NCBI GenBank assembly: GCA_036476315.1 | Contig: JAZGBI010000073.1 | Span: 1 to 64,000, forward strand | Direction of reading: 5' to 3' | Length of the DNA stretch: 64,000 nucleotides | DNA from: Candidatus Neomarinimicrobiota bacterium | GTDB taxonomy: Bacteria; Fidelibacterota; Marinisomatia; Marinisomatales; S15-B10 | Part shown: positions 1 through 64,000 of the stretch, in pieces | Numbering within the stretch: position 1 is the stretch's first letter | Layout: each line of letters opens with the position of its first letter | Made by a program: the position numbers and the translations under genes | The notes under the pieces: model-generated | What the model saw: the letters and a program-made list of their open reading frames with translations, nothing else | Database searches by the model: none | What the model was told of the DNA's origin: nothing

Positions 1-448
1 AATTATTTATCAAATAAAGTTATATATGGTTATCGACAATATCACAACTCAATGATTAGTACTAGGCAAACTCAACCTATAGATACACCACAATTAACTA
101 AATGCCATATTTAGCTTATTAAATCAATTTGAAATGTAATATTGAATTCAATTCATATTAATTTAGTTGATAGTATTTATTTCATTAGATAGAACTTATG
201 AAAAGACCTGGATACGGAGCGGATACACAAGGTTCATATCTCGACGGTACGCTTCATAAATGGGGTTCAGGAGGTTTATAATTCAATATTAAGTAAAAGC
301 TAACTCTCCCTTCATAGAATTCGCCACATTTCATCCGAATTGTAGCCAATTCCTCTCAGTTTTCGCTGGTAATATAGCCAATCAATCGAGTTTTGTAGCC
401 AGTTTCTATTCAGTTTATCTCCAAGTAAAGAATAAGGTCAAATAAACC
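1..448. other. AT-rich intergenic stretch at the window edge
   Basis: This stretch is very AT-rich and has no convincing gene. A 27-codon ATG ORF at 198-281 (plus) encodes a glycine-rich peptide but has no clear ribosome binding site and no recognisable family. The rest shows no structured element that I can support. Confidence 0.5.
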
Positions 449-1060
449 TCATTCTTCATCTAATTCCAGATTTTCCAAGGCTTCCTCTAGGTCTTTGCTA
501 ATAACATCGCTATATACAGTCGTTGTTGAAATGTTTGCATGACCTAGCTGTTTTTGCACTAGCCTTAAATTGTAGCTACTAGCTTTGTAGAGATTGGTGG
601 CATATGTATGACGTAACGAATGGATACTGTAGTGTGGAGCGATCCCTGCCTTCTTAGCGAACTTTTTGAAGACTTTCTGAACCGCAGATCTTGTTATTTG
701 TTCTTCCCGTTCAGACGGAAAAAGATAAGGACTATTGGATCGTCTGTATGCTAGATAAGCCTGGATCTGTTTCTTCAGTTTAACACTGAACGTAACTAAC
801 CGATCTTTATTCCCTTTTCCATTCTTCACCAACAATGAGTTCTGACCTTTCTTTAAGTGAAGATCTTCAATCTTAAGATTAGCAATCTCTGACACGCGCA
901 GCCCTGTCCCTAATGCGAGGTTAATAATAAGTGCATCTCTGACTGGTGCTTGTACACCCCTAGTTTTCGCTAGAATCGATGCTTCCCGGCAAGCCTTTCT
1001 TAACTGTTTAGTTTCTTCTTCAGTTAAGTATTTATCTGGCGTAATAATCCAATTTGACAT
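449..1060 (-). CDS. Tyrosine recombinase/integrase, catalytic domain only
   Basis: A 203-residue phage-type integrase. The complete catalytic set is visible: Arg in GLRVSE (about residue 55), Lys in NGKGNKDR, HSLRHTYA (His-x-x-Arg), LGHANISTT (second His) and the nucleophilic Tyr in TTTVYSDV. Family members usually have a SAM-like core-binding domain of about 100 residues before this. Here it is missing, so the protein is either a minimal recombinase or a truncated one that has kept its active site. A purine-rich ribosome binding site (AGGAGG-like) precedes the ATG. The gene sits at the edge of an AT-rich accessory region and is the likely source of its mobility. Substrate sites are unknown; 16-bp direct repeats lie just upstream. 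Confidence 0.9.
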   Translation of the reverse strand: MSNWIITPDKYLTEEETKQLRKACREASILAKTRGVQAPVRDALIINLALGTGLRVSEIANLKIEDLHLKKGQNSLLVKNGKGNKDRLVTFSVKLKKQIQAYLAYRRSNSPYLFPSEREEQITRSAVQKVFKKFAKKAGIAPHYSIHSLRHTYATNLYKASSYNLRLVQKQLGHANISTTTVYSDVISKDLEEALENLELDEE

Positions 1061-1098
1061 AAGAACCTCCTTCTATTATCAAGGTTCTTATACCCTAT

Positions 1099-1299
1099 TT
1101 CTGGAATAAGAAATTAAGAAGAGTACACCTGTGCTTTGGCATTCAACCTTCAGGAAGGAGCGAAACATGGTTAAACGTGACCCATATTGGTTCGGGGACT
1201 TTGGGTGCTGCTTACCAGAACGTTTTCTGAAGATATTATTAATAATGCTTAGAATAATACGACAGCTCTTTCGTCGGAATGAATTCTGGAATAAGAAAT
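1099..1299. repeat. Pair of 16-bp direct repeats upstream of the integrase
   Basis: TTCTGGAATAAGAAAT occurs exactly at 1099-1114 and 1284-1299. The second copy forms the 3' end of the 44-codon ORF at 1167-1301 (residues FWNKK); the first could be a relic of a second such ORF end. Both copies lie within 240 bp upstream of the recombinase start, so they are candidate recombination core sites or scars of tandem cassette-like insertion. The function is inferred only. Confidence 0.55.
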
Positions 1300-1301
1300 G
1301 A
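1167..1301 (+). CDS. Small hypothetical protein (44 aa)
   Basis: An ATG ORF of 44 codons with a strong ribosome binding site (AAGGAG, 7 bases before the ATG). The peptide begins MVKRDPYWFGDFGCCLPERF, has a short hydrophobic stretch (LKILLIMLRII) and ends in a basic and aromatic tail. It could be a small membrane-associated or amphipathic peptide. No family is recognised. The good start signal is the main support. It lies divergently from the integrase, and its 3' end carries one copy of the 16-bp direct repeat. Confidence 0.45.
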   Translation: MVKRDPYWFGDFGCCLPERFLKILLIMLRIIRQLFRRNEFWNKK

Positions 1302-1400
1302 AAGCTGCGAATCGTAAACAGATTATTTTCAAATAAGGAGGAATTGGGTTTTCAGAGTCCGCGGAATAGTCCTGCTTATACAGAGCACGCCAGCGTGTTC

Positions 1401-1437
1401 AGAGGGGTTGTTTTGATTAATCAGAACAGCCCCTTTC
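1401..1437 (+). terminator. Strong hairpin, terminator-like
   Basis: GGGGTTGTTTTGAT pairs with ATCAGAACAGCCCC to give a stem of about 13 bp (including G-T pairs) with a TTAA loop, followed by a pyrimidine-rich TTTCT. It lies after the 44-codon ORF and before the RadC operon, so it probably ends the upstream transcript. A 5' leader role for the downstream operon is possible. Confidence 0.55.
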
Positions 1438-1458
1438 TGCATTTTCAAGGAGAACTAT

Positions 1459-1512
1459 ATGATTGCTGAAAAAGAGCTGTCAACAGGAATGAAAGAAGAG
1501 GTAACAGCATGA
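1459..1512 (+). CDS. 17-codon leader ORF translationally coupled to the RadC-like gene
   Basis: ATG ORF of 17 codons (MIAEKELSTGMKEEVTA) with a good ribosome binding site (AAGGAGA, 6-7 bases upstream). Its stop codon overlaps the start of the next gene as ATGA (1509-1512), the usual arrangement for translational coupling. The peptide is too short for family assignment and may only deliver ribosomes to the RadC-domain gene. Confidence 0.4.
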   Translation: MIAEKELSTGMKEEVTA

Positions 1513-1964
1513 TTGAAGTGCTTGATCAGATCAGCGATGAACAAATTGAAAATGAATATCGGAAACGTTTTTGGATCAAAGCTGGAGAAGTTGTCAATAA
1601 CAGTGAACAAGCTGCAAAGCACTTTGCCAGCGTGCTTTCTGAAAACTATTCAAGAGAGTGTTTTGTGGTGATGTTTCTGAGTGGCAGTAATAAACATATT
1701 GCCACGGAGATTCTCTTCAAAGGGACTCTCACTGCAAGCTCGGTTTATCCTCGTGAGGTAATAAAAAGAGCGCTGGAACTAGATTCGGCTGCGATAATAG
1801 TAGCACACAATCACCCGTCAGGAAACCTCAATCCAAGTTCTGATGACAGAAAGATAACATCGAGAATAAAGAGTGCCTGTGAAGTTATGGACCTACCACT
1901 TCATGACCACCTGATCATTGCGGGAAAAAGTCATTACAGCTTTTCAGATCATGGGTTGCTTTAA
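1509..1964 (+). CDS. Stand-alone RadC/JAMM (MPN+) domain protein
   Basis: A 151-residue protein that contains only the RadC catalytic-like domain. The JAMM metal-binding motif is complete: HNHPSGNLNPSSDD near residues 100-113, with the conserved C-terminal HDHLIIAGKSHYSFSDHGLL. The helix-hairpin-helix DNA-binding part found in full-length RadC (present at 20377-21057 in this window) is absent; about 40 N-terminal residues replace it. Such short RadC proteins are common on plasmids, phages and genomic islands. Their biochemical role is not established. It starts in an ATGA overlap with a 17-codon ORF and is followed 19 bases later by a small gene, so it belongs to a four-ORF operon. Confidence 0.85.
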   Translation: MIEVLDQISDEQIENEYRKRFWIKAGEVVNNSEQAAKHFASVLSENYSRECFVVMFLSGSNKHIATEILFKGTLTASSVYPREVIKRALELDSAAIIVAHNHPSGNLNPSSDDRKITSRIKSACEVMDLPLHDHLIIAGKSHYSFSDHGLL

Positions 1965-1983
1965 AAACAAGGAGGAATAGATC

Positions 1984-2169
1984 GTGAAAATTGGCTTTGA
2001 TACAGGCGGTGATGACGCTAAAAAAGAATCTGAATCGGGCTTCGCGGATGGTTCAGAAAAAGACGATGAATTATTTGACTGGATGGCTGGATTGATAATG
2101 GACTTCTTTCTTGTATATGGTACACTGGCTCTAGTGCGTGATGTTCTTAACTATTTCAGGGGGAGATAA
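1984..2169 (+). CDS. Small acidic/membrane-anchored hypothetical protein (61 aa)
   Basis: GTG start preceded by a good AAGGAGG site. The first half is acidic and polar (GGDDAKKESESGFADG...), and the second half has one hydrophobic segment (about residues 33-53, WMAGLIMDFFLVYGTLALV) followed by a basic tail. That suggests a single-pass membrane peptide. It lies between the RadC-domain gene and the FmdB-like gene, with only two bases to the latter. No family is recognised. Confidence 0.55.
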   Translation: MKIGFDTGGDDAKKESESGFADGSEKDDELFDWMAGLIMDFFLVYGTLALVRDVLNYFRGR

Positions 2170-2171
2170 TC

Positions 2172-2378
2172 ATGCCAATCTATGAATATCGTTGCCAGCA
2201 TTGCGACCATCTCTTTGAAGTTCTTCAGTCAGTTAATGATGATGCACCTCAATGTCCGGTTTGCAATGGAGAAACAATACGAATAATCAGTGCGCCATCA
2301 TTAAGGTTCAAGGGTAAAGGTTTTCATGCAACAGATTACACAAAGCATGGTCCTAAAAGAGTTGGAAAGATACATTAA
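2172..2378 (+). CDS. FmdB-family zinc-ribbon protein
   Basis: A 68-residue protein matching the FmdB/CxxC_CxxC_SSSS putative regulatory family. It starts MPIYEYRCQHCDHLFEVLQ, has two CxxC knuckles (CQHC and CPVC) forming a zinc ribbon, and a basic tail. Family members are small cytosolic proteins often described as putative regulators, but the molecular role is not firmly known. It is the last gene of the 1459-2378 operon, and its stop codon runs into an intrinsic terminator. Confidence 0.88.
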   Translation: MPIYEYRCQHCDHLFEVLQSVNDDAPQCPVCNGETIRIISAPSLRFKGKGFHATDYTKHGPKRVGKIH

Positions 2379-2402
2379 GAGCTACTTGTTGTAGCTCTTT
2401 TT
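2377..2402 (+). terminator. Intrinsic terminator of the RadC-FmdB operon
   Basis: AGAGCTAC (2378-2385) pairs perfectly with GTAGCTCT (2391-2398) around a TTGTT loop, followed by a run of T. It overlaps the stop codon of the FmdB-like gene. Confidence 0.85.
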
Positions 2403-2524
2403 AGCGTGGGTTTTCTAGAAAAATATAAAAAATATTTTCAGAGAGTGTTTCTGGGCGGGTTAGTACCGGTTCTTTTAGTTCCTTGGCACACCCGGTCATC
2501 GTACCTTGATTTCTTAAGAAATTT

Positions 2525-2620
2525 TTACTCCTTCTGTTTTATGTAATCTCTATATGCTTTAAACAGTCCTATTAGTATGAGCACAACAATTATAGGGACA
2601 ATTATAAGAAGATTGGTTAT
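2525..2620 (-). CDS. Possible 31-residue single-pass membrane peptide with a non-standard start
   Basis: The frame reads TNLLIIVPIIVVLILIGLF followed by a charged KAYRDYIKQKE tail, a textbook single transmembrane segment with a short cytosolic end. A ribosome-binding-like AGAGGTGA lies 5 bases before the first codon, but that codon is ATA and an in-frame TGA lies just upstream. It could use a rare start, have lost its ATG, or be chance. Confidence 0.22.
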   Translation of the reverse strand: MTNLLIIVPIIVVLILIGLFKAYRDYIKQKE

Positions 2621-2696
2621 TTCGTCTCACCTCTGTAATAACATCTTGCGTGTCTGGGTGAAGTCAAAGTCCCTGTCCCTTCGGCATGGGCTATAC

Positions 2697-2787
2697 TCAG
2701 GCAGATTCAAGAGCACGTTTTTCCAACTCTTCGACGTTTACACCCTTAATCAACAGCCACAAGGGAAATAACAATTCCCCCCACAAC
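2697..2787 (-). pseudogene. Duplicated 3' fragment of a DUF4386 gene
   Basis: The frame reads LWGELLFPLWLLIKGVNVEE and continues to ALESA-stop, almost identical to the C-terminus of the intact DUF4386 protein at 5781-6488. At DNA level about 108 bp (2680-2787) match 5764-5871 with only a few changes, in the same orientation. Only the tail is present, so this is a partial duplication or the leftover of a deleted second copy. Confidence 0.85.
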
Positions 2788-2827
2788 TTCCGTGTTTGAT
2801 TTAAGGTCACCGAACAACACTGAGCAT

Positions 2828-2932
2828 TTAGTTCTTCTTTTCTTTTTTCAATTTTCGTTTTTCCTTTAGATTAAGCTTGGCCTTTTTCTGTTGTTCCCTT
2901 TTGCCTTTGTCTTTTTTCCCCTTATCACCCAT
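2828..2932 (-). CDS. Lysine-rich small protein (34 aa)
   Basis: ATG ORF of 34 codons with a strong ribosome binding site (AAGGAG, 8 bases upstream). The peptide starts MGDKGKKDKGKREQQKKAKL and is nearly all lysine, arginine, glutamate and glutamine. Very similar tiny lysine-rich proteins are annotated as hypothetical in many bacteria. The charge suggests nucleic-acid or ribosome contact, but that is inference. It begins inside the end of the degraded gene at 2925-3383. Confidence 0.6.
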   Translation of the reverse strand: MGDKGKKDKGKREQQKKAKLNLKEKRKLKKEKKN

Positions 2933-3383
2933 ATCTGTTTCTCCTTGTTTGAAAGTGAATTGTGTCGGACTGTTGCGGTAAGTCTCGTGCTTGGATTTGA
3001 TACAGGTAAACGCCAGCGCTCACTTGCTCTCCCATGTCATTGATCCCATCCCAAATGACTAACCTTTGGCCAGGCAGTTAGGAGTCATCCAGGCGCAGCT
3101 GCCGAATCATCTGACCGGATTGATTGAATACTTCCGTCAGTCCCATTTTTTGGAGCAGGGCCTTGAACCGGGGCTCGGCCCGGAGGAAATCAAATTCCGG
3201 ATAATACTCGAGCCCCACAGGATAATATGTCTCTTTAGTGGTGTCTTTATAGGCCTTTTCCAACAGGCCGAGGGTCTTATCCCTCTCACCCATGATTGCA
3301 TAAAGGCGCGCAGACCAGAATGGATACTCCTGCTCCCGCTGCTGCAGCTCCCCGCTGGACTTCAGCGAATCGTGGTTTGCCAA
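2925..3383 (-). pseudogene. Chimeric relic: TPR-protein tail joined to a FlgD-like sorting tail
   Basis: The first part (to about 3120) reads as the end of a TPR-type protein (YAIMGERDKTLGLLEKAYKD ... PRFKALLQKMGLTE). It continues in frame into a FlgD-like/type IX tail (VFNQSGQMIRQLRLDDS, then after an in-frame TAA at 3078-3080, LPGQRLVIWDGINDMG and VSAGVYLYQIQARDL). The two parts belong to different families, the N-terminus is missing, and the stop interrupts the tail. It lies 4 bp downstream of the nitroreductase-like gene on the same strand. I read it as a decayed fusion produced by deletion. Confidence 0.75.
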
Positions 3384-3387
3384 ATAA

Positions 3388-4545
3388 CTAACTTCTCACT
3401 AAATCTAATAATTCACGCCTTGGTGAATGAGGTGTTGATTTTGATCGTCCCAACCTAAAAAGCATTTGTGGGATACCTTCAATAGGTTGAATAACTTTAA
3501 AAAACTCTTGTCGGACTTCTGCTAATTCATCGTATTCTTGCAGTACCTGACTCATTGGATGCATTGCTAAACCCAATTTCGTTGCTGTCAAATGAACGCG
3601 TGCGTATTGCCGACCTATTTCAACTTGGACAATACGGTTATTTTCTCTTGCGAACATCAATCCAAATGCTTTTGCGGTTTGTGTCATTTCTCTCGTCACA
3701 CTAACCGTTTTTTCTCTGAATGAATCACCAAAAGCCTGTTTTCGTCCAGCAAACATTTCTGCAAAGAATCGACTTGTACCAGTTACACCCATATTTTCAT
3801 AACTGAATCCATCACGGTGTTTTGCAACTTCTTCATCATTGAATCTTATCATTGATACCGTTTCTGCGTGTGTTCGCTCAAGATAGGTTTCGATTTCCAT
3901 CGCTTTAGTCATAAGATTACCCATAGCATTCAATTTCTCATCATCCGTAACGAATCTAATTGGATAATTTTCTGAATCGTAACTTTGTCCAAGCGATGTC
4001 AATTCACCAGTTAATAACGACATGTCATTATACGGACGACGATTGGTGATACGGTGCGGTATTTGCGAAAATAATTCATCCTTTTCAACTTCTGTTTGTT
4101 GAAGTTTTGCAGTAGCAATAGGTGATTTCCCTGTTTCTCTGACGGAATCAATACCATTTGGGAATAATTGGATTTTAGGATTGTAACCAAACTCTTTTGA
4201 CGCCATAACTAAAAGTTCAAGAAATGTTCCCTGACCAATATAAATCTGACGATGAAAAGGATCAGTCATTGGTAATAAACGTTCTGGGTCAATATAAAGA
4301 CTGATTTCATCAGGTTTTCTTAAATCAATAATCCAAGGTTGTTTGTTGTGGGGATTTGGCGCAAGAATTGCGTAGGACAATATCTTCAGGCGAATATCGT
4401 CATATTGGCTCACTTTACCATCTATTTCCCAAGGTGACCTTGCTATCGCTAATTTGCTACTCGTTGCACATCCTGTGAACAATTCAGGAATCGTGAGATA
4501 TACGCCACCAATTCCCAAAACTTTGACAAAAGTTCTTCTTTCCAC
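3388..4545 (-). CDS. Nitroreductase-fold (Acg-like) lipoprotein/Tat-exported protein
   Basis: A 385-residue protein. The N-terminus MERRTFVKVLGIGGVYLTIP has a twin-arginine (RRTF-K) signal, followed by a lipobox-like LFTGC, so it is probably exported and lipid-anchored. The body resembles the Acg/nitroreductase family: LSYAILAPNPHNKQPWIIDL near residue 55 (the FMN-site S/APNPHNxQPW motif), a NRRPYND segment, and a C-terminal MPMSQ/IPQMLFRLGRS stretch. Family members bind flavin or are flavin-storage homologues; the true reaction is unknown. It is the first of several minus-strand accessory genes. AT content is higher than in the core region. Confidence 0.8.
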   Translation of the reverse strand: MERRTFVKVLGIGGVYLTIPELFTGCATSSKLAIARSPWEIDGKVSQYDDIRLKILSYAILAPNPHNKQPWIIDLRKPDEISLYIDPERLLPMTDPFHRQIYIGQGTFLELLVMASKEFGYNPKIQLFPNGIDSVRETGKSPIATAKLQQTEVEKDELFSQIPHRITNRRPYNDMSLLTGELTSLGQSYDSENYPIRFVTDDEKLNAMGNLMTKAMEIETYLERTHAETVSMIRFNDEEVAKHRDGFSYENMGVTGTSRFFAEMFAGRKQAFGDSFREKTVSVTREMTQTAKAFGLMFARENNRIVQVEIGRQYARVHLTATKLGLAMHPMSQVLQEYDELAEVRQEFFKVIQPIEGIPQMLFRLGRSKSTPHSPRRELLDLVRS

Positions 4546-4646
4546 TTTTCTACTCCTTAAGCATTGATGCTCTCATTTTCCGTCTCCTGCCGTGTGTCGG
4601 TATTGGTTTTGAGAACATTACCAATATTGGGTTATCATCCAGCGGC

Positions 4647-5705
4647 TCAAAATTGCCAGGTGTAACTGATCATGATGAGTGGTGCCGAAATTGACGCTGA
4701 GCCACCGTTTTCCTCTATGGCATTGATGTCAGGAACGCCGCCGTCTCTCATCCAGTTTGTTGTAAAGTTGATAAAGTTGAACCATGTGTGCAACGACACG
4801 GCAAGGGGGAGACCGCCTCGATCATATGCGTAGTCAAAGAGTAGTGTAGCGATGCCACGCTCAACGAATCTTCCCCCTATTTCATCAGATTTCCTACCTG
4901 CCGCAAGATCCATTGGTATGTGGATGCTTGGGAAGATGAAGAAGTCGTAAAACTTGGCTCGACGAGACCCAAATGTTGTCCTCAGTTCCTCATAGATAAA
5001 TCCACGATAAAGCACTTCTTCGCCTATCCCCGTCGCAAGATAGTGGATGATATTATTCGTAGTCATCAGAGCGAGTCCTGCTCCGACTGAGTACTCCTTC
5101 CCATCGATGTATGCCTTCTTCGTCTCAAAAATTGAAGTTTCAGAATCGCTTATTTGTCGAAACTGACTCCACGCTATGAGCCCGACTGGAAGAAGGAACA
5201 TGGGTCGTATCAACTTCTTAAACTGGATGGGCGCCACTGCGAGCTCTTTCACGCTGTAACCTTTCCATTCATCTTTATAAACACCCGGCGCTGCATTATT
5301 GCGATTGATCTTATACATGTTGTACGACGAATACCAGGCAGTCATCATGTAAAGGTTGATGGTTGTTTTGGCGAGCATATAGTTGTCGCGAGTGGCATAA
5401 TGCGCGCCAAGGAAGACACCTTCAGCAATAGAATACTTTTTCGCCAGCCCGGGATTGATCTTATACATGGGCAGATGCTGAGGCGCAATGATGGCAGGCA
5501 TCCACCAAGGCAGTTGTGCATTGGTGAGATCGGTGCTGTCGAGGAACCCAATTGAATTTGCCGTAATCACGCTCACCGACGCCGACATGAGTGGATTTTT
5601 CAGTACTTCCTTTCGGGTGAGGCCCGTGCCTTGGGCAGATGAAATAGTTGGCAGGGATGCAAGTACGATTAGGGCGACGATTGCATCTATCTTATTTTTC
5701 AGCAT
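4647..5705 (-). CDS. CPBP-family intramembrane metalloprotease
   Basis: A 352-residue protein with an N-terminal signal-like segment (IDAIVALIVLASLPTISSAQ) and several hydrophobic segments. The CPBP/CAAX-protease motif is clear: IGEEVLYRGFIYEEL (Glu-Glu-x-x-x-Arg) near residue 229, followed by a His-containing helix (FIFPSIHIPMD) and a third motif around SLHTWFNFINF. Such proteases act in the membrane. Bacterial members are linked to prenylated-peptide processing, bacteriocin immunity or unknown roles. The soluble N-terminal extension is longer than in compact members. It stands alone between two unrelated genes of the same strand. Confidence 0.85.
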   Translation of the reverse strand: MLKNKIDAIVALIVLASLPTISSAQGTGLTRKEVLKNPLMSASVSVITANSIGFLDSTDLTNAQLPWWMPAIIAPQHLPMYKINPGLAKKYSIAEGVFLGAHYATRDNYMLAKTTINLYMMTAWYSSYNMYKINRNNAAPGVYKDEWKGYSVKELAVAPIQFKKLIRPMFLLPVGLIAWSQFRQISDSETSIFETKKAYIDGKEYSVGAGLALMTTNNIIHYLATGIGEEVLYRGFIYEELRTTFGSRRAKFYDFFIFPSIHIPMDLAAGRKSDEIGGRFVERGIATLLFDYAYDRGGLPLAVSLHTWFNFINFTTNWMRDGGVPDINAIEENGGSASISAPLIMISYTWQF

Positions 5706-5780
5706 GGATAGATTCCTTTTTGATTTGGCAAAATTCTACAACCGGAAGTTGATTTTCCATCCGTTCAGCATGGGCTATAC

Positions 5781-6488
5781 TCAGGCAGATTCAAGAGCAC
5801 GTTTTTCCCACTGTTCGACGTTTACACCCTTAATCAAAAGCCACAAGGGAAATGCCAATTCCCCCCACAACATTATTGCGGTAATTGTCGCCATAATTGT
5901 CACACCGAAGTTGGGTGAAAGTAATCTGCCAACACTATCTATCACATAGCCAATACCGGCAATCAACAACAAGACGCCCAAAAATGTAGGAAGGAAACCC
6001 GACTTGAAAGCTAAATAACCCATGGGCAATAGCCAAAGTCCCCAAAAGATCTGGGTGATAAAAATTCCCCGTCCTTGCAAATTGAGAAATAGTAATCCCA
6101 GAGCTTGCTGCTGACCTGCTGTGAATACTGTCAAGTAGTCAGCGCCGCTCGATACTAGCAGGACAGCAAATCGGTTAAGCTCATTGAGCATCGTGATAGG
6201 GATACTGACCAGTAAGAATATGACCATAAGCAAAGCCATGTTTTTGTTAACTGGTTTGAGCAACTTGTATAGAATCAGGACCAACAATAAATGGCCTATC
6301 TGGACGGCTAGAGCGCTAAGAATGCTGAGGCGGTATAGCGTTGCAGAAGCCATGATATTTTTCACTGTTGCCGCGGCATCTCCGGGCACAATAAGGGTGG
6401 TGCCCCACATTATGCCGAAGACAGCGAATGGGACCATAATCAGGTACAGGAACCCTGCAATTCTTGCGGTCTTTTTGGGTGAGTTCAT
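5781..6488 (-). CDS. DUF4386 membrane protein
   Basis: A 235-residue integral membrane protein with about six hydrophobic segments. It matches the DUF4386 family, with the start MNSPKKTARIAGFLYLIMVP typical of it. The function of the family is unknown. A partial copy of the 3' end lies at 2697-2787, and the first codons (ATTCTTGCGGTC on the plus strand) are shared with the neighbouring DUF6326 gene at 7121, so this gene has taken part in local rearrangements. Confidence 0.85.
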   Translation of the reverse strand: MNSPKKTARIAGFLYLIMVPFAVFGIMWGTTLIVPGDAAATVKNIMASATLYRLSILSALAVQIGHLLLVLILYKLLKPVNKNMALLMVIFLLVSIPITMLNELNRFAVLLVSSGADYLTVFTAGQQQALGLLFLNLQGRGIFITQIFWGLWLLPMGYLAFKSGFLPTFLGVLLLIAGIGYVIDSVGRLLSPNFGVTIMATITAIMLWGELAFPLWLLIKGVNVEQWEKRALESA

Positions 6489-6490
6489 TT

Positions 6491-6724
6491 TTAGTCCTTT
6501 TCTTTGTTATTATGTGCCACAGTTATGATTACTTCTCCCTTTTTGTGTCCTTTTTCAACATACCTGTGAGCCTCCACAATTTGTTCCAACGGATAGCGTC
6601 TATCTATGACCGGTCTTATCTTCCCCGCCTCAATAAGCTCTTTGAGGATTGCAGTTTCGAACAATGAAAGTAAATTACTTGGGCTAACCTTCCTGTCTAG
6701 GCCACTTCCATGCATGCCAAACAA
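6491..6724 (-). pseudogene. 3' fragment of a zinc-type alcohol dehydrogenase/quinone reductase
   Basis: Residues from about 28 to 77 ([20 protein letters not shown], then [19 protein letters not shown] and IITV) are the usual C-terminus of MDR-superfamily NAD(P)-dependent alcohol dehydrogenase/quinone oxidoreductases. The catalytic and Rossmann domains (about 280 residues) are missing. The first 25 codons overlap the end of the DUF6326 gene and are not homologous to the family. It is a deletion remnant. Confidence 0.8.
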
Positions 6725-7121
6725 TTAGTGCAATAAACACAGCTTCAAAAATCATATAAAGCGCATAATAAGCCCAAAGCTCCCCTGGTACAAACAATGT
6801 AGCGAGTAAAACAACAATATGGAATATTCCTACTATGATGTTTGTCCGGCGATTCACTTTAGCTGGCAATATCAGTGACAGGAAAACCATAAAACTCGGA
6901 ATCGCCATTAATATTGCCGCTCCAAACAAAAATACTTGAGTAATTTGAATACCTGCTACTTCTCCCGTTAACACTTCCTTAATATGCTCCGCCCGAAAAA
7001 ACGTGAAAACATCGTTATATAAATAGAAAAACATTAAAGCTACCCATAATAACGAAAGCTTCATCTTCACATTTATTTTCACATCTTCAAAAATTCTTGC
7101 GGTCGTTTTGATTGAATTCAT
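6684..7121 (-). CDS. DUF6326-like four-helix membrane protein
   Basis: A 145-residue protein with four predicted transmembrane helices (around residues 22-37, 58-80, 92-110 and 116-135), resembling the DUF6326 family of unknown function. The first ten residues ([10 protein letters not shown]) match the start of the DUF4386 protein (MNSPKKTARI) rather than the family, and the DNA there is also similar. The 5' end therefore looks like a recombinant leader. The ribosome binding site (GGAGG) lies inside a TPP-riboswitch-like element ending 8 bases before the ATG, so translation may be under aptamer control. Confidence 0.7.
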
Positions 7122-7129
7122 TTTTTATC

Positions 7130-7206
7130 TCCCTCCACTGGCATCACCCCGATAAGTCTGTACGGGTATAATCTCGGCCATCCCACCCTCGGTGGAATAG
7201 CACCCC
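7130..7206 (-). promoter_or_regulatory. Degenerate TPP (THI-box) riboswitch-like element
   Basis: Read on the minus strand, the element has the order of a TPP aptamer: GGGGTGC (7206-7200), a P3-type hairpin (CCACC-GAG-GGTGG), then GGCCGAGATTATACCCGT, GGGGTGATGCC and CAGTGGAGGGA. It fits the thi-box consensus (GGGGUGC ... CUGAGA ... ACCCGU ... UAAUGCC ... AGCGNAGGGA) with changes at conserved places (CCGAGA for CUGAGA, ACTTATC for ACCUGAUC, GTGATG for UAAUG). The ribosome binding site is in the 3' strand. The downstream gene (DUF6326) is not a known thiamine gene. Ligand binding is not shown. Confidence 0.6.
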
Positions 7207-7255
7207 TTTTTACATGCAAATTACTAACTGAAGATAATAGTCGAAGGAGGAATTG

Positions 7256-7954
7256 TCAATCGGGGGATTTCTGAATTTTTCTCTGTAAATGATAGTTCAT
7301 TCCAATATTGACAACAAAGGGTATTCCTCCAGCATTGTTGAAACCTTCAGTCTTATACATTCCAAATCGAAGTGTTAGTTCTATAACATTACGAAATGTA
7401 TAACCACCTTGTAAGCCAAATGTAATATTCCCACCGGTACTGCTATACCAGCCGTCTTTTGCGTCTGTATGCACTGATTCTTTGTACCAATGAGTATGTT
7501 CTATCTTGGTAAAGAGAAATTTCTCGTAGCTCAGATCAATTGCCATATACCATTCAGTAGCGAAGTGCCCCAGAAGAAGTCCTTCTTCAATGCTGAATAG
7601 ATACCCGGCATACACCGGATTATCAGTCCCCTTATTGATTACACTGAGTGCACTAATAATATTCCATTTTTCTGAATTGAAAAGGGCTGTTCTTGAACCA
7701 AGATCAATTCGATAGTGTTTTAGATCCATCACAAATATTGGCAAAGTAATATCCCCGGTAAGAGTAACATTTCTGCTGAGCTTCTTGATCTCAATGTTTC
7801 TGGCGTAACCAGCAACAATAGCAAATACTGGATCCATCTCGAAGTTGAAGTACACATTTCTCGCCCCTGGCTGGAGTTGATTAAACACTTCTCTGGCAGA
7901 GATATTTTGCGTTTGGGCAACGATTATTAAGAAAATAAATGCTAATCTTTTCAT
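7256..7954 (-). CDS. Predicted outer-membrane beta-barrel protein
   Basis: A 232-residue protein starting at MKRLAFIFLIIVAQTQNISA, a clear signal peptide. The ATG at 7954 is preferred over an upstream one because it has a ribosome binding site (GAGGATAAAG) and gives the signal peptide at the N-terminus. The mature part alternates polar and hydrophobic residues with aromatic-rich strands and ends in a strand-like segment (FVVNIGMNYHLQ), as in small beta-barrels. No family is recognised. It follows the hydrolase gene by 13 bases, so the two are probably co-transcribed. Confidence 0.6.
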   Translation of the reverse strand: MKRLAFIFLIIVAQTQNISAREVFNQLQPGARNVYFNFEMDPVFAIVAGYARNIEIKKLSRNVTLTGDITLPIFVMDLKHYRIDLGSRTALFNSEKWNIISALSVINKGTDNPVYAGYLFSIEEGLLLGHFATEWYMAIDLSYEKFLFTKIEHTHWYKESVHTDAKDGWYSSTGGNITFGLQGGYTFRNVIELTLRFGMYKTEGFNNAGGIPFVVNIGMNYHLQRKIQKSPD

Positions 7955-7967
7955 GACTTTATCCTCT

Positions 7968-8951
7968 TTATTCTTCAAAATAACTACGTACAACATCCAT
8001 ATATTCTACAGACTTGACCCAACAGAGATCATGTCCAACATTTTCAATAGTAACCAAAGAATCAACAGGATAAGGCTCCATAACTAAATCAAAGTATTCA
8101 GGAGTATGATCCTCATTCAATCCGGACCGTATGAAAAGAACCTTATTAGTGAATTGAGATAAGTTAGTTGTCCAATCCCAGCCATCTGCTGCGTCTTCTC
8201 TAAACTTATAAGTAGCATATGCGCCCCATCTCCATTTTGGAGAAGGATCTGCTTTACTAAGATGTCGGTCAGGGTTGCTACCCTTAGTAACGAAGGCCCA
8301 ATAATCGGCCCGCTCATGAGTATCTGATGATATGAACTCATTGTTCCACATAAATTCGTTCATCCAGCCAGCTGTTAAATCCAGGTCGACCATCACGTAA
8401 TCCATCCATTCATCCTTCCATGGACCAGGGTCTGAATACACGACCTTATCCACTTTTTGCAGGGCTCTCTGAGGATCATCATCTATGTAAAAAGTAACAA
8501 TTTGTGCCCCCCAGGAATGCGCAATGAAATTGATTGTGTCGGTTGGTGTTCTTCTATATTTCTCGATTATTGCATCCAAATCGCCTATATATGATTCAAT
8601 TGATATATCATCAGGATCGTGTCTTCTGGAAAGACCACCTCCTCTTTGATCATAAAAGACACAGTAATAATCGTCTTGTAGACCATTAAGCCTTAACAAG
8701 CTCCTGAAATCGTCGACAGGTCCACCATGAAGAAATATAATGACTGGATTAGATGGATCTCCGTATGTTTCAATATGAAGGATTGTGCCGTTTATTTCGA
8801 CGGCATGGTTAGCATGCTCAACATTCCCTTCATCAACTGTCTTAGGAACCAGATTGCCTGGTTCATCAGGATCTAAGAGCCCTCCACACCCTACAAACAA
8901 CAATAATAGTGGAACCACCAAAATGATTATAGAAGAGTAAATTTTCCTCAT
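7968..8951 (-). CDS. Alpha/beta-hydrolase lipoprotein (prolyl-aminopeptidase-like)
   Basis: A 327-residue protein from the ATG at 8951, which has an AAGGAG site. The signal peptide ends in a lipobox (LLLLFVGCGG), so it is probably a periplasmic or outer-membrane lipoprotein. The alpha/beta-hydrolase features are an oxyanion motif IIFLHGGP, the FYDQRGGGLS segment typical of proline iminopeptidase-like enzymes, the nucleophile elbow AHSWGAQ (Ser), and a late His in ENVGHDLCW. Substrate is unknown. The DNA 160-280 bp upstream contains a second TPP-riboswitch-like element and a 10-bp inverted repeat. Confidence 0.82.
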   Translation of the reverse strand: MRKIYSSIIILVVPLLLLFVGCGGLLDPDEPGNLVPKTVDEGNVEHANHAVEINGTILHIETYGDPSNPVIIFLHGGPVDDFRSLLRLNGLQDDYYCVFYDQRGGGLSRRHDPDDISIESYIGDLDAIIEKYRRTPTDTINFIAHSWGAQIVTFYIDDDPQRALQKVDKVVYSDPGPWKDEWMDYVMVDLDLTAGWMNEFMWNNEFISSDTHERADYWAFVTKGSNPDRHLSKADPSPKWRWGAYATYKFREDAADGWDWTTNLSQFTNKVLFIRSGLNEDHTPEYFDLVMEPYPVDSLVTIENVGHDLCWVKSVEYMDVVRSYFEE

Positions 8952-9014
8952 TTTCTGAACTCCTTTTAGTACAGATTTATTTTGTCCGATATTAGATTTG
9001 GGGAAATCCAACAT

Positions 9015-9627
9015 AGAACGTGTTTGGAAGATTAATTATTTATTCATTAAATATATATTTTCTTATCGACATTCCCCATATCAACTTGGGATTTGAATTC
9101 ACTCGGTTTTCCACAGGATCTTGAGACTTCTTGACTCATGCACAGCATCCTGTGGATACTCAAACGCTATTATACAGTTCAGGTTCTAAGGATCTAATCT
9201 CAGCCATCCCACCCTCTGGGAAAATTCCTCCTTAGGAAATATAATACTATCTTACTATCATAAAGTCAATCATGGAATTTTCTCACTAAAGGCACCTCAA
9301 TTAGGCGGTCGTGTAACTAGTAGATACTGGTAAAACTATGGTTGATTAGCATACGTTTCAATTACATACACCAGCTCCATTTCCACATTTTTCAAATTGC
9401 GGAGAGTTTGGTTGGTTTTTATAGTTTTTTCTTATCTCAAAGGTGTAATCAACAGTGCGGGATAACTGCCTAGTATCAAATAGCTTACGTAAATACAATA
9501 AGCTATTGTTTCAGAAATATAGATTATATACATTTAAATTCTACAGAAAAAGTAGTTACTCACTTGCTAGCTTCTGCCGCGATAAAAAATTCAATGTACC
9601 ACCAAACATATGAAAGGAGTATTAATC
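9015..9627. other. Long AT-rich divergent intergenic region
   Basis: This is the region between the hydrolase gene (minus) and a beta-barrel gene (plus). It contains the TPP-like element (9154-9232) and a 10-bp inverted repeat, TCCACAGGAT/ATCCTGTGGA (9110-9119 with 9146-9155). The part from 9240 to 9605 is AT-rich with no ORF or structure I can support; it must hold the promoters of both genes. Confidence 0.5.
9154..9232 (-). promoter_or_regulatory. Second TPP-riboswitch-like element, decayed P1/P2
   Basis: On the minus strand the sequence has a P3-like hairpin (TCCCA-gaggg-TGGGA), then GGCTGAGA, GAACCTGAACTG, TATAATA and GCG in the THI-box order and spacing. CUGAGA and GAACCUGA match the consensus exactly. 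The flanking GGGGUG and GUAGGGA strands are replaced (AGGAGG and TTTGAG), so P1/P2 pairing looks weak. It shares GAGGGTGGGATGGC with the element at 7130-7206. The next start is about 200 bases downstream (hydrolase lipoprotein). It may be a relic. Confidence 0.5.
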
Positions 9628-10470
9628 ATGAAGAGTAAACTTCTTATCAAAATATTGGCTGCTTTGGTCATTACTCTGTTCTGTTCCACATCGTATGCCC
9701 ATAATGTAGATCTTCATGTCAGTAACCGATGGAAGAATTGCTCCATGCAGATTGATCCTTCCCTGACACAGGGTGCCTGGCAGCAGTTCACCAGGGAAGC
9801 TGGACTTATAGCGTATTTTCGCCCACTCGCATCGGCAAAACCGTTGGGTGCCAGGAAGTTTGAAATAATTCTAACGCAAGGCTGGGCGCCCATCGATGAT
9901 ACTGATTCCGCCTGGAATGACACTTTTGTTCATATCCACTCTACTCACTGGCAGATTGGTGAACAAGCTAAGAAAGACGATGAAGTCACTGCCGGCCATG
10001 CCGACTCTCGACATGTTCTCCCCATGCCGTTACCGCTTGTAAGGATAGGCCTCACCGACCGAATCGATATAGGCGGCACATTTTTGATGGCTCCTGGGTC
10101 TAATTACGGTTTTGCAGGTGCACAGCTCCAATATAGCATACTTAATGATATGGAAAAAAATCTGGCCACCGCTGTCAGGATTGGCGCTATGGGGCTCGTG
10201 GGCGTTGAGGATTTTGGCCTTACAGCTTTTTCAATCGATCTGATTGCGAGCAAAGACATCTCGAGATTCACGGCCTACGGAGGATTGGGAACCTACCTTA
10301 TGAGTTCCCATGAAACAACCTCGGTAGTAGATCTAGACGATGAAAATCTTTTGGGTTTAACGGGAATGGTCGGAGTCACTACTACCCTGTTTTCGCATCT
10401 GCGAATTGGTGCGGAAATAAGCTTATCGGCGTTGACGATGCCTGTCATCGTAATTGGCTATACCCGGTAA
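9628..10470 (+). CDS. Predicted outer-membrane beta-barrel protein
   Basis: A 280-residue protein from the ATG at 9628; an upstream in-frame ATG at 9610 contains the ribosome binding site (AAAGGAG) and is rejected. It has a signal peptide with an AXA-type cleavage site (CSTSYA-HN). The C-terminal half repeats glycine-rich amphipathic strands (IRIGAMGLVGVEDFGL, FTAYGGLGTYLM, LRIGAEISLSAL), consistent with an outer-membrane barrel. No precise family is recognised and no substrate is evident. It is the only plus-strand gene between 2.4 kb and the tRNA. Confidence 0.65.
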   Translation: MKSKLLIKILAALVITLFCSTSYAHNVDLHVSNRWKNCSMQIDPSLTQGAWQQFTREAGLIAYFRPLASAKPLGARKFEIILTQGWAPIDDTDSAWNDTFVHIHSTHWQIGEQAKKDDEVTAGHADSRHVLPMPLPLVRIGLTDRIDIGGTFLMAPGSNYGFAGAQLQYSILNDMEKNLATAVRIGAMGLVGVEDFGLTAFSIDLIASKDISRFTAYGGLGTYLMSSHETTSVVDLDDENLLGLTGMVGVTTTLFSHLRIGAEISLSALTMPVIVIGYTR

Positions 10471-10612
10471 AGAATCAAGCGAAAGCCTGTTTTTCTGATT
10501 TGAAACTCGGTCTTCGGAGCCATCTGTATTCCCGCGTTCGGTGCCAGCTTAGCTTGATCGATATAGTCGATAACTATAATGTTTTGATACAATTATAACT
10601 CCGATTATTGAA

Positions 10613-10638
10613 AAAAGGCTCCTATTTTGGAGCCTTTT
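10613..10638. terminator. Bidirectional intrinsic terminator
   Basis: AAAAGGCTCC (10613-10622) pairs perfectly with GGAGCCTTTT (10629-10638) around a TATTTT loop. The A and T tracts on either side let it act in both directions: for the beta-barrel gene on plus and the small gene at 10622-10873 on minus. Confidence 0.85.
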
Positions 10639-10873
10639 CATACTGATCTGCTTCTCTCAATTCCGAAGAAACTAAATTCCCTTCTTCATATAGTGTATTT
10701 AACATAACACCAAGGGTGTCGCCAGCCTCTTCTTCGGAATCAAATTCTCAAGTAATTTCAGTATCATTTACTGTAACGAATTTAATTGTTGTCTCATCAG
10801 TACAATTGACTTGAACAACATGGTCCAAATTCACATGTTGTCCGCAGTCACCGTGTTTTTCTAAATATTTCAT
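10622..10873 (-). pseudogene. Small gene split by an in-frame UGA (41 + 41 codons)
   Basis: ATG at 10873 with an AAAGGA site. The frame runs 41 codons to a TGA (10748-10750), then continues open for another 41 codons to TAG (10622-10624), which lies in the terminator. Both halves read like one small acidic protein (MKYLEKHGDCGQHVNLDHVV ... EFDSEEEAGDTLGVMLNTLY). A Trp-to-stop mutation or sequencing error is the simple explanation. UGA recoding is an alternative because selD at 62470-63504 shows that this genome decodes UGA as selenocysteine. An 11-bp perfect stem (ATTCCGAAGAA/TTCTTCGGAAT) starts 7 bases after the UGA, but its loop is long for a bacterial SECIS. No family is recognised. Confidence 0.5.
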
Positions 10874-10901
10874 TATAATACATCCTTTCTAATTATTGGC
10901 T

Positions 10902-11036
10902 TTATTTCCCCTGTAAAACGAAATGCGCTGACCCACCGCTTTTTCTAACATCTTCAGCTGCTACTCGTCGAACTATTTGTTCTCTAAAATAGTTCGGGTC
11001 GTGTTTTAGCGTAAGTTTGTGGAGTTGTTTTTTCAT
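10902..11036 (-). CDS. Small basic hypothetical protein (44 aa)
   Basis: ATG ORF of 44 codons (MKKQLHKLTLKHDPNYFREQ, then IVRRVAAEDVRKSGGSAHFV and LQGK). Codon use looks normal, and the next ORF follows 28 bases later with its own ribosome binding site, so the two may form a two-gene unit resembling the layout of small toxin-antitoxin pairs. No family is recognised and the start has only a weak Shine-Dalgarno (AAAGACG). Its 5' end overlaps the AT-rich tract next to the recombinase relic. Confidence 0.4.
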   Translation of the reverse strand: MKKQLHKLTLKHDPNYFREQIVRRVAAEDVRKSGGSAHFVLQGK

Positions 11037-11054
11037 TTTATCGTCTTTTTGTTT

Positions 11055-11165
11055 TCGTGGCGATTGTTGGGACATTCATCGATTAAGACAACGGAACGAT
11101 ATTATGTTGATCTTTTGGATGACAATTACAGGGCTTCAGTAGACGGATTGGACGATATATTATAG
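11055..11165 (+). pseudogene. C-terminal remnant of a second tyrosine recombinase
   Basis: The frame reads WRLLGHSSIKTTERYYVDLL, then DDNYRASVDGLDDIL-stop. LLGHSSIKTTERYY is the classic His-to-Tyr end of a phage-type integrase with the nucleophilic Tyr. Upstream DNA is not homologous, so only the last 35 codons remain. An intrinsic terminator follows (11190-11219). The position next to tRNA-Lys is where an island integrase is normally found. Confidence 0.82.
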
Positions 11166-11189
11166 GAGTATCTACACTACTTGAAGTTC

Positions 11190-11219
11190 AAAAGGCACCT
11201 TATCGTAGGTGCTTTTTTT
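11190..11219 (+). terminator. Intrinsic terminator after the recombinase relic
   Basis: GCACCT pairs with AGGTGC around a TATCGT loop, flanked by AAAAG on the left and a run of seven T on the right. It would have ended the recombinase transcript. Confidence 0.85.
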
Positions 11220-11379
11220 ATTTCTATAACACTGCTCATCAGTCGAAAATTGCGTATGAGTAAATCGGTAATAGACCGGTGGACATGGGAAAAGTGACGT
11301 TTCCTGTCCATTCCTGTCAAATAGGTTCGGATAAATAATTACACCACTCTCACGACGAGAAAATGGGGTTGTCGACGAG

Positions 11380-11452
11380 TGAGCCCGGCGCGACTCGAAC
11401 GCGCGACCAACGGCTTAAAAGGCCGCTGCTCTACCAACTGAGCTACGGGCCC
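11380..11452 (-). tRNA. tRNA-Lys (anticodon TTT)
   Basis: On the minus strand the gene folds as a standard 73-base tRNA: acceptor GGGCCCG/CGGGCTC, D-arm GCTCAGTTGGTAGAGC, anticodon stem GCGGC/GCCGT around loop CTTTTAA (anticodon TTT, Lys), and T-arm GCGCG-TTCGAGT-CGCGC. The discriminator base is A, and CCA is not encoded. Its 3' end faces the accessory region, the usual polarity for island integration at a tRNA. Confidence 0.96.
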
Positions 11453-11608
11453 AGAGGAATCCCGATGATCGAAAGAAAATTAGTTTCTCGACGGGGAAAG
11501 ACAAAACAAATCCATCGAAAGATGCATATATGAGAAATCCCGTTCAATGGGATAAGGATTGTAAGGTGGATATGCTCCTAGGTGGTACGGGATTCGTGTT
11601 GAAAAGTG

Positions 11609-11860
11609 CTATGAAAGGACGCTCACTATTTTCCGCGATCTTCCTCTCCGACCAAATTTTACGACACCGTCTATCCTGGCAAAAAGAGTATCATCACCCC
11701 CAATACCCACATTCAGACCGGGGTGAATTCTTGTTCCTCTCTGACGGACAATAATGGATCCTGCCGTGACCGTCTGACCGTCATATATTTTCACTCCAAG
11801 CCTCTTTGACTGGCTGTCACGACCGTTCTTGGAACTGCCCATTCCCTTCTTGTGGGCCAT
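11609..11860 (-). CDS. rpmA: Ribosomal protein bL27
   Basis: An 83-residue protein with the full bL27 pattern: [20 protein letters not shown] at the N-terminus, [20 protein letters not shown] in the middle and [18 protein letters not shown] at the end. It binds the 50S subunit near the peptidyl-transferase centre. Three bases separate it from rplU upstream, the usual rplU-rpmA pair. There is no Firmicutes-type N-terminal cleavage extension. Confidence 0.97.
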
Positions 11861-11863
11861 AAT

Positions 11864-12256
11864 TTATTCTCCTTTAGAAGCCTTGTTCTTCGTTGTCTTG
11901 GTTGTCGATTTCTTCTTCGCCGGGGCCCGGGCCTTTGATGGTGCCTTTTCCTTGACCGAGTCGACCCGGATCCTGGTAAATTCCTGACGGTGTGTGTTTT
12001 TTACCCTGTAACCCTTTCGACGCTTTTTCTTGAAAACTGGCACTTTCTTCGTTTTGCCGTGATCCAGAACGGTTGCCTGCACGGTGGAACCTTTCACGCT
12101 GGGCGTTCCGACTTTTATCTTTTTATCATTGCCAACGAGAAGAACATGATCGTATTTGACCTTCTTGCCCGGTTCCAGATTGTGCCGGGGAACCTGAAGT
12201 TCATCTCCCGGCTCCACCATGAACTGCTTACCTGATATGTTTACGATCGCGTACAT
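11864..12256 (-). CDS. rplU: Ribosomal protein bL21
   Basis: A 130-residue bL21 (MYAIVNISGKQFMVEPGDEL ... FKKKRRKGYRVKNTHRQEFT). The family is normally 100-105 residues; this one has a Lys/Ala/Thr-rich C-terminal tail of about 25 residues (KAPSKARAPAKKKSTTKTTK). Such tails are common in some phyla and probably contact rRNA. It lies between rng and rpmA on the same strand and is likely co-transcribed with both. Confidence 0.97.
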   Translation of the reverse strand: MYAIVNISGKQFMVEPGDELQVPRHNLEPGKKVKYDHVLLVGNDKKIKVGTPSVKGSTVQATVLDHGKTKKVPVFKKKRRKGYRVKNTHRQEFTRIRVDSVKEKAPSKARAPAKKKSTTKTTKNKASKGE

Positions 12257-12323
12257 GAATCTCAGCGTTACGTTTTCCGATATAACCCAAAAAAATTACC
12301 TACCTATCCCGCTACAAGTCAAG

Positions 12324-13850
12324 TTATACCTTGTGAGTGATTTCCTCCCCTTTCTTCCTGGAATAGAATTGAAATTCATCCGGTCCCAGGGATTTATCTT
12401 CCTCAATATCGATATGGACAAAATTGTGCCACATGAACTTTCTTAGCACATCCTTCTTCGAATCCCTCAGGTAATCGGCCAATGTTGGATGAACCCGGAG
12501 TCTCAAGCGAAGTCCCCGGTTCTTATTTCTGAATCCCCGAAGCCAGTTGTCTATCTTGGTAATGACGGAATCTTTGGATCCAATTCTGCCGCTTCCGTGA
12601 CATGTGGGACACTTTTCAGTCACGGAATCGAGGAGCGAGAGGCGAACCCGCTGGCGGGTCATCTCCAACAGTCCGAAATCACTGATGGGAGAAACGGCCA
12701 CCTTGGCGCGATCTTTTCGGAGCTCTTTCCGGAGTTCGTCATAAACCTTCTTCTTGTTGTTCTCATCTTGCATGTCGATAAAATCGATCACGATGAGTCC
12801 GCCAATATCCCTCAACCTCAGCTGCCGGGCCACTTCCCGTGCCGCTTCCAGATTGATTGTCAGGGAGTTTTCCTCGTGGTGCCCCTTCCCGATAAAGCGT
12901 CCACTGTTGACATCCACCACGGCCATGGCCTCTGTGTGTTCAATAACCAGGTAAGCGCCGCTTTTCACCCATACCCGTCTCCTGAGGGATTTGTCTATCT
13001 TCTCCTCGATTCCCCCCTTCGTGAACAGGGGAACACGTCCCCGATGAATCTCAAGCTTGGAAACCAGACTCGGAGATACGTCCTGCAAGTAACCTTGAAT
13101 TCGACGGTAAAGCTTCCGGGAGTCGAACACTATCCTTGCAATATCCGAGGTTAAGAGATCTCGAATAACCGTGGATACCGCTTCCAGATCTTCGTAGATG
13201 AGAGAGGGAGCCGCCATGTGTCTTGACTTTTCGTCAAGAGTCTTCCAGTTTTGCATGAGAATTTCGAAGTCTTTTCTGATCACCTGTTCGTCCTTGCCTT
13301 CGGCTTCAGTCCGGACAATAATTCCCATCCCCTTCGGAAGGAGATTCCGGGCGATCTTCCGGAGACGACGTTTTTCATACTTGTCCCAGATCTTCTTGGA
13401 GATTCCCACAAACTGGGCATTGGGAACCATGACGAGGAGATGGCCCGGGATGGCAATGTTCGTTGTTACCCTGGGACCTTTTCCCGAAAAGGGTTCCTTG
13501 ATAACCTGGACCAGGATTTCCTGTCCGGTCTCAAGATCCACGTCCATCTCTCCTTCCGTCGTCGAATCGCCGTTGCCTCGCTCATCTTCCTCCTCTGATG
13601 TGGAAGTGTCTTTTAGGTATTCAGGATTCGTAATCTCAGAAAACGGAAGAAAGGAATTGATGTCATATCCTATGTCCACGAACGCTGCCCGCATGCCGGG
13701 GATTACATTCTCAACTTTCCCTTTGTATATATTGCTCACTATGTCCTGAGCGCGCAGTTTCTCGACGTAAATTTCAACGAGTTCGCCATCTTCCAACACG
13801 GCTATGCGGCGTTCTCCCGCAGTTTCACTGATGTGAATTTCTTTCCCCAT
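12324..13850 (-). CDS. rng: Ribonuclease G/E family endoribonuclease
   Basis: A 508-residue RNase G. An S1 RNA-binding domain occupies about residues 35-120 (IVSNIYKGKVENVIPGMRAA, then FVDIGYD). The RNase H-like catalytic part has the metal-binding aspartates in MAVVDVNSGRF and LIVIDFIDM. The zinc-link is CPTCHGSGRI near residue 430. Length and lack of the long C-terminal scaffold tail indicate RNase G rather than RNase E. Role: 5'-end-dependent cleavage in 16S rRNA maturation and mRNA decay. The gene is upstream of rplU-rpmA on minus; the rng-rplU-rpmA order is widespread. Confidence 0.95.
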   Translation of the reverse strand: MGKEIHISETAGERRIAVLEDGELVEIYVEKLRAQDIVSNIYKGKVENVIPGMRAAFVDIGYDINSFLPFSEITNPEYLKDTSTSEEEDERGNGDSTTEGEMDVDLETGQEILVQVIKEPFSGKGPRVTTNIAIPGHLLVMVPNAQFVGISKKIWDKYEKRRLRKIARNLLPKGMGIIVRTEAEGKDEQVIRKDFEILMQNWKTLDEKSRHMAAPSLIYEDLEAVSTVIRDLLTSDIARIVFDSRKLYRRIQGYLQDVSPSLVSKLEIHRGRVPLFTKGGIEEKIDKSLRRRVWVKSGAYLVIEHTEAMAVVDVNSGRFIGKGHHEENSLTINLEAAREVARQLRLRDIGGLIVIDFIDMQDENNKKKVYDELRKELRKDRAKVAVSPISDFGLLEMTRQRVRLSLLDSVTEKCPTCHGSGRIGSKDSVITKIDNWLRGFRNKNRGLRLRLRVHPTLADYLRDSKKDVLRKFMWHNFVHIDIEEDKSLGPDEFQFYSRKKGEEITHKV

Positions 13851-14743
13851 AATAACTTATATCCTCACTTGAAAGCTACACTTTAGGTCCATAGTACCAA
13901 CGGGGGATTATCCCTGGGACCCACGGACACTGTCTATTTTTCCCTGTTATGTAACGTTAGAGCCGGATCTAACTACTCGATCCAGGTTTCATCTACTATT
14001 GAACAACTCCGATCACGATCGGATTAGGAGGGATCAAGGAAGGAGAGAAAGAAGAATGAAAATCTTTATCGTTTTAACTTCGAAAAACGTGCAAATCTTT
14101 TCTAAGAAACTTCCGAGCAATGCCTTCCCGATTCCGCCCGTATCAATCTAAGGTACATCGCAATCCTGGACTTGCCAAGGGTTTTGTCCGGGCCAAAATC
14201 TTCTGGAGCTTTTCCAACCGGAGTGCTGCCCCAGGAACTTCCATTCTTTACACTCCGCACACATTCTCATCGTGGGAATGTGCCCACCATTTATTTTCTC
14301 GTACTTTTCTTAGCGTAAGAAAAGTACTGCAAAATCTCAAGATCCTGTGGAGAACCTTCGGCTGAATCCCGACGGGTCGGGACTAATCCGCGGCTCGGCC
14401 ACCCCCTTTTCGCCAGATTGTTTTAGGCCGTTTTCTTCTCTCATCCCGACAAATCGGGAAAAAGTCAAGAGAAAACCATTCAGGGAATTCAAGTACGCTG
14501 GGGGCGTTGAGCTCAATGAAAGCCCATGAACAAACCGGGTATAATAAAACCATAAATTTCTACATGCTTATCTGAAACGCCTGTTTTCCGACAGCTGGAA
14601 AATCTTGCCTTCAGATGAAAAGTTGTTTTACTTGATGTTCAATTTTACTAAACTTGGCCAGTCGTGATTTGAACCATATTGCCGCGACGCTAAAAAAGGT
14701 GCTAAAAAGGTACCAGATGCCGGGTAGCACCGGCTTTTTTACT
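13851..14743. other. Long divergent intergenic region between rng and metH
   Basis: I find no convincing gene here; two plus-strand ORFs of 60-81 codons have no start signals. Structural elements are a perfect 12-bp-stem palindrome GTACTTTTCTTA-GCG-TAAGAAAAGTAC (14301-14327); two small hairpins of type TCCCGAC-NNN-GTCGGGA/CCCGACAAATCGGG (about 14367-14382 and 14443-14459); the 17-mer TCTCAAGATCCTGTGGA (14335-14351), which recurs elsewhere; and a terminator-like hairpin next to metH (14719-14740). Confidence 0.6.
14719..14740 (+). terminator. Terminator/attenuator-like hairpin directly before metH
   Basis: GCCGG (14719-14723) pairs with CCGGC (14730-14734) and is followed by six T (14735-14740), ending 3 bases before the metH ATG. 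GGTGCT (14698-14703) can pair instead with AGCACC (14726-14731), which would disrupt the terminator. The two forms exclude each other, as in an attenuator. I see no B12 box or SAM-box upstream, so the controlling signal is unknown. Confidence 0.6.
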
Positions 14744-17700
14744 ATGGAGAAGCTCAAGGACATACTGAAAAGAAGACTTCTGATCCTCGATGGAGCAATG
14801 GGGACCATGATTCAATCGTACCGTCTGGAGGAAAAGGATTTCCGCGGAGATCGTCTTCAGGACCATCCCATTGACCTGACGGGCAACAATGATCTTCTTA
14901 CCCTCACTCGACCGGATGTGATCGAGGCCATTCACAGGGCCTATTGTGAGGCGGGTGCCCACACTATCAGTACCAACACCTTCACTTCGAACCGAATTTC
15001 CCAGTCTGATTACGGCACTGAAGATCTGGTGGAAGAAATAAATGTCGAGGCGGCCAGGATTGCCCGCAAAGTGGCGGATGAGTTCAACGGCAACCCTGCT
15101 GGCGATCCACGCTTTGTCTGTGGAATTCTGGGTCCAACGAATCGCACTGCCTCCCTCTCCCCCGATGTGAACGATCCCGGTTACCGGAACATTACCTTTG
15201 ACGACCTCATGACAGCGTATATGGAACAGACGGAAGGGCTCTTGGAAGGGGGCGTAGACTTGCTCATGGTTGAGACTGTTTTTGACACACTGAACTGTAA
15301 GGCAGCCCTCGCAGCCATTAGGGAGATTCTCAACAGGAAAGGTGTCGAAGTTCCGGTGATGGTGTCGGGGACCATTGTGGATGCCAGTGGGCGGACACTG
15401 TCCGGGCAGACGGTCGAAGCCTTCTGGCATTCCGTCAATCACGCGGATCTTTTCAGCATCGGCCTGAACTGTGCCATGGGGGCGAGAGATCTTCGATCGT
15501 ATATTGAAGAATTAGCGCATCTTGCAGATGCCTTCACCTCCATTCATCCCAATGCCGGTTTGCCCAACGAGTTCGGAGGGTATGACGACACGCCCGGCTA
15601 CATGTCAAAGATTCTCGGGGAGTTTGCAGAGAGCGGATTCTTGAACATGGTGGGAGGTTGCTGTGGTACAACTCCTGGGCACATCCGGGCCATAGCTGAG
15701 GCGGTGGAGGGCATTCCGCCACGCCAGATACCCGAGCCCCAACCCTATACTCACCTGAGCGGACTGGAACCGCTCACTATCCGTCCGGGTTCTTTCTTCG
15801 TCAATGTTGGAGAACGAACGAACGTGGCGGGATCCCGGAAGTTCAGGCGACTCATCCGGGGGGAGAAATACGAGGAAGCGCTCGAGGTGGCGCGACACCA
15901 GGTGAGGAATGGCGCCCAGATGATTGACGTAAATATGGACGAAGCGCTTCTCGACTCAGAGAATGCGATGGTAACATTCCTCAATTTGATCGCGTCCGAT
16001 CCTGAAATAGCGGCGGTGCCAATCGTGATCGATTCTTCCGAATGGTCTGTCATCGAGGCCGGGCTCAAATGTATTCAGGGTAAGGGAGTAGTGAATTCCA
16101 TCAGCCTGAAAGAGGGGAAGGATGCGTTTGCGGAAAGGGCGAAGAAAATCAGACAACTCGGCGCGGCAGTTATCGTCATGGCCTTTGACGAGAAGGGTCA
16201 GGCGGACACATACGACAGGAAGGTGGACATCTGCCGGCGGAGTTACCGGATCCTTACCGAAGAGGTTGGATTTCCAGGTGAAGATATCATCTTTGACCCT
16301 AACATCTTTGCCTTGGCAACGGGGATCGAGGAGCACAATGAATACGCTATCGCATATATTGAGGCGTGCAAAACGATCAAGCAGACCCTTCCCCGCAGCC
16401 TTGTGAGCGGTGGGGTGAGTAACCTCTCATTCTCCTTCCGAGGAAACAATTCGATTCGAGAACCCATGCACTCTGTTTTTCTGTATCACGCAATTCAGGC
16501 GGGAATGGATATGGGCATTGTGAATGCGGGGCAGCTTCCTGGGTATGAGGATCTTCCTGATGGCTTGCGAACCGCGATCGAGGACATTCTGTTCAACCGG
16601 CGGCAGGATGCCACGGACCGGTTGGTTGAGATTGCCGATACCTACAGAGGTGTCAAGAAAAAGCAAAAGGACGATCTGGCCTGGCGAAACGAGTCAGTGG
16701 AGGATCGTCTTTCCCATGCTCTGGTAAACGGGATACTCGACTTTATCGATAAAGATACAGAGGAAGCCCGGCAGAAACTCGGTCGCACAATCGACGTTAT
16801 TGAAGGTCCGCTGATGGACGGGATGAACACGGTGGGAGATCTGTTCGGTTCTGGTAAAATGTTCCTGCCGCAAGTTGTGAAAAGTGCCAGAGTCATGAAA
16901 AAGGCGGTAAGGTACCTTGGCCCATTCATGGAGACCGAGAAAGAGAGCGGTGGAAAACTCAAGAAGACACACAAGATTCTCCTTGCAACGGTCAAAGGCG
17001 ATGTGCACGACATTGGAAAGAATATTGTGGGAGTGGTGCTCCAGTGCAACGGTCATGAGGTGATCGATCTGGGTGTCATGGTTCCATCATCGAAAATCAT
17101 CGAAGTGGCCAAGAAAGAAAAGGTGGACCTGATCGGTCTCAGTGGGCTCATTACCCCTTCCTTGAATGAGATGGTTCACGTGGCAAGAGAACTGGAACGC
17201 GAAGAATTTCAGGTACCTCTTCTCATTGGAGGTGCCACCACGTCTAAAACGCACACCGCGGTTAAGATCGAGCCGGAGTATCATGCGCCCACTCTATATG
17301 TAGTTGATGCATCACGGAGTGTGGGCAGCGTTGGTAATCTCCTCAGCGAAGAGAAAGGTGATCAATTTATCAGATCCATCCGGGCGGAGTACGAAGATGT
17401 GAGGGAAAAACATCGGCGTCGGAAAACGAAAAGAACCATTCTGCCTCTCGAGGTCTCCCGGGAACGGCGATTCACATTCTCCTGGGATGGCTATCCACCG
17501 CCCATTCCGAAACTCCAGGGTATTCAGGTATTTGACAATTATCCCCTTTCCGAGCTGACGGACTACATCGATTGGACTCCCTTCTTCTCTGTATGGGAGC
17601 TGAAGGGGAAGTATCCCAAGATTCTTGAGAATGAGAAAATCGGATCTGAGGCGAAAGTTCTGTTTGAGGACGCTCAGCGCCTGTTGACCCGTATCGTGGA

Positions 17701-18424
17701 TGAACAGCTTTTCACTGCGAGGGCAGTCGTGGGCATTTTCCCTGCCAACGGGATGGGGGACGATATTGAAGTCTACTCGGACAGTAGGCGTTCCGGTATT
17801 TCGGCCGTACTTCATCATCTCCGCCAGCAGGTTGGGAAGGCGGCGGGTCGACCGAATTTTTCACTTTCAGACTTTGTAGCTCCCAGGAGTTCGGGAGTGC
17901 CTGACTGGATCGGTGCCTTTGCCGTGACGGCTGGCATCGGAGTGGAGGCAGTATGTGAAGAATTTGAGAAGAGAGATGATGACTATAGCAGCATTATGGC
18001 CAAGGCGCTGGCAGACAGGTTCGCCGAGGCACTCACCGAAAGGATGCACGAGCGTGTGAGAAAAGAATTATGGGGTTATGCTCCCAAGGAGAAAATCGCC
18101 TATGAAGGGCTCATCGATGAGGCCTACCGAGGGATCAGGCCCGCTCCCGGTTACCCAGCCTGCCCCGATCATACTGAGAAGCAACTGTTGTTCCGGCTGC
18201 TGAGTGCTGAGGAAGCTATCGGGGTAAAGCTCACAGAAAACTATGCGATGGCGCCAGCGGCCTCCGTTGCCGGGTGGTATTTCTCCCACCCCGACTCAAC
18301 CTATTTCGGCCTCGGGAAGATTGGGAGGGATCAGGTGGTGGACTATGCCAGTAGAAAGGGGATGGACGTGAAAGCAATGGAACGGTGGCTGAGACAGAAT
18401 TTGAGCTATGACCCTGATCTTTGA
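14744..18424 (+). CDS. metH: Cobalamin-dependent methionine synthase
   Basis: A 1226-residue, four-module MetH from the ATG at 14744 ([20 protein letters not shown]); an extended frame from a TTG at 14654 is rejected because it would cross a terminator hairpin. Modules in order are the homocysteine domain with zinc ligands Cys243 (LNCAMG) and Cys306-Cys307 (GGCCGTTPG), the methyltetrahydrofolate (pterin) domain from about 350 ([17 protein letters not shown]), the B12 cap and Rossmann domain with His755 in [11 protein letters not shown], and the AdoMet reactivation domain ([17 protein letters not shown]). It catalyses methyl transfer from 5-methyl-THF to homocysteine in the cytosol. There is no Shine-Dalgarno before the ATG; the T-run of a terminator-like hairpin sits there instead. 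Confidence 0.97.
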
Positions 18425-18549
18425 TTTGATTCTTCTTGTGACTCTTTGGATAGTGGCAGGTGCTTTATGTGTGGTCATTTCGCGTCATGTTCATCGTGGC
18501 AGTGGAAATTTCAGTCACGTTTTTTCCGCCTAATACCTAAGTTTAATAT

Positions 18550-19347
18550 ATGCGCAATGAACTTGACGTGGCCCTGGAAGCGGCGCGGGAGGCGGGCAAT
18601 CTCGTGCTGCAATACTACAATCAGTCCAACTATGAAGTGAAGAACAAGGGGGTGGGCATAGGCTCCCGCGGATATAACCCCGTGACCACCGCAGACCATG
18701 CCTCAAATTCTCTTCTGAAAGAGATTCTGCTCACGGAATTCCCTCACTACGGATGGTTCTCGGAGGAGACATCCGATTCTCCCGACCGGCTGACAAAAGA
18801 GCGCGTCTGGATCGTGGACCCCCTGGACGGTACCCATGAGTTCATAGAGGGTGTACCAAACTTCGTCGTGAGCATTGCTCTGGTTGAAAACCATCTTCCG
18901 ATTCTGGGTGTTTTGTACAATCCCGCAACTGAGGAGATATTCTGGGCGGCCTCGGGACAAGGTGTCAACCTGAATGGTGAAAAGGTTCAATGCACATTGC
19001 AGTCGGAACTCTCAGAGATGGTAATCCTGAACAGTCGCACCGAAACAGACAGGGGATTGTGGAGCCGTTACAATGAAACGTTCTCAGAACTGAGGGCGGT
19101 GGGAAGTGTGGGTTACAAGCTGGCCCTCACAGCTGCCGGAATGGCGGACATTTTCGTCTCTTTGCGACCCAAACACGAGTGGGACATATGCGGGGGTCAC
19201 TGTCTCATCAACGAAGCGGGAGGAAAATTGATTGATCTCAAGAGCCGGGTGGTAACCTACAACAACGAGAACGCCCTCATTTCTCCAGGTCTCATCGCAG
19301 GAAATCCGAGTGCAGTGAAGAACGTACTGGATGTGCTAGGGCGCTAG
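18550..19347 (+). CDS. CysQ/inositol-monophosphatase family phosphatase
   Basis: A 265-residue member of the lithium-sensitive IMPase/bisphosphate nucleotidase superfamily. Metal-site motifs are visible: FSEETSD, the signature WIVDPLDGTHEFIEG near residue 95, and the late motif WDICGGHCLINEAGGKL. The closest role by overall pattern is 3'(2'),5'-bisphosphate nucleotidase (CysQ), which recycles PAP; inositol-phosphate activity cannot be excluded. It starts 125 bases after metH and precedes thyX on the same strand. Confidence 0.85.
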   Translation: MRNELDVALEAAREAGNLVLQYYNQSNYEVKNKGVGIGSRGYNPVTTADHASNSLLKEILLTEFPHYGWFSEETSDSPDRLTKERVWIVDPLDGTHEFIEGVPNFVVSIALVENHLPILGVLYNPATEEIFWAASGQGVNLNGEKVQCTLQSELSEMVILNSRTETDRGLWSRYNETFSELRAVGSVGYKLALTAAGMADIFVSLRPKHEWDICGGHCLINEAGGKLIDLKSRVVTYNNENALISPGLIAGNPSAVKNVLDVLGR

Positions 19348-19406
19348 CGTGTTCATGTGTTAAAGTGTTCAGGTTGTGACGGGCTTCAAAGGCAAGTGGA
19401 AGGGTC

Positions 19407-20390
19407 ATGAGTGATACACAAATACCGGAAGGGGCGATCCGGTGTCTTGATAAGGGGTTCCTCCGTCTGGTGGACAAGATGGGTGGCGACGATGCCATTG
19501 TCCAGGCCGCCCGTGTGAGCTATGGGAAAGGAACACGGAAGGTTTCCCAGGATAGAGGCCTTATCCGATATCTCATGCGCCACCGTCATTCCACCCCCTT
19601 TGAAATGGTTGAGCTTAAGTTCCATGCCAAGATGCCCATTTTCGTGGCCCGGCAGTGGGTACGGCACCGGACAGCCAACATCAATGAGTACAGCCTGCGA
19701 TATTCGGAAGCCAGGGATGAATTCTACATCCCGGACGAAAAGATCATCCAGTTTCAAAGCAAGCTAAGTAAGCAGGGGCGGGAGCTATCCCTTGTTCCCC
19801 GTGAGTTGAAAAACAAGGTGATTTCCTATTTCAAGGAGATTTCAGAGAGAAGTTTCGCCATCTACTCGGAACTGAATGAGGCAGGAATAGCCAGGGAGCT
19901 GGCACGTGGAATCCTCCCTGTGAATATCTATACGGAGTGGTACTGGAAAAACGATCTTCACAATATCTTCCATTTTCTTCATCTCCGTACGGATGATTCA
20001 GCCCAGTACGAAATCCGCGTGTACGCTAAGGCTATGGAAAGCATTGTGAAAGAGATTGCCCCTCTGGCTTACGAAGCATTCATGGATTATGCTGTCCGGG
20101 GAATGCAATTGTCGAGTCCTGAGCAGATCAGTTTAACAAAGAACCTGCCACCGAGCGTTGTGGAGGATACTGTGGAGGATGTGAACTATCGGATCGTCGC
20201 CACCCTTCAGAATAGCAAGCCCCGGCCGGAGGATGAACTGTACATTGTTTATCAAAAGCAGGGGGGGAGGGACGCTCGTGAAGATTTTGAACTCAAGTGG
20301 GCCTCGGGAGAAATTGAAACGGGAAATATCCGGGAACTTCGCGAGTTCAAAGCCAAACTTGTTGCGCTCGAGAAAAATGACCCCGCGTGA
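19407..20390 (+). CDS. thyX: Flavin-dependent thymidylate synthase
   Basis: A 327-residue ThyX. The family motif RHRx7SxRYS is present as RHRTANINEYSLRYSEA near residue 90, with an FAD-binding His/Arg region (RHRHSTPFEMVELKFHAKMP) just before. The C-terminal half has NIYTEWYWKNDLHNIFHFLH and LRTDDSAQYEIR, typical of longer ThyX proteins. It makes dTMP from dUMP using methylene-THF, NADPH and FAD, replacing ThyA; dCMP deaminase at 52316-52750 would supply dUMP. The radC start overlaps its last 14 bases. Confidence 0.97.
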   Translation: MSDTQIPEGAIRCLDKGFLRLVDKMGGDDAIVQAARVSYGKGTRKVSQDRGLIRYLMRHRHSTPFEMVELKFHAKMPIFVARQWVRHRTANINEYSLRYSEARDEFYIPDEKIIQFQSKLSKQGRELSLVPRELKNKVISYFKEISERSFAIYSELNEAGIARELARGILPVNIYTEWYWKNDLHNIFHFLHLRTDDSAQYEIRVYAKAMESIVKEIAPLAYEAFMDYAVRGMQLSSPEQISLTKNLPPSVVEDTVEDVNYRIVATLQNSKPRPEDELYIVYQKQGGRDAREDFELKWASGEIETGNIRELREFKAKLVALEKNDPA

Positions 20391-21057
20391 CTCAATAGCA
20401 GGCCACCGTCAGAGACTGCGCGACAAATTCATGAAATCGGGATTGGACGCTTTTCACGACTATGAAATTGTCGAGCTTCTTCTCACCGTTGGAATACCCC
20501 GAAGGGATTGCAAGCAGCCCGCGAAAGACGCTCTGAAACGGTTCGGATCGTTGCGAGGGGTGCTTGAGGCTTCGCCGGAAGAACTCACTGAAATCAGGGG
20601 ACTGGGGCCCAGAAATATTTTTGGGCTCAAGTTGGCTCAGGCCATCGCCCGGCGCTATCTCCGGGAGAGAGTAGAGGGGCACGATTTCCTTCGCTCCTCC
20701 CGGGAGGTGATCGACTATTTGAAGGTTAGTTTGAGAGACCGGAGTCGCGAGATCTTTTCAGTTATCTATCTCAACGGAAGAAATCAAGTAATGGCATCGG
20801 AGGAACTTTTCGAGGGTACCCTCACCACGTCTGCCGTCTATCCCAGGGAGGTAATTGAGGCGGCACTGAAACACAAAGCTGCTGCGCTCGTATTCGCCCA
20901 CAATCACCCGTCAGGAAACACAGAGCCGTCAAAGGAGGATCTGGAAATCACTCGCAGGCTGAAGGAAGCAGCCGCAACCATAGATGTGAGCGTGCATGAT
21001 CATATTATTGTCTCCGGCAACGACTATTACTCTTTTTCCGATCATGGTCTTCTCTGA
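20377..21057 (+). CDS. radC: DNA repair protein RadC family (full length)
   Basis: A 226-residue RadC from the ATG at 20377 (MTPRDSIAGHRQRLRDKFMK), chosen because family members start with this GHRxRLR helix; the ORF opens earlier inside thyX. A helix-hairpin-helix region (EELTEIRGLGPRNIFGLKLA) is followed by the JAMM domain with HNHPSGNTEPSKED and the end SVHDHIIVSGNDYYSFSDHG. The real biochemical function of RadC is unsettled. It overlaps thyX by 14 bases, so translation is probably coupled. A domain-only paralogue lies at 1509-1964. Confidence 0.92.
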   Translation: MTPRDSIAGHRQRLRDKFMKSGLDAFHDYEIVELLLTVGIPRRDCKQPAKDALKRFGSLRGVLEASPEELTEIRGLGPRNIFGLKLAQAIARRYLRERVEGHDFLRSSREVIDYLKVSLRDRSREIFSVIYLNGRNQVMASEELFEGTLTTSAVYPREVIEAALKHKAAALVFAHNHPSGNTEPSKEDLEITRRLKEAAATIDVSVHDHIIVSGNDYYSFSDHGLL

Positions 21058-21084
21058 ATCAACACTTATGTTCATCCATTTATG

Positions 21085-21228
21085 AACCACAGAGAACACA
21101 GAGTATATAGACATGATTTTTCAACTCTTTAGATGGATTATTTTGAAGTTCGCTCCTGAAAAACTCCAATTAACGTTGTTCTTTTATAAACTTATAGTTA
21201 TTAGCTCTCTCTGTGACCTCTGTGGTTT
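21085..21228. repeat. CCACAGAG inverted-repeat element, copy A
   Basis: A 144-bp intergenic element with imperfect terminal inverted repeats. The left arm is CCACAGAGAACACAGAG and the right arm, read inward, is CCACAGAGGTCACAGAG. The centre is AT-rich and not conserved among copies. Related elements are at 28229-28362, 49667-49807 and 55939-56085. Confidence 0.85.
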
Positions 21229-21261
21229 AGTTTTAGAGAACCAGGTTAGGTCTTGACGCCC

Positions 21262-22479
21262 ATGGCTCAAACTTCAACAGTTGGCCCAAAAGGGGACAAG
21301 ATTCGATCGGACCTGAGAGTCACCTACTCGACAAGACGCCAGCCTCTTAGTGTCGAGATCAAGAGTAAGGTTCTTGCCCTCTACGGTGACTCTCTGAAAA
21401 AACAAGCCGAAAGCGTGTGCCGAGATCTTGGTGTCGATTCCGGTAAACTCGTGATCGAAGATTTCGGTGCGGTTCCTTTCGTCGTAGGAGCCCGAATTGA
21501 AGGGGCTATCAAAGGGGCCCGGCCGAAGATTTCGGAGGAGTCGCTTCCCCCCATGAAGGACTTCTGCAAAGGGACCACTGAGCCTGGTCGTTTTCGCCGG
21601 AGTCGCCTCTATCTCCCGGGTAATCAGCCGAAACTCATGCTCAATGCCGGGATTCATAGACCGGATGCCATCATACTGGATCTGGAAGACTCCATTTCGC
21701 CACCGGAAAAAGAGTCAACACGTTTCGTTGTGAGAAATGCCCTGAGATCCGTCGATTTCTTCGAGGCCGAACGGATGGTCCGAATTAACCAGGGGGAACT
21801 CGGATTGAAAGACCTCGAGTACGTGGTACCTCACAATGTTCATCTGGTTCTCATCCCGAAAGTGGAATCGGCTGAGCAGGTAGAAAATATCGAGGAACGA
21901 ATCTCGGAAATCTGCGGAGCGTGCGGCCGTGAAGATCCGGTATATCTTATGCCCCTTATTGAAACTGCCCGTGGAGTGATGAAGGCGCTGGAGATCGCCG
22001 AGGCTTCATTAAGAAATGTGGCGCTGGCCATTGGATTGGAGGACTATTCTGCAGATATAGGAACTGAACGGACCGCTGAGGGGCGGGAATCGTTCATGGC
22101 GCGGAGTATCATCGTTAACGCAGCTCGGGCGGCAGGCATTCAGGCCATCGACTCTGTCTACAGTGATGTGAGTGACATGGAGGGACTCAGGTCCTTCGTG
22201 GAAGATTCCAGGTCCCTGGGTTTCGACGGAGTGGGGTGTATCCATCCCCGGCAGATTCGCGTGATTCATGAAGTGCACAGGCCCAGTGAGGAAGAGATTA
22301 AGAAGGCGAAAGAGATTATCCTGGCATACGATGAAGCCCGAGAAAAGGGGTTTGGCGTGGTTTCTCTCGGAAGCAAAATGATTGATCCACCTGTGGTGAA
22401 GCGAGCCCTCCGTACGGTGGGTCTCGCCGTTTCCGGGGGTTTGCTGGAAAAGAACTGGAAAGGACCTGGGAAATCATGA
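21262..22479 (+). CDS. Fused citrate lyase acyl-carrier (CitD) and beta (CitE) subunits
   Basis: A protein of about 405 residues (ATG at 21262; a TTG at 21253 is an alternative). Residues 1-95 resemble CitD, the acyl-carrier subunit that bears the phosphoribosyl-dephospho-CoA prosthetic group. The candidate attachment Ser is Ser16 in KIRSDLRVTY. Residues from about 110 are a CitE/HpcH-type TIM barrel: RRSRLYLPGNQPKLM, the metal-binding AIILDLEDSISPPEK, LMPLIETARGV and GVGCIHPRQI. CitE cleaves citryl-ACP to oxaloacetate and acetyl-ACP. CitD and CitE are normally separate proteins. The stop overlaps citF as ATGA. No citC, citX or citG is visible nearby, so how the prosthetic group is made is unknown. 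Confidence 0.85.
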   Translation: MAQTSTVGPKGDKIRSDLRVTYSTRRQPLSVEIKSKVLALYGDSLKKQAESVCRDLGVDSGKLVIEDFGAVPFVVGARIEGAIKGARPKISEESLPPMKDFCKGTTEPGRFRRSRLYLPGNQPKLMLNAGIHRPDAIILDLEDSISPPEKESTRFVVRNALRSVDFFEAERMVRINQGELGLKDLEYVVPHNVHLVLIPKVESAEQVENIEERISEICGACGREDPVYLMPLIETARGVMKALEIAEASLRNVALAIGLEDYSADIGTERTAEGRESFMARSIIVNAARAAGIQAIDSVYSDVSDMEGLRSFVEDSRSLGFDGVGCIHPRQIRVIHEVHRPSEEEIKKAKEIILAYDEAREKGFGVVSLGSKMIDPPVVKRALRTVGLAVSGGLLEKNWKGPGKS

Positions 22480-24032
22480 CCGAACTGCTGGAAAACGCTG
22501 CGGGTAGACTTGTCCCTGCCGAAGTGAACGGGATCCCTCAGGTGCCTTTCAAAGGTGTTGGAAAACAGAGGCCGGAGGGGAGAAAAGCGTCCCCCTTTGT
22601 CCGTACGTGTTCCGATTATCCAGCTGATGGAAACAAGGTGGTTGGGTCCCTAAAGGAAGCGCTGGAGAGATGCGGACTGAAAGACGGCATGACCATCTCT
22701 TCCCATCACCATTTCAGGAACGGTGATCTGCTCATGAACCGCGTATTTGATGTGGTCTCCGACATGGGTGCAAAGAATGTGCGGTGGTTTCCATCTGCTG
22801 CATTTCCATGTCATGAGCCTATCGTTCAGCACATGAAAAACGGTGTCGTGAGCTGGGTGGAGGGATCTCTCAACGGTCCGCTGGGACGTTTTGCGTCAGG
22901 GGGGGGGATGAACGGAACGGCCGTATTGAGAAGTCATGGTGGTCGCTGGCAGGCGGTTCAGGACGGTGAGGTTCACATTGATGTCGCCGTGCTGGCGGCG
23001 CCCACGGCGGACCCATTCGGAAATGCCACGGGCGACCGCGGTCCTTCCGCATGTGGACTCCTTGGGTTTGGTCTTGTCGATTCCTTATATGCCGATAAGG
23101 TGATCATTGTCACGGACCATCTCGTGTCATTTCCCTGTGTTCCGTGGCAGATTCAAGGTCAGAACGTCGATCACGTGGTGGTGATGGAAGAGATCGGCGA
23201 TCCGGCAAAGATCGTTTCGGGCACCACCCGCCTCACCCGCTCTCCGGACCGGCTATACATTGCCGAACTGGCCGCCCGGTTCGTGAAAGCGGCGGGAATC
23301 ATGAAAAATGGTTTCAGTTTTCAGGCTGGTGCCGGGGGTACCGCTCTCGCGTTTGCCAGCTATTTGAAGCAATTCATGAAAGAAGCCGGCGTGAAGGCTG
23401 GATTTGTCAGGGGCGGATCCACGAAATACCTGGTTGAAATGTTGGAAGAAGGCTTCGCGGATTATATTCTGGACGGACAGACATTCGATCTTGATGGGGT
23501 CCGGTCCATGCGGGAGAATCCGAATCATGTCAACACATCACCGTTCACGTCTTATAACTGGCACGGGAAAGGGAATTTCGCTTCCATGGTTGATGTGGTG
23601 GTGCTGGGAGCCACGGAGGTGGATCTGAATTTCAATGCGAACGTGGTCACCCATTCTGACGGATTGCTCCTGCATGGCATTGGCGGATGGCAGAACTGTC
23701 TATTCAGCAGCTGTACAATTCTACCCATACCGTCGTTCCGGAATCGGATCCCCATCATCGTTGACCGCGTCACGACGCTCTGTGGTCCTGGAGAACTCAT
23801 CGATGTCGTTGTCACCGAACGGGGCATCGCCATCAATCCGGTTAGGGAGGATTTGATAGCGACAACGAAGAACTCCGGACTTCCCCTCCGTCCAATGGAG
23901 GAAATCAAAGAAGAGGTGGACGACCTCTGTGGAGGTCCGCCCCAGAAACCTTCTGTCACAGAGAAGGTGATCGGGGTGACAAAGTGGGTGGATGGAACCG
24001 TGCTGGACGCCATCTACGGGGTGAAAAGCTGA
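22476..24032 (+). CDS. citF: Citrate lyase alpha subunit (citrate:acetyl-ACP transferase)
   Basis: A 518-residue CitF. It has the family's two-domain CoA-transferase fold with conserved stretches such as GLKDGMTISSHHHFRNGDLL, FGNATGDRGPSACGLLG, FQAGAGGTALAFASYL and the late GIAINPVREDL. It swaps acetyl for citryl on the acyl carrier before CitE cleavage. It begins in an ATGA overlap with the citD-citE gene and is followed 14 bases later by an HD-like protein gene. With the aconitase, dehydrogenase and PrpD genes downstream, it suggests a citrate-type acid branch point. Confidence 0.92.
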   Translation: MTELLENAAGRLVPAEVNGIPQVPFKGVGKQRPEGRKASPFVRTCSDYPADGNKVVGSLKEALERCGLKDGMTISSHHHFRNGDLLMNRVFDVVSDMGAKNVRWFPSAAFPCHEPIVQHMKNGVVSWVEGSLNGPLGRFASGGGMNGTAVLRSHGGRWQAVQDGEVHIDVAVLAAPTADPFGNATGDRGPSACGLLGFGLVDSLYADKVIIVTDHLVSFPCVPWQIQGQNVDHVVVMEEIGDPAKIVSGTTRLTRSPDRLYIAELAARFVKAAGIMKNGFSFQAGAGGTALAFASYLKQFMKEAGVKAGFVRGGSTKYLVEMLEEGFADYILDGQTFDLDGVRSMRENPNHVNTSPFTSYNWHGKGNFASMVDVVVLGATEVDLNFNANVVTHSDGLLLHGIGGWQNCLFSSCTILPIPSFRNRIPIIVDRVTTLCGPGELIDVVVTERGIAINPVREDLIATTKNSGLPLRPMEEIKEEVDDLCGGPPQKPSVTEKVIGVTKWVDGTVLDAIYGVKS

Positions 24033-24046
24033 ACAGGGAGGGAGAG

Positions 24047-24580
24047 ATGAGAGACGAAGTGCTGCAGCTATGGCCGGAGATTGAATGGATCGAGGACACC
24101 GTGCTCCGGGGGAAAGTTACGGACTGCTGGGAATACGCCATCGAGAACAGTCCTCTTTCGCCGGAAGATCTCAGAAATATCCCTTTCTCTCTTCTGGTCG
24201 AGGACTGCAAGATATCTTTCATGAACCATAAGCGAACGGCTGTTCATCTTGCAGTGGAAATCGCCAAAATCATGCAACAGAATTTTGGAGATGAGATCTC
24301 CATCGACATGGATACCTTGATCGCCGGGGCCATTCTCATGGACGTGGGAAAGCTATTTGAGTACGAGATAGTTGACAGAAAGCTGACCACGAGTGACTCA
24401 GGGAAAATCCTCCGCCATCCCTTTAGCGGGGTAGGCATTGCAGCGCGCTTTGGGATTCCGCCCGGAGTCCAGCACATCATCGCCACGCACTCAAAGGAAG
24501 GTGATTTCGGGGAAAGAACCGTTGAGAGCATCATCGCCCATCACGCGGATTTCGTCACCTTTGAACCGTTTAGGAGATGA
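24047..24580 (+). CDS. HD-like domain protein with altered HD motif
   Basis: A 177-residue protein from the ATG at 24047, with GGGAGGGAG as ribosome binding site. The pattern follows HD-superfamily phosphohydrolases: HLAVEIAKIM (first His), AGAILMDVGKLFEYE where the usual HD pair is MD, a later ATHSKEGDFG and IIAHHADFVTFEP. Loss of the HD-motif His may reduce metal binding, so activity is uncertain. It sits in the citrate lyase cluster, with 14 bases between citF and its start, suggesting a metabolic or nucleotide-linked accessory role, which is inference. Confidence 0.7.
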   Translation: MRDEVLQLWPEIEWIEDTVLRGKVTDCWEYAIENSPLSPEDLRNIPFSLLVEDCKISFMNHKRTAVHLAVEIAKIMQQNFGDEISIDMDTLIAGAILMDVGKLFEYEIVDRKLTTSDSGKILRHPFSGVGIAARFGIPPGVQHIIATHSKEGDFGERTVESIIAHHADFVTFEPFRR

Positions 24581-24583
24581 CTT

Positions 24584-25050
24584 GATACTGGATACTGGAT
24601 GCTTGATGCTGGATACTCGACGCCGGATAGGAAGGCTCTAGGTTGACCTACAGGGAATTGGAGGTTTGGCAGATGGCAAAAGATTTGGCGGTTGACATTC
24701 ATTCGATGACCTTAAATGAATTACCCAAATTCGAAATGTTCGAAGAGGGAGGACAAATCAGGAAGTCAATCAAATCGGTTAAATCAAATATCGCGGAAGG
24801 GTACGGTAGGCGACGTTACAAACAGGAGTTCATTCGATTTCTACATTTTGCCCTTGCCTCCAATGACGAGACTTTGGATCATCTCGACACGCTTTTTGCT
24901 ACTCAATCATTGAAAGATCAATCATTGTATGACGAACTGTGTTCGAGGCTCGAAGTATTGGGCAAGAAACTCAATCAATTTATTCGTTCAGTTGGGGAAT
25001 CTCATGTCAGTGCCAAGTAATGACCGATCCAGAATCCAGTATCCAGTATC
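24584..25050 (+). mobile_element. IVS-like element: four-helix-bundle gene enclosed by a 17-bp perfect inverted repeat
   Basis: GATACTGGATACTGGAT (24584-24600) and ATCCAGTATCCAGTATC (25034-25050) are exact reverse complements. They enclose the S23-type ORF (24643-25020), so the transcript can fold with the whole ORF in the loop. This is the layout of 23S rRNA intervening sequences (IVS), which carry the same protein family. Here it sits between protein-coding genes, and the right arm forms the first codons of the aconitase gene. Confidence 0.6.
24643..25020 (+). CDS. Four-helix-bundle protein, S23/IVP (avd-like) family
   Basis: A 125-residue protein with the family signature near residues 5-50 ([20 protein letters not shown] ... 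[19 protein letters not shown]) and the [20 protein letters not shown] segment. It is helical throughout. The family is found in rRNA intervening sequences and as the accessory protein of diversity-generating retroelements; its role outside those is unknown. The start is TTG (a later ATG would cut the signature). No reverse transcriptase or template repeat is present here. Its last codons overlap the ATG of the aconitase gene (25004) in another frame, so the two are translationally linked. Confidence 0.85.
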
Positions 25051-27016
25051 CAGGAATCAGAATCTGGTCGAAAAAATCGTTCAGCGGTATGCCTCTGAGA
25101 CCAGCGAGAGTGATTATGTTCACCGCGGGGATTACGTTTTCATCCGACCGGCCCATGTGATGACTCACGACAATACGGGTGCGGTGATGGGGAAGTTCAT
25201 GAAAATGGGGAAGGAGAAAATGGCCGATCCCCGTCAGGTTGTTTTCGCCCTGGATCACAATGTTCAGGACAAGAGTAAAGAGAATCTTGAGAAGTACCGG
25301 AGGATTGAGGAATTCGCAAAGGAGATGGAGGTAGATTTCTACCCCGCCGGTCGGGGAATCGGTCATCAGATCCTCTGTGAGGAGGGATACGCTTGGCCTG
25401 GCACGATGGTGGTGGCGGCGGACAGTCATTCTAACATGTACGGTGGTCTCGGGTGTCTCGGGACCCCTGTGGTCCGTACCGACGCGGCGGCCATCTGGGC
25501 CTCGGGAACGACCTGGTGGCAGGTGCCGCCGGTTGCCAGGGTATCACTGTCCGGGAAGCTCCGGCCGGGAGTGGTGGGTAAAGATGTGATTGTCACTCTC
25601 TGTGGTGTCTTTAACCATGACGAAATGTTGAATCACGCGATTGAGTTTTCCGGAGAAGGCATCTCTCATCTGAGTCTCAACGACCGTTTGACCATAGCCA
25701 ACATGACCACGGAGTGGGGAGCCCTTGCGGGATTATTTCCCGTGGATGATGTGACCCTCTCGTGGCTCCGTTCCCGTACCAGGTTTGTGGAAAAGCGGGG
25801 TCCCGCAGGCGTCCCGTCCGATGTCGACGGTAAAGATATTCACTCTCGCCTCAACGACAGGCGAATTGAGGCTCTGGAAAGGGATGTTCTAGAGGCCGAT
25901 CCTGATGCCTTCTACTCAGTGGAACTCACTCTCGATCTTTCCACTGTTCGCCCCTACGTATCGGGACCTGACCATGTTAAGGTGACGGAGAGTGTAACGG
26001 AAATTGAAAGAAAGAATATCAGGATTGACAAGGCATATCTTGTATCCTGCGTGAACAGCAGGGTAGAAGATCTCGCCGAAGCGGCGGAGGTAGTCCGGGG
26101 GAGAAAAGTTGCAGCAAGCACCGAATTCTATATTGCGGCGGCATCGAGCGAAGTTCAGGCTGAAAGCAAAAGACGCGGTGACTGGCAGGTTTTGGTCGAG
26201 GCGGGTGCAATTCCCCTGCCGCCGGGATGCGGGCCGTGCATAGGTCTGGGAATTGGTCTTCTGGAACCAGGTGAGGTGGGGATTTCCGCGACCAATCGGA
26301 ATTTCAAAGGTCGCATGGGATCCCGTGAGGCGCAGGCCTACCTGGCATCTCCTTCTGTCGTGACTGCCTCCGCCATTGCCGGCAAGATTACCGCTCCGAA
26401 AGAATTTGACCGCGTGGACCTTCGAACAAGTGTGACCCTTCGTGAGGAAGAAAAAAATGGTGGTGTTCGAGCAACTCTACTGCCTGGATTCCCCAAACGG
26501 ATGGAGGGAGAATTGGTTTTATGCCATCAGGATAATCTCAATACCGATGGCATCTTTCCGGGCAAGTACACCTATATTGATGACTTCACAGCTGAGCAAC
26601 AAGCCCAGGTGGTGATGGAGAACTACGATCCTGAATTTGCCAACGTTATCAGTGCGGGAGACATACTGGTGGGGGGATTCAATTTTGGAACCGGGAGTTC
26701 CAGGGAGCAGGCTGCTACGGCTCTGAAATACCGTGGCATACAATCGGTGATAGCGGGTTCATACAGTGCCACTTATAGCCGAAACGCCCTGAACAACGGG
26801 TTTCTTCTCCTGGTCGCTCCCGGGTTGGTGCGTCATCTGAAGGACCGATTTGGAGATGAAAAATTGACGGTTCGAACAGGGATTCGTGCTCGGATCGATT
26901 TTGAGAATTCAACCATGACAGCAGACCAGAAAACGTACACTTTTGCCCCTGTGGGAACCACCGCCCAGGAACTTGTTCTTGCGGGGGGATTGGAGATGTG
27001 GGTGGGCAACCGATGA
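25004..27016 (+). CDS. Aconitase-superfamily hydratase, homoaconitase-like
   Basis: A 670-residue single-chain aconitase. It resembles fungal homoaconitase (Lys4) and aconitase-2 type proteins: [60 protein letters not shown]. Fe-S cysteines are in LVSCVNSR and GCGPC, and the swivel domain has [18 protein letters not shown]. It interconverts a tricarboxylic acid and its iso-form. Citrate, homocitrate or a methylcitrate-type acid are all possible; citrate is favoured by the neighbouring citrate lyase genes. The N-terminal 20 residues ([16 protein letters not shown]) are encoded by the inverted-repeat arm of the preceding element and are probably not ancestral. The stop overlaps the CDF gene as ATGA. 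Confidence 0.85.
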
Positions 27017-28212
27017 GCGCTCTCGCCCGCTGGATCGTTCGCCAGCTGTTTCCACAGCTGTCCCACATTTCCAGAGAAACTCTGGCTGGGATTCCGTCGG
27101 GGAGAGCAAAGATTGGGAGGGTTGAGGGGTGGTTTGCCACTATCGTCAACATTGTTCTTTTTGTGGTTAAGCTACTGCTGGCGGTATCGATTCAGAGCAT
27201 TGCCCTCATGGCCGACGCGTTTCACACCCTGGCAGACGCTTTAAGTTCCCTCATTATCGTTGTCACTTTCGGGGTGACAGAAAAGCCTGCGGACGTGGAA
27301 CACCCTTACGGTCACGGCAGAGCCGAGTATATCGCCACACTGATTCTTTCCATTCTCATCGTGGTAACGGGCGTGGAATTCATCCGCTCCTCAACGGAAC
27401 GGGTCGTTTCACCGGCTATTCTGCATTCTTCGCTCCTGGTAATCGGTATCGTGCTCGGGACAGTCGTGATTAAGGAAATGCTGGCCAGACTTTGCCTCCG
27501 TCTCGCCGAGCTCACGGACTCGGACACCCTCAAAGCCGATGCCTGGCATCACCGGTCAGACGTATTCTCGTCTCTCGCTCCCATCGCGTCAATTCTACTG
27601 GCCAATGGTGGTAGGGCACAGTGGGATGGGATCCTGGGAGTGGGTGTGGGTTTCTTTGTTATTTGGATAGGCTATTCCGTGGGCCGAAATGCCATCGATT
27701 CTTTGCTGGGAAAACCTCCGGGACCGGAACTTCATGAGACGATACAGTCTGAAGCTCAAACCATGGAAGGGGTCATCGATATTCACAGCATTGTGGTTCA
27801 CAGTTACGGAATCAAGAGATTCGTATCCCTTCACATGGAGGTGGATGAAAACCAATCTCAAAGAGATTCACACAAACTGGCGAGCCGCCTCATGAGGAGT
27901 CTGAGTCAGTCGCTCGGGGCGCATGTCGTCGTTCATGTGGACCCAGTCACCGCAAGAGGCGAAAAGGCCGACCTTGTCAAGAGAGGTTTGAAAGAATTGG
28001 TGAATCTTCACCCGGGGGTTAGTTCCTATCACGATCTTCGTCTGGTTCACGGGAGAGGTCGGGACCTGATACTGGTGAAACTTGCGGTGGAAGCGCGCCT
28101 CTCCCGTGATGAGCGAAAGAAAATAAGAAGTATTCTCTCTGGAACTTTGAGGAAGAGGTTTCCGGAATTCGACAACCGGATCAGGCTCATTTCGCCTGTC
28201 CATGATTACTAA
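27013..28212 (+). CDS. Cation diffusion facilitator (CDF) metal exporter
   Basis: A 399-residue CDF protein. It has a cytosolic N-terminal stretch, then six transmembrane helices with the two metal-site motifs IALMADAFHTLADALSS and LKADAWHHRSDVFSSL, and an HPYGHGRAEYI loop. The C-terminal cytosolic domain is longer than usual and appears to be two ferredoxin-like repeats. Zn, Mn or Fe export is likely for the family. The ATG overlaps the aconitase stop (ATGA), so it is co-translated with a [4Fe-4S] hydratase. This suggests a link to iron handling, though that is inference. Confidence 0.9.
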   Translation: MSALARWIVRQLFPQLSHISRETLAGIPSGRAKIGRVEGWFATIVNIVLFVVKLLLAVSIQSIALMADAFHTLADALSSLIIVVTFGVTEKPADVEHPYGHGRAEYIATLILSILIVVTGVEFIRSSTERVVSPAILHSSLLVIGIVLGTVVIKEMLARLCLRLAELTDSDTLKADAWHHRSDVFSSLAPIASILLANGGRAQWDGILGVGVGFFVIWIGYSVGRNAIDSLLGKPPGPELHETIQSEAQTMEGVIDIHSIVVHSYGIKRFVSLHMEVDENQSQRDSHKLASRLMRSLSQSLGAHVVVHVDPVTARGEKADLVKRGLKELVNLHPGVSSYHDLRLVHGRGRDLILVKLAVEARLSRDERKKIRSILSGTLRKRFPEFDNRIRLISPVHDY

Positions 28213-28228
28213 GTTGACCAATTTACTG

Positions 28229-28362
28229 GCCACAGAGGTCACGGAGCATATGAATTTGCCATTAAAGACCTTACTTCTATTCGATTCCCAAACAGCGTAT
28301 TTGGATTCCAATCGCGTAACGTTTTGTCAAGTTTATGTTTAATTCTCTCTGTTCTCTGTGGC
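28229..28362. repeat. CCACAGAG inverted-repeat element, copy B
   Basis: A 134-bp element between the CDF and dehydrogenase genes, orientation opposite to copy A: left arm CCACAGAGGTCACGGAG, right arm (inward) CCACAGAGAACAGAGAG. The interior is unrelated in sequence. Immediately after it come TCTCAAGATCC and AAGATCCTGTGGA (28378-28406), related to a motif at 9110-9126 and 14335-14351. Confidence 0.85.
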
Positions 28363-28433
28363 TCCAGGCGAATCTCATCTCAAGATCCTTTGGAAGATCC
28401 TGTGGATACTTTGGTCTAAGTTGAGGAAGTAAA

Positions 28434-29561
28434 ATGGCAGAATATCGGATCGCGTGGCTTCCCGGTGATGGTGTGGGGCACGATGTGATGGAGTGCGCCC
28501 GGCTGATTCTGGATACTATGAATTTTGATGGGGAATACATTCATGGGGACATCGGCTGGGAATTCTGGAAGTCCGAAGGAAACGCCTTTCCCGATCGGAC
28601 GAAAACTCTGATGCGGGAAACACACTGTGCCCTTTTCGGTGCCATTACGTCGAAGCCCAAGGATGAGGCAGCGAAAGAGCTGTCACCGGAACTCAAGGAG
28701 AAGGGGTTTGTCTACTTCAGCCCTATCGTGCAGCTGCGACAGGAGTTCAACCTTCACACGAACCTACGCCCCTGCAAAGCCTATCCAGGGAATTCTCTCA
28801 ACTACCGTGAGGGGATTGACATCGCCATTTTCCGCGAGAACACGGAAGGGATGTATGGAGGTGTGGAATTCTTCCCTCTCCCTGGGGAAGTGTTTGATGC
28901 GCTGGACGCGAACCATCCGAAGATGAAAAAGTTTGAAAAGTTTGGACTCAACAACATTGCACTGTCAACTCGCATCATGACGAAACAGGCGTGTGAAAAC
29001 ATTGCGGTTCAGGCTTTCGAGTACGCAAGAAAGTCCGGTCGAAGGTCGGTCACGGTGGTGGACAAGCCCAACGTGCTCCGGGAAACCGGCGGACTCATGA
29101 TTCGAACGGCCAGGGAGGTGTCCAGAAGGTACCCGGCGATTGAGTTGGGGGAGACAAATATCGATGCGCAGTGCATGTGGCTCGTGAAGAATCCTGAAGA
29201 CTATGAAGTGATCGTGGCTGAGAATATGTTTGGAGATATCCTTTCGGATCTCTGTGCTCAACTGGTGGGGGGGCTCGGCTTTGCTTGCTCCGCTAATATA
29301 GGAGATGATTACGCGGTGTTCGAACCCACCCATGGCTCCGCTCCCAAATATGCGGGCCAGTATAAAGTCAATCCCATGGCCATGCTTCTTTCGGTGAAAA
29401 TGATGTTCGAATGGCTCGGAGAACGGGAGAAGGCCGTTGGCCTGGAACGTGCTGTGGCAGAGGTCATTGCAGAGGGGAAGGTGAGGACTTACGATATGGG
29501 AGGAAGCAGTACGAGTCTCGAGGTGGCGGAGGAAATAGCCAGGAAGTTAAAGGGATCATGA
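28434..29561 (+). CDS. Isocitrate/isopropylmalate-family decarboxylating dehydrogenase
   Basis: A 375-residue beta-decarboxylating dehydrogenase with a GAGGAAG ribosome binding site. Visible motifs are IAWLPGDGVGHDVM at the start, IVQLRQEFNLHTNLRPCKAY (Arg residues binding the substrate carboxylates), FRENTEGMYGG, DAQCMWLVKNPEDYEVIV and the late FEPTHGSAPKYAGQYKVNPM (cofactor loop). Substrate could be isocitrate, homoisocitrate or 3-isopropylmalate. Pairing with a homoaconitase-like hydratase and citrate lyase makes isocitrate or homoisocitrate more likely than isopropylmalate. Its stop overlaps the PrpD-like gene (ATGATG). Confidence 0.88.
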   Translation: MAEYRIAWLPGDGVGHDVMECARLILDTMNFDGEYIHGDIGWEFWKSEGNAFPDRTKTLMRETHCALFGAITSKPKDEAAKELSPELKEKGFVYFSPIVQLRQEFNLHTNLRPCKAYPGNSLNYREGIDIAIFRENTEGMYGGVEFFPLPGEVFDALDANHPKMKKFEKFGLNNIALSTRIMTKQACENIAVQAFEYARKSGRRSVTVVDKPNVLRETGGLMIRTAREVSRRYPAIELGETNIDAQCMWLVKNPEDYEVIVAENMFGDILSDLCAQLVGGLGFACSANIGDDYAVFEPTHGSAPKYAGQYKVNPMAMLLSVKMMFEWLGEREKAVGLERAVAEVIAEGKVRTYDMGGSSTSLEVAEEIARKLKGS

Positions 29562-30952
29562 TGGAGAGCATATCGAGACAGCTTGCACGTTTTGCCATCG
29601 GTCTTGAGTATGATGATTTTCCTGAGGAGGTGGTTAATGAGGTAAAGAGATTCCTTTACGACTCAATTGGCTGTGCCTACGGTGGGTATCACACCAGAGA
29701 TGTGAACATCATCCGCAATATCTACTCGCGTACGGGAGGTAAGAAAGAGGCCACCGTGATCGGGTTTGGCGATGGAATGTCGGCCATTAATGCCACGCTC
29801 GTTAATTCTTTGATGATCAGAGCCTTGGATTATAACGACATTTACTGGAAAGAAGATCCCAGTCACCCTTCTGACCTTATTCCTGCTGCCCTCGCGGTGG
29901 GTGAGCTGGTGAATGCTCCCATGAAGGATGTCATTGTGGCCATAGTTCTGGGATATGAATTCGAGATGCGACTCTGTGAATTCGCGGTCCCGGGGATAAG
30001 GGAGAGAAAATGGCATCACGCCACCCTGACGCAGTTCGTCGCCCCCATCGTAGCCGGAAAACTCCTTGATTTGACAGAAGATCAACTGGTCAACGCCATA
30101 GGGGTTTCAGCCAGTCACAATTACACTGTGGGAGCTCCCACTGCCGGTCATCTCACCATGATGAAGAACACGGTTGATCCCATGGCTGTTCAGGCTGGAG
30201 TGCTGGCGGCTCTCATGGCCGAGAAGGGTTTCACCGGCACCGAGGAAGTGTTCGAGGGCAAGGAGGGGTTTATGGATATCTTCGGGCCCGAGTGGGACGT
30301 AGAAAAACTCGTGGGGAGTTTAGGGAATTCTTTCAAGATATTGGAGTGTTCCATGAAGGCGTTCCCTACGGAAGCCCTGACCCACACTCATCTTTCCGCC
30401 ACGTTGAAAGTGGTAACCGAGGAAAACATCAGACCTGAGGATATTGAAGAGGTGATAGTGACAACTGTTGCCAGGGCGTGCGACATCCTGTTTGATCCTA
30501 AGAAATATGAACCGAGAACTCGAGAGACGGCTGATCATTCCCTCCCTTATTGTTTGGCTTGGGCCATTCTTGACCGGGAGATTACCACGGCCAGTTTTAG
30601 CGAGGAAAAGATCAACGACCCCCGGTTGACAAAACTCATCCACAAAATTAAGGGAGAGGCGAGCGAGAAATTCGAGCGGATGTTTCCGGACAAACAGCCT
30701 TCCCGGGTTACCATTCGTACGAAAGATGAACGGGAATTCTCGGCCTATCTTGAATATCCAAAGGGAGATCCCAGGGAACCCATGACCCTGGAGGACTTGC
30801 AGGCGAAGTTCAATGCACTGTCGGCGGATCTCCTCTCAGAGGATGACCTGGAAGAGGTGCGGAAGATGGTTTTTTCTTGCGAGGAGATAGGCAGCGTCCG
30901 AGAGTTTATGAATGGGCTGCCCGTCTCACGGACCGGCCATGAATCATCTTGA
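29558..30952 (+). CDS. MmgE/PrpD family dehydratase (2-methylcitrate dehydratase-like)
   Basis: A 464-residue protein from the ATG at 29558, overlapping the previous stop. It matches MmgE/PrpD: SISRQLARFAIGLEYDDFPE, RALDYNDIYWKEDPSHPSDL (the conserved D-x-x-D-x-x substrate loop), VGVSASHNYTVGAPTAGH-like IGVSASHNYTVGAPTAG, and MKAFPTEALTHTHL. Characterised members dehydrate 2-methylcitrate or citrate, or act on immune itaconate precursors (cis-aconitate decarboxylase is a homologue). In this cluster it would act on citrate or methylcitrate. mcmA1 and the biotin carboxylase genes nearby show that the cell also has the methylmalonyl route for propionyl-CoA. Confidence 0.87.
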   Translation: MMESISRQLARFAIGLEYDDFPEEVVNEVKRFLYDSIGCAYGGYHTRDVNIIRNIYSRTGGKKEATVIGFGDGMSAINATLVNSLMIRALDYNDIYWKEDPSHPSDLIPAALAVGELVNAPMKDVIVAIVLGYEFEMRLCEFAVPGIRERKWHHATLTQFVAPIVAGKLLDLTEDQLVNAIGVSASHNYTVGAPTAGHLTMMKNTVDPMAVQAGVLAALMAEKGFTGTEEVFEGKEGFMDIFGPEWDVEKLVGSLGNSFKILECSMKAFPTEALTHTHLSATLKVVTEENIRPEDIEEVIVTTVARACDILFDPKKYEPRTRETADHSLPYCLAWAILDREITTASFSEEKINDPRLTKLIHKIKGEASEKFERMFPDKQPSRVTIRTKDEREFSAYLEYPKGDPREPMTLEDLQAKFNALSADLLSEDDLEEVRKMVFSCEEIGSVREFMNGLPVSRTGHESS

Positions 30953-31015
30953 GAGTCAAATTCTTGTCAAAAAGAGTCATCGTACCTGAAAGCCCGGCTA
31001 CGATACGGAGCACCG

Positions 31016-31807
31016 TCAGACTTCTCGAACATCGGCAATTTCCTCTGAAGAGAGTGTCAGCCGGGTTGAATTATCTAGCTTGTGGATGATAGCCTCTCCG
31101 TCCTGGGCTACGCCTTCGAAGATCCCCATCGCGTTTTCCCCTTTCCAGTTGAAACTGACCGTCTTTCCAATGTGTGAGCAACGATTTTCCCAGTCAGAGA
31201 TTATTGACGAAGCATCGCCGGACTTCAAACCGGCGTACCGCCGTTCAAGGGAATTGAGGGTCCAGGCCAGAATCAGTTCTCGCTGCGCCGGTGACTGCTT
31301 CTCAATAGCGATGGAGGTCGTGATATTCCGTATTGACTCGGGAAATTCACTTTGGGACTCGTTTACATTGATTCCGATTCCCGCGATGGCCGAGGTCATC
31401 ACATCTCCCTGGAATCTTGTCTCCAAAAGGATGCCTCCGCACTTCTTCCCGGAAAGGAGCACATCATTGGGCCATTTGAGTTGGGAGACCAGCCGAAAAT
31501 TTTCAATGGCATCGGTGACAGCAAGTCCGACGGCAAGAGAAAGCACTCCTGCAGGTTTTCCCCGCATATTCGGTTTCAGGATGACTGAGAATGCCAGTCC
31601 TTTCCCCGGACCTGAGAACCAGGATTCCCCATGGCGGCCCCGGCCGGCCGTCTGGTTATCGGTGAGGATCAGAGTCCCCTCTTCCGCCCCTTCTTCGAGC
31701 AATTTCCGTGCCTCCAGGTTGGTGGAGTCCACCCTCGTGTAGTATTCGATCTCCCGGCCGAGAATCTGGGTCTGAAGATTTGCTGTGACGAGTTGAGTGA
31801 ACAACAT
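31016..31807 (-). CDS. birA: Biotin-[acyl-CoA carboxylase] ligase
   Basis: A 263-residue BirA without the N-terminal repressor domain. Catalytic motifs are YTRVDSTNLEARKLL, the biotinyl-AMP loop TAGRGRHGESWFS, QLKWPNDVLLSGKKCGGILLE and AGIGINVN, plus a small C-terminal SH3-like domain. The ATG at 31807 is preferred to a TTG five codons upstream. It attaches biotin to BCCP (34306-34863) encoded in the same strand direction. It is convergent with the PrpD-like gene. Confidence 0.94.
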   Translation of the reverse strand: MLFTQLVTANLQTQILGREIEYYTRVDSTNLEARKLLEEGAEEGTLILTDNQTAGRGRHGESWFSGPGKGLAFSVILKPNMRGKPAGVLSLAVGLAVTDAIENFRLVSQLKWPNDVLLSGKKCGGILLETRFQGDVMTSAIAGIGINVNESQSEFPESIRNITTSIAIEKQSPAQRELILAWTLNSLERRYAGLKSGDASSIISDWENRCSHIGKTVSFNWKGENAMGIFEGVAQDGEAIIHKLDNSTRLTLSSEEIADVREV

Positions 31808-31832
31808 TAAATCAAGAACCAAGTAACCAGTA

Positions 31833-31924
31833 AGCAGTCCCGAGGCATCGGGATCTCCGCTGCGCTCCGATTGGCAGTAGCAGTCCCGAGCGGTCGGGAT
31901 CTCCGCTACGCTTCGATTGGCAGT
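31833..31924. repeat. Tandem 46-bp repeat within low-complexity spacer
   Basis: Two units of 46 bp start at 31833 and 31879. Each contains CAGTCCCGA...TCGGGATCTCCGC and CGATTGGCAGT. The surrounding spacer (31812-32060) has short iterated strings (ATTCTCCATTTCTCC, GGAGTTCCTACGGAAC). An inverted relative lies at 53390-53530. Confidence 0.75.
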
Positions 31925-32062
31925 CAGTAGTCAGATCACTCATCCATTCTCCATTTCTCCATTCCTCCATTTCTCCTCCTCCACAGGAGACCCTACGGGT
32001 CAAGGGAGTTCCTACGGAACAATTCTCCAGTTGTCCATTCTCCAATCTTCAATAATCAATAT

Positions 32063-33556
32063 TCAATTTGCTTCGTATTCACCATAAACACCACGCAACG
32101 TATCAGAAATTTCTCCCAGAGTCGTGCGGACTTTTACCGCTTGTATCAAGTAGGGAAGGAGGTTCTCGTCATTCGTTGCCGCCGTGGCGAGGGATTCCCT
32201 TGAAGATGCCACGGCGAGGTTGTCACGCGTCCGTTTGAATTTCTTGACGCGATCGATCTGTTTTGCCGTCGCCCCGGGATCGATACTTAACGTGTCAGGT
32301 TCACCGTTCACATCTGAAACAAACTTGTTTACACCCACGACGATGCGTTTGCCACTATCCACGCCTCTCTGGTACTCCAGGGCGCTCCGGATTATCTCAT
32401 TTTGAATGAATCCTTTTTCGATAGCTTTTACGGCACCTCCTATTTCGTCAATCTTCTCAATAATTGTCCTGGCCTCTTTTTCAATCCTGTCGGTGAGTTC
32501 TTCCACGTGATAGGAACCCCCCAGGGGATCCACCGCGTGGGTTACTCCGGTCTCGTAAGCGAGGACTTGTTGGGTCCGGAGTGCGAGCTGGACCGACTTC
32601 TCTGTGGGGAGTGCCAGTGCTTCATCCTGAGCGTTGGTATGGAGAGATTGGGCGCCACCCAGGACCGCTGCCAGAGCTTCCACGGCAGTTCTCACCACAT
32701 TGTTACCCACCTGCCGCGCAGCGAGCGTCGATCCGGCGGTCTGCACATGAAAGCGGCACATCATGGATCTGGGGTTCTTCGCGGAAAACCTGTTCTTCAT
32801 TATCGTCGCCCACAAGCGACGAGCGGCGCGGAATTTTGCCACCTCTTCAAACAGGTCCAAATGGGCGTTGAAAAAGAAGGAGATACGAGGGGCAAAATCG
32901 TCCACGCTGAGTCCACGGTGGAGAGCTTCTTGAACGTAGGCAATGGCGTTCGCAAAGGTGAAAGCGAGTTCCTGGGATGCCGTCGAACCGGCTTCTCGAA
33001 TGTGATAACCCGAAACGGAAATGGTGTTCCACTTTGGCATCTTCTCATGACAGAATTCGAAAGTATCGGTAACGATCTTCAAACTTTCCCGGGCGGGGAA
33101 AATGTGAGTTCCCCGGGCAACGTATTCCTTCAGAATATCGTTCTGAATGGTGCCCCGCAGCTTCGAAAGTGGAATACTCTGGCTTTCCGCAATGGCAACA
33201 TAAAAGGCGAGAAGAATCGCCGCGGTAGAATTGATGGTCATTGAAGTGGAAATCCGGTCGAGAAGGATGCCGTCAAAGAGGCGCTCCATGTCTTCGAGGG
33301 TTGAAATGGGAACCCCCACACGTCCCACTTCCCCTTCAGCTTTCCGGTGGTCCGAATCGTAGCCCATCTGGGTGGGAAGGTCAAATGCGACTGAGAGCCC
33401 CGTAACACCTTGCTCCAGCAGGTATTGAAACCGCCTGTTGGATTCCTCTGCAGAGGTGAAGCCTGCATACTGCCGCATGGTCCAGAGCCGTTCCCGGTAC
33501 ATATTGGAGTAGATGCCCCGGGTGTAAGGGAATTCACCGGCCTTTTCACGTGTCAT
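32063..33556 (-). CDS. Methylmalonyl-CoA mutase, catalytic (large) subunit
   Basis: A 497-residue protein from the ATG at 33556 ([20 protein letters not shown]). It is the TIM-barrel acyl-CoA-binding domain: [50 protein letters not shown]-type [17 protein letters not shown], and [15 protein letters not shown]. The B12-binding domain is absent, as in two-subunit enzymes, and its partner is not in the window. Compared with usual large subunits, about 45 N-terminal residues before GEFPYTRG are missing; upstream codons in this frame lie inside djlA and are not homologous. It converts methylmalonyl-CoA to succinyl-CoA. It begins 13 bases after the djlA-like stop, with no obvious ribosome binding site. 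Confidence 0.92.
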
Positions 33557-33569
33557 GGATTCAGGGGGG

Positions 33570-34319
33570 CTAAGTAAATTGGCGCTCCTTCTTGATTTGC
33601 TGGTAGGCGTCGTTGATGGCTTTGAACTTGTCTTCCGCCAGTTTCTGCAGATCGTCTCCCAGGTGCTGAACCTTATCCGGATGGTATTTGTTGGCCATTT
33701 TGCGGTAAGCTCGTTTGATTTGATCCGCAGGAGAATCGGAATCGACCTCAAGGATTCGATACGCGGAGGACGGATCAGAAACGAACATGGCTTTGATGGA
33801 CTCGAAGTCGGCCTGGGAAACTCCAAGGTATCCCGCAATCTTCTGGATGGCGTCAACCTCAGCCGGGTGAACCCGTTGATCCGCTTTGGACAGGCCGAAG
33901 AGTACATGAATCATCTCCAGGCGGCTCGGATGATCCATCCGACTCTTGATCTGGCGGCAGACGGAGGCAAGAGAATAATCCTGTTCAAGAATATCGTGGA
34001 AGAGGATCATCATGTCATTTGTATTCCGCTGGCCGAAATTCTGTTTCAGGAATTGTTTCACGTATTCAAGTTCGGATTTCAGAAGTTGCTTGTCAGCCTT
34101 CATGACATGGGCGAACAAAACGAGAAGCGAGACTGCAAAGTCACCAGGCCTTGTTCTGGGGTATCCAGAACTACTTCCCCAGCCCATGCGGACGGAGGAC
34201 GTCCCTCCGCCCTTGCGGTCCTCGCTCATGGTGGCCAGGGCGTACCCCACAATGGCACCGATTGGTCCCCCGAGCGCCCAGCCCAGGCCACCCCACAACA
34301 GTCGACTACCGATTCCCAT
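33570..34319 (-). CDS. DjlA-like co-chaperone (TerB-like plus J domain)
   Basis: A 249-residue protein from the ATG at 34319. The first 30 residues form a glycine-rich hydrophobic segment ([20 protein letters not shown]) that may anchor it in the membrane. The middle (about 65-165) resembles a TerB/DjlA domain, and the C-terminus is a J domain ([38 protein letters not shown]) with the HPD motif intact. It should stimulate DnaK ATPase. It lies between BCCP (14-base overlap) and mcmA1; a functional tie to the carboxylase genes is not evident. Confidence 0.88.
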
Positions 34320-34863
34320 CCTTATCAGGGGTGATGGAAACCAATATGGCATTCTTTTCCACGGATTGTCCCTGGGAAGCCGCCACGTCTCCTACTTCAC
34401 CGGAAATGGAGGATACAATCTCATTCTCCATCTTCATCGCCTCCAATATCATCAATTTATCCCCTCTCTTCACCATCTGACCGGGCTCCACGAAAACAGC
34501 CGAAATAAGTCCGGGGATAGGCGCTCTGACCTCACCCCGGGAGTGAACCGATACATCACTGATTCCAAATCGCTCAAGGAGAAGGTCAGTTTCATCCTTG
34601 ATCTTTACCTGGTAGGTGTGCTGATCTATTACAACTTTATAGCCATCGGATTGTTCCGTAACACTCAGGTGGTGAGATTGACCGCCCGTGAGAATCGAAT
34701 AAGAATGGGGCGTCAGACGCACACAATCCCAATCTTCATGTGAACGGTTGAGCTGCACTGTGATTGTGTCCCCCCTCTTCTCAATGTGGAAAGTGAGTTC
34801 CGTTCCGTCAATCGTAGCCCGGAATTTCACCGAAGTGCGTCCTTTCGGCCGGAGGACTTCCAT
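34306..34863 (-). CDS. Biotin carboxyl carrier protein
   Basis: A 185-residue BCCP. The C-terminal biotinyl domain has the attachment motif EAMKMEN (Lys near residue 148) flanked by VRAPIPGLISAVFVEPGQMV and the GEVGDVAASQGQSVEKNAIL turn. The N-terminal part is a beta-rich region as in carriers of propionyl/acetyl-CoA carboxylases or oxaloacetate decarboxylase gamma-type chains. It overlaps the biotin carboxylase gene by 37 bases and djlA by 14. The carboxyltransferase subunit is not in the window. Confidence 0.92.
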   Translation of the reverse strand: MEVLRPKGRTSVKFRATIDGTELTFHIEKRGDTITVQLNRSHEDWDCVRLTPHSYSILTGGQSHHLSVTEQSDGYKVVIDQHTYQVKIKDETDLLLERFGISDVSVHSRGEVRAPIPGLISAVFVEPGQMVKRGDKLMILEAMKMENEIVSSISGEVGDVAASQGQSVEKNAILVSITPDKDGNR

Positions 34864-36332
34864 ATGGACCGGGGAGATGCAGGCCTTCCGTTGATCTTCG
34901 TCTTATTCCCCAGGTCTGACCTGTGGATGGCAGTCAAAACGGAGGCGATTTGGTGGTGAATCCTCCTCTTTTTGTCTCCGTCTTTCCTGAGATTCCCTGT
35001 TTCCGCGGAGATGAACTCCGTGTCATAGTCCCCGGAGCGGAAACCGGGATGGGAGAGGACGGCCAGACAGAATGGTATCGTGGTTTGTACCCCCATGATA
35101 TGGCATTCCTTGAGGGCGCGTCTCATTCTGCTTATGGCTTCACCGCGATTCTTTCCCCAGGCCACGAGCTTCCCCAGGATCGGATCGTAGTGAGGAGTGA
35201 TACGTTGACCGACCCTGATGCCGTGATCGAAACGAATTCCAAACCCGCCGGGAATGTCCAGTTCAGCGATGGTCCCAGTGCTGGGAATGAAATCGGCGAA
35301 TCCGTCTTCAGCATAGACCCGGCATTCAATGGCATGACCGAGATAGTCACCCTGGTCACCTTCAATGGAGAGCGTCTCCCCGTCTGCCACCCGAATCTGC
35401 TCCCGCACCAGATCGATTCCTGTAATCATCTCCGTAACAGGATGTTCCACCTGAAGGCGCGTGTTCATTTCAAGGAAATAGAAATTCTTGTTTCCATCAA
35501 CCAGAAACTCAACGGTTCCCACCCCTGTGTACCCGGAACGGCGGGTGATGGCCACAGCAGACTGGGCCATCTTTCGCCATAGTTTGTTATCGATAAACGT
35601 AGAGGGCGACTCCTCGATCAATTTCTGGTATCTGCGCTGAATGGAACACTCTCGTTCCCTCAAAGGAACGCAGTGACCGTGAGAATCGGCCATAACTTGG
35701 ATTTCAATGTGACGAGGTCGTTGAAGTAGTTTTTCGATGAAGACCCTTCGGTCGGAGAATGAGGAGGCAGATTCGGACATTGCCCTTTCAAGGGCCCCTG
35801 GTAATTCTTCTGTGGAGTTCACGATTCTAATTCCTTTTCCACCACCTCCGCCCACCGCCTTCACCATGACGGGGAACCCTATGATTCGGGCAAGCTCAAT
35901 CGCTCCGGTTTTTTCGACCACTGGCATTTCCGACCCTGGCACCACGGGAACGCCTTCCTCCATGGCCAGCTTCCTCGCCGAGACCTTGTCTCCCATCTTT
36001 GCCATGGCATCGGTGGGAGGGCCGATCCACGTAAAACCTGCTTCCCGAACCGCCGCAGCAAACTCCCCATTTTCTGACAGGAAACCGTAACCGGGATGAA
36101 CAGCGTCGGCTCCGCTCGACTTCGCCACGTCAAGAATTTTCTCCGCCCGGAGATAGCTCCTTGCGGAAGGGGCAGATCCGATCGGAAAGGCCTCCGTGGC
36201 CAAGAGGACGTGGGGTGACGAACGATCGACGTCTGAGAAGACGGCCACCGTGTGTATGCCCATTTCATGACAGGTGCGGATAATTCGAACCGCGATCTCC
36301 CCGCGGTTGGCGATGAGGACTTTCTTAATCAT
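34827..36332 (-). CDS. Biotin carboxylase (acetyl-/propionyl-CoA carboxylase alpha subunit)
   Basis: A 501-residue ATP-grasp biotin carboxylase. The start MIKKVLIANRGEIAVRIIRT, the VHPGYGFLSEN motif, the Gly-rich ATP loop KAVGGGGGKGIR, RHIEIQVMADSHG, ECSIQRRYQKLIEESPS and EMNTRLQVEHPVTEM are all present. Because the biotin carrier is a separate gene and mcmA1 follows, propionyl-CoA carboxylase is favoured, but acetyl-CoA carboxylase cannot be excluded. The C-terminal 10 residues overlap the BCCP start. Confidence 0.94.
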   Translation of the reverse strand: MIKKVLIANRGEIAVRIIRTCHEMGIHTVAVFSDVDRSSPHVLLATEAFPIGSAPSARSYLRAEKILDVAKSSGADAVHPGYGFLSENGEFAAAVREAGFTWIGPPTDAMAKMGDKVSARKLAMEEGVPVVPGSEMPVVEKTGAIELARIIGFPVMVKAVGGGGGKGIRIVNSTEELPGALERAMSESASSFSDRRVFIEKLLQRPRHIEIQVMADSHGHCVPLRERECSIQRRYQKLIEESPSTFIDNKLWRKMAQSAVAITRRSGYTGVGTVEFLVDGNKNFYFLEMNTRLQVEHPVTEMITGIDLVREQIRVADGETLSIEGDQGDYLGHAIECRVYAEDGFADFIPSTGTIAELDIPGGFGIRFDHGIRVGQRITPHYDPILGKLVAWGKNRGEAISRMRRALKECHIMGVQTTIPFCLAVLSHPGFRSGDYDTEFISAETGNLRKDGDKKRRIHHQIASVLTAIHRSDLGNKTKINGRPASPRSIWKSSGRKDALR

Positions 36333-36384
36333 CGAAAAAAGATAAGAAGTATAATTTTTCTGCGAAAGTCATATATTCGGTGCC

Positions 36385-36930
36385 ATGAATCAATTCCTGG
36401 ATCGATTCAAGATTCGGCTTGTACTCTGGTGGTTTCGACTAACGGGAAAACTGAAGCCGAAAGGCGACCTTCTGGCCATTCGCCGGGAGGGATCGGGCGT
36501 GGGAAGTGCCCTGATTATTCTGCCCAAGGGACGGGATGACTCCCGCATTGCCCGGTATTTCCTCAAATCCCTTAAGCCTGACGGCAAAGTGGATCTCCGC
36601 ATTCTGATGGACAACAGCCTCTATCACAGCATTACGGAGACGCCTCCTGCTACGGTTGAAACTTACAGCGCAGACGATGTTAGCTGGTTCTCTCTTCCTA
36701 AAAGAGATCTTATCCGTCGCATCCTTGCGAACAAGTATCATGCCGTGGTGGATATGCATCCCTCCTTCAATCTCTCAACGGCCTACCTTACCTACCTTTC
36801 GGGAGCCCCTCTCCGCGTGGGTTTCTCCAGTAGATTTTCAGGGAAATTCTTTAACATTGAAATTGAGCGGAAGAGTAACCACTTTATCGAACAGAGTTAT
36901 CTCTCCATCCAGAAGCTGTTGAACCTGTGA
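36385..36930 (+). CDS. Glycosyltransferase-9/heptosyltransferase-like small protein
   Basis: A 181-residue protein. The sequence GVGSALIILPKGRDDSRIAR near residue 38 and the end DMHPSFNLSTAYLTYLSGAP-LRVGFSSRF resemble the N-terminal domain of heptosyltransferase/GT9 proteins and the short DUF6913-like proteins of related phyla. The C-terminal sugar-nucleotide-binding domain is missing, so enzymatic activity is doubtful. It is divergent from accC and overlaps the next gene by four bases (GTGA). Confidence 0.55.
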   Translation: MNQFLDRFKIRLVLWWFRLTGKLKPKGDLLAIRREGSGVGSALIILPKGRDDSRIARYFLKSLKPDGKVDLRILMDNSLYHSITETPPATVETYSADDVSWFSLPKRDLIRRILANKYHAVVDMHPSFNLSTAYLTYLSGAPLRVGFSSRFSGKFFNIEIERKSNHFIEQSYLSIQKLLNL

Positions 36931-38144
36931 ACGTTTACGTATACGAAAACCGCGACGAAGCGTTGAACCTGGAACCCATTGCTCTCACGCGTCCCGGCTT
37001 CGACTTGAGGTGTGGAGCGTTCACTTTTCTTGAAAGAATCCAGCGTCTCTCTCACGGATCGACCCTTTCCGTCTTTGTGAGGGATGAGCTCACCGAAGTC
37101 ACCCGTGAAAGATTCTCCGATGTGGTAGTGAATCCTCAGGATGTCACTAAGGGGATCTGGCTAAACGGAATCTTTCTGTGGCGGCGTGAGTTCATGGATG
37201 AACTCCGTTCATCATCAAACACCGTGCTTCGCTGCGGTGAAAGGGTTGTAGGGGTGTCCCTGGACGAAGAAAAGGGACGAGCTTGGGTTGAAAGGGGAAG
37301 TCCCGTGTTCGAACCGCCCGACAAATCCCTCCCTTCGAAGGAGATATCTGCCGAGCCTGTCGCCTATCTTTGGGACTGTGTGAATCTCAATGGAACAGCG
37401 CTTCGCCAGGACGCTGATTTCTTTGAGCTTGGTAGAAAGAATGGTGGGGTCGACCAGGGCGTCCATCTTCTCAATCCGTCCTCTATTTATGTAGGAAAGG
37501 GGTCAAGAGTCAAGGCGGGGGCGGTCCTCGACGCTGCGGATGGTCCCATTATCATCGGAGAAAATGTGACCGTTCTCTCCGGCGCCTGTCTTGAGGGTCC
37601 CCTTTTCGTTGGCGACAAAAGTGTCATCAAGGTGGGGGCCAAGATTTATGGAGAAACGTCGGTGGGGCCTGGATGCAAGGTGGGAGGTGAAGTGGAGGAA
37701 GCCATTTTTCAGAGCTGGAGTAATAAACAGCATGATGGATTCCTCGGTCACGCCTATATCGGTGAATGGGTAAACGTGGGTGCGGACACAAACAATAGCG
37801 ACCTCAAGAACAACTACTCTCCCGTTAAGGTGATGATCAACGGCAGAGTCGTGGATACAGGATCACTATTCGTTGGACTTTTTCTCGGGGATCATTCCAA
37901 GACGGGTATCAATACGATGTTCAACACAGGTACCGCTGTGGGGCCCGCCTGCAACATAGTGGGCTCAGGATTTCCTTCCAAATCGATTCCTCCCTTTTCC
38001 TGGGTAGTGGATGGAAAGATCCAAACCCATCTCTTTGAAAAATTTGTGGAAACTGCCAGGGCGGTCAAGAATAGACGGGACCAGTCTTTCTCATCCGCAG
38101 AGGAAAAACTCTATCGCCGCTTATTCAAAGGGCGTTCCGCCTGA
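36927..38144 (+). CDS. GlmU-like sugar-nucleotide protein with left-handed beta-helix
   Basis: A 405-residue protein with a GTG start overlapping the previous stop. The N-terminal 150 residues follow a reduced nucleotidyltransferase-like fold (NVYVYENRDEALNLEPIALT RP...). From about residue 180 there are hexapeptide repeats (IIIGENVTVLSGACLEGPLF, VGDKSVIKVGAKIYGETSVG) forming a left-handed beta-helix as in GlmU-type acyltransferases. The pyrophosphorylase signature GxGTRM is missing, so uridyl transfer is doubtful. It matches the GlmU-family putative sugar nucleotidyltransferases seen in FCB bacteria. Confidence 0.85.
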   Translation: MNVYVYENRDEALNLEPIALTRPGFDLRCGAFTFLERIQRLSHGSTLSVFVRDELTEVTRERFSDVVVNPQDVTKGIWLNGIFLWRREFMDELRSSSNTVLRCGERVVGVSLDEEKGRAWVERGSPVFEPPDKSLPSKEISAEPVAYLWDCVNLNGTALRQDADFFELGRKNGGVDQGVHLLNPSSIYVGKGSRVKAGAVLDAADGPIIIGENVTVLSGACLEGPLFVGDKSVIKVGAKIYGETSVGPGCKVGGEVEEAIFQSWSNKQHDGFLGHAYIGEWVNVGADTNNSDLKNNYSPVKVMINGRVVDTGSLFVGLFLGDHSKTGINTMFNTGTAVGPACNIVGSGFPSKSIPPFSWVVDGKIQTHLFEKFVETARAVKNRRDQSFSSAEEKLYRRLFKGRSA

Positions 38145-38245
38145 ACTCCTCTCTGGTTTCCACACCCATCCCCAAAAATGTTGTTGACGACGGTACGACC
38201 GGCGATTATATTAACGCTCCGAAATCAGGAACGAATAGGTTTATT

Positions 38246-38644
38246 ATGACACTCGAAGGCATCATCTGTCCCGAATGCAGCGTTCCTCTTCACGAGGATG
38301 AGCTGCGAGAGTCACTTGTCTGCCCAAGCTGCAAAACGGATCTCAAATCACCCAAGTACCTTGACTTTATTGAATACCTCGTTGCCAACGGGATCGTTAG
38401 CGACATAGACTTTTTCGACACCAAGTTGTACAGCGACGAAATCGAAAGACTCGACCCTTCTGATCAGGAAGAGGTGGATCCCCAGGATTATGAAAAGAAG
38501 AAAGACACATTTTCACTCTTCGAAAATGAAATAGAATCCATCCAGGAAGACGAATCCGATGACATGGACTCGTGGGAAGGCCTCGAGGAAGACTGGGAGG
38601 AATTCAATAGGCGAGATGCGGAAGAAGACGCAGGAGGAAAATGA
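38246..38644 (+). CDS. Zinc-ribbon protein with acidic tail
   Basis: A 132-residue protein. The N-terminus carries a zinc ribbon (CPECSVPLHEDELRESLVC then PSC, two CxxC pairs), a short helical part follows, and the last 70 residues are strongly acidic (NEIESIQEDESDDMDSWEGL). No defined family is recognised. The stop overlaps the DUF3467 start (ATGA), so both are expressed together. Confidence 0.75.
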   Translation: MTLEGIICPECSVPLHEDELRESLVCPSCKTDLKSPKYLDFIEYLVANGIVSDIDFFDTKLYSDEIERLDPSDQEEVDPQDYEKKKDTFSLFENEIESIQEDESDDMDSWEGLEEDWEEFNRRDAEEDAGGK

Positions 38645-38958
38645 GTAAAGAGAGAGAACAGAAGATCAACATTGAACTGGATGAAAAAGTGGGCAGCGGA
38701 GAGTATGCGAATTTTGCGGTGATAACCCACTCTCCCGCAGAATTTGTCATGGATTTTGTCCGGCTTCTGCCGGGAATGCCCAAGGCGAAGGTAAATTCCC
38801 GGATTATCATGGCACCCTCCCATGCGAAGGCTTTTCTGAATGCACTTACCGATAATATTCTTCGGCACGAGAAGAAATACGGCGAAATCAAGGTTCCATC
38901 CAAGGATTCATTCTCTCCGTTTGGATTCAAACCCCCGAAAGGCACGCTTCCAAATTGA
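38641..38958 (+). CDS. DUF3467 protein
   Basis: A 105-residue protein of the DUF3467 family: KINIELDEKVGSGEYANFAV, VITHSPAEFVMDFVRLLPGM and IIMAPSHAKAFLNALTDNIL are typical. The family is widespread, short and of unknown function; its AF/sHSP-like appearance is not proof of a role. The stop/start overlap with the zinc-ribbon gene suggests a complex or shared pathway. Confidence 0.9.
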   Translation: MSKEREQKINIELDEKVGSGEYANFAVITHSPAEFVMDFVRLLPGMPKAKVNSRIIMAPSHAKAFLNALTDNILRHEKKYGEIKVPSKDSFSPFGFKPPKGTLPN

Positions 38959-39015
38959 TCGTCGCCGAACGTGCCAGGCCGTACTGGAGACGGCAGACTT
39001 GCAGTAGGGGAAGTT

Positions 39016-39294
39016 ATGGGGATTAGCCAGGAACTGCTGGATATCCTCTGCTGCCCGGAAACCAAGGAGGCCGTCCATCTCATCTCTGAACAAGAGTCCG
39101 AGAGAATCAATGCCGCTATCTCCAGCGGCACCGTGAAGAAGCGCAGCGGCGAGACCGAAACGGAAAAAATCGACACCGGTCTTCTCAGGGAGGACGGGAA
39201 GTATCTCTATCCAATTCGTGAAGACATCCCTGTCATGCTCATTGACGAGGCCATCGATATGGCCACGGTGAAGTCAGGCTCGAGCCTGGATTAA
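39016..39294 (+). CDS. Trm112-family protein
   Basis: A 92-residue protein from the ATG at 39016, with an AGGGGA site. It begins GISQELLDILCCPETKEAVH and ends YLYPIREDIPVMLIDEAI, the hallmark of Trm112/YcaR-type zinc-ribbon-like proteins. Only one Cys pair is kept at the N-terminus, as in many bacterial members. Eukaryotic Trm112 activates methyltransferases; bacterial roles are not settled. It is convergent with a CDF gene. Confidence 0.85.
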   Translation: MGISQELLDILCCPETKEAVHLISEQESERINAAISSGTVKKRSGETETEKIDTGLLREDGKYLYPIREDIPVMLIDEAIDMATVKSGSSLD

Positions 39295-39311
39295 CCTAAC
39301 CAATCGACAGA

Positions 39312-40214
39312 TTAGGTATGTTCGTGCTCGAAGGCGTGGTTATGCCTGGTGGACATGTCCGAAGTTTCGCATTCCAGGGTAATATCCCTCACGTCAAATT
39401 CATCCTGAACGATAGACCTGATCTGCCGCTTAATCCCTTCTGTCTCTTCTACTGTTCCTACCGAAACCACCACGTGAGCGGTTCCCACCGTGAGATGAGA
39501 ACAGACCTGCCAGAGACGCACATCCACAAAGTCTTTTACTCCTTCCACATCTAAGACGCGCCCTCTTAACCGGTCCACATCCTGTGGCGATTTGTGAAGG
39601 AGTATCTCCGCGCTCCGGTAGAGCACGCGTCCCGCGGCGATCAAAATGAGGAGTGCCACGAAGCCCGCCACGATGGGATCGACAACGGGCGTGTCGAAGA
39701 GCTTGATGGCCACAATCCCCACCACCACTGAGACGGAGGCAAGGATATCTCCGAGCACATGCAAATAGGCAGCCTGAATATTGATGTCCTTCTTGCTGTG
39801 CCTGGAGATGCGTTGAAAGAGGACGGCCACAGTGAAGTTGACCGCCAGCCCAATCCCGGCTACAATCAATGCTCCGGTCGTATCGATGGGCGCGGGGTTC
39901 CGGAAACGCGACCACGCTTCCGCGAAGATGAGTGCGGAAATGACGCTCAACAAAAGGCCATTGAAGAGTGCGCTCATCACCTCAAGGCGGTGGTAACCGA
40001 ACGCCATCTGCCGGGACGGCTGTTTCCGGTGCGCAATGGTGAGGGAGAGGAAGGCGACGAGAATGGAGATGAGGTCGGAAATGACGTGGAACGAATCGGA
40101 AATGAGACTCAGACTATTAAATGCGATCCCGCCGATCAACTCCGCCAGGAAGGTTCCCATCAGCAGTGCAGCGGCAATGAGCAACGTTTGGCGGGGAGCG
40201 GGCACGGTCTTCAT
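39312..40214 (-). CDS. Cation diffusion facilitator (CzcD-like)
   Basis: A 300-residue CDF exporter with six transmembrane helices and the metal-site motifs SLISDSFHVISDLISI and QAAYLHVLGDILASV, a FGYHRLEVMSALFNG segment typical of the CzcD/ZitB branch, and a His-rich end (STRHNHAFEHEHT). Zn is the usual substrate. It is the second CDF gene of the window, more typical in length than that at 27013-28212. It follows the TonB-receptor gene on the same strand by 28 bases, so the two may be co-expressed. Confidence 0.93.
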   Translation of the reverse strand: MKTVPAPRQTLLIAAALLMGTFLAELIGGIAFNSLSLISDSFHVISDLISILVAFLSLTIAHRKQPSRQMAFGYHRLEVMSALFNGLLLSVISALIFAEAWSRFRNPAPIDTTGALIVAGIGLAVNFTVAVLFQRISRHSKKDINIQAAYLHVLGDILASVSVVVGIVAIKLFDTPVVDPIVAGFVALLILIAAGRVLYRSAEILLHKSPQDVDRLRGRVLDVEGVKDFVDVRLWQVCSHLTVGTAHVVVSVGTVEETEGIKRQIRSIVQDEFDVRDITLECETSDMSTRHNHAFEHEHT

Positions 40215-40242
40215 AATTTGACTGAATATGAAAGGAATTACG

Positions 40243-43200
40243 CTACAGCCGGCCCTGGAGTCTCAACACGGTCATCCTTCCGAGTTTCGGTCCTCCGATG
40301 ATTTCCGTATGACGATCCTCCAGCACGTTGTTGATCGTAGCGAACAGCTTCAGGTGGTCGTTGAAGGAGTAGCTGAGATGAAGGTCGAGAATGCTGTACG
40401 CACGGATGGTTCCAAAGTAGATACCCGACTGCCATTCGAAGCTATCCACGTGCCGCAGACTGGCGGCAACGGAAACGCCGATTGGGGACTCGTACGTTGC
40501 CTTCAGGGCCCACTTGTTTCTGGGGGCGTTTATGGGGTCCTTTGTGCCGGTGAGAGGGTTGATGAAGTCGGAAAGACTCAAGAAGGAGTAATTTCCGTCG
40601 AGGGCAAGATCCTTATTGAAGAAATAAGTGAAGCTGGCATCGAGGCCCCACATTCTCACCTTTCCGTAGTTGAGATACCCCACGACGACCGGGGGGTTCT
40701 GTCCCTCAATGAGTTGGGTTGTGTCGCCTGAGACCACAACACCTTTCAGATGGCAGGAGGGACAATCAAAGAAATCGTCAATCGTAAGATCGGGATCGTT
40801 TTCGACAACAAGAGGCGTGATTAACAGGATGGGACTGACAAAGCTGTCATATTTGCTGTAGAAGATGTCCAGGGTGGCGTAGAGCGGAATGGCCAAACGT
40901 CCTTTCCAGCCGAACTCCAGCGTACGGACAATCTCCGCTTCTATGGGTTTCGGGTCGACTGAGATATCTGTTTTGAAAATGCCTTTGCGCTCCTTCTGAA
41001 GATTGGGAAACAGAAGCTTGTAGAGTCCATCCCAGTCGCCGTTGCCGTTTGCGTCTGTCCACACCTCGTGTCTCTCTGCAGGTTCACCCTCTTGAAACAC
41101 GCCGTCTCCTTCGGTACCGTTGAGGTCCGGTCCGCTGTAGAAGCGGTTCCCATCAAGATCATCGTAGTCTTCGCCAAAATCCCATTGGCCATTTCCGTTC
41201 TCATCCGTATACGGTTCGGCAGGCTTTCCATCCGAACCATAGTCGCTGAAATCGAACTCCCCATTTGAATCAAATTCATAGACGTACTCGTTTCCGTAGA
41301 TGTCCGTAACCGTGTCAATGGACCCATCCTCGAATGACCAGGCCCCATCACCATCCTCGTCGTTGAAATCTTCCATGCTGATACTGTTGAACTGAAACAT
41401 GTCCCCGGAAATATCCCAGAACGTTAGATCTCCGTTTTCATCCCGGGGGTATGCGTAACCGTTTGCGGCTCCTTTGGCATAAATCTTGAAAATGGAGAGA
41501 CGCGTCACGAAAATGTCCAGGAAGAGTGCCTGGGAGGAGGGAGTATTGTACGCTTTCGCCCAGGTGAGTCGAAAGTTCTGGTGATCCGCAGGTTTGTATT
41601 GAAGTCCAATTTTTGGCGAGATCTGGAGTCCCGCAGTCTTGCTGAAATCGATCCCCCATTTGAAGGGATTTGCCTCTCGATTTTCACTTCCAAAATCTAT
41701 CATGCCCGTGAGTTGTTCATGGGCATCCAGGCGGCCGGCCAGAATCAGTTCCAGTTTGTCGGTCAGTTTCGTGTTCGATTGAAAATAGAAACCGAGTTCA
41801 TTCGTCAGGTACCGGTTGTCCTCATCCTTTTCGTCTATGCCTTCGTCGGTCAGACCGTCTCCATCGTTGTCAATGCCGTCGGCGATGGCACCCCTGGCGT
41901 TGTCCTTCCCATCCAGTTCGTCCCAGTCTTTATAGGGCTCTCCCGGGTCGTACTCGCCATTGTCGAGAACTGTCTCCGCCCAGGCCACAGGGGATCCATC
42001 TTCCCCATCTCCGTCGTTGTCGATGTTGTCCCAGAGGTGATCATCCCCCAGGATGGTGCCGAAGGTCTGTGGCATCGTGCGGAAGTAGTCGATTCCCCAG
42101 ACGATCCGCTGGCGGTCGTTCCAGAATAGGCGGTGATGCTGTATCTGAGCGCTGAACTTCTTTGACGTATCCTTGATGCGATCACCCGTGGCAAGGCTTC
42201 GGGTTTTGCCGGCGAAGCTCATGTTGAGATAAGCCTGGGCAAACCAGTTCTTGTAGGTGAGGCGTCCGTGGGCATAACGATATGTCCATCCATCAGCCAG
42301 ATACCGTGCGATGCCCGTGATGTTGATATTCTTGGCCCTGGCATAGCCGTAGGCGAAGCTCATCTTGACATCCTCCCTGGGGTCGTAATCCATACGGAAA
42401 TCGGCCCGGAGATTCCTGACGTCGAAGTCGGGGAAATCCTTAAGCCCATCTCCGTTGGAGTCGTAGACCCGGTACGAATGGATGGTGCTGTCCTCTTTCC
42501 CTCCAAAAACACCGTCCTTGTTCGTGTCAAAGAGGATATTGCCATCCTGATCAAAGATGTACTCCCCAAATTTGTTTTGTCCATACTCACCCACGCGATT
42601 CACCCACTTGGTCCCTCGCTCGTCGGGTTCATCTATCTCGCCGTCACCGTCGTTGTCGATGCCGTCGAACCATTTCTCCCCGAAGTCATCGATGCCGGTG
42701 TCAACCCCTTCATCGATCAACCCGTCATTATCATTGTCGGTTCCATCGGCATAAGGATACCCCACCCAGTCGTTTTCGTCGATGAGTCCATTGTTGTTAT
42801 CATCCATCCCGTTGCCAGGAATCTCTCCCACGGTCATCTGCTGAGTGATGATCGGATTCTCTTCGTCGCTGTTGCGGTCGTTGTCGATGCCATCGGCAAA
42901 GGCGACGTAAGTGTAGTATTGACCATCCTGGAAGAACGACTCGATTCCCTCACTGTCCAGGAAGGTGTCCGTTAATCCTCTGTCAGAATCGGGCCACGGG
43001 TCCGGGATCTTGACGGCTTTGGTGGGACTCCCGCTCTCTGTAACTCCTGTCTGCCAGACGGCGTTCTCCCCGTCCATGGTGAAATCCCAGTTCCCCACAA
43101 GGGCAAAGTGGTGGCCTTCCCACTCTTCCTCGTTGAAATGTCGCCACTCCCTGGCTGTGAAGTAGGCGGTGGACAGTTTGGCTCCGAACTGACCCCGAGT

Positions 43201-44022
43201 GTACGACCCACGAGCTGTGATCTTCCGGAGATTTCTGGCATCCGCGCTGGCCTGGAGGTTTACCGTCAATGGATCAGCGAACCTGGGTGATTGAGTGATG
43301 ATATTCAGAACGCCGCTGTGGGCATTGGGTCCGTACGTGGCAGATGAGGGACCAAGAACCACCTCGATCTGTTGCACGTCCTCAAACGTAACCGGGATAA
43401 CATTATAGGCAATCAGACGGAGTGAAGGGACATTCGCCATCCGTCCATCTGTCAGGGTAAGGAACCGGGAGCTGAAGCTGGAATTGAATCCCCGGGCACT
43501 CAGATTGTAACTGTCCACCCCGGATTGAGTGAACTCCACTCCCTTTACCCCTTTCAGGTAGTCACCAAGATTGGTATTGCTTTCCCTGCGGATATTTCTC
43601 TGAGTGATGACAGATATGGCAGCGGGAGCGTCTTCGATGCGTTCCCTGCGCCGGGACGCTGTTTCTACAATGATTTCCTCCATCTCGATCGCAGCGGGGT
43701 TCAAGGCAATGTTCACGACTTCGACGCCGTCCTGAGGCAGCTCCACTGTTATCGCCTCTTCTTCGTACCCCATGTACGTAGCTTTCACGGTATATGTGCC
43801 AGTCGGAAGGTTACGCACTTCATAGCCCCCGTTCAAATCGGTGGCGGCGCCAGTGGGTTCGGGGAGTGCAGGACTCGTGACAAGAACGTTGGCTCCCATG
43901 AGAGGTTGCCCGCTGGTTCTGTCAGTGATCCTGCCTTTGATGGTTCCCCTCGCGGCCAGAGAGGAGGTAGACCAGATCAACAGAAGAATAACGGGGATGA
44001 AGCCAGCCTTCGTGAGTCTCAT
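40243..44022 (-). CDS. TonB-dependent receptor with Asp-rich calcium-type repeats
   Basis: A 1259-residue outer-membrane receptor from the ATG at 44022 with a signal peptide (IPVILLLIWSTSSLAARG). Residues about 27-115 are a carboxypeptidase-regulatory-like/CNA-B-type domain (GTIKGRITDRTSGQPLMGAN). The plug follows (VKGVEFTQSGVDSYNLSARG ... GVLNIITQSP), then the barrel. Unusually, the barrel loops contain many DxDxDG-type repeats (GIDNDGDGEIDE, GTDNDNDGLIDEG, DANGNGDWDG) like thrombospondin type-3/dockerin calcium sites, roughly between residues 310-470, 610-690 and 880-1000. The ligand is unknown. Next to a CDF exporter, a metal chelate is possible. Length exceeds typical receptors (700-1000) because of these insertions. 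Confidence 0.9.
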   Translation of the reverse strand: MRLTKAGFIPVILLLIWSTSSLAARGTIKGRITDRTSGQPLMGANVLVTSPALPEPTGAATDLNGGYEVRNLPTGTYTVKATYMGYEEEAITVELPQDGVEVVNIALNPAAIEMEEIIVETASRRRERIEDAPAAISVITQRNIRRESNTNLGDYLKGVKGVEFTQSGVDSYNLSARGFNSSFSSRFLTLTDGRMANVPSLRLIAYNVIPVTFEDVQQIEVVLGPSSATYGPNAHSGVLNIITQSPRFADPLTVNLQASADARNLRKITARGSYTRGQFGAKLSTAYFTAREWRHFNEEEWEGHHFALVGNWDFTMDGENAVWQTGVTESGSPTKAVKIPDPWPDSDRGLTDTFLDSEGIESFFQDGQYYTYVAFADGIDNDRNSDEENPIITQQMTVGEIPGNGMDDNNNGLIDENDWVGYPYADGTDNDNDGLIDEGVDTGIDDFGEKWFDGIDNDGDGEIDEPDERGTKWVNRVGEYGQNKFGEYIFDQDGNILFDTNKDGVFGGKEDSTIHSYRVYDSNGDGLKDFPDFDVRNLRADFRMDYDPREDVKMSFAYGYARAKNINITGIARYLADGWTYRYAHGRLTYKNWFAQAYLNMSFAGKTRSLATGDRIKDTSKKFSAQIQHHRLFWNDRQRIVWGIDYFRTMPQTFGTILGDDHLWDNIDNDGDGEDGSPVAWAETVLDNGEYDPGEPYKDWDELDGKDNARGAIADGIDNDGDGLTDEGIDEKDEDNRYLTNELGFYFQSNTKLTDKLELILAGRLDAHEQLTGMIDFGSENREANPFKWGIDFSKTAGLQISPKIGLQYKPADHQNFRLTWAKAYNTPSSQALFLDIFVTRLSIFKIYAKGAANGYAYPRDENGDLTFWDISGDMFQFNSISMEDFNDEDGDGAWSFEDGSIDTVTDIYGNEYVYEFDSNGEFDFSDYGSDGKPAEPYTDENGNGQWDFGEDYDDLDGNRFYSGPDLNGTEGDGVFQEGEPAERHEVWTDANGNGDWDGLYKLLFPNLQKERKGIFKTDISVDPKPIEAEIVRTLEFGWKGRLAIPLYATLDIFYSKYDSFVSPILLITPLVVENDPDLTIDDFFDCPSCHLKGVVVSGDTTQLIEGQNPPVVVGYLNYGKVRMWGLDASFTYFFNKDLALDGNYSFLSLSDFINPLTGTKDPINAPRNKWALKATYESPIGVSVAASLRHVDSFEWQSGIYFGTIRAYSILDLHLSYSFNDHLKLFATINNVLEDRHTEIIGGPKLGRMTVLRLQGRL

Positions 44023-44040
44023 TTTCCCCACTTATGAATC

Positions 44041-44066
44041 AACCCCGCCATATAGAGACCGGGGTT
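44041..44066. terminator. Hairpin between the type IX cargo-like gene and the TonB receptor gene
   Basis: AACCCCG (44041-44047) pairs perfectly with CGGGGTT (44060-44066). A second small hairpin (GCGGG/CCCGC) lies at the upstream gene's stop codon. There is no long T-run, so it is a weak terminator or an mRNA-processing/stability structure. Confidence 0.4.
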
Positions 44067-44105
44067 GACTGGAAGATCGTTCTCCAAGGGCGGGTCTTTC
44101 CCGCG

Positions 44106-45698
44106 TCATTTCATTAACAGCATCTTCTTCGTTGCCGTGTAGTCCTGGGCGGTAAAACGGTACAGATACATGCCCGTGGGGAGTGGAGTACCGAGACGGT
44201 CCCGGCCGTCAAAAACTACCGTGTACCGCCCCCGTTCCATGTATCCGGAGTGGAGTGTACGAACCGTTTCTCCCAGAAGGTTCAATACCGTAACTGTGAC
44301 GTCGCTCCCCTGCGGCAGGTCGAAGGCGATGGTGGTGGAGGGATTGAACGGATTTGGATAGTTTTGACGGAGCGCGAACTTTGTGGGGAGTAGATCCTCC
44401 TCTTTCTCCACCGTCAGTACATTAGCTAGTATGGTGGTCACGATCCGGGTCTGGAGGTCAGGGACACATTGATTTCCCATCTCAAACACCAGGCGGCCCC
44501 CTTCTAAAAGGTTGGCCAAGTCCACATCGTGATCCGAATCATCAGGAAATGTCCACGATCCGGCGGCTGCCACCATGCTGGCACCTATGGACCAGATCAT
44601 TCCTCCCTGAACGGCCTCCTCCAGGGTGAGACCCAGGTTGATTAATGTTTCCACCTGATCGTAGGCTTGCTCGCTTACGGCAGTAACGACAGTGGAAGGT
44701 GCTCCGAAGATGTTCAGGACAGCCTCAACGGCGAATGCGACGCCGCCAGGGATGTCCGTTGGGTTTTGGGCCATGTAGCCTGCAAAAGCATCCTTGAGGG
44801 TTTTCACGGCCACGAGGAAGTTATAAGTGAAATAGTATCCTGTAAATTGAAGGGGTTCATCGTCTGTGAAGAGGTCACCGTCAGGGCCGACGGGATCAAA
44901 AAGATACATCCAGTTGGCACTGAGTTCCTCCCCATCACCGGCATAATTTTCCCCCGCGGTAGGAAATGTACCCACATTGAGATCAGGGTTTACGTTGTCC
45001 CTCAAATATGCCACAAAATCATCGTCGGCAGGGAGTGTTGAGATTCCCATCTGGCGGTTGAGATTCCCTTCATCATCGATACCGATGTTGGAATCTGTCC
45101 CGTCTATGGCTTCCCACTCAATAGCGAGAGACCCCATCCGGCCCTCGAAGTCCGGGAATACAGTTATCCAACCGTGGTTGACGGCCTCAGCATCGGCGTC
45201 AAACAGGTCAAAAATATTCGACTCGCCGATACCAAACTGTCCCCGGTCCTCGTTGCCGTCCCACTCATAGGTGCCCTGGTCCTGGATGGTGGGAATCGCG
45301 GCAAAGGTGGAGCAATCCTCAGTCCGGGTGGTGGGGTAGGTACTCGTGGGAATCTCAAAGGATCCGTCTTCTGAGAATATCAGAGTCAGATCGATGCCTA
45401 CGTAGGCGAGACCTTCGGGTACCCAGAGCAACTCGGGTGTCTCGGGTGCCGCAATGGTGTCTCCCGATTCGAAATGCTCAACGGGGAATTCGAACTGTGG
45501 GTCATCGGCGGTTGGCCACGATAAATTCAAGGTGTGGGTGGATCCCTCGTCTTCTGCAGCATCCCCGGAATCCCGGGCCACGTCATAATACTGTACATGA
45601 ACGCCCGTTAATTTGAACTCGCCACTGATCCCCTGTGCCGAAAGGCTCGAGGCCACGAAAAGAAAAGCAAATATCAACACTAACCGTGAAAACTTCAT
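44106..45698 (-). CDS. Secreted protein with FlgD-like/type IX sorting C-terminal domain
   Basis: A 530-residue protein from the ATG at 45698 (ribosome binding site GGAGGG). It has a signal peptide (LVLIFAFLFVASSLSAQG). The body is Asp/Glu-rich with no recognised enzyme domain. The last 85 residues have the FlgD-Ig-like/type IX sorting pattern: LRQNYPNPFNPSTTIAFDLP, NLLGETVRTLHSGYMERGRY, LPTGMYLYRFTAQDYTATKK. Type IX cargo is passed through the outer membrane and anchored at the surface. It is immediately upstream of the TonB-receptor gene, so it may be a surface partner of that receptor. Confidence 0.85.
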   Translation of the reverse strand: MKFSRLVLIFAFLFVASSLSAQGISGEFKLTGVHVQYYDVARDSGDAAEDEGSTHTLNLSWPTADDPQFEFPVEHFESGDTIAAPETPELLWVPEGLAYVGIDLTLIFSEDGSFEIPTSTYPTTRTEDCSTFAAIPTIQDQGTYEWDGNEDRGQFGIGESNIFDLFDADAEAVNHGWITVFPDFEGRMGSLAIEWEAIDGTDSNIGIDDEGNLNRQMGISTLPADDDFVAYLRDNVNPDLNVGTFPTAGENYAGDGEELSANWMYLFDPVGPDGDLFTDDEPLQFTGYYFTYNFLVAVKTLKDAFAGYMAQNPTDIPGGVAFAVEAVLNIFGAPSTVVTAVSEQAYDQVETLINLGLTLEEAVQGGMIWSIGASMVAAAGSWTFPDDSDHDVDLANLLEGGRLVFEMGNQCVPDLQTRIVTTILANVLTVEKEEDLLPTKFALRQNYPNPFNPSTTIAFDLPQGSDVTVTVLNLLGETVRTLHSGYMERGRYTVVFDGRDRLGTPLPTGMYLYRFTAQDYTATKKMLLMK

Positions 45699-45838
45699 GG
45701 GTGAAACCCTCCTTTTTGACAATGAAATCTGTACGGATAACGCAACCAATCCGTTGATAAATTGAAAATAGATACTATGCTCCCCGCAGGCAACACTTTT
45801 TTCTCAGGTGCATTTGAACCGAGATCTCCCTGAACCAA
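45699..45838. promoter_or_regulatory. Intergenic spacer upstream of the type IX cargo-like gene
   Basis: About 140 bp between the EMO stop and the next gene on the same strand. It must hold the promoter of the 45698 gene or a processing site. I see no clear operator; the only supported signal is GGAGGG, 8 bases before the ATG at 45698. Confidence 0.3.
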
Positions 45839-47674
45839 TCAGGCAAGATTTTCCGCGACTATATCGGCAACATCCTTCACCCGGACGGGCTTCGAACCTT
45901 CAGGGGTTAACGGACCGAGACCCTGATTGAACATTCCGTAACAAAAATTGCATCCCGTGATCACCGTGTCGCAACCTGAGTCGACAATTTGCTGAGCGCG
46001 TACCAGGTGGGTTCTCCCGGTGCCTTCCTTTTTCCACCAGAGGCCGCCTCCGGCACCGCAGCAGAGCGTTTTCCTGCCGTGTTCCTCCAATTCAAATGTG
46101 TTTGAGGCAACCGCTCCCACCACCCTCCGGGGTGCACGAACCTCTTCCGCCACCCGGGCGAGGTAGCACGGATCGTGAAAGGTCATTCGTTCGTTATTTC
46201 CCGGTTTCACTCGTATTCGACTTTTCTGGATGAGAGAATCGATGACCTGCGTGTGATGCTCCACGGAATAGCTCACAGGGGCATACTTGCGGTATTCCGT
46301 GTCAAGATTCACGAGACAGTGGGGACATAATGTGGCCACTTTTTTGGCCTGTGACAGTTGCTTCAGGTTGTGCTCCATGAGGAGTTGATAAGTCATTTTT
46401 TCCCCAAGGCGGTTGGCGGGATCTCCCGAGCACCATTCGTCTTTGAGTACTCCGTATGAGACACCTGCCGCGTCCAGAATCTTTATGAAATTGTTCACGG
46501 CCTTGGTGAAGTTGGGATCCATCTCGTACCTGGCGAAGCATCCGAGCCAGAGGAGGTATTCCGCATCTGGGGTGTACGGAGAAAGTCTTTCGGCCAGCGG
46601 ACTCCGTGTGGCCCCTTCCGTGTTGCCGGTTTCCTGAAGGTTTATGAAAAGTTTCTGGTATTCTTGTGGCACATTACCCTCAACTAGAACCTGGATCTTG
46701 CGGATTTCATCCGCTTTCTCCACCTGATTGCCCACGGGGCAGGCATAGGTACATGCTTGACAGGTGGTACATTCCCATCCTGCTTCCACATCGATCTGAT
46801 CCATAACGGCCACGTCTCCCGAGTCGATCAGAGGTTTCCTGAGATCGAGGATAAAATGGTGCTTTGGATCGAGGAGTCCTCCCCCCCGGTTGGCGGGACA
46901 GACTTCCGTACAGCGGCCGCACTCGACGCAGGAAAAAACATCCAGTGTCTGATTCCGTGAGAGGCGGGTAAGTCCCTCCAGCATGTCATCCAGTTCGTCC
47001 TCACTTGCCTCCAGGTCAACCTTGACGGTGCCATGGTCGGGCGTATGGAAGGGACGGAAGAAAATGTTGAAAGGGGCAAATACCAGATGGAGATGCTTTG
47101 ACCGGGGAATGACAATAAGGAACACAAGGATGGTGACGGCATGTATCCACCAGTTCACCCTTGAAGCAAGGGAAGGAGGATTTGTCTCTCCATAAAGATA
47201 GGTAGCCATGAGGAGAAATATGAAAATGGCCACCAGGCCGGAGGAGGGGGAAAGTTTCCCGAGGGGTTCGGGTCTTGAGACAAAGCGACGGAACGCGAGA
47301 GCCAGAATACCCAGGGAGACAAGAACCGCCACGGGGATAGCGACAAGAGAATAGAGGTGGCGGCTTTTCTCCGTTAGAAGGGGGTATCCGAGGCCCGCAG
47401 CAAAATGATCGAGAGTAATCACGGCGAACACGATGAATCCCCAGAAGACAAATCCATGCATAATCCCCGGCCACACCCTTCCTCCTATGACCCGTTCATG
47501 GAGGATAACTTCCTTGAACACCCGTACAAGACGTTGACCTGGGCGATCAACGGGCCACTGACCAGTTCCTTTGTTTACAATTTGGAGGCGACGCCAGATT
47601 TCGTAGAATAACAATGCGAGGGTGGCGATTGTGAGGATGGAAAGAAGAACGCGTTCAGGAACGGGAAGGGTCAC
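45839..47674 (-). CDS. ETF:menaquinone oxidoreductase-like membrane Fe-S protein (EMO)
   Basis: A 611-residue fusion. Residues 1-215 hold about five transmembrane helices of the NarI/haem-b type (HGFVFWGFIVFAVITLDHFA, VNWWIHAVTILVFLIVIPRS). Two 4Fe-4S motifs follow (CVECGRCTEVCP and CTTCQACTYACP), then two CCG (heterodisulfide reductase D-like) domains with LGCFARYE, TLCPHCLVNLD, FHDPCYLAR and LCCGAGGGLWW. The family (EMO/EtfX-type, formerly DUF224 FeS oxidoreductase) takes electrons from ETF and reduces menaquinone. It is last in etfB-etfA-emo and supports acyl-CoA beta-oxidation, fitting the propionyl-CoA and methylmalonyl-CoA genes nearby. Confidence 0.88.
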   Translation of the reverse strand: MTLPVPERVLLSILTIATLALLFYEIWRRLQIVNKGTGQWPVDRPGQRLVRVFKEVILHERVIGGRVWPGIMHGFVFWGFIVFAVITLDHFAAGLGYPLLTEKSRHLYSLVAIPVAVLVSLGILALAFRRFVSRPEPLGKLSPSSGLVAIFIFLLMATYLYGETNPPSLASRVNWWIHAVTILVFLIVIPRSKHLHLVFAPFNIFFRPFHTPDHGTVKVDLEASEDELDDMLEGLTRLSRNQTLDVFSCVECGRCTEVCPANRGGGLLDPKHHFILDLRKPLIDSGDVAVMDQIDVEAGWECTTCQACTYACPVGNQVEKADEIRKIQVLVEGNVPQEYQKLFINLQETGNTEGATRSPLAERLSPYTPDAEYLLWLGCFARYEMDPNFTKAVNNFIKILDAAGVSYGVLKDEWCSGDPANRLGEKMTYQLLMEHNLKQLSQAKKVATLCPHCLVNLDTEYRKYAPVSYSVEHHTQVIDSLIQKSRIRVKPGNNERMTFHDPCYLARVAEEVRAPRRVVGAVASNTFELEEHGRKTLCCGAGGGLWWKKEGTGRTHLVRAQQIVDSGCDTVITGCNFCYGMFNQGLGPLTPEGSKPVRVKDVADIVAENLA

Positions 47675-47822
47675 ACCAATTTAGTGTTCAGGTGTTTCCC
47701 AGAGGGACTCCTGCGGAGCAAGTGTTCGTGTGTTCATGTTTCTGAGTTTTCATGTGCTGGCGAGATAGTGTAGGCTCGTCTGGGTTGACACACAAACACT
47801 CTAACACTTTAGCAGTCAGGCG

Positions 47823-48809
47823 TCAGCCTGAAGTTTTGAGCTCTTGAATCGCTTCCGTCAACTTTGGGACGATTTCCACAATATCGGCCACAATTCCAAA
47901 GTCGGCAATTTCGAAAAATGGAGCATTGGGATCTTTGTTGATCACAACAATATTTTGGGATCCCTTCATACCCACGAGGTGCTGTATGGCTCCCGAGATA
48001 CCGAGAGCGAGGTAGAGTTTCGGGGAGACAGTCTGTCCGGAGCTCCCCACCTGCCGGAAGGAAGGAAGCCATTCCGCATCAACCACCGGTCGGGAGGCGG
48101 CGAGCTGGGCGCCGAGAACATCCGCGAGCTTCTTAATCAGAGGCAGGTTTTCTTCCTTCCCGATGCCGCGACCTACGGCCACGATGAGTTCTGCACTTGA
48201 GAGATCTACTTGTCCCGCGGCTTCCTGGAAGGGCTCTTCCGAATGAGTCTTGATTGCCGACTCATCCAGGTCAATGGATACATCTCGTACTGGCGCACCA
48301 CTTCCCTCCGTCACCTCGTCCGCCTGGAAAGTTGCGGATTGAAATGTAATAAGGAGGGGACCGTCACCTGTGGGTACAACATCCGCGAGGAGTTTCCCCT
48401 GGAAAACCTGTTTGATGAATACAGGCGAATGATTTTCCACTCTGTACCCCACGTTGTCCGCAAAGAAAGGTATGTTCAGGATTCCACTTACCTTCGGGAA
48501 GAAGTCCCTCACCATGTACGTGTGTCCCATGAAGACGTATGTGGGTGATTCTTGCTCAATGACCTGGTTGAGAGCCTCTGAGAAACCATCGGCCGAGTAG
48601 TGAGCCAGAAGGGGATGTCGCAAGACCAGAAGTTCATCCACGTCTTTCGACACACCCGTTTCAACGGCACCAGAAACCTCGTAACCCATCACAAGGAGCG
48701 CCGTGGTGAGATCAAGCTCCTTGGCCAGGGACTGAGCGGCCGCCAGTGCTTCCCAGCTCATTCGGTGGATACCCCCATTCTTATTCTCAGCCACTACCAG
48801 AATATCCAT
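47823..48809 (-). CDS. etfA: Electron transfer flavoprotein alpha subunit
   Basis: A 328-residue EtfA. The C-terminal FAD domain shows IVAVGRGIGKEENLPLIKKL, ASRPVVDAEWLPSFRQVGSS, GQTVSPKLYLALGISGAIQH and IVVINKDPNAPFFEIADFGI. With EtfB it accepts electrons from acyl-CoA dehydrogenases. It lies 17 bases downstream of etfB and about 150 bp before the EMO gene; the spacer (47675-47822) contains iterated GTGTTC-type strings. Confidence 0.96.
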   Translation of the reverse strand: MDILVVAENKNGGIHRMSWEALAAAQSLAKELDLTTALLVMGYEVSGAVETGVSKDVDELLVLRHPLLAHYSADGFSEALNQVIEQESPTYVFMGHTYMVRDFFPKVSGILNIPFFADNVGYRVENHSPVFIKQVFQGKLLADVVPTGDGPLLITFQSATFQADEVTEGSGAPVRDVSIDLDESAIKTHSEEPFQEAAGQVDLSSAELIVAVGRGIGKEENLPLIKKLADVLGAQLAASRPVVDAEWLPSFRQVGSSGQTVSPKLYLALGISGAIQHLVGMKGSQNIVVINKDPNAPFFEIADFGIVADIVEIVPKLTEAIQELKTSG

Positions 48810-48826
48810 ATTCGACTCCCTGAACC

Positions 48827-49600
48827 TTACAATACTTTCACGTTGCGTTTCAGAACATCGACCAGTTTAACCACGACTTCCCCGGGTTCTCCTTCGATCA
48901 TTTCCGTCCTTTTCGTCTTCCGGGGAACGTAAATCCGTGTGAATTTCTGGAGAGGCCGATCGTTTTCCACAAGGTCTTGTTTGGCGACTGCACGAATCTC
49001 CTTTTTCTTCGCTCCCATGATGCCTTTCAACGATGGATATCGCGGCGTATTGATTCCCGATTGTACGGTTACTGAGGCCGGCAGATCCATCGTGACCCAT
49101 TGGAACCAGCCCGATTCCAGTTCCCGTTTCACGCGTACGGAAGAGCCCTGGAGCTCAACGGCGACCGCCAGGGTGGCCGTGGACATGCCGAGAAGTTGCC
49201 CCAGAATGACACCCGTTTGAGCCATTCCCAGATCGTCTGACTGAAGTCCTGAAAGGATGAGATGAAACTCCTCGTCTCTCAGTACGGAAGCGAAGAGAGT
49301 CGCAGAGACCAGAGGATCGGTTATGTAAGGAAAAGCTTCCTGGATATGAATTCCCCGGTCGGCCCCTTTGGAAAGAGCTTCCCGGATTGCTCTTTGAACC
49401 CGGTCGGGTCCGAGACTTGCCACCACGACCTCCCCTTCTCCCTCCCTCTCTTTGATCTGGAGAGCTTCTTCCAGGGCGTAGGCATCACTCTCGTTCGTGG
49501 TGAAGGTGACATTCTCCTCCTGAATCCAGCTTCCGGCGTCGTTGAGACGTAGAGGAGAATCTGCGCTGGGCACCTGTTTTATCAAGACGCATATCTTCAT
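48827..49600 (-). CDS. etfB: Electron transfer flavoprotein beta subunit
   Basis: A 257-residue EtfB: MKICVLIKQVPSADSPLRLN at the start, NESDAYALEEALQIKEREGE, the nucleotide-binding VVASLGPDRVQRAIREALSK, and DLPASVTVQSGINTPRYPSL for the recognition loop region. It binds AMP or FAD and docks with acyl-CoA dehydrogenases. It is first in the etfB-etfA-emo set. Upstream is the CCACAGAG repeat copy C and then the IS1-like transposon. Confidence 0.96.
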   Translation of the reverse strand: MKICVLIKQVPSADSPLRLNDAGSWIQEENVTFTTNESDAYALEEALQIKEREGEGEVVVASLGPDRVQRAIREALSKGADRGIHIQEAFPYITDPLVSATLFASVLRDEEFHLILSGLQSDDLGMAQTGVILGQLLGMSTATLAVAVELQGSSVRVKRELESGWFQWVTMDLPASVTVQSGINTPRYPSLKGIMGAKKKEIRAVAKQDLVENDRPLQKFTRIYVPRKTKRTEMIEGEPGEVVVKLVDVLKRNVKVL

Positions 49601-49666
49601 ACCTATTCAGCCCACTTGACTGCGATGAGAACTACTTCATGGATCGTCTAGAGGCAGACGATTCTT

Positions 49667-49807
49667 AAACCACAGAGGTCACAGAGTGACATGAAACATG
49701 TGGATTCACAAAAAGAGAGCGTTGAGTAGAATACCCTCAGAGAGAAACTGCAAATGAGTCATCTTAACGTTTTGAATATTGATTCTTTTACTCTGTGTTC
49801 TCTGTGG
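49667..49807. repeat. CCACAGAG inverted-repeat element, copy C
   Basis: A 141-bp element: left arm CCACAGAGGTCACAGAG, right arm (inward) CCACAGAGAACACAGAG, the same orientation as copy B. It lies between etfB and an IS1-like transposon, 50 bp from the transposon end. The interior is AT-rich and shares no clear sequence with other copies. Confidence 0.87.
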
Positions 49808-49947
49808 CTAATGAACTTACTTACGCAAATTTTTAAATGCAAGTTAGCTCAGCAATGGGTAGTGGGCTAATTTGGATTATTGACGGGAAAGTTGCGAAAT
49901 ACAAAAGACTACCGAATTCCCGGATATATGTGGTAGATTAACATTCC

Positions 49948-50202
49948 GTGCGTCAGTTTTTTCTCCCAACGGGCGAAGAAATAAGAATGACTGCCTATAT
50001 GGATTGGCGTATTTGGTTAAGAGACCTTAATATACCTGAAATTAGAGAAACACTTGCTGATCCTGACGCTATAGAGCCCGCTGAATACTATGAGAATAGA
50101 AACATATACACGAAGAATTTTGGGAACTATGACATTGTCGTAGTGTTAGAGGAAACCAAAAGCCCACGATTGGCTGTAACAGTATGGAAGGATATTAAAT
50201 GA
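49948..50202 (+). CDS. DUF4258-like small protein, putative toxin
   Basis: An 84-residue protein (GTG start at 49948; an ATG at 49987 would give 71 residues). The pattern WRIWLRDLNIPEIRETLADP, then DAIEPAEYYENRNIYTKNFG and IVVVLEE...LAVTVWKDIK resembles DUF4258/BrnT-like RelE-fold proteins. The stop overlaps the DUF2283 start (ATGA). DUF4258-DUF2283 neighbours are usually read as toxin-antitoxin-like pairs; no activity is proven. It is carried inside the transposon, close to the left end. Confidence 0.6.
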   Translation: MRQFFLPTGEEIRMTAYMDWRIWLRDLNIPEIRETLADPDAIEPAEYYENRNIYTKNFGNYDIVVVLEETKSPRLAVTVWKDIK

Positions 50203-50498
50203 AGAAAGAACAAACACCTATCCGCTTTGACTCAGAAGCAGACATTCTATACATCAATTTGGCCAAGGGAGAATACAGCCATAGCATTAGACTTAGTAAG
50301 ACGCAATTTAGCATAGATCCAAAGATGGATTCTCATATGCTTTTAGATATAGGGGAAAAAGGAGATATACTCGGAGTTGAGGTACAAGCAGTGTCTCAAA
50401 TCGTTCAAGAAGAGCCTCCGGTTGAAAAGGGCATGTGGGAAGTTCCCCTGCATTTACTATCAGCATTTTCCCGCAACATAAATCTCAATTCTGTTTAG
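50199..50498 (+). CDS. DUF2283 protein, putative antitoxin
   Basis: A 99-residue DUF2283 protein: IRFDSEADILYINLAKGEYS near the start and LLDIGEKGDILGVEVQAVSQ are typical. The family is small, beta-rich and often paired with DUF4258 toxins. Here it starts in an ATGA overlap with that gene. Its 3' end overlaps the 3' end of the convergent transposase gene by 14 bases, so the pair is an integrated part of the mobile element. Confidence 0.8.
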   Translation: MKKEQTPIRFDSEADILYINLAKGEYSHSIRLSKTQFSIDPKMDSHMLLDIGEKGDILGVEVQAVSQIVQEEPPVEKGMWEVPLHLLSAFSRNINLNSV

Positions 50499-51324
50499 AA
50501 TACTCCTCTTCCCATACAAGCAAATCCTTTAATCCCCACAGTCTTTGTGTAACACCGGCTTTCATTGCTGGAGTGCATCTAAGCGTTTTATGTATGCGAC
50601 AGAAATTGTAGTAAGCAAAGTGAAGTGCGACAGCATATCTAAGATTGTCCAATTTCTTGCTGAATCCGTTTGTCAGTCGCGTAAATCTTCTCATTTGCAT
50701 TCTCATTGTTAGGTTCTGTCTTTCTACGTGAGAAGTTGATATATATTTTCGCTGTGGATGCCCTTGCATGATAAGATGGAAGACAGCCACTATGCTTGGT
50801 GGACTGTAACGTCTCTCCCCATTTCCTGCAAAACTTTTGTGCAATTGAGCATAGTCAATATCGCGTCCAAACGCTTCATCTATAGCCTCAGGGTAAGGAG
50901 TGAAAGCGTCAGTTGTTAATTGGACATGATTTGTTAAACGTTTTTCAAGGTCAAACATAAATCTGAGTGTTGTTTCCTTGTCACGTTTTCCTATCTCAAA
51001 TAGAGGGACAAGCTTTGTCTCAGCATCCAACGCCACAAAGACGTATTGGTCTCCCAAATCTCTACGATTTCGTTTTTCTTCTTTAGTTAAATGGGACTGT
51101 TTCTTTCCCACAAAACACCAGATTTCATCTACCTGAAGTGACCGACATTCAAGATTTCTCATTCGCTCGTCGAGTAGTTGTTCACAACCTTTGCCAATTC
51201 GCCCAAGAAAACTGAGGATTGTAGTTTTATGAACACCTGTCATTCTGCTTACGCTTAACACGCTATTCCCTTCAACAAGGCCAGATAACACGGCTAATTT
51301 CTTTTCATCTTTTAATTGGTTCAT
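50485..51324 (-). CDS. IS1-family DDE transposase
   Basis: A 279-residue transposase. An N-terminal helix-turn-helix (VLSGLVEGNSVLSVSRMTGV) is followed by a DDE domain: Asp in LQVDEIWCFVG, Asp in QLTTDAFTPYPEA, and Glu in TSHVERQNLTMRMQMRRFTR. It is a single ORF, not a frameshifted InsA-InsB pair as in classical IS1. It should cut at the 20-21-bp ends of the element. Immediately upstream (51330-51360) GGGCTCTCC/GGAGAGCCC forms a strong hairpin that may limit its expression. Confidence 0.9.
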   Translation of the reverse strand: MNQLKDEKKLAVLSGLVEGNSVLSVSRMTGVHKTTILSFLGRIGKGCEQLLDERMRNLECRSLQVDEIWCFVGKKQSHLTKEEKRNRRDLGDQYVFVALDAETKLVPLFEIGKRDKETTLRFMFDLEKRLTNHVQLTTDAFTPYPEAIDEAFGRDIDYAQLHKSFAGNGERRYSPPSIVAVFHLIMQGHPQRKYISTSHVERQNLTMRMQMRRFTRLTNGFSKKLDNLRYAVALHFAYYNFCRIHKTLRCTPAMKAGVTQRLWGLKDLLVWEEEYSKQN

Positions 51325-51677
51325 TTGGGCTCTCCTTGATTTGTCACACGGAGAGCCCTAAATTCTCTTTCGGTCTCACGCGGGCCTCTACCGTGTGAGG
51401 TTAATGCTCCGTTGGTAGTTAACGCTATCAACGGAGTTGTTTATGGTGGGTCTCTACATCTTGCGCTGATTAGCTCCGTAAATTCTCACTTGACAAACCT
51501 CCATTAGCATATTAACTTAAAAAGACTTTTGGCTGTGGAGCCGGTGGAAATTGAATCCACAACGTTTCATGCTAACTGAAACGCCTGTCCAACAGCGGCC
51601 CCAGTCAAAGATCACTAAGGGGCGACTGATTTCATTTGCGAGAGAAAGTCGCCCTTTGCTTTTAGCTTAGCGAAGCC
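51325..51677. other. Structured non-coding segment of the transposon
   Basis: No gene is seen, but inverted repeats are dense: GGGCTCTCC/GGAGAGCCC (about 51330-51358), CTCACGC/GTGTGAG (about 51377-51402), CTCCGTTG/CAACGGAG (about 51407-51437), a tRNA-like fold (51536-51602, minus) and GGGCGACT/AGTCGCCC (about 51618-51655). Some may protect against read-through or regulate transposase expression. Confidence 0.6.
51536..51602 (-). ncRNA. tRNA-like/tmRNA-acceptor-like sequence
   Basis: On the minus strand GGGGCCG (5') pairs with CGGCTCC (3') as a 7-bp acceptor stem. The T-arm GTGGA-TTCAATT-TCCAC is canonical and the discriminator base is A. An anticodon-like stem TTTCA/TGAAA closes a GTTAGCA loop. 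The D-arm is only CTG-TTGGA-CAG, and the 37-type position is C, so it is not a normal tRNA. It could be a decayed tRNA, a shortened tmRNA-like acceptor domain or a captured integration site. Confidence 0.45.
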
Positions 51678-52118
51678 TTATGTTTTCTTTCGATACCATC
51701 GTTTCCGCGGAATGCCTTCCCATTCGATTTCGTTTTGTGTCTCCATCCTTTTAAGAACTGAATTAACATTTGCACCTAAGCTCTTTGCAGATGTATCAAC
51801 TATGCCAGATAGAACTTCTGCCATGATTACTGATTTTTTCCATTTTTTATCAGGCTGGGAATCAAAAAGTTGTCGAATAAATTCAGTCAATTTGGGTGCA
51901 TCTTGTGCTTCTTCAACTGATTCTGTTAGTTCCGTCAATTTGGATTGGTCACCAGTCACCTCAAGATCGTCGATAACGTTATTCAGAGAATCAAGGAGAG
52001 ATTGAAAATCTTGAACTTGATGTAGGATTTGATTTCGTCTCTCACGTAAGGTTCTTAATACATTTCCGTTAGTAGCTTTCACGCCTTGTTCGTTCGCTTT
52101 CATGTCAGAATATAACAC
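51678..52118 (-). CDS. Hypothetical protein carried by the transposon
   Basis: A 146-residue protein (a start at residue 6, MKANEQGVKATNG, is also possible). The first half is predicted coiled coil (LRERRNQILHQVQDFQSLLD). The second half has a winged-helix-like pattern (VIMAEVLSGIVDTSAKSLGA, NVNSVLKRMETQNEIEWEGI) ending in a basic tail. It could be a DNA-binding accessory or regulator. No family is recognised. It lies near the right end of the transposon and runs toward the tRNA-like sequence. Confidence 0.65.
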   Translation of the reverse strand: MLYSDMKANEQGVKATNGNVLRTLRERRNQILHQVQDFQSLLDSLNNVIDDLEVTGDQSKLTELTESVEEAQDAPKLTEFIRQLFDSQPDKKWKKSVIMAEVLSGIVDTSAKSLGANVNSVLKRMETQNEIEWEGIPRKRWYRKKT

Positions 52119-52315
52119 TATGCTTCTAAAAAAGAAAGATTAAAAGCATCATGCTTACTTTAATAATAGCATTGATTGTTCTAAATGTCAAGCCACCATT
52201 TGCCACAATTTGAGAAACATAACTAACTATGGCCAATTCATGTAGGAAATCCAAATTAGCCCACTACCCAGCAATGGGGTGATTGGCGGCGGGTGTATAA
52301 GGGAAGAGTGGCGAG

Positions 52316-52750
52316 CTATTCGGGGAAATGGGTTAACTCCATTCCCAGCTCGGTTGCGCGTGTTTTGATACGCTCGTCCCGGTAAAATTCGCCGTAGTAA
52401 ATCTTTTCGATTCCCGAATTGGCTATCATCTTGAAGCAATCATAGCAGGGGCTGGCCGATACGTAGATTTCGCTCTTGTTGATGTTGATTCCGTTTCTCG
52501 CTGCCTGGACAATGGCATTTGCTTCGGCGTGGATGGTTCGAACGCAATGGCCGTCATCCATCTCGTGTCCTGCCTCTTCACAGTGGGGAAGTCCGCGAAT
52601 ACTGCCGTTATAGCCCGTTGATAAGATGGTCTTATCTCGCACGATGACTGCTCCCACGTGCTTTCGATCGCAGGTAGAGCGTGACGCCACTTCCTGTGCA
52701 ATATTCATGAAATAACGGTTCCAGCTGACACGATCATCTGGGGATGTCAT
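52316..52750 (-). CDS. Deoxycytidylate deaminase (ComEB-like)
   Basis: A 144-residue dCMP deaminase. Zinc motifs are TIHAEANAIVQAA (His-Ala-Glu) and SASPCYDCFKMIANSG (Pro-Cys-x-x-Cys), with an extra N-terminal Cys/His region (CEEAGHEMDDGHC) typical of dCMP deaminases that bind a second zinc. It makes dUMP for ThyX (19407-20390). A perfect CRP/FNR-type palindrome lies 112 bp upstream. The transposon ends 40 bp downstream of its stop. Confidence 0.95.
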   Translation of the reverse strand: MTSPDDRVSWNRYFMNIAQEVASRSTCDRKHVGAVIVRDKTILSTGYNGSIRGLPHCEEAGHEMDDGHCVRTIHAEANAIVQAARNGININKSEIYVSASPCYDCFKMIANSGIEKIYYGEFYRDERIKTRATELGMELTHFPE

Positions 52751-53061
52751 GAAATAAGTTTAACCTGAAAAACAGAAGGTTGAAATGAATAATTGGAAGG
52801 TTTTCTATCGACGGTATCCGTTTTTCGCGCACTCGCGAGGGGAAAATCGAAATGAGGGGAATGTGATTTATGTCACAAACGTTAAGTTACAACCTTACTA
52901 TATTGTCTGAACTTTCTCCCCCTCCAACTTTTCATTAATCTGCCCTGTTTTGAACTCCTGTCGAGGGTTATCCTTTATGGGAGACAGCCAATCAGCCGAC
53001 AGCAAACCGCGGCAAGTGTCGCCTTATTCTGAGGGTGGGGATTTAAACCGGGCTGCGGGGT
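52751..53061. other. Regulatory intergenic region upstream of the dCMP deaminase gene
   Basis: About 310 bp between two minus-strand genes. It has no ORF; it contains a CRP/FNR-type palindrome (52862-52877) and AT-rich DNA around 52880-52910 that could be promoter. Near 53000 a GC-rich stretch follows the DUF2480 gene end. Confidence 0.5.
52862..52877. promoter_or_regulatory. CRP/FNR-family operator-like palindrome
   Basis: TGTGATTTATGTCACA: perfect TGTGA half-sites separated by six bases, the CRP consensus form. It is 112 bp upstream of the dCMP deaminase ATG. A Crp/Fnr family regulator is not encoded in the window, so the acting protein is unknown. Confidence 0.5.
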
Positions 53062-53316
53062 TTACCGCTTCCCGTCTCTCGTGAAGATCCTCACGGCCGA
53101 GCACGGTTCTCCATAGACAATACGGCCCGCATACTGGGCCAGCCTGGCAGTAATGACGAGATATGCCCAGGTAGGAACCGGTACATCCGAACATCCTTTG
53201 ATCATGACCTTCTTATCCCTGTACTGTGACCAGTCTATGGCATCCACGGATGCGCGGAACGATTCTTCCTTGAGGATGCCTCCGTCCAGAAACTGCTCGA
53301 AGAAAATCGTGTCCAT
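53062..53316 (-). CDS. DUF2480 protein
   Basis: An 84-residue protein. FLDGGILKEESFRASVDAID, WSQYRDKKVMIKGCSDVPVP and TWAYLVITARLAQYAGRIVY match DUF2480, a family almost confined to Bacteroidetes-related phyla. It is shorter than typical members (about 165 residues), lacking the N-terminal half. Function is unknown. It follows the A-type Fe-S carrier gene on the same strand after a repeat-rich spacer. Confidence 0.82.
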   Translation of the reverse strand: MDTIFFEQFLDGGILKEESFRASVDAIDWSQYRDKKVMIKGCSDVPVPTWAYLVITARLAQYAGRIVYGEPCSAVRIFTRDGKR

Positions 53317-53389
53317 TTTCAGCGAGATGGAGAATTGAAGCGGTGGAGAGATGGAGAATTAATTCGTAATGCGTGATGCGTAATCTGAC

Positions 53390-53530
53390 TGCCCACTGCC
53401 ATCTGCCTACTGCCTACTTGGTTCCTGGCTGACTGCCTACTGGTGACTGCCACTGCCAATCGAAGCGTTGCGCCTGCCAGCCACCTACAACGTGGGGCAG
53501 GCTGGGAGATCCCGATCCTTCGGGACTGTT
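53390..53530. repeat. Dispersed repeat related to 31833-31924, inverted
   Basis: Read on the minus strand it contains CAGTCCCGAAGGATCGGGA, CGCTTCGATTGGCAGTGGCA and GGAACCAAGTAGGCAGTAGG, matching strings in the spacer at 31812-31930 in the same order with extra inserted DNA. Short iterated CTGCCTACTG strings fill the rest. Confidence 0.7.
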
Positions 53531-53877
53531 TACACAGAGAAAGAGGTGCCGCAACCACACGTTCTTCGGGCGTTGGGATTATTGAAAGTGAATCCACCCG
53601 AAAGCAAATCGGTGGAAAAGTCAATCTCCATTCCCTTCAAATAGAGCAGTGATTTGAGGTTAACCACAACATCCAGGCCGTGCATGCTGAAGACCTTGTC
53701 AAACTCTCCGACTTCTGTATCCCAGTCCAGGTTGTAATTCAAACCCGAGCATCCCCCTCCCGTCACTGAAGCCCGAAGATAGTCACCATCCTTGTCCATC
53801 TTGATCGCCAGCAGCCGCTGCGCAGCTTGTTCGGTTAATGTGACTCCTTCAAGAATCCCGCTCTTCATCTCTTCCAT
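53530..53877 (-). CDS. A-type iron-sulfur carrier (IscA/SufA/HesB)
   Basis: A 115-residue A-type carrier. The three family cysteines are in VTGGGCSGLNYNLDW and RRTCGCGTSF (Cys-Gly-Cys). It carries or transfers Fe-S clusters to apo-proteins. Its start lies about 18 bases after the DUF59 gene, in the same transcription unit as the IscR-like regulator and cysteine desulfurase. Confidence 0.94.
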   Translation of the reverse strand: MEEMKSGILEGVTLTEQAAQRLLAIKMDKDGDYLRASVTGGGCSGLNYNLDWDTEVGEFDKVFSMHGLDVVVNLKSLLYLKGMEIDFSTDLLSGGFTFNNPNARRTCGCGTSFSV

Positions 53878-53895
53878 AAGGATACTCTCCTCATT

Positions 53896-54279
53896 CTATG
53901 CCCAGTCATCTTCTTCATCTCGGACTTGACCGGGAGACTGGGACTGTCTCGACAGATCATTGCCGAATCCCAGTCTTGCTCTCGCTTCATCGCTCATCAT
54001 TTCAGGGGTCCAGCGCGGTTCAAACGTTATTTTCACATCTGCTTGGGACACTCCCGGAATCGATTCCACCTTGTTCATAATATCTTCCGCCATGTAGCCA
54101 CCCATTCCGCAGCCGGGGGTCGTCAGGGACATCAGAATATCTACATTTGAACTTTCTCCTCCGGCACTCTCATCAATTTTCACGTCGTAGATGAGACCCA
54201 GATTCCAAAGATCGATGGGGATCTCAGGATCGTAACATTGTTTCAGGACATCGATGACCTGTTCTTCTCGCACTTTCAC
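53896..54279 (-). CDS. DUF59/MIP18-family Fe-S assembly protein
   Basis: A 127-residue protein: VLKQCYDPEIPIDLWNLGLI, MSLTTPGCGMGGYMAEDIMN and FEPRWTPEMMSDEARARLGF are typical of the MIP18/PaaD/SufT-type DUF59 domain. The conserved Cys of CGMGG is present. It assists Fe-S maturation. It overlaps the Rrf2-type regulator (ATGA) and is the second DUF59 protein in this locus (the other is sufT). Confidence 0.92.
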   Translation of the reverse strand: MKVREEQVIDVLKQCYDPEIPIDLWNLGLIYDVKIDESAGGESSNVDILMSLTTPGCGMGGYMAEDIMNKVESIPGVSQADVKITFEPRWTPEMMSDEARARLGFGNDLSRQSQSPGQVRDEEDDWA

Positions 54280-54674
54280 CGGGTTATGTCGTAAACGGTC
54301 ATATTATCCAGCATGTTTCTCATGCTGACGTTAATACGCTCGATAGGGGAGCGAATATTGCAGTTCTCAAGGACTGAACAATTCGAGTCGAAATGGCAAT
54401 CCATAATCCCCAGGGGTCCTTCCAGTCTTTCGAAGAACTCTCTCAGGCTCATGTTCTCCACATCGGTCTCCAGCATATAGCCCCCCCGGGCGCCTTGAAA
54501 AGGCTTCAAAATCCTCTTCTTGGCCAGTTCCTGCATGATCTTCGCGAGAAGGGGATGGGGGAGATGGTAACGCTCGGAAATCTCCTTGGCACTGCTCACA
54601 TTCCCGGGATCAGAGGATCGCATGTGTCTCATAGCCATGAGGGCATATTCGGCTTTTCTCGTTAGTTTAAGCAT
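54276..54674 (-). CDS. Rrf2-family regulator with IscR-type Cys spacing
   Basis: A 132-residue Rrf2 protein. A winged helix covers residues 1-70 (LTRKAEYALMAMRHMRSSDP, YHLPHPLLAKIMQELAKKRI), followed by the cluster region with C-x5-C-x5-C (CHFDSNCSVLENC), the spacing of the [2Fe-2S]-binding IscR. It probably senses Fe-S status and controls this locus. It sits between the cysteine desulfurase gene and the DUF59/A-type genes. An operator could not be identified. Confidence 0.92.
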   Translation of the reverse strand: MLKLTRKAEYALMAMRHMRSSDPGNVSSAKEISERYHLPHPLLAKIMQELAKKRILKPFQGARGGYMLETDVENMSLREFFERLEGPLGIMDCHFDSNCSVLENCNIRSPIERINVSMRNMLDNMTVYDITR

Positions 54675-54744
54675 TTTAAATACGACTCCTTTTGTCCTGT
54701 TTCAAATTACATCACAGAGCCTTTTGTGACAAAGGGGATTCTTT

Positions 54745-55920
54745 TCAATTCTGCCAGTGGGGAACCACCTGTCTCAGTTTTTCCACCGTCGCCGTTATCT
54801 TCGTGATGGCGTAGTCAATGTCTTCTTCGGTGGTGAATCTGCCCACCGAAAAACGGACAGACGAATGGGCCATTTCCTCACTCACCCCCAGTGCTTTGAT
54901 GACGTGAGATGGCTCAAGCGTTGCACTGGTACAGGCGGAACCGGTAGAGCACGCGATATCGCCCATCCCCATGAGCAACGATTCGGCCTCAACCTCTGGA
55001 AAGGCCACGTTCAAATTGTGAGGGAGGCGGTATTCCATACTCCCATTGACAACGGTACCGGGCAGAGATTCAAGAATACCCTCCATCAGCCGGTCTCTGA
55101 GCGTTTTCGATCTTCTGTTCTCCTCATCCCGCTCGGATTTGCTGACTTTCGCTGCCATTGACATTCCGACGATCAAGGGTACTGCCAGCGTTCCGGACCG
55201 CATGCCACGCTCGTGACCACCGCCGTCGATCTGGCTGGACAGGTTGACCCTGGGATGTCTTCCCCTCACGTAGAGAAAACCGATCCCTTTGGGTCCGTAA
55301 ATCTTGTGGCCTGAAGCGGCGAGAAGGTCGATTCCCAGTTCCTCTATATCAATGGGTAATTTTCCGAAGGATTGTGCAGCATCGACGAAAAAAAAGACAT
55401 TGTGGTCCCTACAAATCTTTCCGATCTCAGAAATAGGATTTAGGGTGCCAATCTCATTGTTGGCATGCATGATGGAAACCAGCACCGTCTCATCGCGGAT
55501 GGCATCGTTCACGCGGTTGGGATCCACCCGTCCTTCTTTCTCAACAGGAAGACAATCGACCTCCCAGCCACGCCTTTTCATTACCTCGCAAGTATCGAGT
55601 ACCGCCTTATGTTCCGTCATCTGGGTCACGATGTGCTTGCCCTTTCGTTCGTATGTTTCGCAAAGACCTTTTATGGCAAGGTTAATCGATTCCGTGGCAC
55701 CACTCGTGAAAACGATCTCCTTACTTTTTGCATTCAGTTCATCCGCTATGGTCCTGCGGGACCTGTCCACAGCTTCTTCCGCTTCCCAGCCGAAAGAGTG
55801 ATTCCGGCTTGCAGCATTTCCAAATTTGTCTGTGAAATAGGGTATCATGGCCTCCCGTACCCTCGGATCAACCGGGGTAGTGGAATGGTAGTCAAGATAG
55901 ACCCTCTTTTCAGTGTTCAT
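54745..55920 (-). CDS. iscS: Cysteine desulfurase, IscS/NifS type
   Basis: A 391-residue class I desulfurase. YLDYHSTTPVDPRVREAMIP opens the protein; the PLP lysine is in ASGHKIYGPKGIGFLYV; the active Cys is in ACSTGSACTSATLEPSHV on a long mobile loop, as in IscS rather than SufS. It releases sulfur from cysteine for Fe-S clusters, tRNA thiolation and possibly selenium delivery to SelD. It follows repeat copy D and the sufS gene, giving two desulfurases in the same locus. Confidence 0.94.
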   Translation of the reverse strand: MNTEKRVYLDYHSTTPVDPRVREAMIPYFTDKFGNAASRNHSFGWEAEEAVDRSRRTIADELNAKSKEIVFTSGATESINLAIKGLCETYERKGKHIVTQMTEHKAVLDTCEVMKRRGWEVDCLPVEKEGRVDPNRVNDAIRDETVLVSIMHANNEIGTLNPISEIGKICRDHNVFFFVDAAQSFGKLPIDIEELGIDLLAASGHKIYGPKGIGFLYVRGRHPRVNLSSQIDGGGHERGMRSGTLAVPLIVGMSMAAKVSKSERDEENRRSKTLRDRLMEGILESLPGTVVNGSMEYRLPHNLNVAFPEVEAESLLMGMGDIACSTGSACTSATLEPSHVIKALGVSEEMAHSSVRFSVGRFTTEEDIDYAITKITATVEKLRQVVPHWQN

Positions 55921-55938
55921 CGCCCGATTTCACTCATC

Positions 55939-56085
55939 AACCACAGAGAGCACAGAGCATATCCTTTTGATATTAAATACTTTATAATAGTTCATCTCAA
56001 TTTACTTATGAGAGGATTCTAGACACGTCATCTTACTTTTAACTCAACCTATGTTAGTTATACTTCTCTGTGATCTCTCTGGTTT
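55939..56085. repeat. CCACAGAG inverted-repeat element, copy D
   Basis: A 147-bp element between iscS and sufS: left arm CCACAGAGAGCACAGAG, right arm (inward) AACCAGAGAGATCACAGAG, more divergent than the other copies but with the same orientation as copy A. It separates the sufBCDUTS genes from the iscS-rrf2 set. Confidence 0.8.
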
Positions 56086-56093
56086 AATTGTGA

Positions 56094-57320
56094 TCAATTC
56101 GGACTCAGAAAGTCAATGGCCCTGAGGATGGCGTCCCCGAGAAGATCGATTTCCTCGGTATTATTGTAGAGATAAAAGCTGGCTCTCGTTGTGGCCGTTA
56201 CCCCCAGTCTGTTCATGGTGGGCTGTGCGCAGTGATGGCCGGCCCGGACAGCTATGGCGTCACGATCAAGAATCTGGGCGAGATCGTGGGGGTGAATTCC
56301 ATTCACGTTGAAGCTTATCACCGGTCCCCGGTGGAGAGAATCGCCGTAAATGGTGACCTCCGGGATAGATTTCAGCACCTCCAGAGCGTAGCGCGTCAGC
56401 AGTTGATCCTGCTTCTGAATTGTATCCATTCCAATTTCATTGAGAACATCGATTGCGGCGCCGAGGCCTATGGCCTGGGCAATATTCGGGGTACCTGCCT
56501 CAAACTTCCAGGGGATCTCCTTCCAGGTGGCCCTCTCCATCGATACGGTGGTGATCATTTCACCGCCGCCCATGAATGGATCCATGGATTCCAACAAATC
56601 GGGACTGGCGTAGAGAACGCCAATGCCGCTCGGCCCCATCATCTTATGACCCGAAAAGGCGAGAAAATCACATCCCAGCTCCTCTACATCGGTGGGGAAA
56701 TGGGGAACACTCTGGGCGCCATCGAGAAGCACCAGGGCTCCCACATCCTTCCCGTACTGGATGAGTTGTTTGACCGGATTTATGGTTCCCAGCGCATTGG
56801 ACTGGTAAATGAACGCCATAATCTTTGTCTTCTTTGTAACGTACTTCTCAGGAGCCGTCAGGTCCAACATCCCATCTTTTTTCAAGGGAATATACCGCAG
56901 GGAAGCCCCCGTATCTTTCGCCACAAGTTGCCACGGTATTATGTTGCTGTGATGCTCCATTTCGGTAATGAGTATTTCATCCCCGGGACCGAGATGGTGA
57001 CGTCCCCAGGCATACGCGACGAGATTAATTGCTTCAGTGGTTCCCCGCGTGAACACGATTGACCGGTGAGTGGCGTGGATAAATCGAGCAACTTTTTTCC
57101 GGGCCTCTTCATACTCGTATGTGGCCTTTTCACCGATATGATAGATGGTTCTATGGACATTGGCGTTGTACTCGGAGTAGAATTCGGTAACCTTCTCAAT
57201 GACCTGGCGTGGCTTTTGTGAGGTTGCCGCGTTGTCGAGATAGACCAGCGGCTTATTCCGAATCCGCTGACTGAGTATGGGGAAATGACTTCGAATATCC
57301 CGGACGTCGAGTAGGCTCAC
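56094..57320 (-). CDS. sufS: Cysteine desulfurase, SufS type
   Basis: A 408-residue class II desulfurase. The GTG start at 57320 overlaps the sufT stop (GTGA); an ATG 21 codons upstream would add residues that read through sufT and are not family-like. Motifs are VYLDNAATSQKPRQVIEKVT, the PLP lysine in AFSGHKMMGPSGIGVLY, and Cys in AVRAGHHCAQPTMNRLGV on a short loop. It passes sulfur to SufU, encoded in the same operon. Confidence 0.95.
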   Translation of the reverse strand: MSLLDVRDIRSHFPILSQRIRNKPLVYLDNAATSQKPRQVIEKVTEFYSEYNANVHRTIYHIGEKATYEYEEARKKVARFIHATHRSIVFTRGTTEAINLVAYAWGRHHLGPGDEILITEMEHHSNIIPWQLVAKDTGASLRYIPLKKDGMLDLTAPEKYVTKKTKIMAFIYQSNALGTINPVKQLIQYGKDVGALVLLDGAQSVPHFPTDVEELGCDFLAFSGHKMMGPSGIGVLYASPDLLESMDPFMGGGEMITTVSMERATWKEIPWKFEAGTPNIAQAIGLGAAIDVLNEIGMDTIQKQDQLLTRYALEVLKSIPEVTIYGDSLHRGPVISFNVNGIHPHDLAQILDRDAIAVRAGHHCAQPTMNRLGVTATTRASFYLYNNTEEIDLLGDAILRAIDFLSPN

Positions 57321-57886
57321 AACATTCCCAGTTGGAGCTTCGCCGCGTCGGACATCATGTCCCGATTCCACGGTGGATCCCATACGAGCTCTACCTCCAC
57401 TTCTGAGACACCCGGAAGATCGAGAATCTTCTGTCTCAACTCTTCAGACAGGGGCCCGCCCATGCCACATCCGGGTGCAGTCAATGTCATTCTTACCTGG
57501 ACCTCTGTACTTCCCTCCTCACTGGGAGAGAACTCACACGAATAGATGAGACCCAGGTCGACAATATTGACTGGGATTTCAGGATCATAGCAGGTTTTCA
57601 TGACCTCCCAGACCGCCTGCTCATCAACAGGTCCTCCGGTCTGTTTTGTTTTCTCCACTCGCTCCGTGGCAGCGGATTCCATTCCCAGGGCATCGGCGTC
57701 CTTGCCAACAATACGAACGAGGTTTCCCCGGATCACTACGGTATAGTTCCCGCCGAGAGCTTGTGTGATCCGAACCTCCTCCCCGGCTTTCAATGTCACC
57801 TTATTGCCATAGGGAATCAATGTGGCCTCGCAGTCTCTTTTCAGAACTATCAATCCGCTCGATATTTCGGATGCCTTTGAGAACAT
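57317..57886 (-). CDS. sufT: SufT, DUF59 Fe-S maturation protein
   Basis: A 189-residue SufT. An N-terminal extension of about 95 residues (LIPYGNKVTLKAGEEVRITQ ALGGNYTVVI...) typical of SufT precedes the DUF59 domain (VMKTCYDPEIPVNIVDLGLI, MTLTAPGCGMGGPLSEELRQ, PPWNRDMMSDAAKLQLG). It acts in Fe-S protein maturation. It lies 17 bases after sufU and overlaps sufS. Confidence 0.94.
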   Translation of the reverse strand: MFSKASEISSGLIVLKRDCEATLIPYGNKVTLKAGEEVRITQALGGNYTVVIRGNLVRIVGKDADALGMESAATERVEKTKQTGGPVDEQAVWEVMKTCYDPEIPVNIVDLGLIYSCEFSPSEEGSTEVQVRMTLTAPGCGMGGPLSEELRQKILDLPGVSEVEVELVWDPPWNRDMMSDAAKLQLGML

Positions 57887-57903
57887 ATTTAATCCATCGC
57901 TCT

Positions 57904-58368
57904 TTATTCAGTTGTCACCGTTTCGCTGATTCCCTGCAGGGAATTCCTCAGGGTGTGCCAGGCGAGAGTCGCGCATTTGACCCGGACCGGGTACTTGTGA
58001 ACGCCGGCCAAAGCAGCCAGCTTCTTCGCTTGCCCGGATTTTCTCTCACCCGTCGTTGCCATCTTGTGAAATTCCCCGAACAGGACTTTTGCCTCGGCCT
58101 TCGTTTTTCCCTTCACGGAAGTGGTCATGATGGAGGCCGATGCTTTGGAAATGGCACATCCCGATCCTTGAAAACCAATCTCTTTGATGATATCGTCTTC
58201 AAGAAGAACGTAGACCGTTATTTTGTCCCCGCAAAGTGGATTGTATCCTTCGGAGCGTCGATTGGCGCCCTCGATCACTCTGAAATTACGAGGACTGCGG
58301 TTGTGATCAAGGATGAGTTCCTGGTAAAGGTCTCTAAGGTTATCTTCCGACGAATCCCGGGAGATCAA
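57904..58368 (-). CDS. sufU: SufU, zinc-dependent sulfurtransferase/scaffold-like protein
   Basis: A 154-residue SufU. The ligands are visible in NPLCGDKITVYV, GSGCAISKASASIMT and VRVKCATLAWHTL (three Cys plus Asp of CGD). In SUF systems lacking SufE, SufU accepts persulfide from SufS. The gene is four bases after sufD on the same strand. Confidence 0.95.
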   Translation of the reverse strand: MISRDSSEDNLRDLYQELILDHNRSPRNFRVIEGANRRSEGYNPLCGDKITVYVLLEDDIIKEIGFQGSGCAISKASASIMTTSVKGKTKAEAKVLFGEFHKMATTGERKSGQAKKLAALAGVHKYPVRVKCATLAWHTLRNSLQGISETVTTE

Positions 58369-58372
58369 TTAA

Positions 58373-59710
58373 TTACCTTCCAACGGTATTTGTTAGCCAG
58401 TGGGACAATAGTTGAGAAATGTTATTTCTTACGGATTCATTCCCAATACTGTCGATGATTTCTGTCGCGAATCCCTGGATCAGAAGAAAGTGTGCCATCT
58501 TGGGATTCAGTCCCCGGGACCGGAGATAGAAAACAGATTCCTCATCAACTTGTCCGGTTGTGGAACCGTGCGTACATCTCACGTCATCTGCATTGATTTC
58601 CAGTTGAGGGTTTGAGTGGACCAGAGCATCGCGGGAAAGCAACAGATTCCTGTTGGCCTGGTCGGCATTCGTTTTCTGTGCATCCTGATGGACAAGGATT
58701 CGTCCATTAAAGACACCGTGTGACCGGCCGCCGTAAATACCCTTGTACAGTTGATGACTCGTGCAGTGGGGTTTCATGTGATGAACAAATGTGTGGTTGT
58801 CCACATGCTGATCCTCTCGTGCCAGGACAAGGCCGCTCATCGTTGAGTTGCATCCTTCTCCCTCCAGCACGACGGTCACATCGTTTCGGGTTAATGCTCC
58901 CCCCATGGAGACGGAAACGGTGGACAAAGTACTGCGTGTTCGCTGAAGAATCTTGATCGTGGAGATATGGTCTGACTCGCCCGATTCTTCCTGAAGTTTG
59001 ATGTGCTGGAAGGATGAGTTGTCCTCCATCACCAGTTCCGTCACATGATTCGTGAAATAGCTCTTCTGGAGACGCCGGGATTCTTTGTCCAGACCGATAT
59101 AGTGTTCCATGACGGTGGCCTGGCTGTTAGGTCCTGCATAAATGAGATTTCTTGGGTGAAATAGCGCCTTGTCTCGCAGGGGAATGAACAGATACATGAG
59201 ATGGATGGGACGATCCACGACCTGATTCTCAGGAACGTACAGAAAGACTCCGTCCTCCATAAAGGCCGTGTTCAGGGCCACAAAGGCGTGATGGCTGTAA
59301 TCGGCAATACGCCCCAGGTAGGGTTCCAGTTTTTGCGTGGAGCCGTGAAATGCTTCACCCAGGCTCTTTATCTCCACCGTTTCCGGGATGCCCTCCAGAG
59401 AGGAAAGTGTGGAGGAAAACCGTCCATTCAGGATAACCACCCGGATGGCACCGTCTGCGAGGTAGGGAGCGAGATCCTCTGGCGTGACGTCTTCCGGTTG
59501 CTCCACGGATCGTCGGTAGTGAGCCTTGGCAATTGACTTCACCGATGTGTTTCTCCAATCTTCCATCCTCGTCGTCGGGAAACCGAGCTCAGAGAATCGA
59601 CTCATGGACTGCCGGCGGAGGTCACGAATGAACTCAGGCTGCTCCGAGAAAAGGCTTTGTTCGAGCTTCTTGAATTCGGATGCGTAGGATCGGGTGGTGT
59701 TCGATTTCAC
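58373..59710 (-). CDS. sufD: SufD, SUF scaffold subunit
   Basis: A 445-residue SufD. The SufBD beta-helix core is clear (YIGLDKESRRLQKSYFTNHV, GLVLAREDQHVDNHTFVHHM, LYKGIYGGRSHGVFNGRILV, LLSRDALVHSNPQLEINADD VRCTHG). The end ATEIIDSIGNESVRNNISQL is typical. With SufB and SufC it forms the SufBC2D scaffold that builds Fe-S clusters. It lies 6 bases after sufC. Confidence 0.95.
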   Translation of the reverse strand: MKSNTTRSYASEFKKLEQSLFSEQPEFIRDLRRQSMSRFSELGFPTTRMEDWRNTSVKSIAKAHYRRSVEQPEDVTPEDLAPYLADGAIRVVILNGRFSSTLSSLEGIPETVEIKSLGEAFHGSTQKLEPYLGRIADYSHHAFVALNTAFMEDGVFLYVPENQVVDRPIHLMYLFIPLRDKALFHPRNLIYAGPNSQATVMEHYIGLDKESRRLQKSYFTNHVTELVMEDNSSFQHIKLQEESGESDHISTIKILQRTRSTLSTVSVSMGGALTRNDVTVVLEGEGCNSTMSGLVLAREDQHVDNHTFVHHMKPHCTSHQLYKGIYGGRSHGVFNGRILVHQDAQKTNADQANRNLLLSRDALVHSNPQLEINADDVRCTHGSTTGQVDEESVFYLRSRGLNPKMAHFLLIQGFATEIIDSIGNESVRNNISQLLSHWLTNTVGR

Positions 59711-59716
59711 AGCATA

Positions 59717-60475
59717 CTATCCAGCCGCAACCAGTTCTTCTTCGAGCCAGGAGTAGCCTTTTTTTTCAAGTTGAAGTGCCAGGTTTTTTCCACCGGACTT
59801 CACGATACGGCCGTTCATGAGGACATGGACATGGTCCGGTTCCATATATTGAAGTATTCGCTGGTAATGGGTGATAACGATGATAGCTCGATCCTCACGG
59901 CGGTATTGATTGACACCATCGGCCACGATTTTGACGGCGTCGATGTCAAGTCCCGAATCGGTCTCATCAAGAATGGCTAGCCGGGGTTCCAGGGTCAGCA
60001 TCTGGAGAATTTCATGACGTTTCTTTTCACCTCCGGAGAATCCGTCGTTTACTGACCGGCTTAAGTAACTTTCATCCATTTCCACCGTCTTAAGCTTTTC
60101 TTTGACCATCGACAGAAAATCCATGGCGTCGATCTCTTCCAGTCCCCTGTGCCTGTTCAAAGCATTCAGGGCTGCCCGGAGAAAATAGGCGATGTTCACG
60201 CCGGGAACCACCACGGGGTATTGAAATGCCATGAAGACTCCTTCCAGAGCCCGGTCTTCCGGAGTCATGTCTAAAACGTTTTTCCCATTAAGGGTGACGG
60301 TCCCTTGGGTCACGTCATACGTGTCGCGACCTGCAATGACCTGTGCCAGGGTACTCTTGCCCGATCCATTACGACCCATGATGGCATGGAGTTCGCCACG
60401 GTTCACCGAGAGATCGATCCCTTTCAGGATTTCGTTCCCATCGGTACTTACGTGAAGATTTTTGATTGTCAGCAT
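59717..60475 (-). CDS. sufC: SufC, SUF ATPase
   Basis: A 252-residue ABC-type ATPase: Walker A GRNGSGKSTLAQ, the signature FSGGEKKRHEIL and Walker B LAILDETDSGLDIDAVKIV, with the late His in VITHYQRIL. It powers the SufBCD scaffold and has no membrane part. It sits between sufB and sufD. Confidence 0.97.
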   Translation of the reverse strand: MLTIKNLHVSTDGNEILKGIDLSVNRGELHAIMGRNGSGKSTLAQVIAGRDTYDVTQGTVTLNGKNVLDMTPEDRALEGVFMAFQYPVVVPGVNIAYFLRAALNALNRHRGLEEIDAMDFLSMVKEKLKTVEMDESYLSRSVNDGFSGGEKKRHEILQMLTLEPRLAILDETDSGLDIDAVKIVADGVNQYRREDRAIIVITHYQRILQYMEPDHVHVLMNGRIVKSGGKNLALQLEKKGYSWLEEELVAAG

Positions 60476-60537
60476 AAATCAGCGAACCCCTTCTTATATA
60501 AATCAGAGTGGTTAATGGAAACAGTGGTAGAAAGACG

Positions 60538-61998
60538 CTAACCTACACTTCCTTCCATGCTGATTTCCAGAAGTTTTTGGGCCTCGACCGCGAATTCCAT
60601 GGGTAGTTCCCGGAAGACCTCTTTACAGAAGCCATTGACAATCATGGAAACGGCATCGTCCGTGGAAATTCCCCGCTGGTTGAAGTAGAAAAGCTGGTCC
60701 TCTCCAATGGTGGAGGTGCTCGCTTCGTGTTCCATTTGGGCCTGGGGATTGCGCACCTCGATATAGGGAAAAGTGTGGGCGCCACATTTGTCTCCGATCA
60801 GCATGGAATCGCACTGAGAATAGTTCCGGGCGTTGTGGGCTCCTTTCATAATCTTCACCATACCCCGATAAGTGTTCTGACCGTACCCCGCAGAGATTCC
60901 TTTTGAAATAATCGTACTCCGGGTGTTTTCCCCGATATGGGTCATTTTCGTTCCCGTGTCCGCCTGCTGGTGATTGTTTGTCAGGGCAACGGAGTAGAAT
61001 TCCCCCACGGAATCATCTCCTTTGAGAATGCAACTGGGGTATTTCCACGTGATGGCCGAGCCCGTTTCCACTTGAGTCCACGATATCTTGGAGTTTCTCC
61101 CCAGGCATTTACCCCGTTTGGTGACGAAATTATAGATGCCCCCTTTCCCCTCCTTATCACCGGGGTACCAGTTCTGAATCGTGGAATACTTGATTTCCGC
61201 ATCGTCCAGGGCAACGAGTTCCACCACCGCGGCGTGGAGCTGATTTTCGTCTCTCATGGGAGCTGTGCATCCTTCGAGATAGCTCACATAGCTCCCTTCG
61301 TCTGCGATAATCAGTGTCCGCTCGAACTGACCCGTCTGGGCAGCATTCATGCGGAAGTAAGTGGACAATTCCATGGGGCAGCGGACTCCTTTGGGCACGT
61401 ACACAAAGCTGCCGTCACTGAACACGGCAGAATTGAGGGCAGCGAAGAAATTGTCCGAATAGGGAACGACCGTTCCCAGATACTCCTGAACGAGATCCGG
61501 ATGGTTCTTGACAGCCTCAGAAAAGGAACAGAATATGACGCCGTGCTTTTCCAGCTCCTCTTTGAATGTGGTGGCAACTGAGACACTGTCAAAAATAGCG
61601 TCCACCGCCACCCCGGCCAACCTCTTCTGCTCATCGAGGGGGATGCCCAGCCTTTCGTAGGTTTCTAACAGTTCGGGGTCCACTTCTCCCAGGCTTTTGG
61701 GACCTTCCCCTTTCTTCTTCGGGGCCGCATAATAACTGATGGCCTGGTAGTCAATGGGAGGGTAGTGGATATTCGCCCATTTCGGCTCTGCTTCCGCCGC
61801 AGCCAGTTTTGACCAGTGGCGGTACGACTTGAGCCGCCATCTAAGCACGAACTCCGGCTCGTCCTTTATGGCGGAAATGAGGCGGATGACTTCTTCGTTC
61901 AATCCCGGTGGGATTTTCTCCTGCTCGATCTCCGTTACGAAACCGTACTTGTATTCCTGAGAAATACGCTGCTCAATCGTCTGGAGTTCACTGTTCAT
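60538..61998 (-). CDS. sufB: SufB, SUF scaffold subunit
   Basis: A 486-residue Suf[81 protein letters not shown] and the [20 protein letters not shown] end region with the conserved Cys residues for cluster assembly. It starts the sufB-C-D-U-T-S order. No ncRNA leader or IscR-type box could be identified upstream. Confidence 0.97.
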
Positions 61999-62080
61999 GG
62001 ATTTTCCCGTATGCTCCTCAAACTTAAAGGCTCGTTTTGGAGAATTTCAACGCAAAGACGATCAGTGGGAACGGGATTCT

Positions 62081-62305
62081 CTAACAAACTCCGCTTGCGA
62101 CCTTGATCGCCTTCCTGGGATTGTGGCCACAATCGGGACAAACTTGTATGTTGCACCCAATTGATGGGAAGTCATTCAATTTTCTCCACACCCAACCGCC
62201 GTGGTTGATGGATTGTCTCCTTATCGTCGTACTCTTCCAGTCCTCCCAAACGGTGTGACATTGAGGACATTTGTGTGGTGTTCTTGCGACAGTGAGTTCA
62301 GCCAT
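62081..62305 (-). CDS. Small zinc-ribbon hypothetical protein
   Basis: A 74-residue ORF with two Cys pairs (HKCPQCHTVW and VCPDCGHNP), suggesting a zinc ribbon. The middle (STTIRRQSINHGGWVWRKLN) is basic and aromatic. No family is recognised. It lies between selD and sufB on the same strand, 83 bases before sufB. Codon use is acceptable, but the ribosome binding site (GGGACAAGA) is weak, so it may not be translated. Confidence 0.45.
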   Translation of the reverse strand: MAELTVARTPHKCPQCHTVWEDWKSTTIRRQSINHGGWVWRKLNDFPSIGCNIQVCPDCGHNPRKAIKVASGVC

Positions 62306-62469
62306 TTCTTGTCCCGGGATTTATGGTCACATTATGGATGCAGAAAATGGTTCATGTTTTCGAAATAGGACTATTTTCCTCGTATTTAACTTACGACTGC
62401 CTCTCCCTTGGTGTCAAGGCCGGAGTTGAAACACTGGAGTTGAAACATGGGCTTGTCCGCTGTCTGATT

Positions 62470-63504
62470 TTAAACAACCGATACAACTGGATCCTTTCTC
62501 TTTCGGACTTCCCCTATCATGGACGCGTGGATGGGGGATTGATCGTTGAAGTTCTCCACGAAAGGTTCAGCACGGTCTGACGGCATTGAAATGAGCAAGC
62601 CGCCTGAGGTCTGGGCATCCACCGTCATCAATCGCCGGTGCCGGGGCAAGGAAGTTCCAAAGCCGGTGGCTTGGGAAACATACGCCAGGTTGCGCTTGGT
62701 TCCTCCGGGTACGATCCCGTTTTTCGCCAGTTCCTCCACACCATCCAGGAAATCCAGTTTGTCAAATTCCACCAGAGCTGAGACACCACTTGCATTGCAC
62801 ATTTCCATCAGGTGGCCCAGGAGTCCATAGCCCGTGACATCCGTGGCGGCATTGACCCCGTATTCACGCATGAGCTCTGCCGCTCTCACATTGAGGGTCG
62901 TCATGATGTCAGTCACTTCGCGGATGAGTTGATCTTCAGCCACACCTCTCTTGATAGCGGTGGAGATGATTCCGCTGCCGAGGGGTTTCGTCAGAATCAG
63001 GATGTCACCAGGCCTTGCGGTGGAATTTCTTACCAACCGGTCTATATGGACAGTTCCGGTGACCACGAGACCGTATTTCGGTTCGGGGTCATCGATGGTG
63101 TGTCCCCCTATAATAGAGATGCCCGCCTCCCTGGCCTTATCCTGCCCACCCCTCAAAATCTTTGCCATCAGCTCTGTGGGGAATTCGTCCACAGGAAAAG
63201 CAGCGATATTAAGAGCGAAAAAGGGCTTCCCACCCATGGCGTAGATATCCGAGAGAGAATTGGCGGCGGCGATTTGACCAAAATCGTAGGGATCGTCGAC
63301 GATAGGGGTGAAAAAATCGACCGTCTGAATCAGGGCATCATTCCCGTCAAGTCGTACCACTCCCGCATCGTCGTGACCCTCGAAGCCCACGACGACTCGT
63401 TCATCGTCGGTCGCTGGCAGCTGACTCAGGACCTGAGCCAGGTCTTCTGGACCCAGTTTACAGGCTCAACCGGAACCGTGACTGAGTTGCGTAAGTCGCT
63501 TCAT
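62470..63504 (-). CDS. selD: Selenide, water dikinase (SelD), itself a selenoprotein
   Basis: A 344-residue SelD. The frame from the ATG at 63504 reads MKRLTQLSHGSG, then TGA (63466-63468), then ACKLGPEDLAQVLSQLPATD. The TGA sits exactly where SelD has its catalytic Cys or Sec before the essential Lys (here Lys16), so it encodes selenocysteine (Sec13). Starting after the TGA at 63390 would lose the catalytic residues. UGAGCC can pair with GGCUCA 29 bases on, with an inner GGGUC/GACCU stem, a plausible bacterial SECIS. The rest matches SelD (TVDFFTPIVDDPYDFGQIAA, NSLSDIYAMGG, TDVTGYGLLGHLMEM, VDAQTSGGLLISM). It makes selenophosphate for selenocysteine and selenouridine. Confidence 0.94.
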
Positions 63505-63560
63505 TCTCTTTGTCTCTCACAGGCTAAGATACAGGTTCACAGGTGGTAGTGCCAAACCCG

Positions 63561-63645
63561 ATTCGGATGCCCTCGTCATTCAGATGCCCTCGTCCTACGG
63601 GTGCCCTTGCCATTCGGACGCCCTCGTCCTACGGGCGCCCTCGCC
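63561..63645. repeat. 34-bp tandem repeat between selD and the aldolase gene
   Basis: Units begin at 63561 (truncated), 63578 and 63612. The two full units (ATTCAGATGCCCTCGTCCTA ... and ATTCGGACGCCCTCGTCCTA ...) are 34 bp and differ at a few positions. It occupies the whole spacer up to the aldolase stop codon. Confidence 0.8.
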
Positions 63646-63646
63646 C

Positions 63647-64000
63647 TCACGATGATTCAACGAGGTGGACAATGGCGGTGGCTCTTTCCTCAATAGCCGT
63701 GAAATTCCTGGACGCGAGATCCTCCGGGAGGAAAAGGGAACGGACGAACCCAACACCTGCCGCGCCGGCTTGCAGTACATCCATCATGTTGTTGATATTC
63801 ACTCCCGACGTGGGGAAAATCTTGAGATAGGGCATGGGACCCAGCAGGAATCTGATGTACTCTGACAGATTCGCCGGAGCGGGGAAAAGTTTCACGAGAT
63901 CAGCGCCAAGTCCGTGTGCCGTTGCCATCTCCGTAGCGGTGAAGGTACCCGGAATTGTAACGACATCCAATTCTTGAGCTCTGCCTATTACCCGAGGATC
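63647..64000 (-). CDS. 2-dehydro-3-deoxy-phosphogluconate (KDPG) aldolase, C-terminal part
   Basis: Partial: the frame is open to the window edge at 64000, so the N-terminus is missing. The visible 118 residues match the C-terminal half of KDPG/KHG aldolase (Eda): VVTIPGTFTATEMATAHGLG, ADLVKLFPAPANLSEYIRFL, GPMPYLKIFPTSGVNINNMM, AGAAGVGFVRSLF. The Schiff-base Lys of the LVKLFPA motif is present. It cleaves KDPG to pyruvate and glyceraldehyde-3-phosphate or acts on a related keto-acid. An internal ATG at 63970 is not the true start. Confidence 0.9.
   Translation of the reverse strand, partial: DPRVIGRAQELDVVTIPGTFTATEMATAHGLGADLVKLFPAPANLSEYIRFLLGPMPYLKIFPTSGVNINNMMDVLQAGAAGVGFVRSLFLPEDLASRNFTAIEERATAIVHLVESS

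Follow-up and report, generated by a model that had tools for sequence, protein, structure and literature searches.

A putative one-gene mobile element of the S23/IVP type at the start of an aconitase-family gene in Candidatus Neomarinimicrobiota

Analysis of a 64,000-nucleotide stretch of a Candidatus Neomarinimicrobiota bacterium (assembly GCA_036476315.1, contig JAZGBI010000073.1, positions 1 to 64,000 of the forward strand; hereafter the window) points to a mobile element with a single gene, allied to intervening sequences (IVSs): a heptamer-armed S23 unit inserted at the junction of an HDIG-domain gene and an aconitase-family gene, where it supplies the aconitase start. We consider this reading probable. 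The features on which it is based are as follows.

24047 to 24580, plus strand: upstream HDIG-domain gene (TIGR00277, E 3e-7), in a gene order kept in several element-free relatives
24577 to 24579, plus strand: native aconitase ATG, now orphaned; joining of the flanks gives MNQNLVE as in relatives
24580 to 25054, plus strand: whole inserted element, 475 nt, delimited by empty-site comparison with relatives
24581 to 24631, plus strand: left arm of quasi-tandem heptamers TGGATAC/TTGATAC (inverted repeat; lag-7 identity up to 0.8)
24584 to 24600, plus strand: perfect 17-bp core of the left arm, GATACTGGATACTGGAT (inverted repeat)
24643 to 25020, plus strand: S23/IVP four-helix-bundle ORF, 125 aa, putative TTG start (PF05635, TIGR02436; AlphaFold)
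25004 to 27016, plus strand: aconitase-family ORF as now read (TIGR00139), its first 17 codons derived from the element
25024 to 25054, plus strand: right arm of inverted heptamers ATCCAGT, translated as about aconitase codons 8-17
25034 to 25050, plus strand: perfect 17-bp core of the right arm, ATCCAGTATCCAGTATC (inverted repeat)
25055 to 27016, plus strand: aconitase body as before the insertion, beginning at native codon 2, 63-71% identical to most relatives' orthologues

The window element and the aconitase start

The ORF at 24643-25020, which probably starts at TTG 24643, matches PF05635 (E 3.5e-25, 88.7 bits against a curated cut-off of 33.8) and TIGR02436 (E 1.7e-26, 92.6 bits against a curated cut-off of 24) in profile searches, and AlphaFold predicts a four-helix bundle with high confidence (pLDDT 95), the model matching 2gsc and 2rld in structure comparison (TM 0.77-0.91). 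The protein is without basic character (pI 6.4 versus a family median of 8.8), a point against the reading favoured here. The ends of the element pair imperfectly over 27 bp, with the perfect 17-bp repeat as core and with arm mismatches at 3 of 27 positions. Among 1044 positions of the same geometry sampled across the window, only this locus has an inverted-repeat score of at least 16, reaching 19.5 against a 99th percentile of 13.3. The earlier note had described an IVS-like S23/IVP ORF enclosed by the perfect repeat and lying among protein genes; profile matches, structure model and repeat coordinates confirm the first part, and the location in a protein-gene operon, with no rRNA found by Rfam within the window, bears out the second. 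That a chance low-complexity repeat happens to lie beside an ordinary S23 gene is scarcely credible: related heptamer arrays do occur without the ORF, but this reading is refuted by the uniqueness of the locus in the window, by the prokaryote-wide association described below and by the empty sites of relatives. Elsewhere in the window, Rfam RF00521 (SAM-alpha riboswitch) matches positions 14651-14726 (plus strand) with 41.8 bits, outside the group implied by its name.

The native aconitase ATG shared an ATGA with the HDIG stop TGA (24578-24580), and this ATG at 24577 is now read as M-T-stop. Deletion of 24580-25054 (475 nt) fuses "..TTTAGGAGATG" to "AATCAGAATCTGGTCGAAAAA", and the joined flanks read ATG AAT CAG AAT CTG GTC GAA (MNQNLVE), or, over a longer stretch, ATG-AATCAGAATCTGGTC, encoding MNQNLVEKI. 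Relatives of the same order with a readable aconitase start have M(S/P/K/T)QNLIEKI or nearly so, with no S23 gene in the displayed sequence ahead of that start and, in several, the HDIG end just upstream. These empty sites, together with the restored MNQNLVEKI, therefore show that the element entered directly after the native ATG that overlapped the HDIG stop, separating the start codon from the aconitase body. One A at the boundary can be assigned to either side, so that the element spans 24580-25054 or 24581-25055, and a check for a target-site duplication found only this 1-nt ambiguity. Restoration of the native start by exact removal is also what an intron-like RNA would give, were it excised and its ends ligated to ATG-AAT-CAG; yet rRNA IVSs are excised without ligation and leave 23S fragments (PMC4990558), the majority of copies are intergenic and would need no ligation, and no Rfam intron family matches in the window, making such splicing highly improbable.

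All usable in-frame aconitase starts fall within the S23 ORF. ATG 25004 is in the aconitase frame, follows a GGGGA by 5 nt and gives a 17-nt overlap with the S23 end; an alternative in-frame ATG lies upstream of it, at 24929, and beyond the right arm the next in-frame ATG/GTG/TTG is ~100 nt downstream, within conserved sequence, so that the aconitase start must be in the element. From this lack of other starts we infer that ATG 25004 is used, in which case the right arm would be read through as an N-terminal extension of ~17 residues. The out-of-frame ATG at 25020-25022, which overlaps the S23 stop (TAATG), could compete with it. The earlier note had placed the aconitase ATG 25004 inside the S23 ORF, which the reading frame confirms, and had proposed that the element provides the start of the next gene, which the relatives' empty sites and the want of other usable starts uphold; a start beyond the arm would fall in conserved sequence. 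It had also assigned codons 10-20 of the aconitase to the repeat arm; the arm is indeed translated, but as about codons 8-17, counted from 25004.

From residue 19 on, the aconitase-family protein has its best match in TIGR00139 (homoaconitase; 851 bits against a cut-off of 530). The gene could be a young pseudogene silenced by the insertion, considering that its native start is lost, that its new N-terminus is foreign and that the genome encodes a second, different aconitase-family protein on contig C30; however, the 2-kb frame is intact, the arms have already come to differ at the three positions noted above, and the in-frame ATG retains its GGGGA, and we judge silencing decidedly unlikely. 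In the same operon, two genomes of the set (G011 and G024) carry a different S23 element, of a second protein clade, in the citF-HDIG junction (L154, L160), with its left arm in the citF coding end and its right arm the complement thereof. AT-rich semi-repeats such as AATTCGTG/TAATTAGTG lie in the junction upstream of relatives' aconitase (L050, L053, L058, L060), perhaps as another class of remnant.

Inverted heptamer arms at S23 genes across prokaryotes

Across prokaryotes, S23-family genes usually combine with inverted arms in this way, for the most part outside rRNA. The window's genome has 11 PF05635 matches, and inverted flanking repeats with a differing short unit were present at the first six examined. 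In a same-order set of 100 elements from 41 genomes, flank complementarity had a median score of 14.5 versus 9.0 for mismatched flanks, and 57% of the copies scored at least 14 versus 1.3% of the mismatched-flank null. A prokaryote-wide set was obtained by scanning one genome per species with a five-sequence alignment and taking the 80 most query-like loci, 77 of them usable; these represent Pseudomonadota, Bacteroidota, Planctomycetota, Bacillota, Cyanobacteriota, Chloroflexota, candidate phyla, Methanophagales archaea and others, and 80% of the 77 scored at least 14 versus 2.9% of their null. The earlier note's suggestion to look for further S23 ORFs with flanking inverted repeats was thereby answered with many, and an Rfam rRNA match was found at 0 of the 80 loci, some stretches being masked in the collection. 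Self-similarity at lag 7 marked 44-46% of the same-order flanks versus 0-1% of distant flanks, other lags giving 0-4% (5, 6, 9, 10 and 11) or about 10% (8); prokaryote-wide, lag-7 arrays were present in 61-66% of flanks, and far-flank arrays amounted to 0-4% across both sets. Clear arms are absent in about 20-40% of copies, which are old, of clade 2 or decayed, and this counts against the reading favoured here. PF05635 occurs in 117 of 199 genomes sampled in the phylum, the search giving up to 22 copies, and S23 matches in 25 of 72,556 plasmid records, mostly cyanobacterial; carriage by phages was rejected, one query returning no S23 match in 50,697 phage records.

The heptamer differs among copies yet follows the protein subfamily, with a period of 7. 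The more alike two proteins are, the more alike are their units (Mantel p=0.001), the correlation being weak among distant pairs (r=0.13), where it may partly reflect base composition. Derivation of the arms from the target was rejected, as the unit goes with the protein subfamily even where the sites are unrelated. The arms of the window element are also present at a locus in the window's family (L078, genome G005) and at one in a Candidatus Marinimicrobia bacterium (L200).

A generic repeat found without the ORF would, according to the earlier note, have spoken against its reading, and here the answer is divided: related arrays do occur alone in the genome, but paired inverted heptameric arms belong to S23 ORFs prokaryote-wide. 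The arrays that stand alone seem to be kin or leftovers of S23 elements. Three heptamer-like arrays without an S23 ORF lie in the window (19332-19393, 31927-32095 and 53357-53456), and the units GTGTTCA, TCTCCAT, GCGTAAT and ACTGCCA of such arrays resemble S23-element arms elsewhere in the genome. Contigs C22, C50, C51, C63, C76, C84 and C88 of G000 (L025-L033) contain solo arrays of up to about 200 bp, in which TGGATAC/TTGATCC units shift gradually along the array, with no adjoining S23 ORF recognised. In three places (L026 1-130, L030 1-130, L031 1-125) contig-end CATGTCCTGA/CATGTCTTGA motifs directly abut heptamer arrays; the motifs are perhaps the ends of one repeated element, possibly with an insertion preference.

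Mobility, orientation and the pairing of the arms

What moves is the ORF together with two arrays of a single ~7-nt unit, inverted to each other. Two copies at unrelated sites of one genome (L119/L125) are alike over 410 nt only (94%), comprising the ORF and the inner arms, and two copies in different genomes (L108/L109) show the same likeness with unrelated flanks; homology that ends at defined ends in copies at unrelated sites is the mark of a transposable element. The shared-unit pattern is repeated across genomes by an AAGAACC family (L092, L135, L144), and the window's genome has a second S23 insertion specific to it, ahead of glyS. The moxR-DUF58 junction carries S23 copies in seven families of the order, mostly with (A/C)GTTAG(A/G)-like arms, and short heptamer remnants in some other genomes; in G024 a scar remains there in which, judged by its congener G011, 16 nt from the start of the left arm adjoin 7 nt from the end of the right arm. 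The guaA-glmS junction likewise has recurrent S23 elements with TTAATGG-like units in three families of the order (L088, L091, L127, L132, L157). Two Calothrix plasmid copies were set aside as uninformative on the unit, being part of a larger shared gene block. The S23 ORF is under purifying selection, with dN/dS of 0.05-0.3 for most measurable pairs and 0.78 for the same-genome pair L119/L125. Mobilisation by reverse transcriptase was rejected, RVT_1 being absent from G000, G010, G011 and G012, genomes with 5-26 copies of S23; with no RVT_1 match in the window's genome (96% complete), copying by an endogenous RVT_1 enzyme is unlikely.

S23 elements are oriented with their operons. With gene orientation called from the longest ORFs, neighbours were co-directional with S23 in 82 cases of the order-level set and antisense on both sides in 0, and co-directional in 45 versus 7 prokaryote-wide. 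The left arm begins a median of 7 nt past the upstream stop, and a median of 16 nt separates the end of the right arm from the following start. Few elements (6 of 88 fully assigned in the order-level set) sit in convergent or divergent gaps, the places in which an insertion ought to do least damage. This sense bias could reflect a need for host transcription, loss of antisense copies or entry via transcripts.

The arms of the window element could form an RNA duplex of -42.2 kcal/mol and are paired in the predicted MFE fold (z -2.4), the genome encodes RNase III, and in the Coxiella burnetii 23S IVS a 28-bp terminal stem is cut by this enzyme (PMC4990558). The earlier note had proposed, as one of two possibilities, control of the aconitase by cutting of the stem as in 23S rRNA. 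We regard this as quite unlikely. Selection for an RNA stem would make G:U outnumber A:C among arm mismatches, yet across 114 elements the counts are 127 and 186, no G:U excess but rather the reverse; long-range pairing would compete with ribosomes crossing the right arm; and a cut in that arm would part ATG 25004, within the aconitase's only usable start region, from the gene body, so that RNase III control would at best be a conditional off-switch when translation fails. The note's other proposal, translational coupling of S23 and aconitase, is plausible in view of the 17-nt overlap.

At one site, the arms drift together between genomes; as there is no G:U excess, either a common unit that is recognised or template switching accounts better for this. 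The latter would suit a different arrangement, in which S23 is the passenger of a MITE-like DNA element with inverted repeats that is moved in trans, its arms kept alike by replication slippage and template switching between inverted repeats and not by protein recognition. The missing G:U preference, the concerted drift, the solo arrays without an ORF and the G024 scar, which joins outer parts of both arms, all agree with this, but the strong purifying selection on S23 and the fixing of the period near 7 across phyla speak against it, and the sense orientation is unexpected for a free DNA element; on balance we think it unlikely.

Proposed mechanism and relation to known elements

In the IVS-type element that we favour, the S23 protein would recognise the heptamer arms of its own element in the form of RNA or DNA, given that each protein subfamily goes with its unit and that purifying selection acts on the ORF; this argument is one of correlation, which shared descent also yields. 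The element would depend on the host operon for its transcription, which would explain its sense orientation at tight operon junctions. Ribosomes moving from S23 into the aconitase may keep the right arm open, coupling aconitase output to S23 translation; should that translation fail, pairing of the arms would become possible and, with it, cleavage by RNase III. In the aconitase case, such an element has captured the start of a gene of central metabolism. We know of no assigned role for PF05635 proteins outside rRNA inserts, and cognate heptamer arms offer a candidate binding target for them and a reason for their many copies. It is possible, if still doubtful, that S23 elements form a separate class of prokaryotic mobile elements, found in bacteria and archaea, with a small non-enzymatic protein, inverted cognate heptamers, no transposase or reverse transcriptase and sense orientation in operons, of which rRNA IVSs would be a minority and many intergenic heptamer arrays the remains. 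The link to cognate arms also suggests where the long-noted heptamer repeats of bacteria may have come from, and it sets rRNA intervening sequences in context. Our search of the open-access literature, subscription papers being mostly outside its scope, found no report linking S23 genes generally to inverted heptamer arms.

Several known systems share part of this design. Like MITEs and IS elements, S23 units have inverted ends, mobility and remnants; unlike them, they have no transposase, their ends are drifting 7-nt tandem arrays, and they show strong sense orientation in operons. PF05635 has been noted to resemble Avd (PMC10053308), the accessory protein of diversity-generating retroelements (DGRs), and the window S23 model shares the fold of Avd (4dwl; TM 0.6-0.7), more weakly than that of 2gsc and 2rld; in contrast to Avd, it occurs in a genome in which no RVT_1 reverse transcriptase was found, and no template or variable repeats (TR/VR) were seen in the sequence examined. 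Tandem 7-nt units in intergenic regions are likewise known as GGGAATC in Xanthomonas, with 70-75 inverted heptamer pairs per genome, as GGGGA(C/T)T in Nostoc (PMC4692102) and as TAACTGA in Beggiatoaceae (PMC4679880), term searches of these two papers giving no mention of S23 ORFs; unlike S23 arms, these arrays are mostly single, with one sequence per genome. The closest counterpart is the 23S IVS of Coxiella burnetii, in which tandem heptamers (GACAGAT) of a copy number varying among strains lie upstream of the S23 ORF (PMC4990558). Both have an S23-family ORF between complementary ends, a total of about 430-480 nt and heptamers upstream, whereas the window element lies in a protein operon and not in rRNA, splits one start codon and supplies another, and S23 units here have heptamers on both sides that are subfamily-specific. 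With heptamers in the Coxiella IVS too, rRNA IVSs seem to be one special form of heptamer-armed S23 units, which are unusually widespread.

Follow-up and report, generated by a model that had tools for sequence, protein, structure and literature searches.

SelD produces selenophosphate, SelA converts seryl-tRNA-Sec into Sec-tRNA-Sec, and SelB, bound to a SECIS element, delivers the selenocysteine (Sec) to a UGA codon (PMC1794560). SelD may itself contain Sec, and among prokaryotic selenoprotein families only one other is as widely distributed as Sec-SelD, which ranks second (PMC1794560, PMC13188914). The bacterial Sec-containing enzyme (TIGR00476) has been described (PMC1794560, PMC4561486, PMC2398784), as have fusions of Ndh to SelD (PMC2398784, PMC4561486).

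The SelD considered here is encoded in a 64,000-nucleotide stretch of DNA (the window) from a Neomarinimicrobiota MAG. It shows no essential difference from bacterial Sec-SelD, with which it has in common the whole-length SelD fold, a catalytic-site UGA ahead of ACK/GCK, a predicted SECIS just downstream of the UGA and the presence of selA, selB and selC in the genome. It is the same enzyme as E. coli SelD (PDB 3u0o) and Aquifex SPS (PDB 2yye). The N-terminus of the E. coli protein matches that of the window's SelD (RLTQ-SHG-G-C/U-x-CK) but carries Cys at the catalytic site, as does one solved Aquifex construct, where Sec is predicted in the window. The Ndh-SelD fusions share the SelD domain; they are larger and contain Cys, and are not the form found in the window. 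The locus is a known arrangement in a further organism, textbook biology, with the location of the SECIS corrected.

The selD gene and its in-frame UGA

The features of the locus are as follows.

62470-63504, minus strand: selD, selenide, water dikinase (selenophosphate synthetase), 344 aa, predicted Sec at residue 13, by profile match and alignment
63466-63468, minus strand: UGA codon 13, predicted to be read as selenocysteine, opposite Cys17 of E. coli SelD (SHGAGCGCK) by alignment
62470-63390, minus strand: truncated 306-aa ORF of a conventional gene caller, with a GTG start past the UGA, from the ORF list
63433-63504, minus strand: interval of the original prediction, with the start codon, the UGA and the rejected UGAGCC/GGCUCA SECIS
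63421-63441, minus strand: predicted apical hairpin of a bacterial SECIS, CUGGCUCAG-GUC-CUGAGUCAG, 9 bp, covarying among Sec homologues but not among Cys homologues
63441-63453, minus strand: putative small hairpin GGUC-CAGAA-GACC, conserved and lying between the UGA and the SECIS, in which RNAalifold pairs 17-19 with 25-27

From the ATG at 63504 the selD frame reads MKRLTQLSHGSG-UGA-ACKLGPEDLAQVLSQLPATDDERVVVGFEGHDDAGVV to a stop at 62470, with a single UGA at 63468-63466 (locally MKRLTQLSHGSG-UGA-ACKLGP, minus strand). The whole open frame comprises 348 codons, and the start is well bounded because a TGA stop shortly upstream of ATG 63504 closes the frame. The product of UGA readthrough matches the TIGR00476 selD profile with 403.7 bits (cut-off 125) over residues 3-311 and also matches Pfam AIRS/AIRS_C. 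The SelD motif G-C/U-x-C-K is present, GSG-U-A-C-K being aligned to GAG-C-G-C-K of PDB 3u0o, and codon 13 sits opposite the C of RLTQYSHGAG-C-GCK in the alignment to E. coli SelD. This C is Cys17, established for the family as the catalytic residue ahead of the essential Lys20. The original prediction had aligned the UGA at codon 13 with the catalytic Cys/Sec, and positions 63468-63466 do fall opposite the catalytic Cys of E. coli SelD. It had also held that a standard ORF caller would start past the UGA and lose the active site; the conventional ORF, with its start at GTG 63390, lacks SelD residues 1-38, the catalytic residue included.

Conservation of the codon extends well beyond this genome. 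Among 109 aligned loci with a readable codon, a few of them from the same or near-identical genomes obtained through two collections, the catalytic codon is UGA (TGA) in 76, Cys (TGC or TGT) in 33 and anything else in none. Homologues with a residue other than Cys or Sec at this site, named beforehand as evidence against a selenoprotein, do not occur in this set (109 of 109 UGA or Cys). The 12 codons ahead of the UGA correspond to the conserved SelD N-terminus in the homologues; since these are conserved and only UGA or Cys codons occupy the site in the 109 loci, the placement of the UGA is more than chance. The UGA is also conserved at the catalytic codon in selD of other phyla.

Two features flank the gene. 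At 63561-63647, within the gap between selD and an upstream aldolase-like gene (a KDPG aldolase by eye), a 17-bp unit (ATTCGGATGCCCTCGTC) is repeated imperfectly in tandem, with four or five copies. Following selD, a SUF-like iron-sulphur cluster assembly gene cluster occupies 53530-61998 on the minus strand; its members, named by eye, are SufB, SufC, SufD, a SufU-like protein, SufS, a second cysteine desulfurase, an Rrf2-type regulator and an A-type carrier. As a speculation, a desulfurase of this cluster could supply selenium to SelD.

Selenocysteine machinery and distribution among relatives

The assembly that contains the window is a Neomarinimicrobiota MAG of 2.6 Mb in 112 contigs, 95.8% complete. 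The selA gene on contig C30 scores 524 bits over the full model. Directly after it lies a first piece of selB (139 codons, model positions 1-131) that runs off the contig end, and a second piece (model positions 163-579) starts from the first bases of contig C94. The middle of selB, about model positions 132-162, is incompletely covered, reflecting a contig break in a fragmented MAG. The selC tRNA-Sec on contig C38 scores 62.2 bits, where the gathering score is 47, and ARAGORN identifies the same tRNA as tRNA-SeC with the anticodon TCA (UCA). All three genes proposed as a check on the selenoprotein reading are present, selB as two contig-end pieces.

Of 61 related genomes from the family and order, 45 carry Sec-SelD, called as a match with one TGA and E at most 1e-60. 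A tRNA-Sec above the cut-off is present in 39 of these 45 genomes versus 2 of the 16 others (Fisher p=1.6e-7, a value that overstates independence because the 61 genomes are related). SelD and tRNA-Sec are both absent in all nine genomes of genus g19 (G023, G033, G039, G044, G047, G050, G053, G056 and G059; assemblies of 0.8-1.0 Mb), which suggests that a streamlined lineage has lost the selenium trait. In three relatives (G031, G037 and G038) the SelD match falls in a UGA-free frame of about 740 aa, consistent with a candidate Ndh-SelD fusion.

Machinery genes, homologues and co-occurrence all support the central claim of the original prediction, namely that SelD is a selenoprotein whose catalytic residue is Sec. 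If the UGA were a true stop, a shortened SelD would start at GTG 63390, as expected of a pseudogene or a sequencing error, and the 306-aa downstream ORF that this requires does exist. However, UGA at that one codon, along with the codons ahead of it, is conserved across the 45 related genomes and also in other phyla, the truncated SelD would be without the catalytic residue and the lysine, and the genome contains the full Sec machinery, so that termination at this codon is hardly credible. A changed genetic code, with UGA read as another amino acid such as Trp, would also give readthrough but has nothing in its favour beyond that. Only UGA or Cys codons occupy the site across phyla, the genome contains a Sec-type tRNA with a UCA anticodon together with selA and selB, and neighbouring genes are full-length when translated with table 11; the probability of such a recoding is vanishingly small. 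The gene is almost certainly an ordinary bacterial selD with selenocysteine as the catalytic residue, Sec being inserted via the hairpin at 63441-63421.

The gene, the machinery genes, the hairpin and its covariation are established by computation. By analogy with the known family, SelB carrying Sec-tRNA(UCA) would bind the hairpin CUGGCUCAG-GUC-CUGAGUCAG, and Sec would be inserted at codon 13 in place of termination. From selenide and ATP the SelD product would form selenophosphate, and SelA would use this to make Sec-tRNA. Because selenophosphate feeds the Sec-tRNA synthesis of SelA, SelD could be made only with the help of the product of SelD.

Position of the predicted SECIS element

The predicted SECIS hairpin begins 24 nt after the UGA. 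Its arms lie at 63441-63433 and 63429-63421, and its loop, GUC at 63432-63430, is 33 nt away from the UGA; the energy is -11.5 kcal/mol. It agrees with every criterion of the published bSECIS model, that is, loop, base pairs, distance and energy (PMC13188914 Fig. 2). The single-sequence fold of the region is only moderately unusual (z = -1.9), and rival structures compete when longer stretches are folded singly; folds alone did not decide, and the alignment did. The main stem obtained by RNAalifold from 32 distinct Neomarinimicrobiota Sec genes is this downstream hairpin, with 7 bp and a three-base loop beginning GU. Among distinct Sec segments, pair 33-43 occurs as U-A, C-G and U-G (G-C in other phyla), pair 30-46 as G-C, U-A and C-G, and pair 36-40 as G-C and A-U.

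The pairing was compared with a null in which synonymous codons are reshuffled within the alignment column, keeping protein and codon usage (1000 shuffles). The 7-bp core is paired at 0.942 in the 32 Neomarinimicrobiota Sec genes (0.857 expected, 0/1000 shuffles) and at 0.929 in 32 Sec genes of other phyla (0.849 expected, 0/1000), results that shared ancestry may inflate. The 33 Cys genes carry no covariation signal in this core (0.476 vs 0.470 expected, 384/1000), which argues for a pairing signal tied to the UGA and not to the protein. The comparative evidence supports the hairpin at 63441-63421 as the predicted SECIS, one step downstream of the element first proposed.

That element was a stem of UGAGCC and GGCUCA. 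Both segments are present, 29 nt apart start to start, and GGCUCA forms part of the 5′ arm of the covarying hairpin, the 3′ arm of which lies outside the interval 63433-63504. The bSECIS model rejects the UGAGCC/GGCUCA structure, whose inner hairpin has the loop CAGAA and -7.1 kcal/mol for the inner stem alone. SelB could conceivably recognise this stem together with an inner GGGUC/GACCU stem: both arms of UGAGCC/GGCUCA hold conserved codons, and exactly that 35-nt piece folds with -12.9 kcal/mol. However, the UGA itself lies in the lower stem, and neither of the first two bases of the loop CAGAA is a G. The conserved pairs carry no covariation because they hardly vary, and the variable ones break, 3-33 being AU or AC and 6-30 being unpaired in about one-third of the relatives. 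Overall pairing is near the null (0.852 vs 0.841, 73/1000; 11/1000 without G-U pairs), and GGCUCA is needed by the better-supported hairpin. Recognition of the upstream stem by SelB is very unlikely, and as a SECIS it falls on three counts: the UGA is held within the stem, covariation is lacking and the loop is without the required G. The small hairpin GGUC-CAGAA-GACC has conserved codons and no covariation, and any role for it next to the preferred hairpin at 63441-63421 is putative.

The arrangement differs in another group of Sec-selD genes. Eight genes of a 'GGCCCC' type, picked by this motif, have no hairpin at the Neomarinimicrobiota position (0.571 paired). Such loci (L057, L058, L062, L063, L065, L066 and L068) come from actinobacterial and Thermoleophilia MAGs, and most of these genes have, by eye, GCCCCAAG-GA-CUUGGGGC nearer the UGA. 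The SECIS position seems to have moved within the selD gene in these loci.

Other candidate selenoproteins and the selenium trait

Thioredoxin-like UxxC and AhpD-like CxxU selenoproteins are known from marine data (PMC2398784). Other Sec genes were sought in the source genome by single-family searches only, and both kinds are represented among the candidates. Three thioredoxin-like proteins (L139, L140 and L145) have a UGA at the redox Cys (ASW-UPVC or ASW-UPDC), and an AhpD-like protein (L149) has CRYU with the UGA at the redox Cys position. L145, the shorter of the thioredoxin-like proteins, has ASWUPDC and, by eye, a T9SS-like C-terminus. The other two are long.

1141-3153 (G000:C64:5130-7142), minus strand: L139, long predicted selenoprotein, ASWUPVC
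G000:C15:34610-36604: L140, long predicted selenoprotein, ASWUPVC, second copy in the genome

In L139 a thioredoxin-like domain is combined with LVIVD repeats, a C-terminal sorting domain of T9SS type A and a weak match to DUF1573. The matched frame holds exactly one TGA in L140 and in each of the nine further homologues from relatives that are long or nearly so (L151-L159); in L139, L140, L151 and L155 this TGA falls at the UPVC site. Hairpins after the UGA in these further Sec candidates are weak in a simplified hairpin search (-3.5 to -5.6 kcal/mol).

A family search of the genome did not find SelU/MnmH, and for FdhA the genome yielded only weak molybdopterin-oxidoreductase matches, which all stayed below the cut-off and lacked a UGA. 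Scanning the window for a redox-motif UGA with a model SECIS returned no further candidates; the scan took only UGA codons that lie in a redox motif, are preceded by 25 or more sense codons and are followed by a hairpin in a simplified search, and because of these requirements would miss SelD itself. No relevant paper was found in a literature search for selenoproteins with type IX secretion.

The sorting domain of L139 suggests an exported selenoprotein. It is rather probable that the lineage uses Sec in exported proteins, in the form of a thioredoxin-like UPVC/LVIVD/T9SS family keeping one UGA across the order. If so, the Sec-containing SelD would feed a secreted selenoproteome.

Automatic callers would truncate this essential selenium enzyme; the present reading mends its annotation and provides a covariation-supported candidate SECIS for the Neomarinimicrobiota lineage. 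Most sampled Neomarinimicrobiota genomes carry the Sec trait, with a SelD that would depend on itself.
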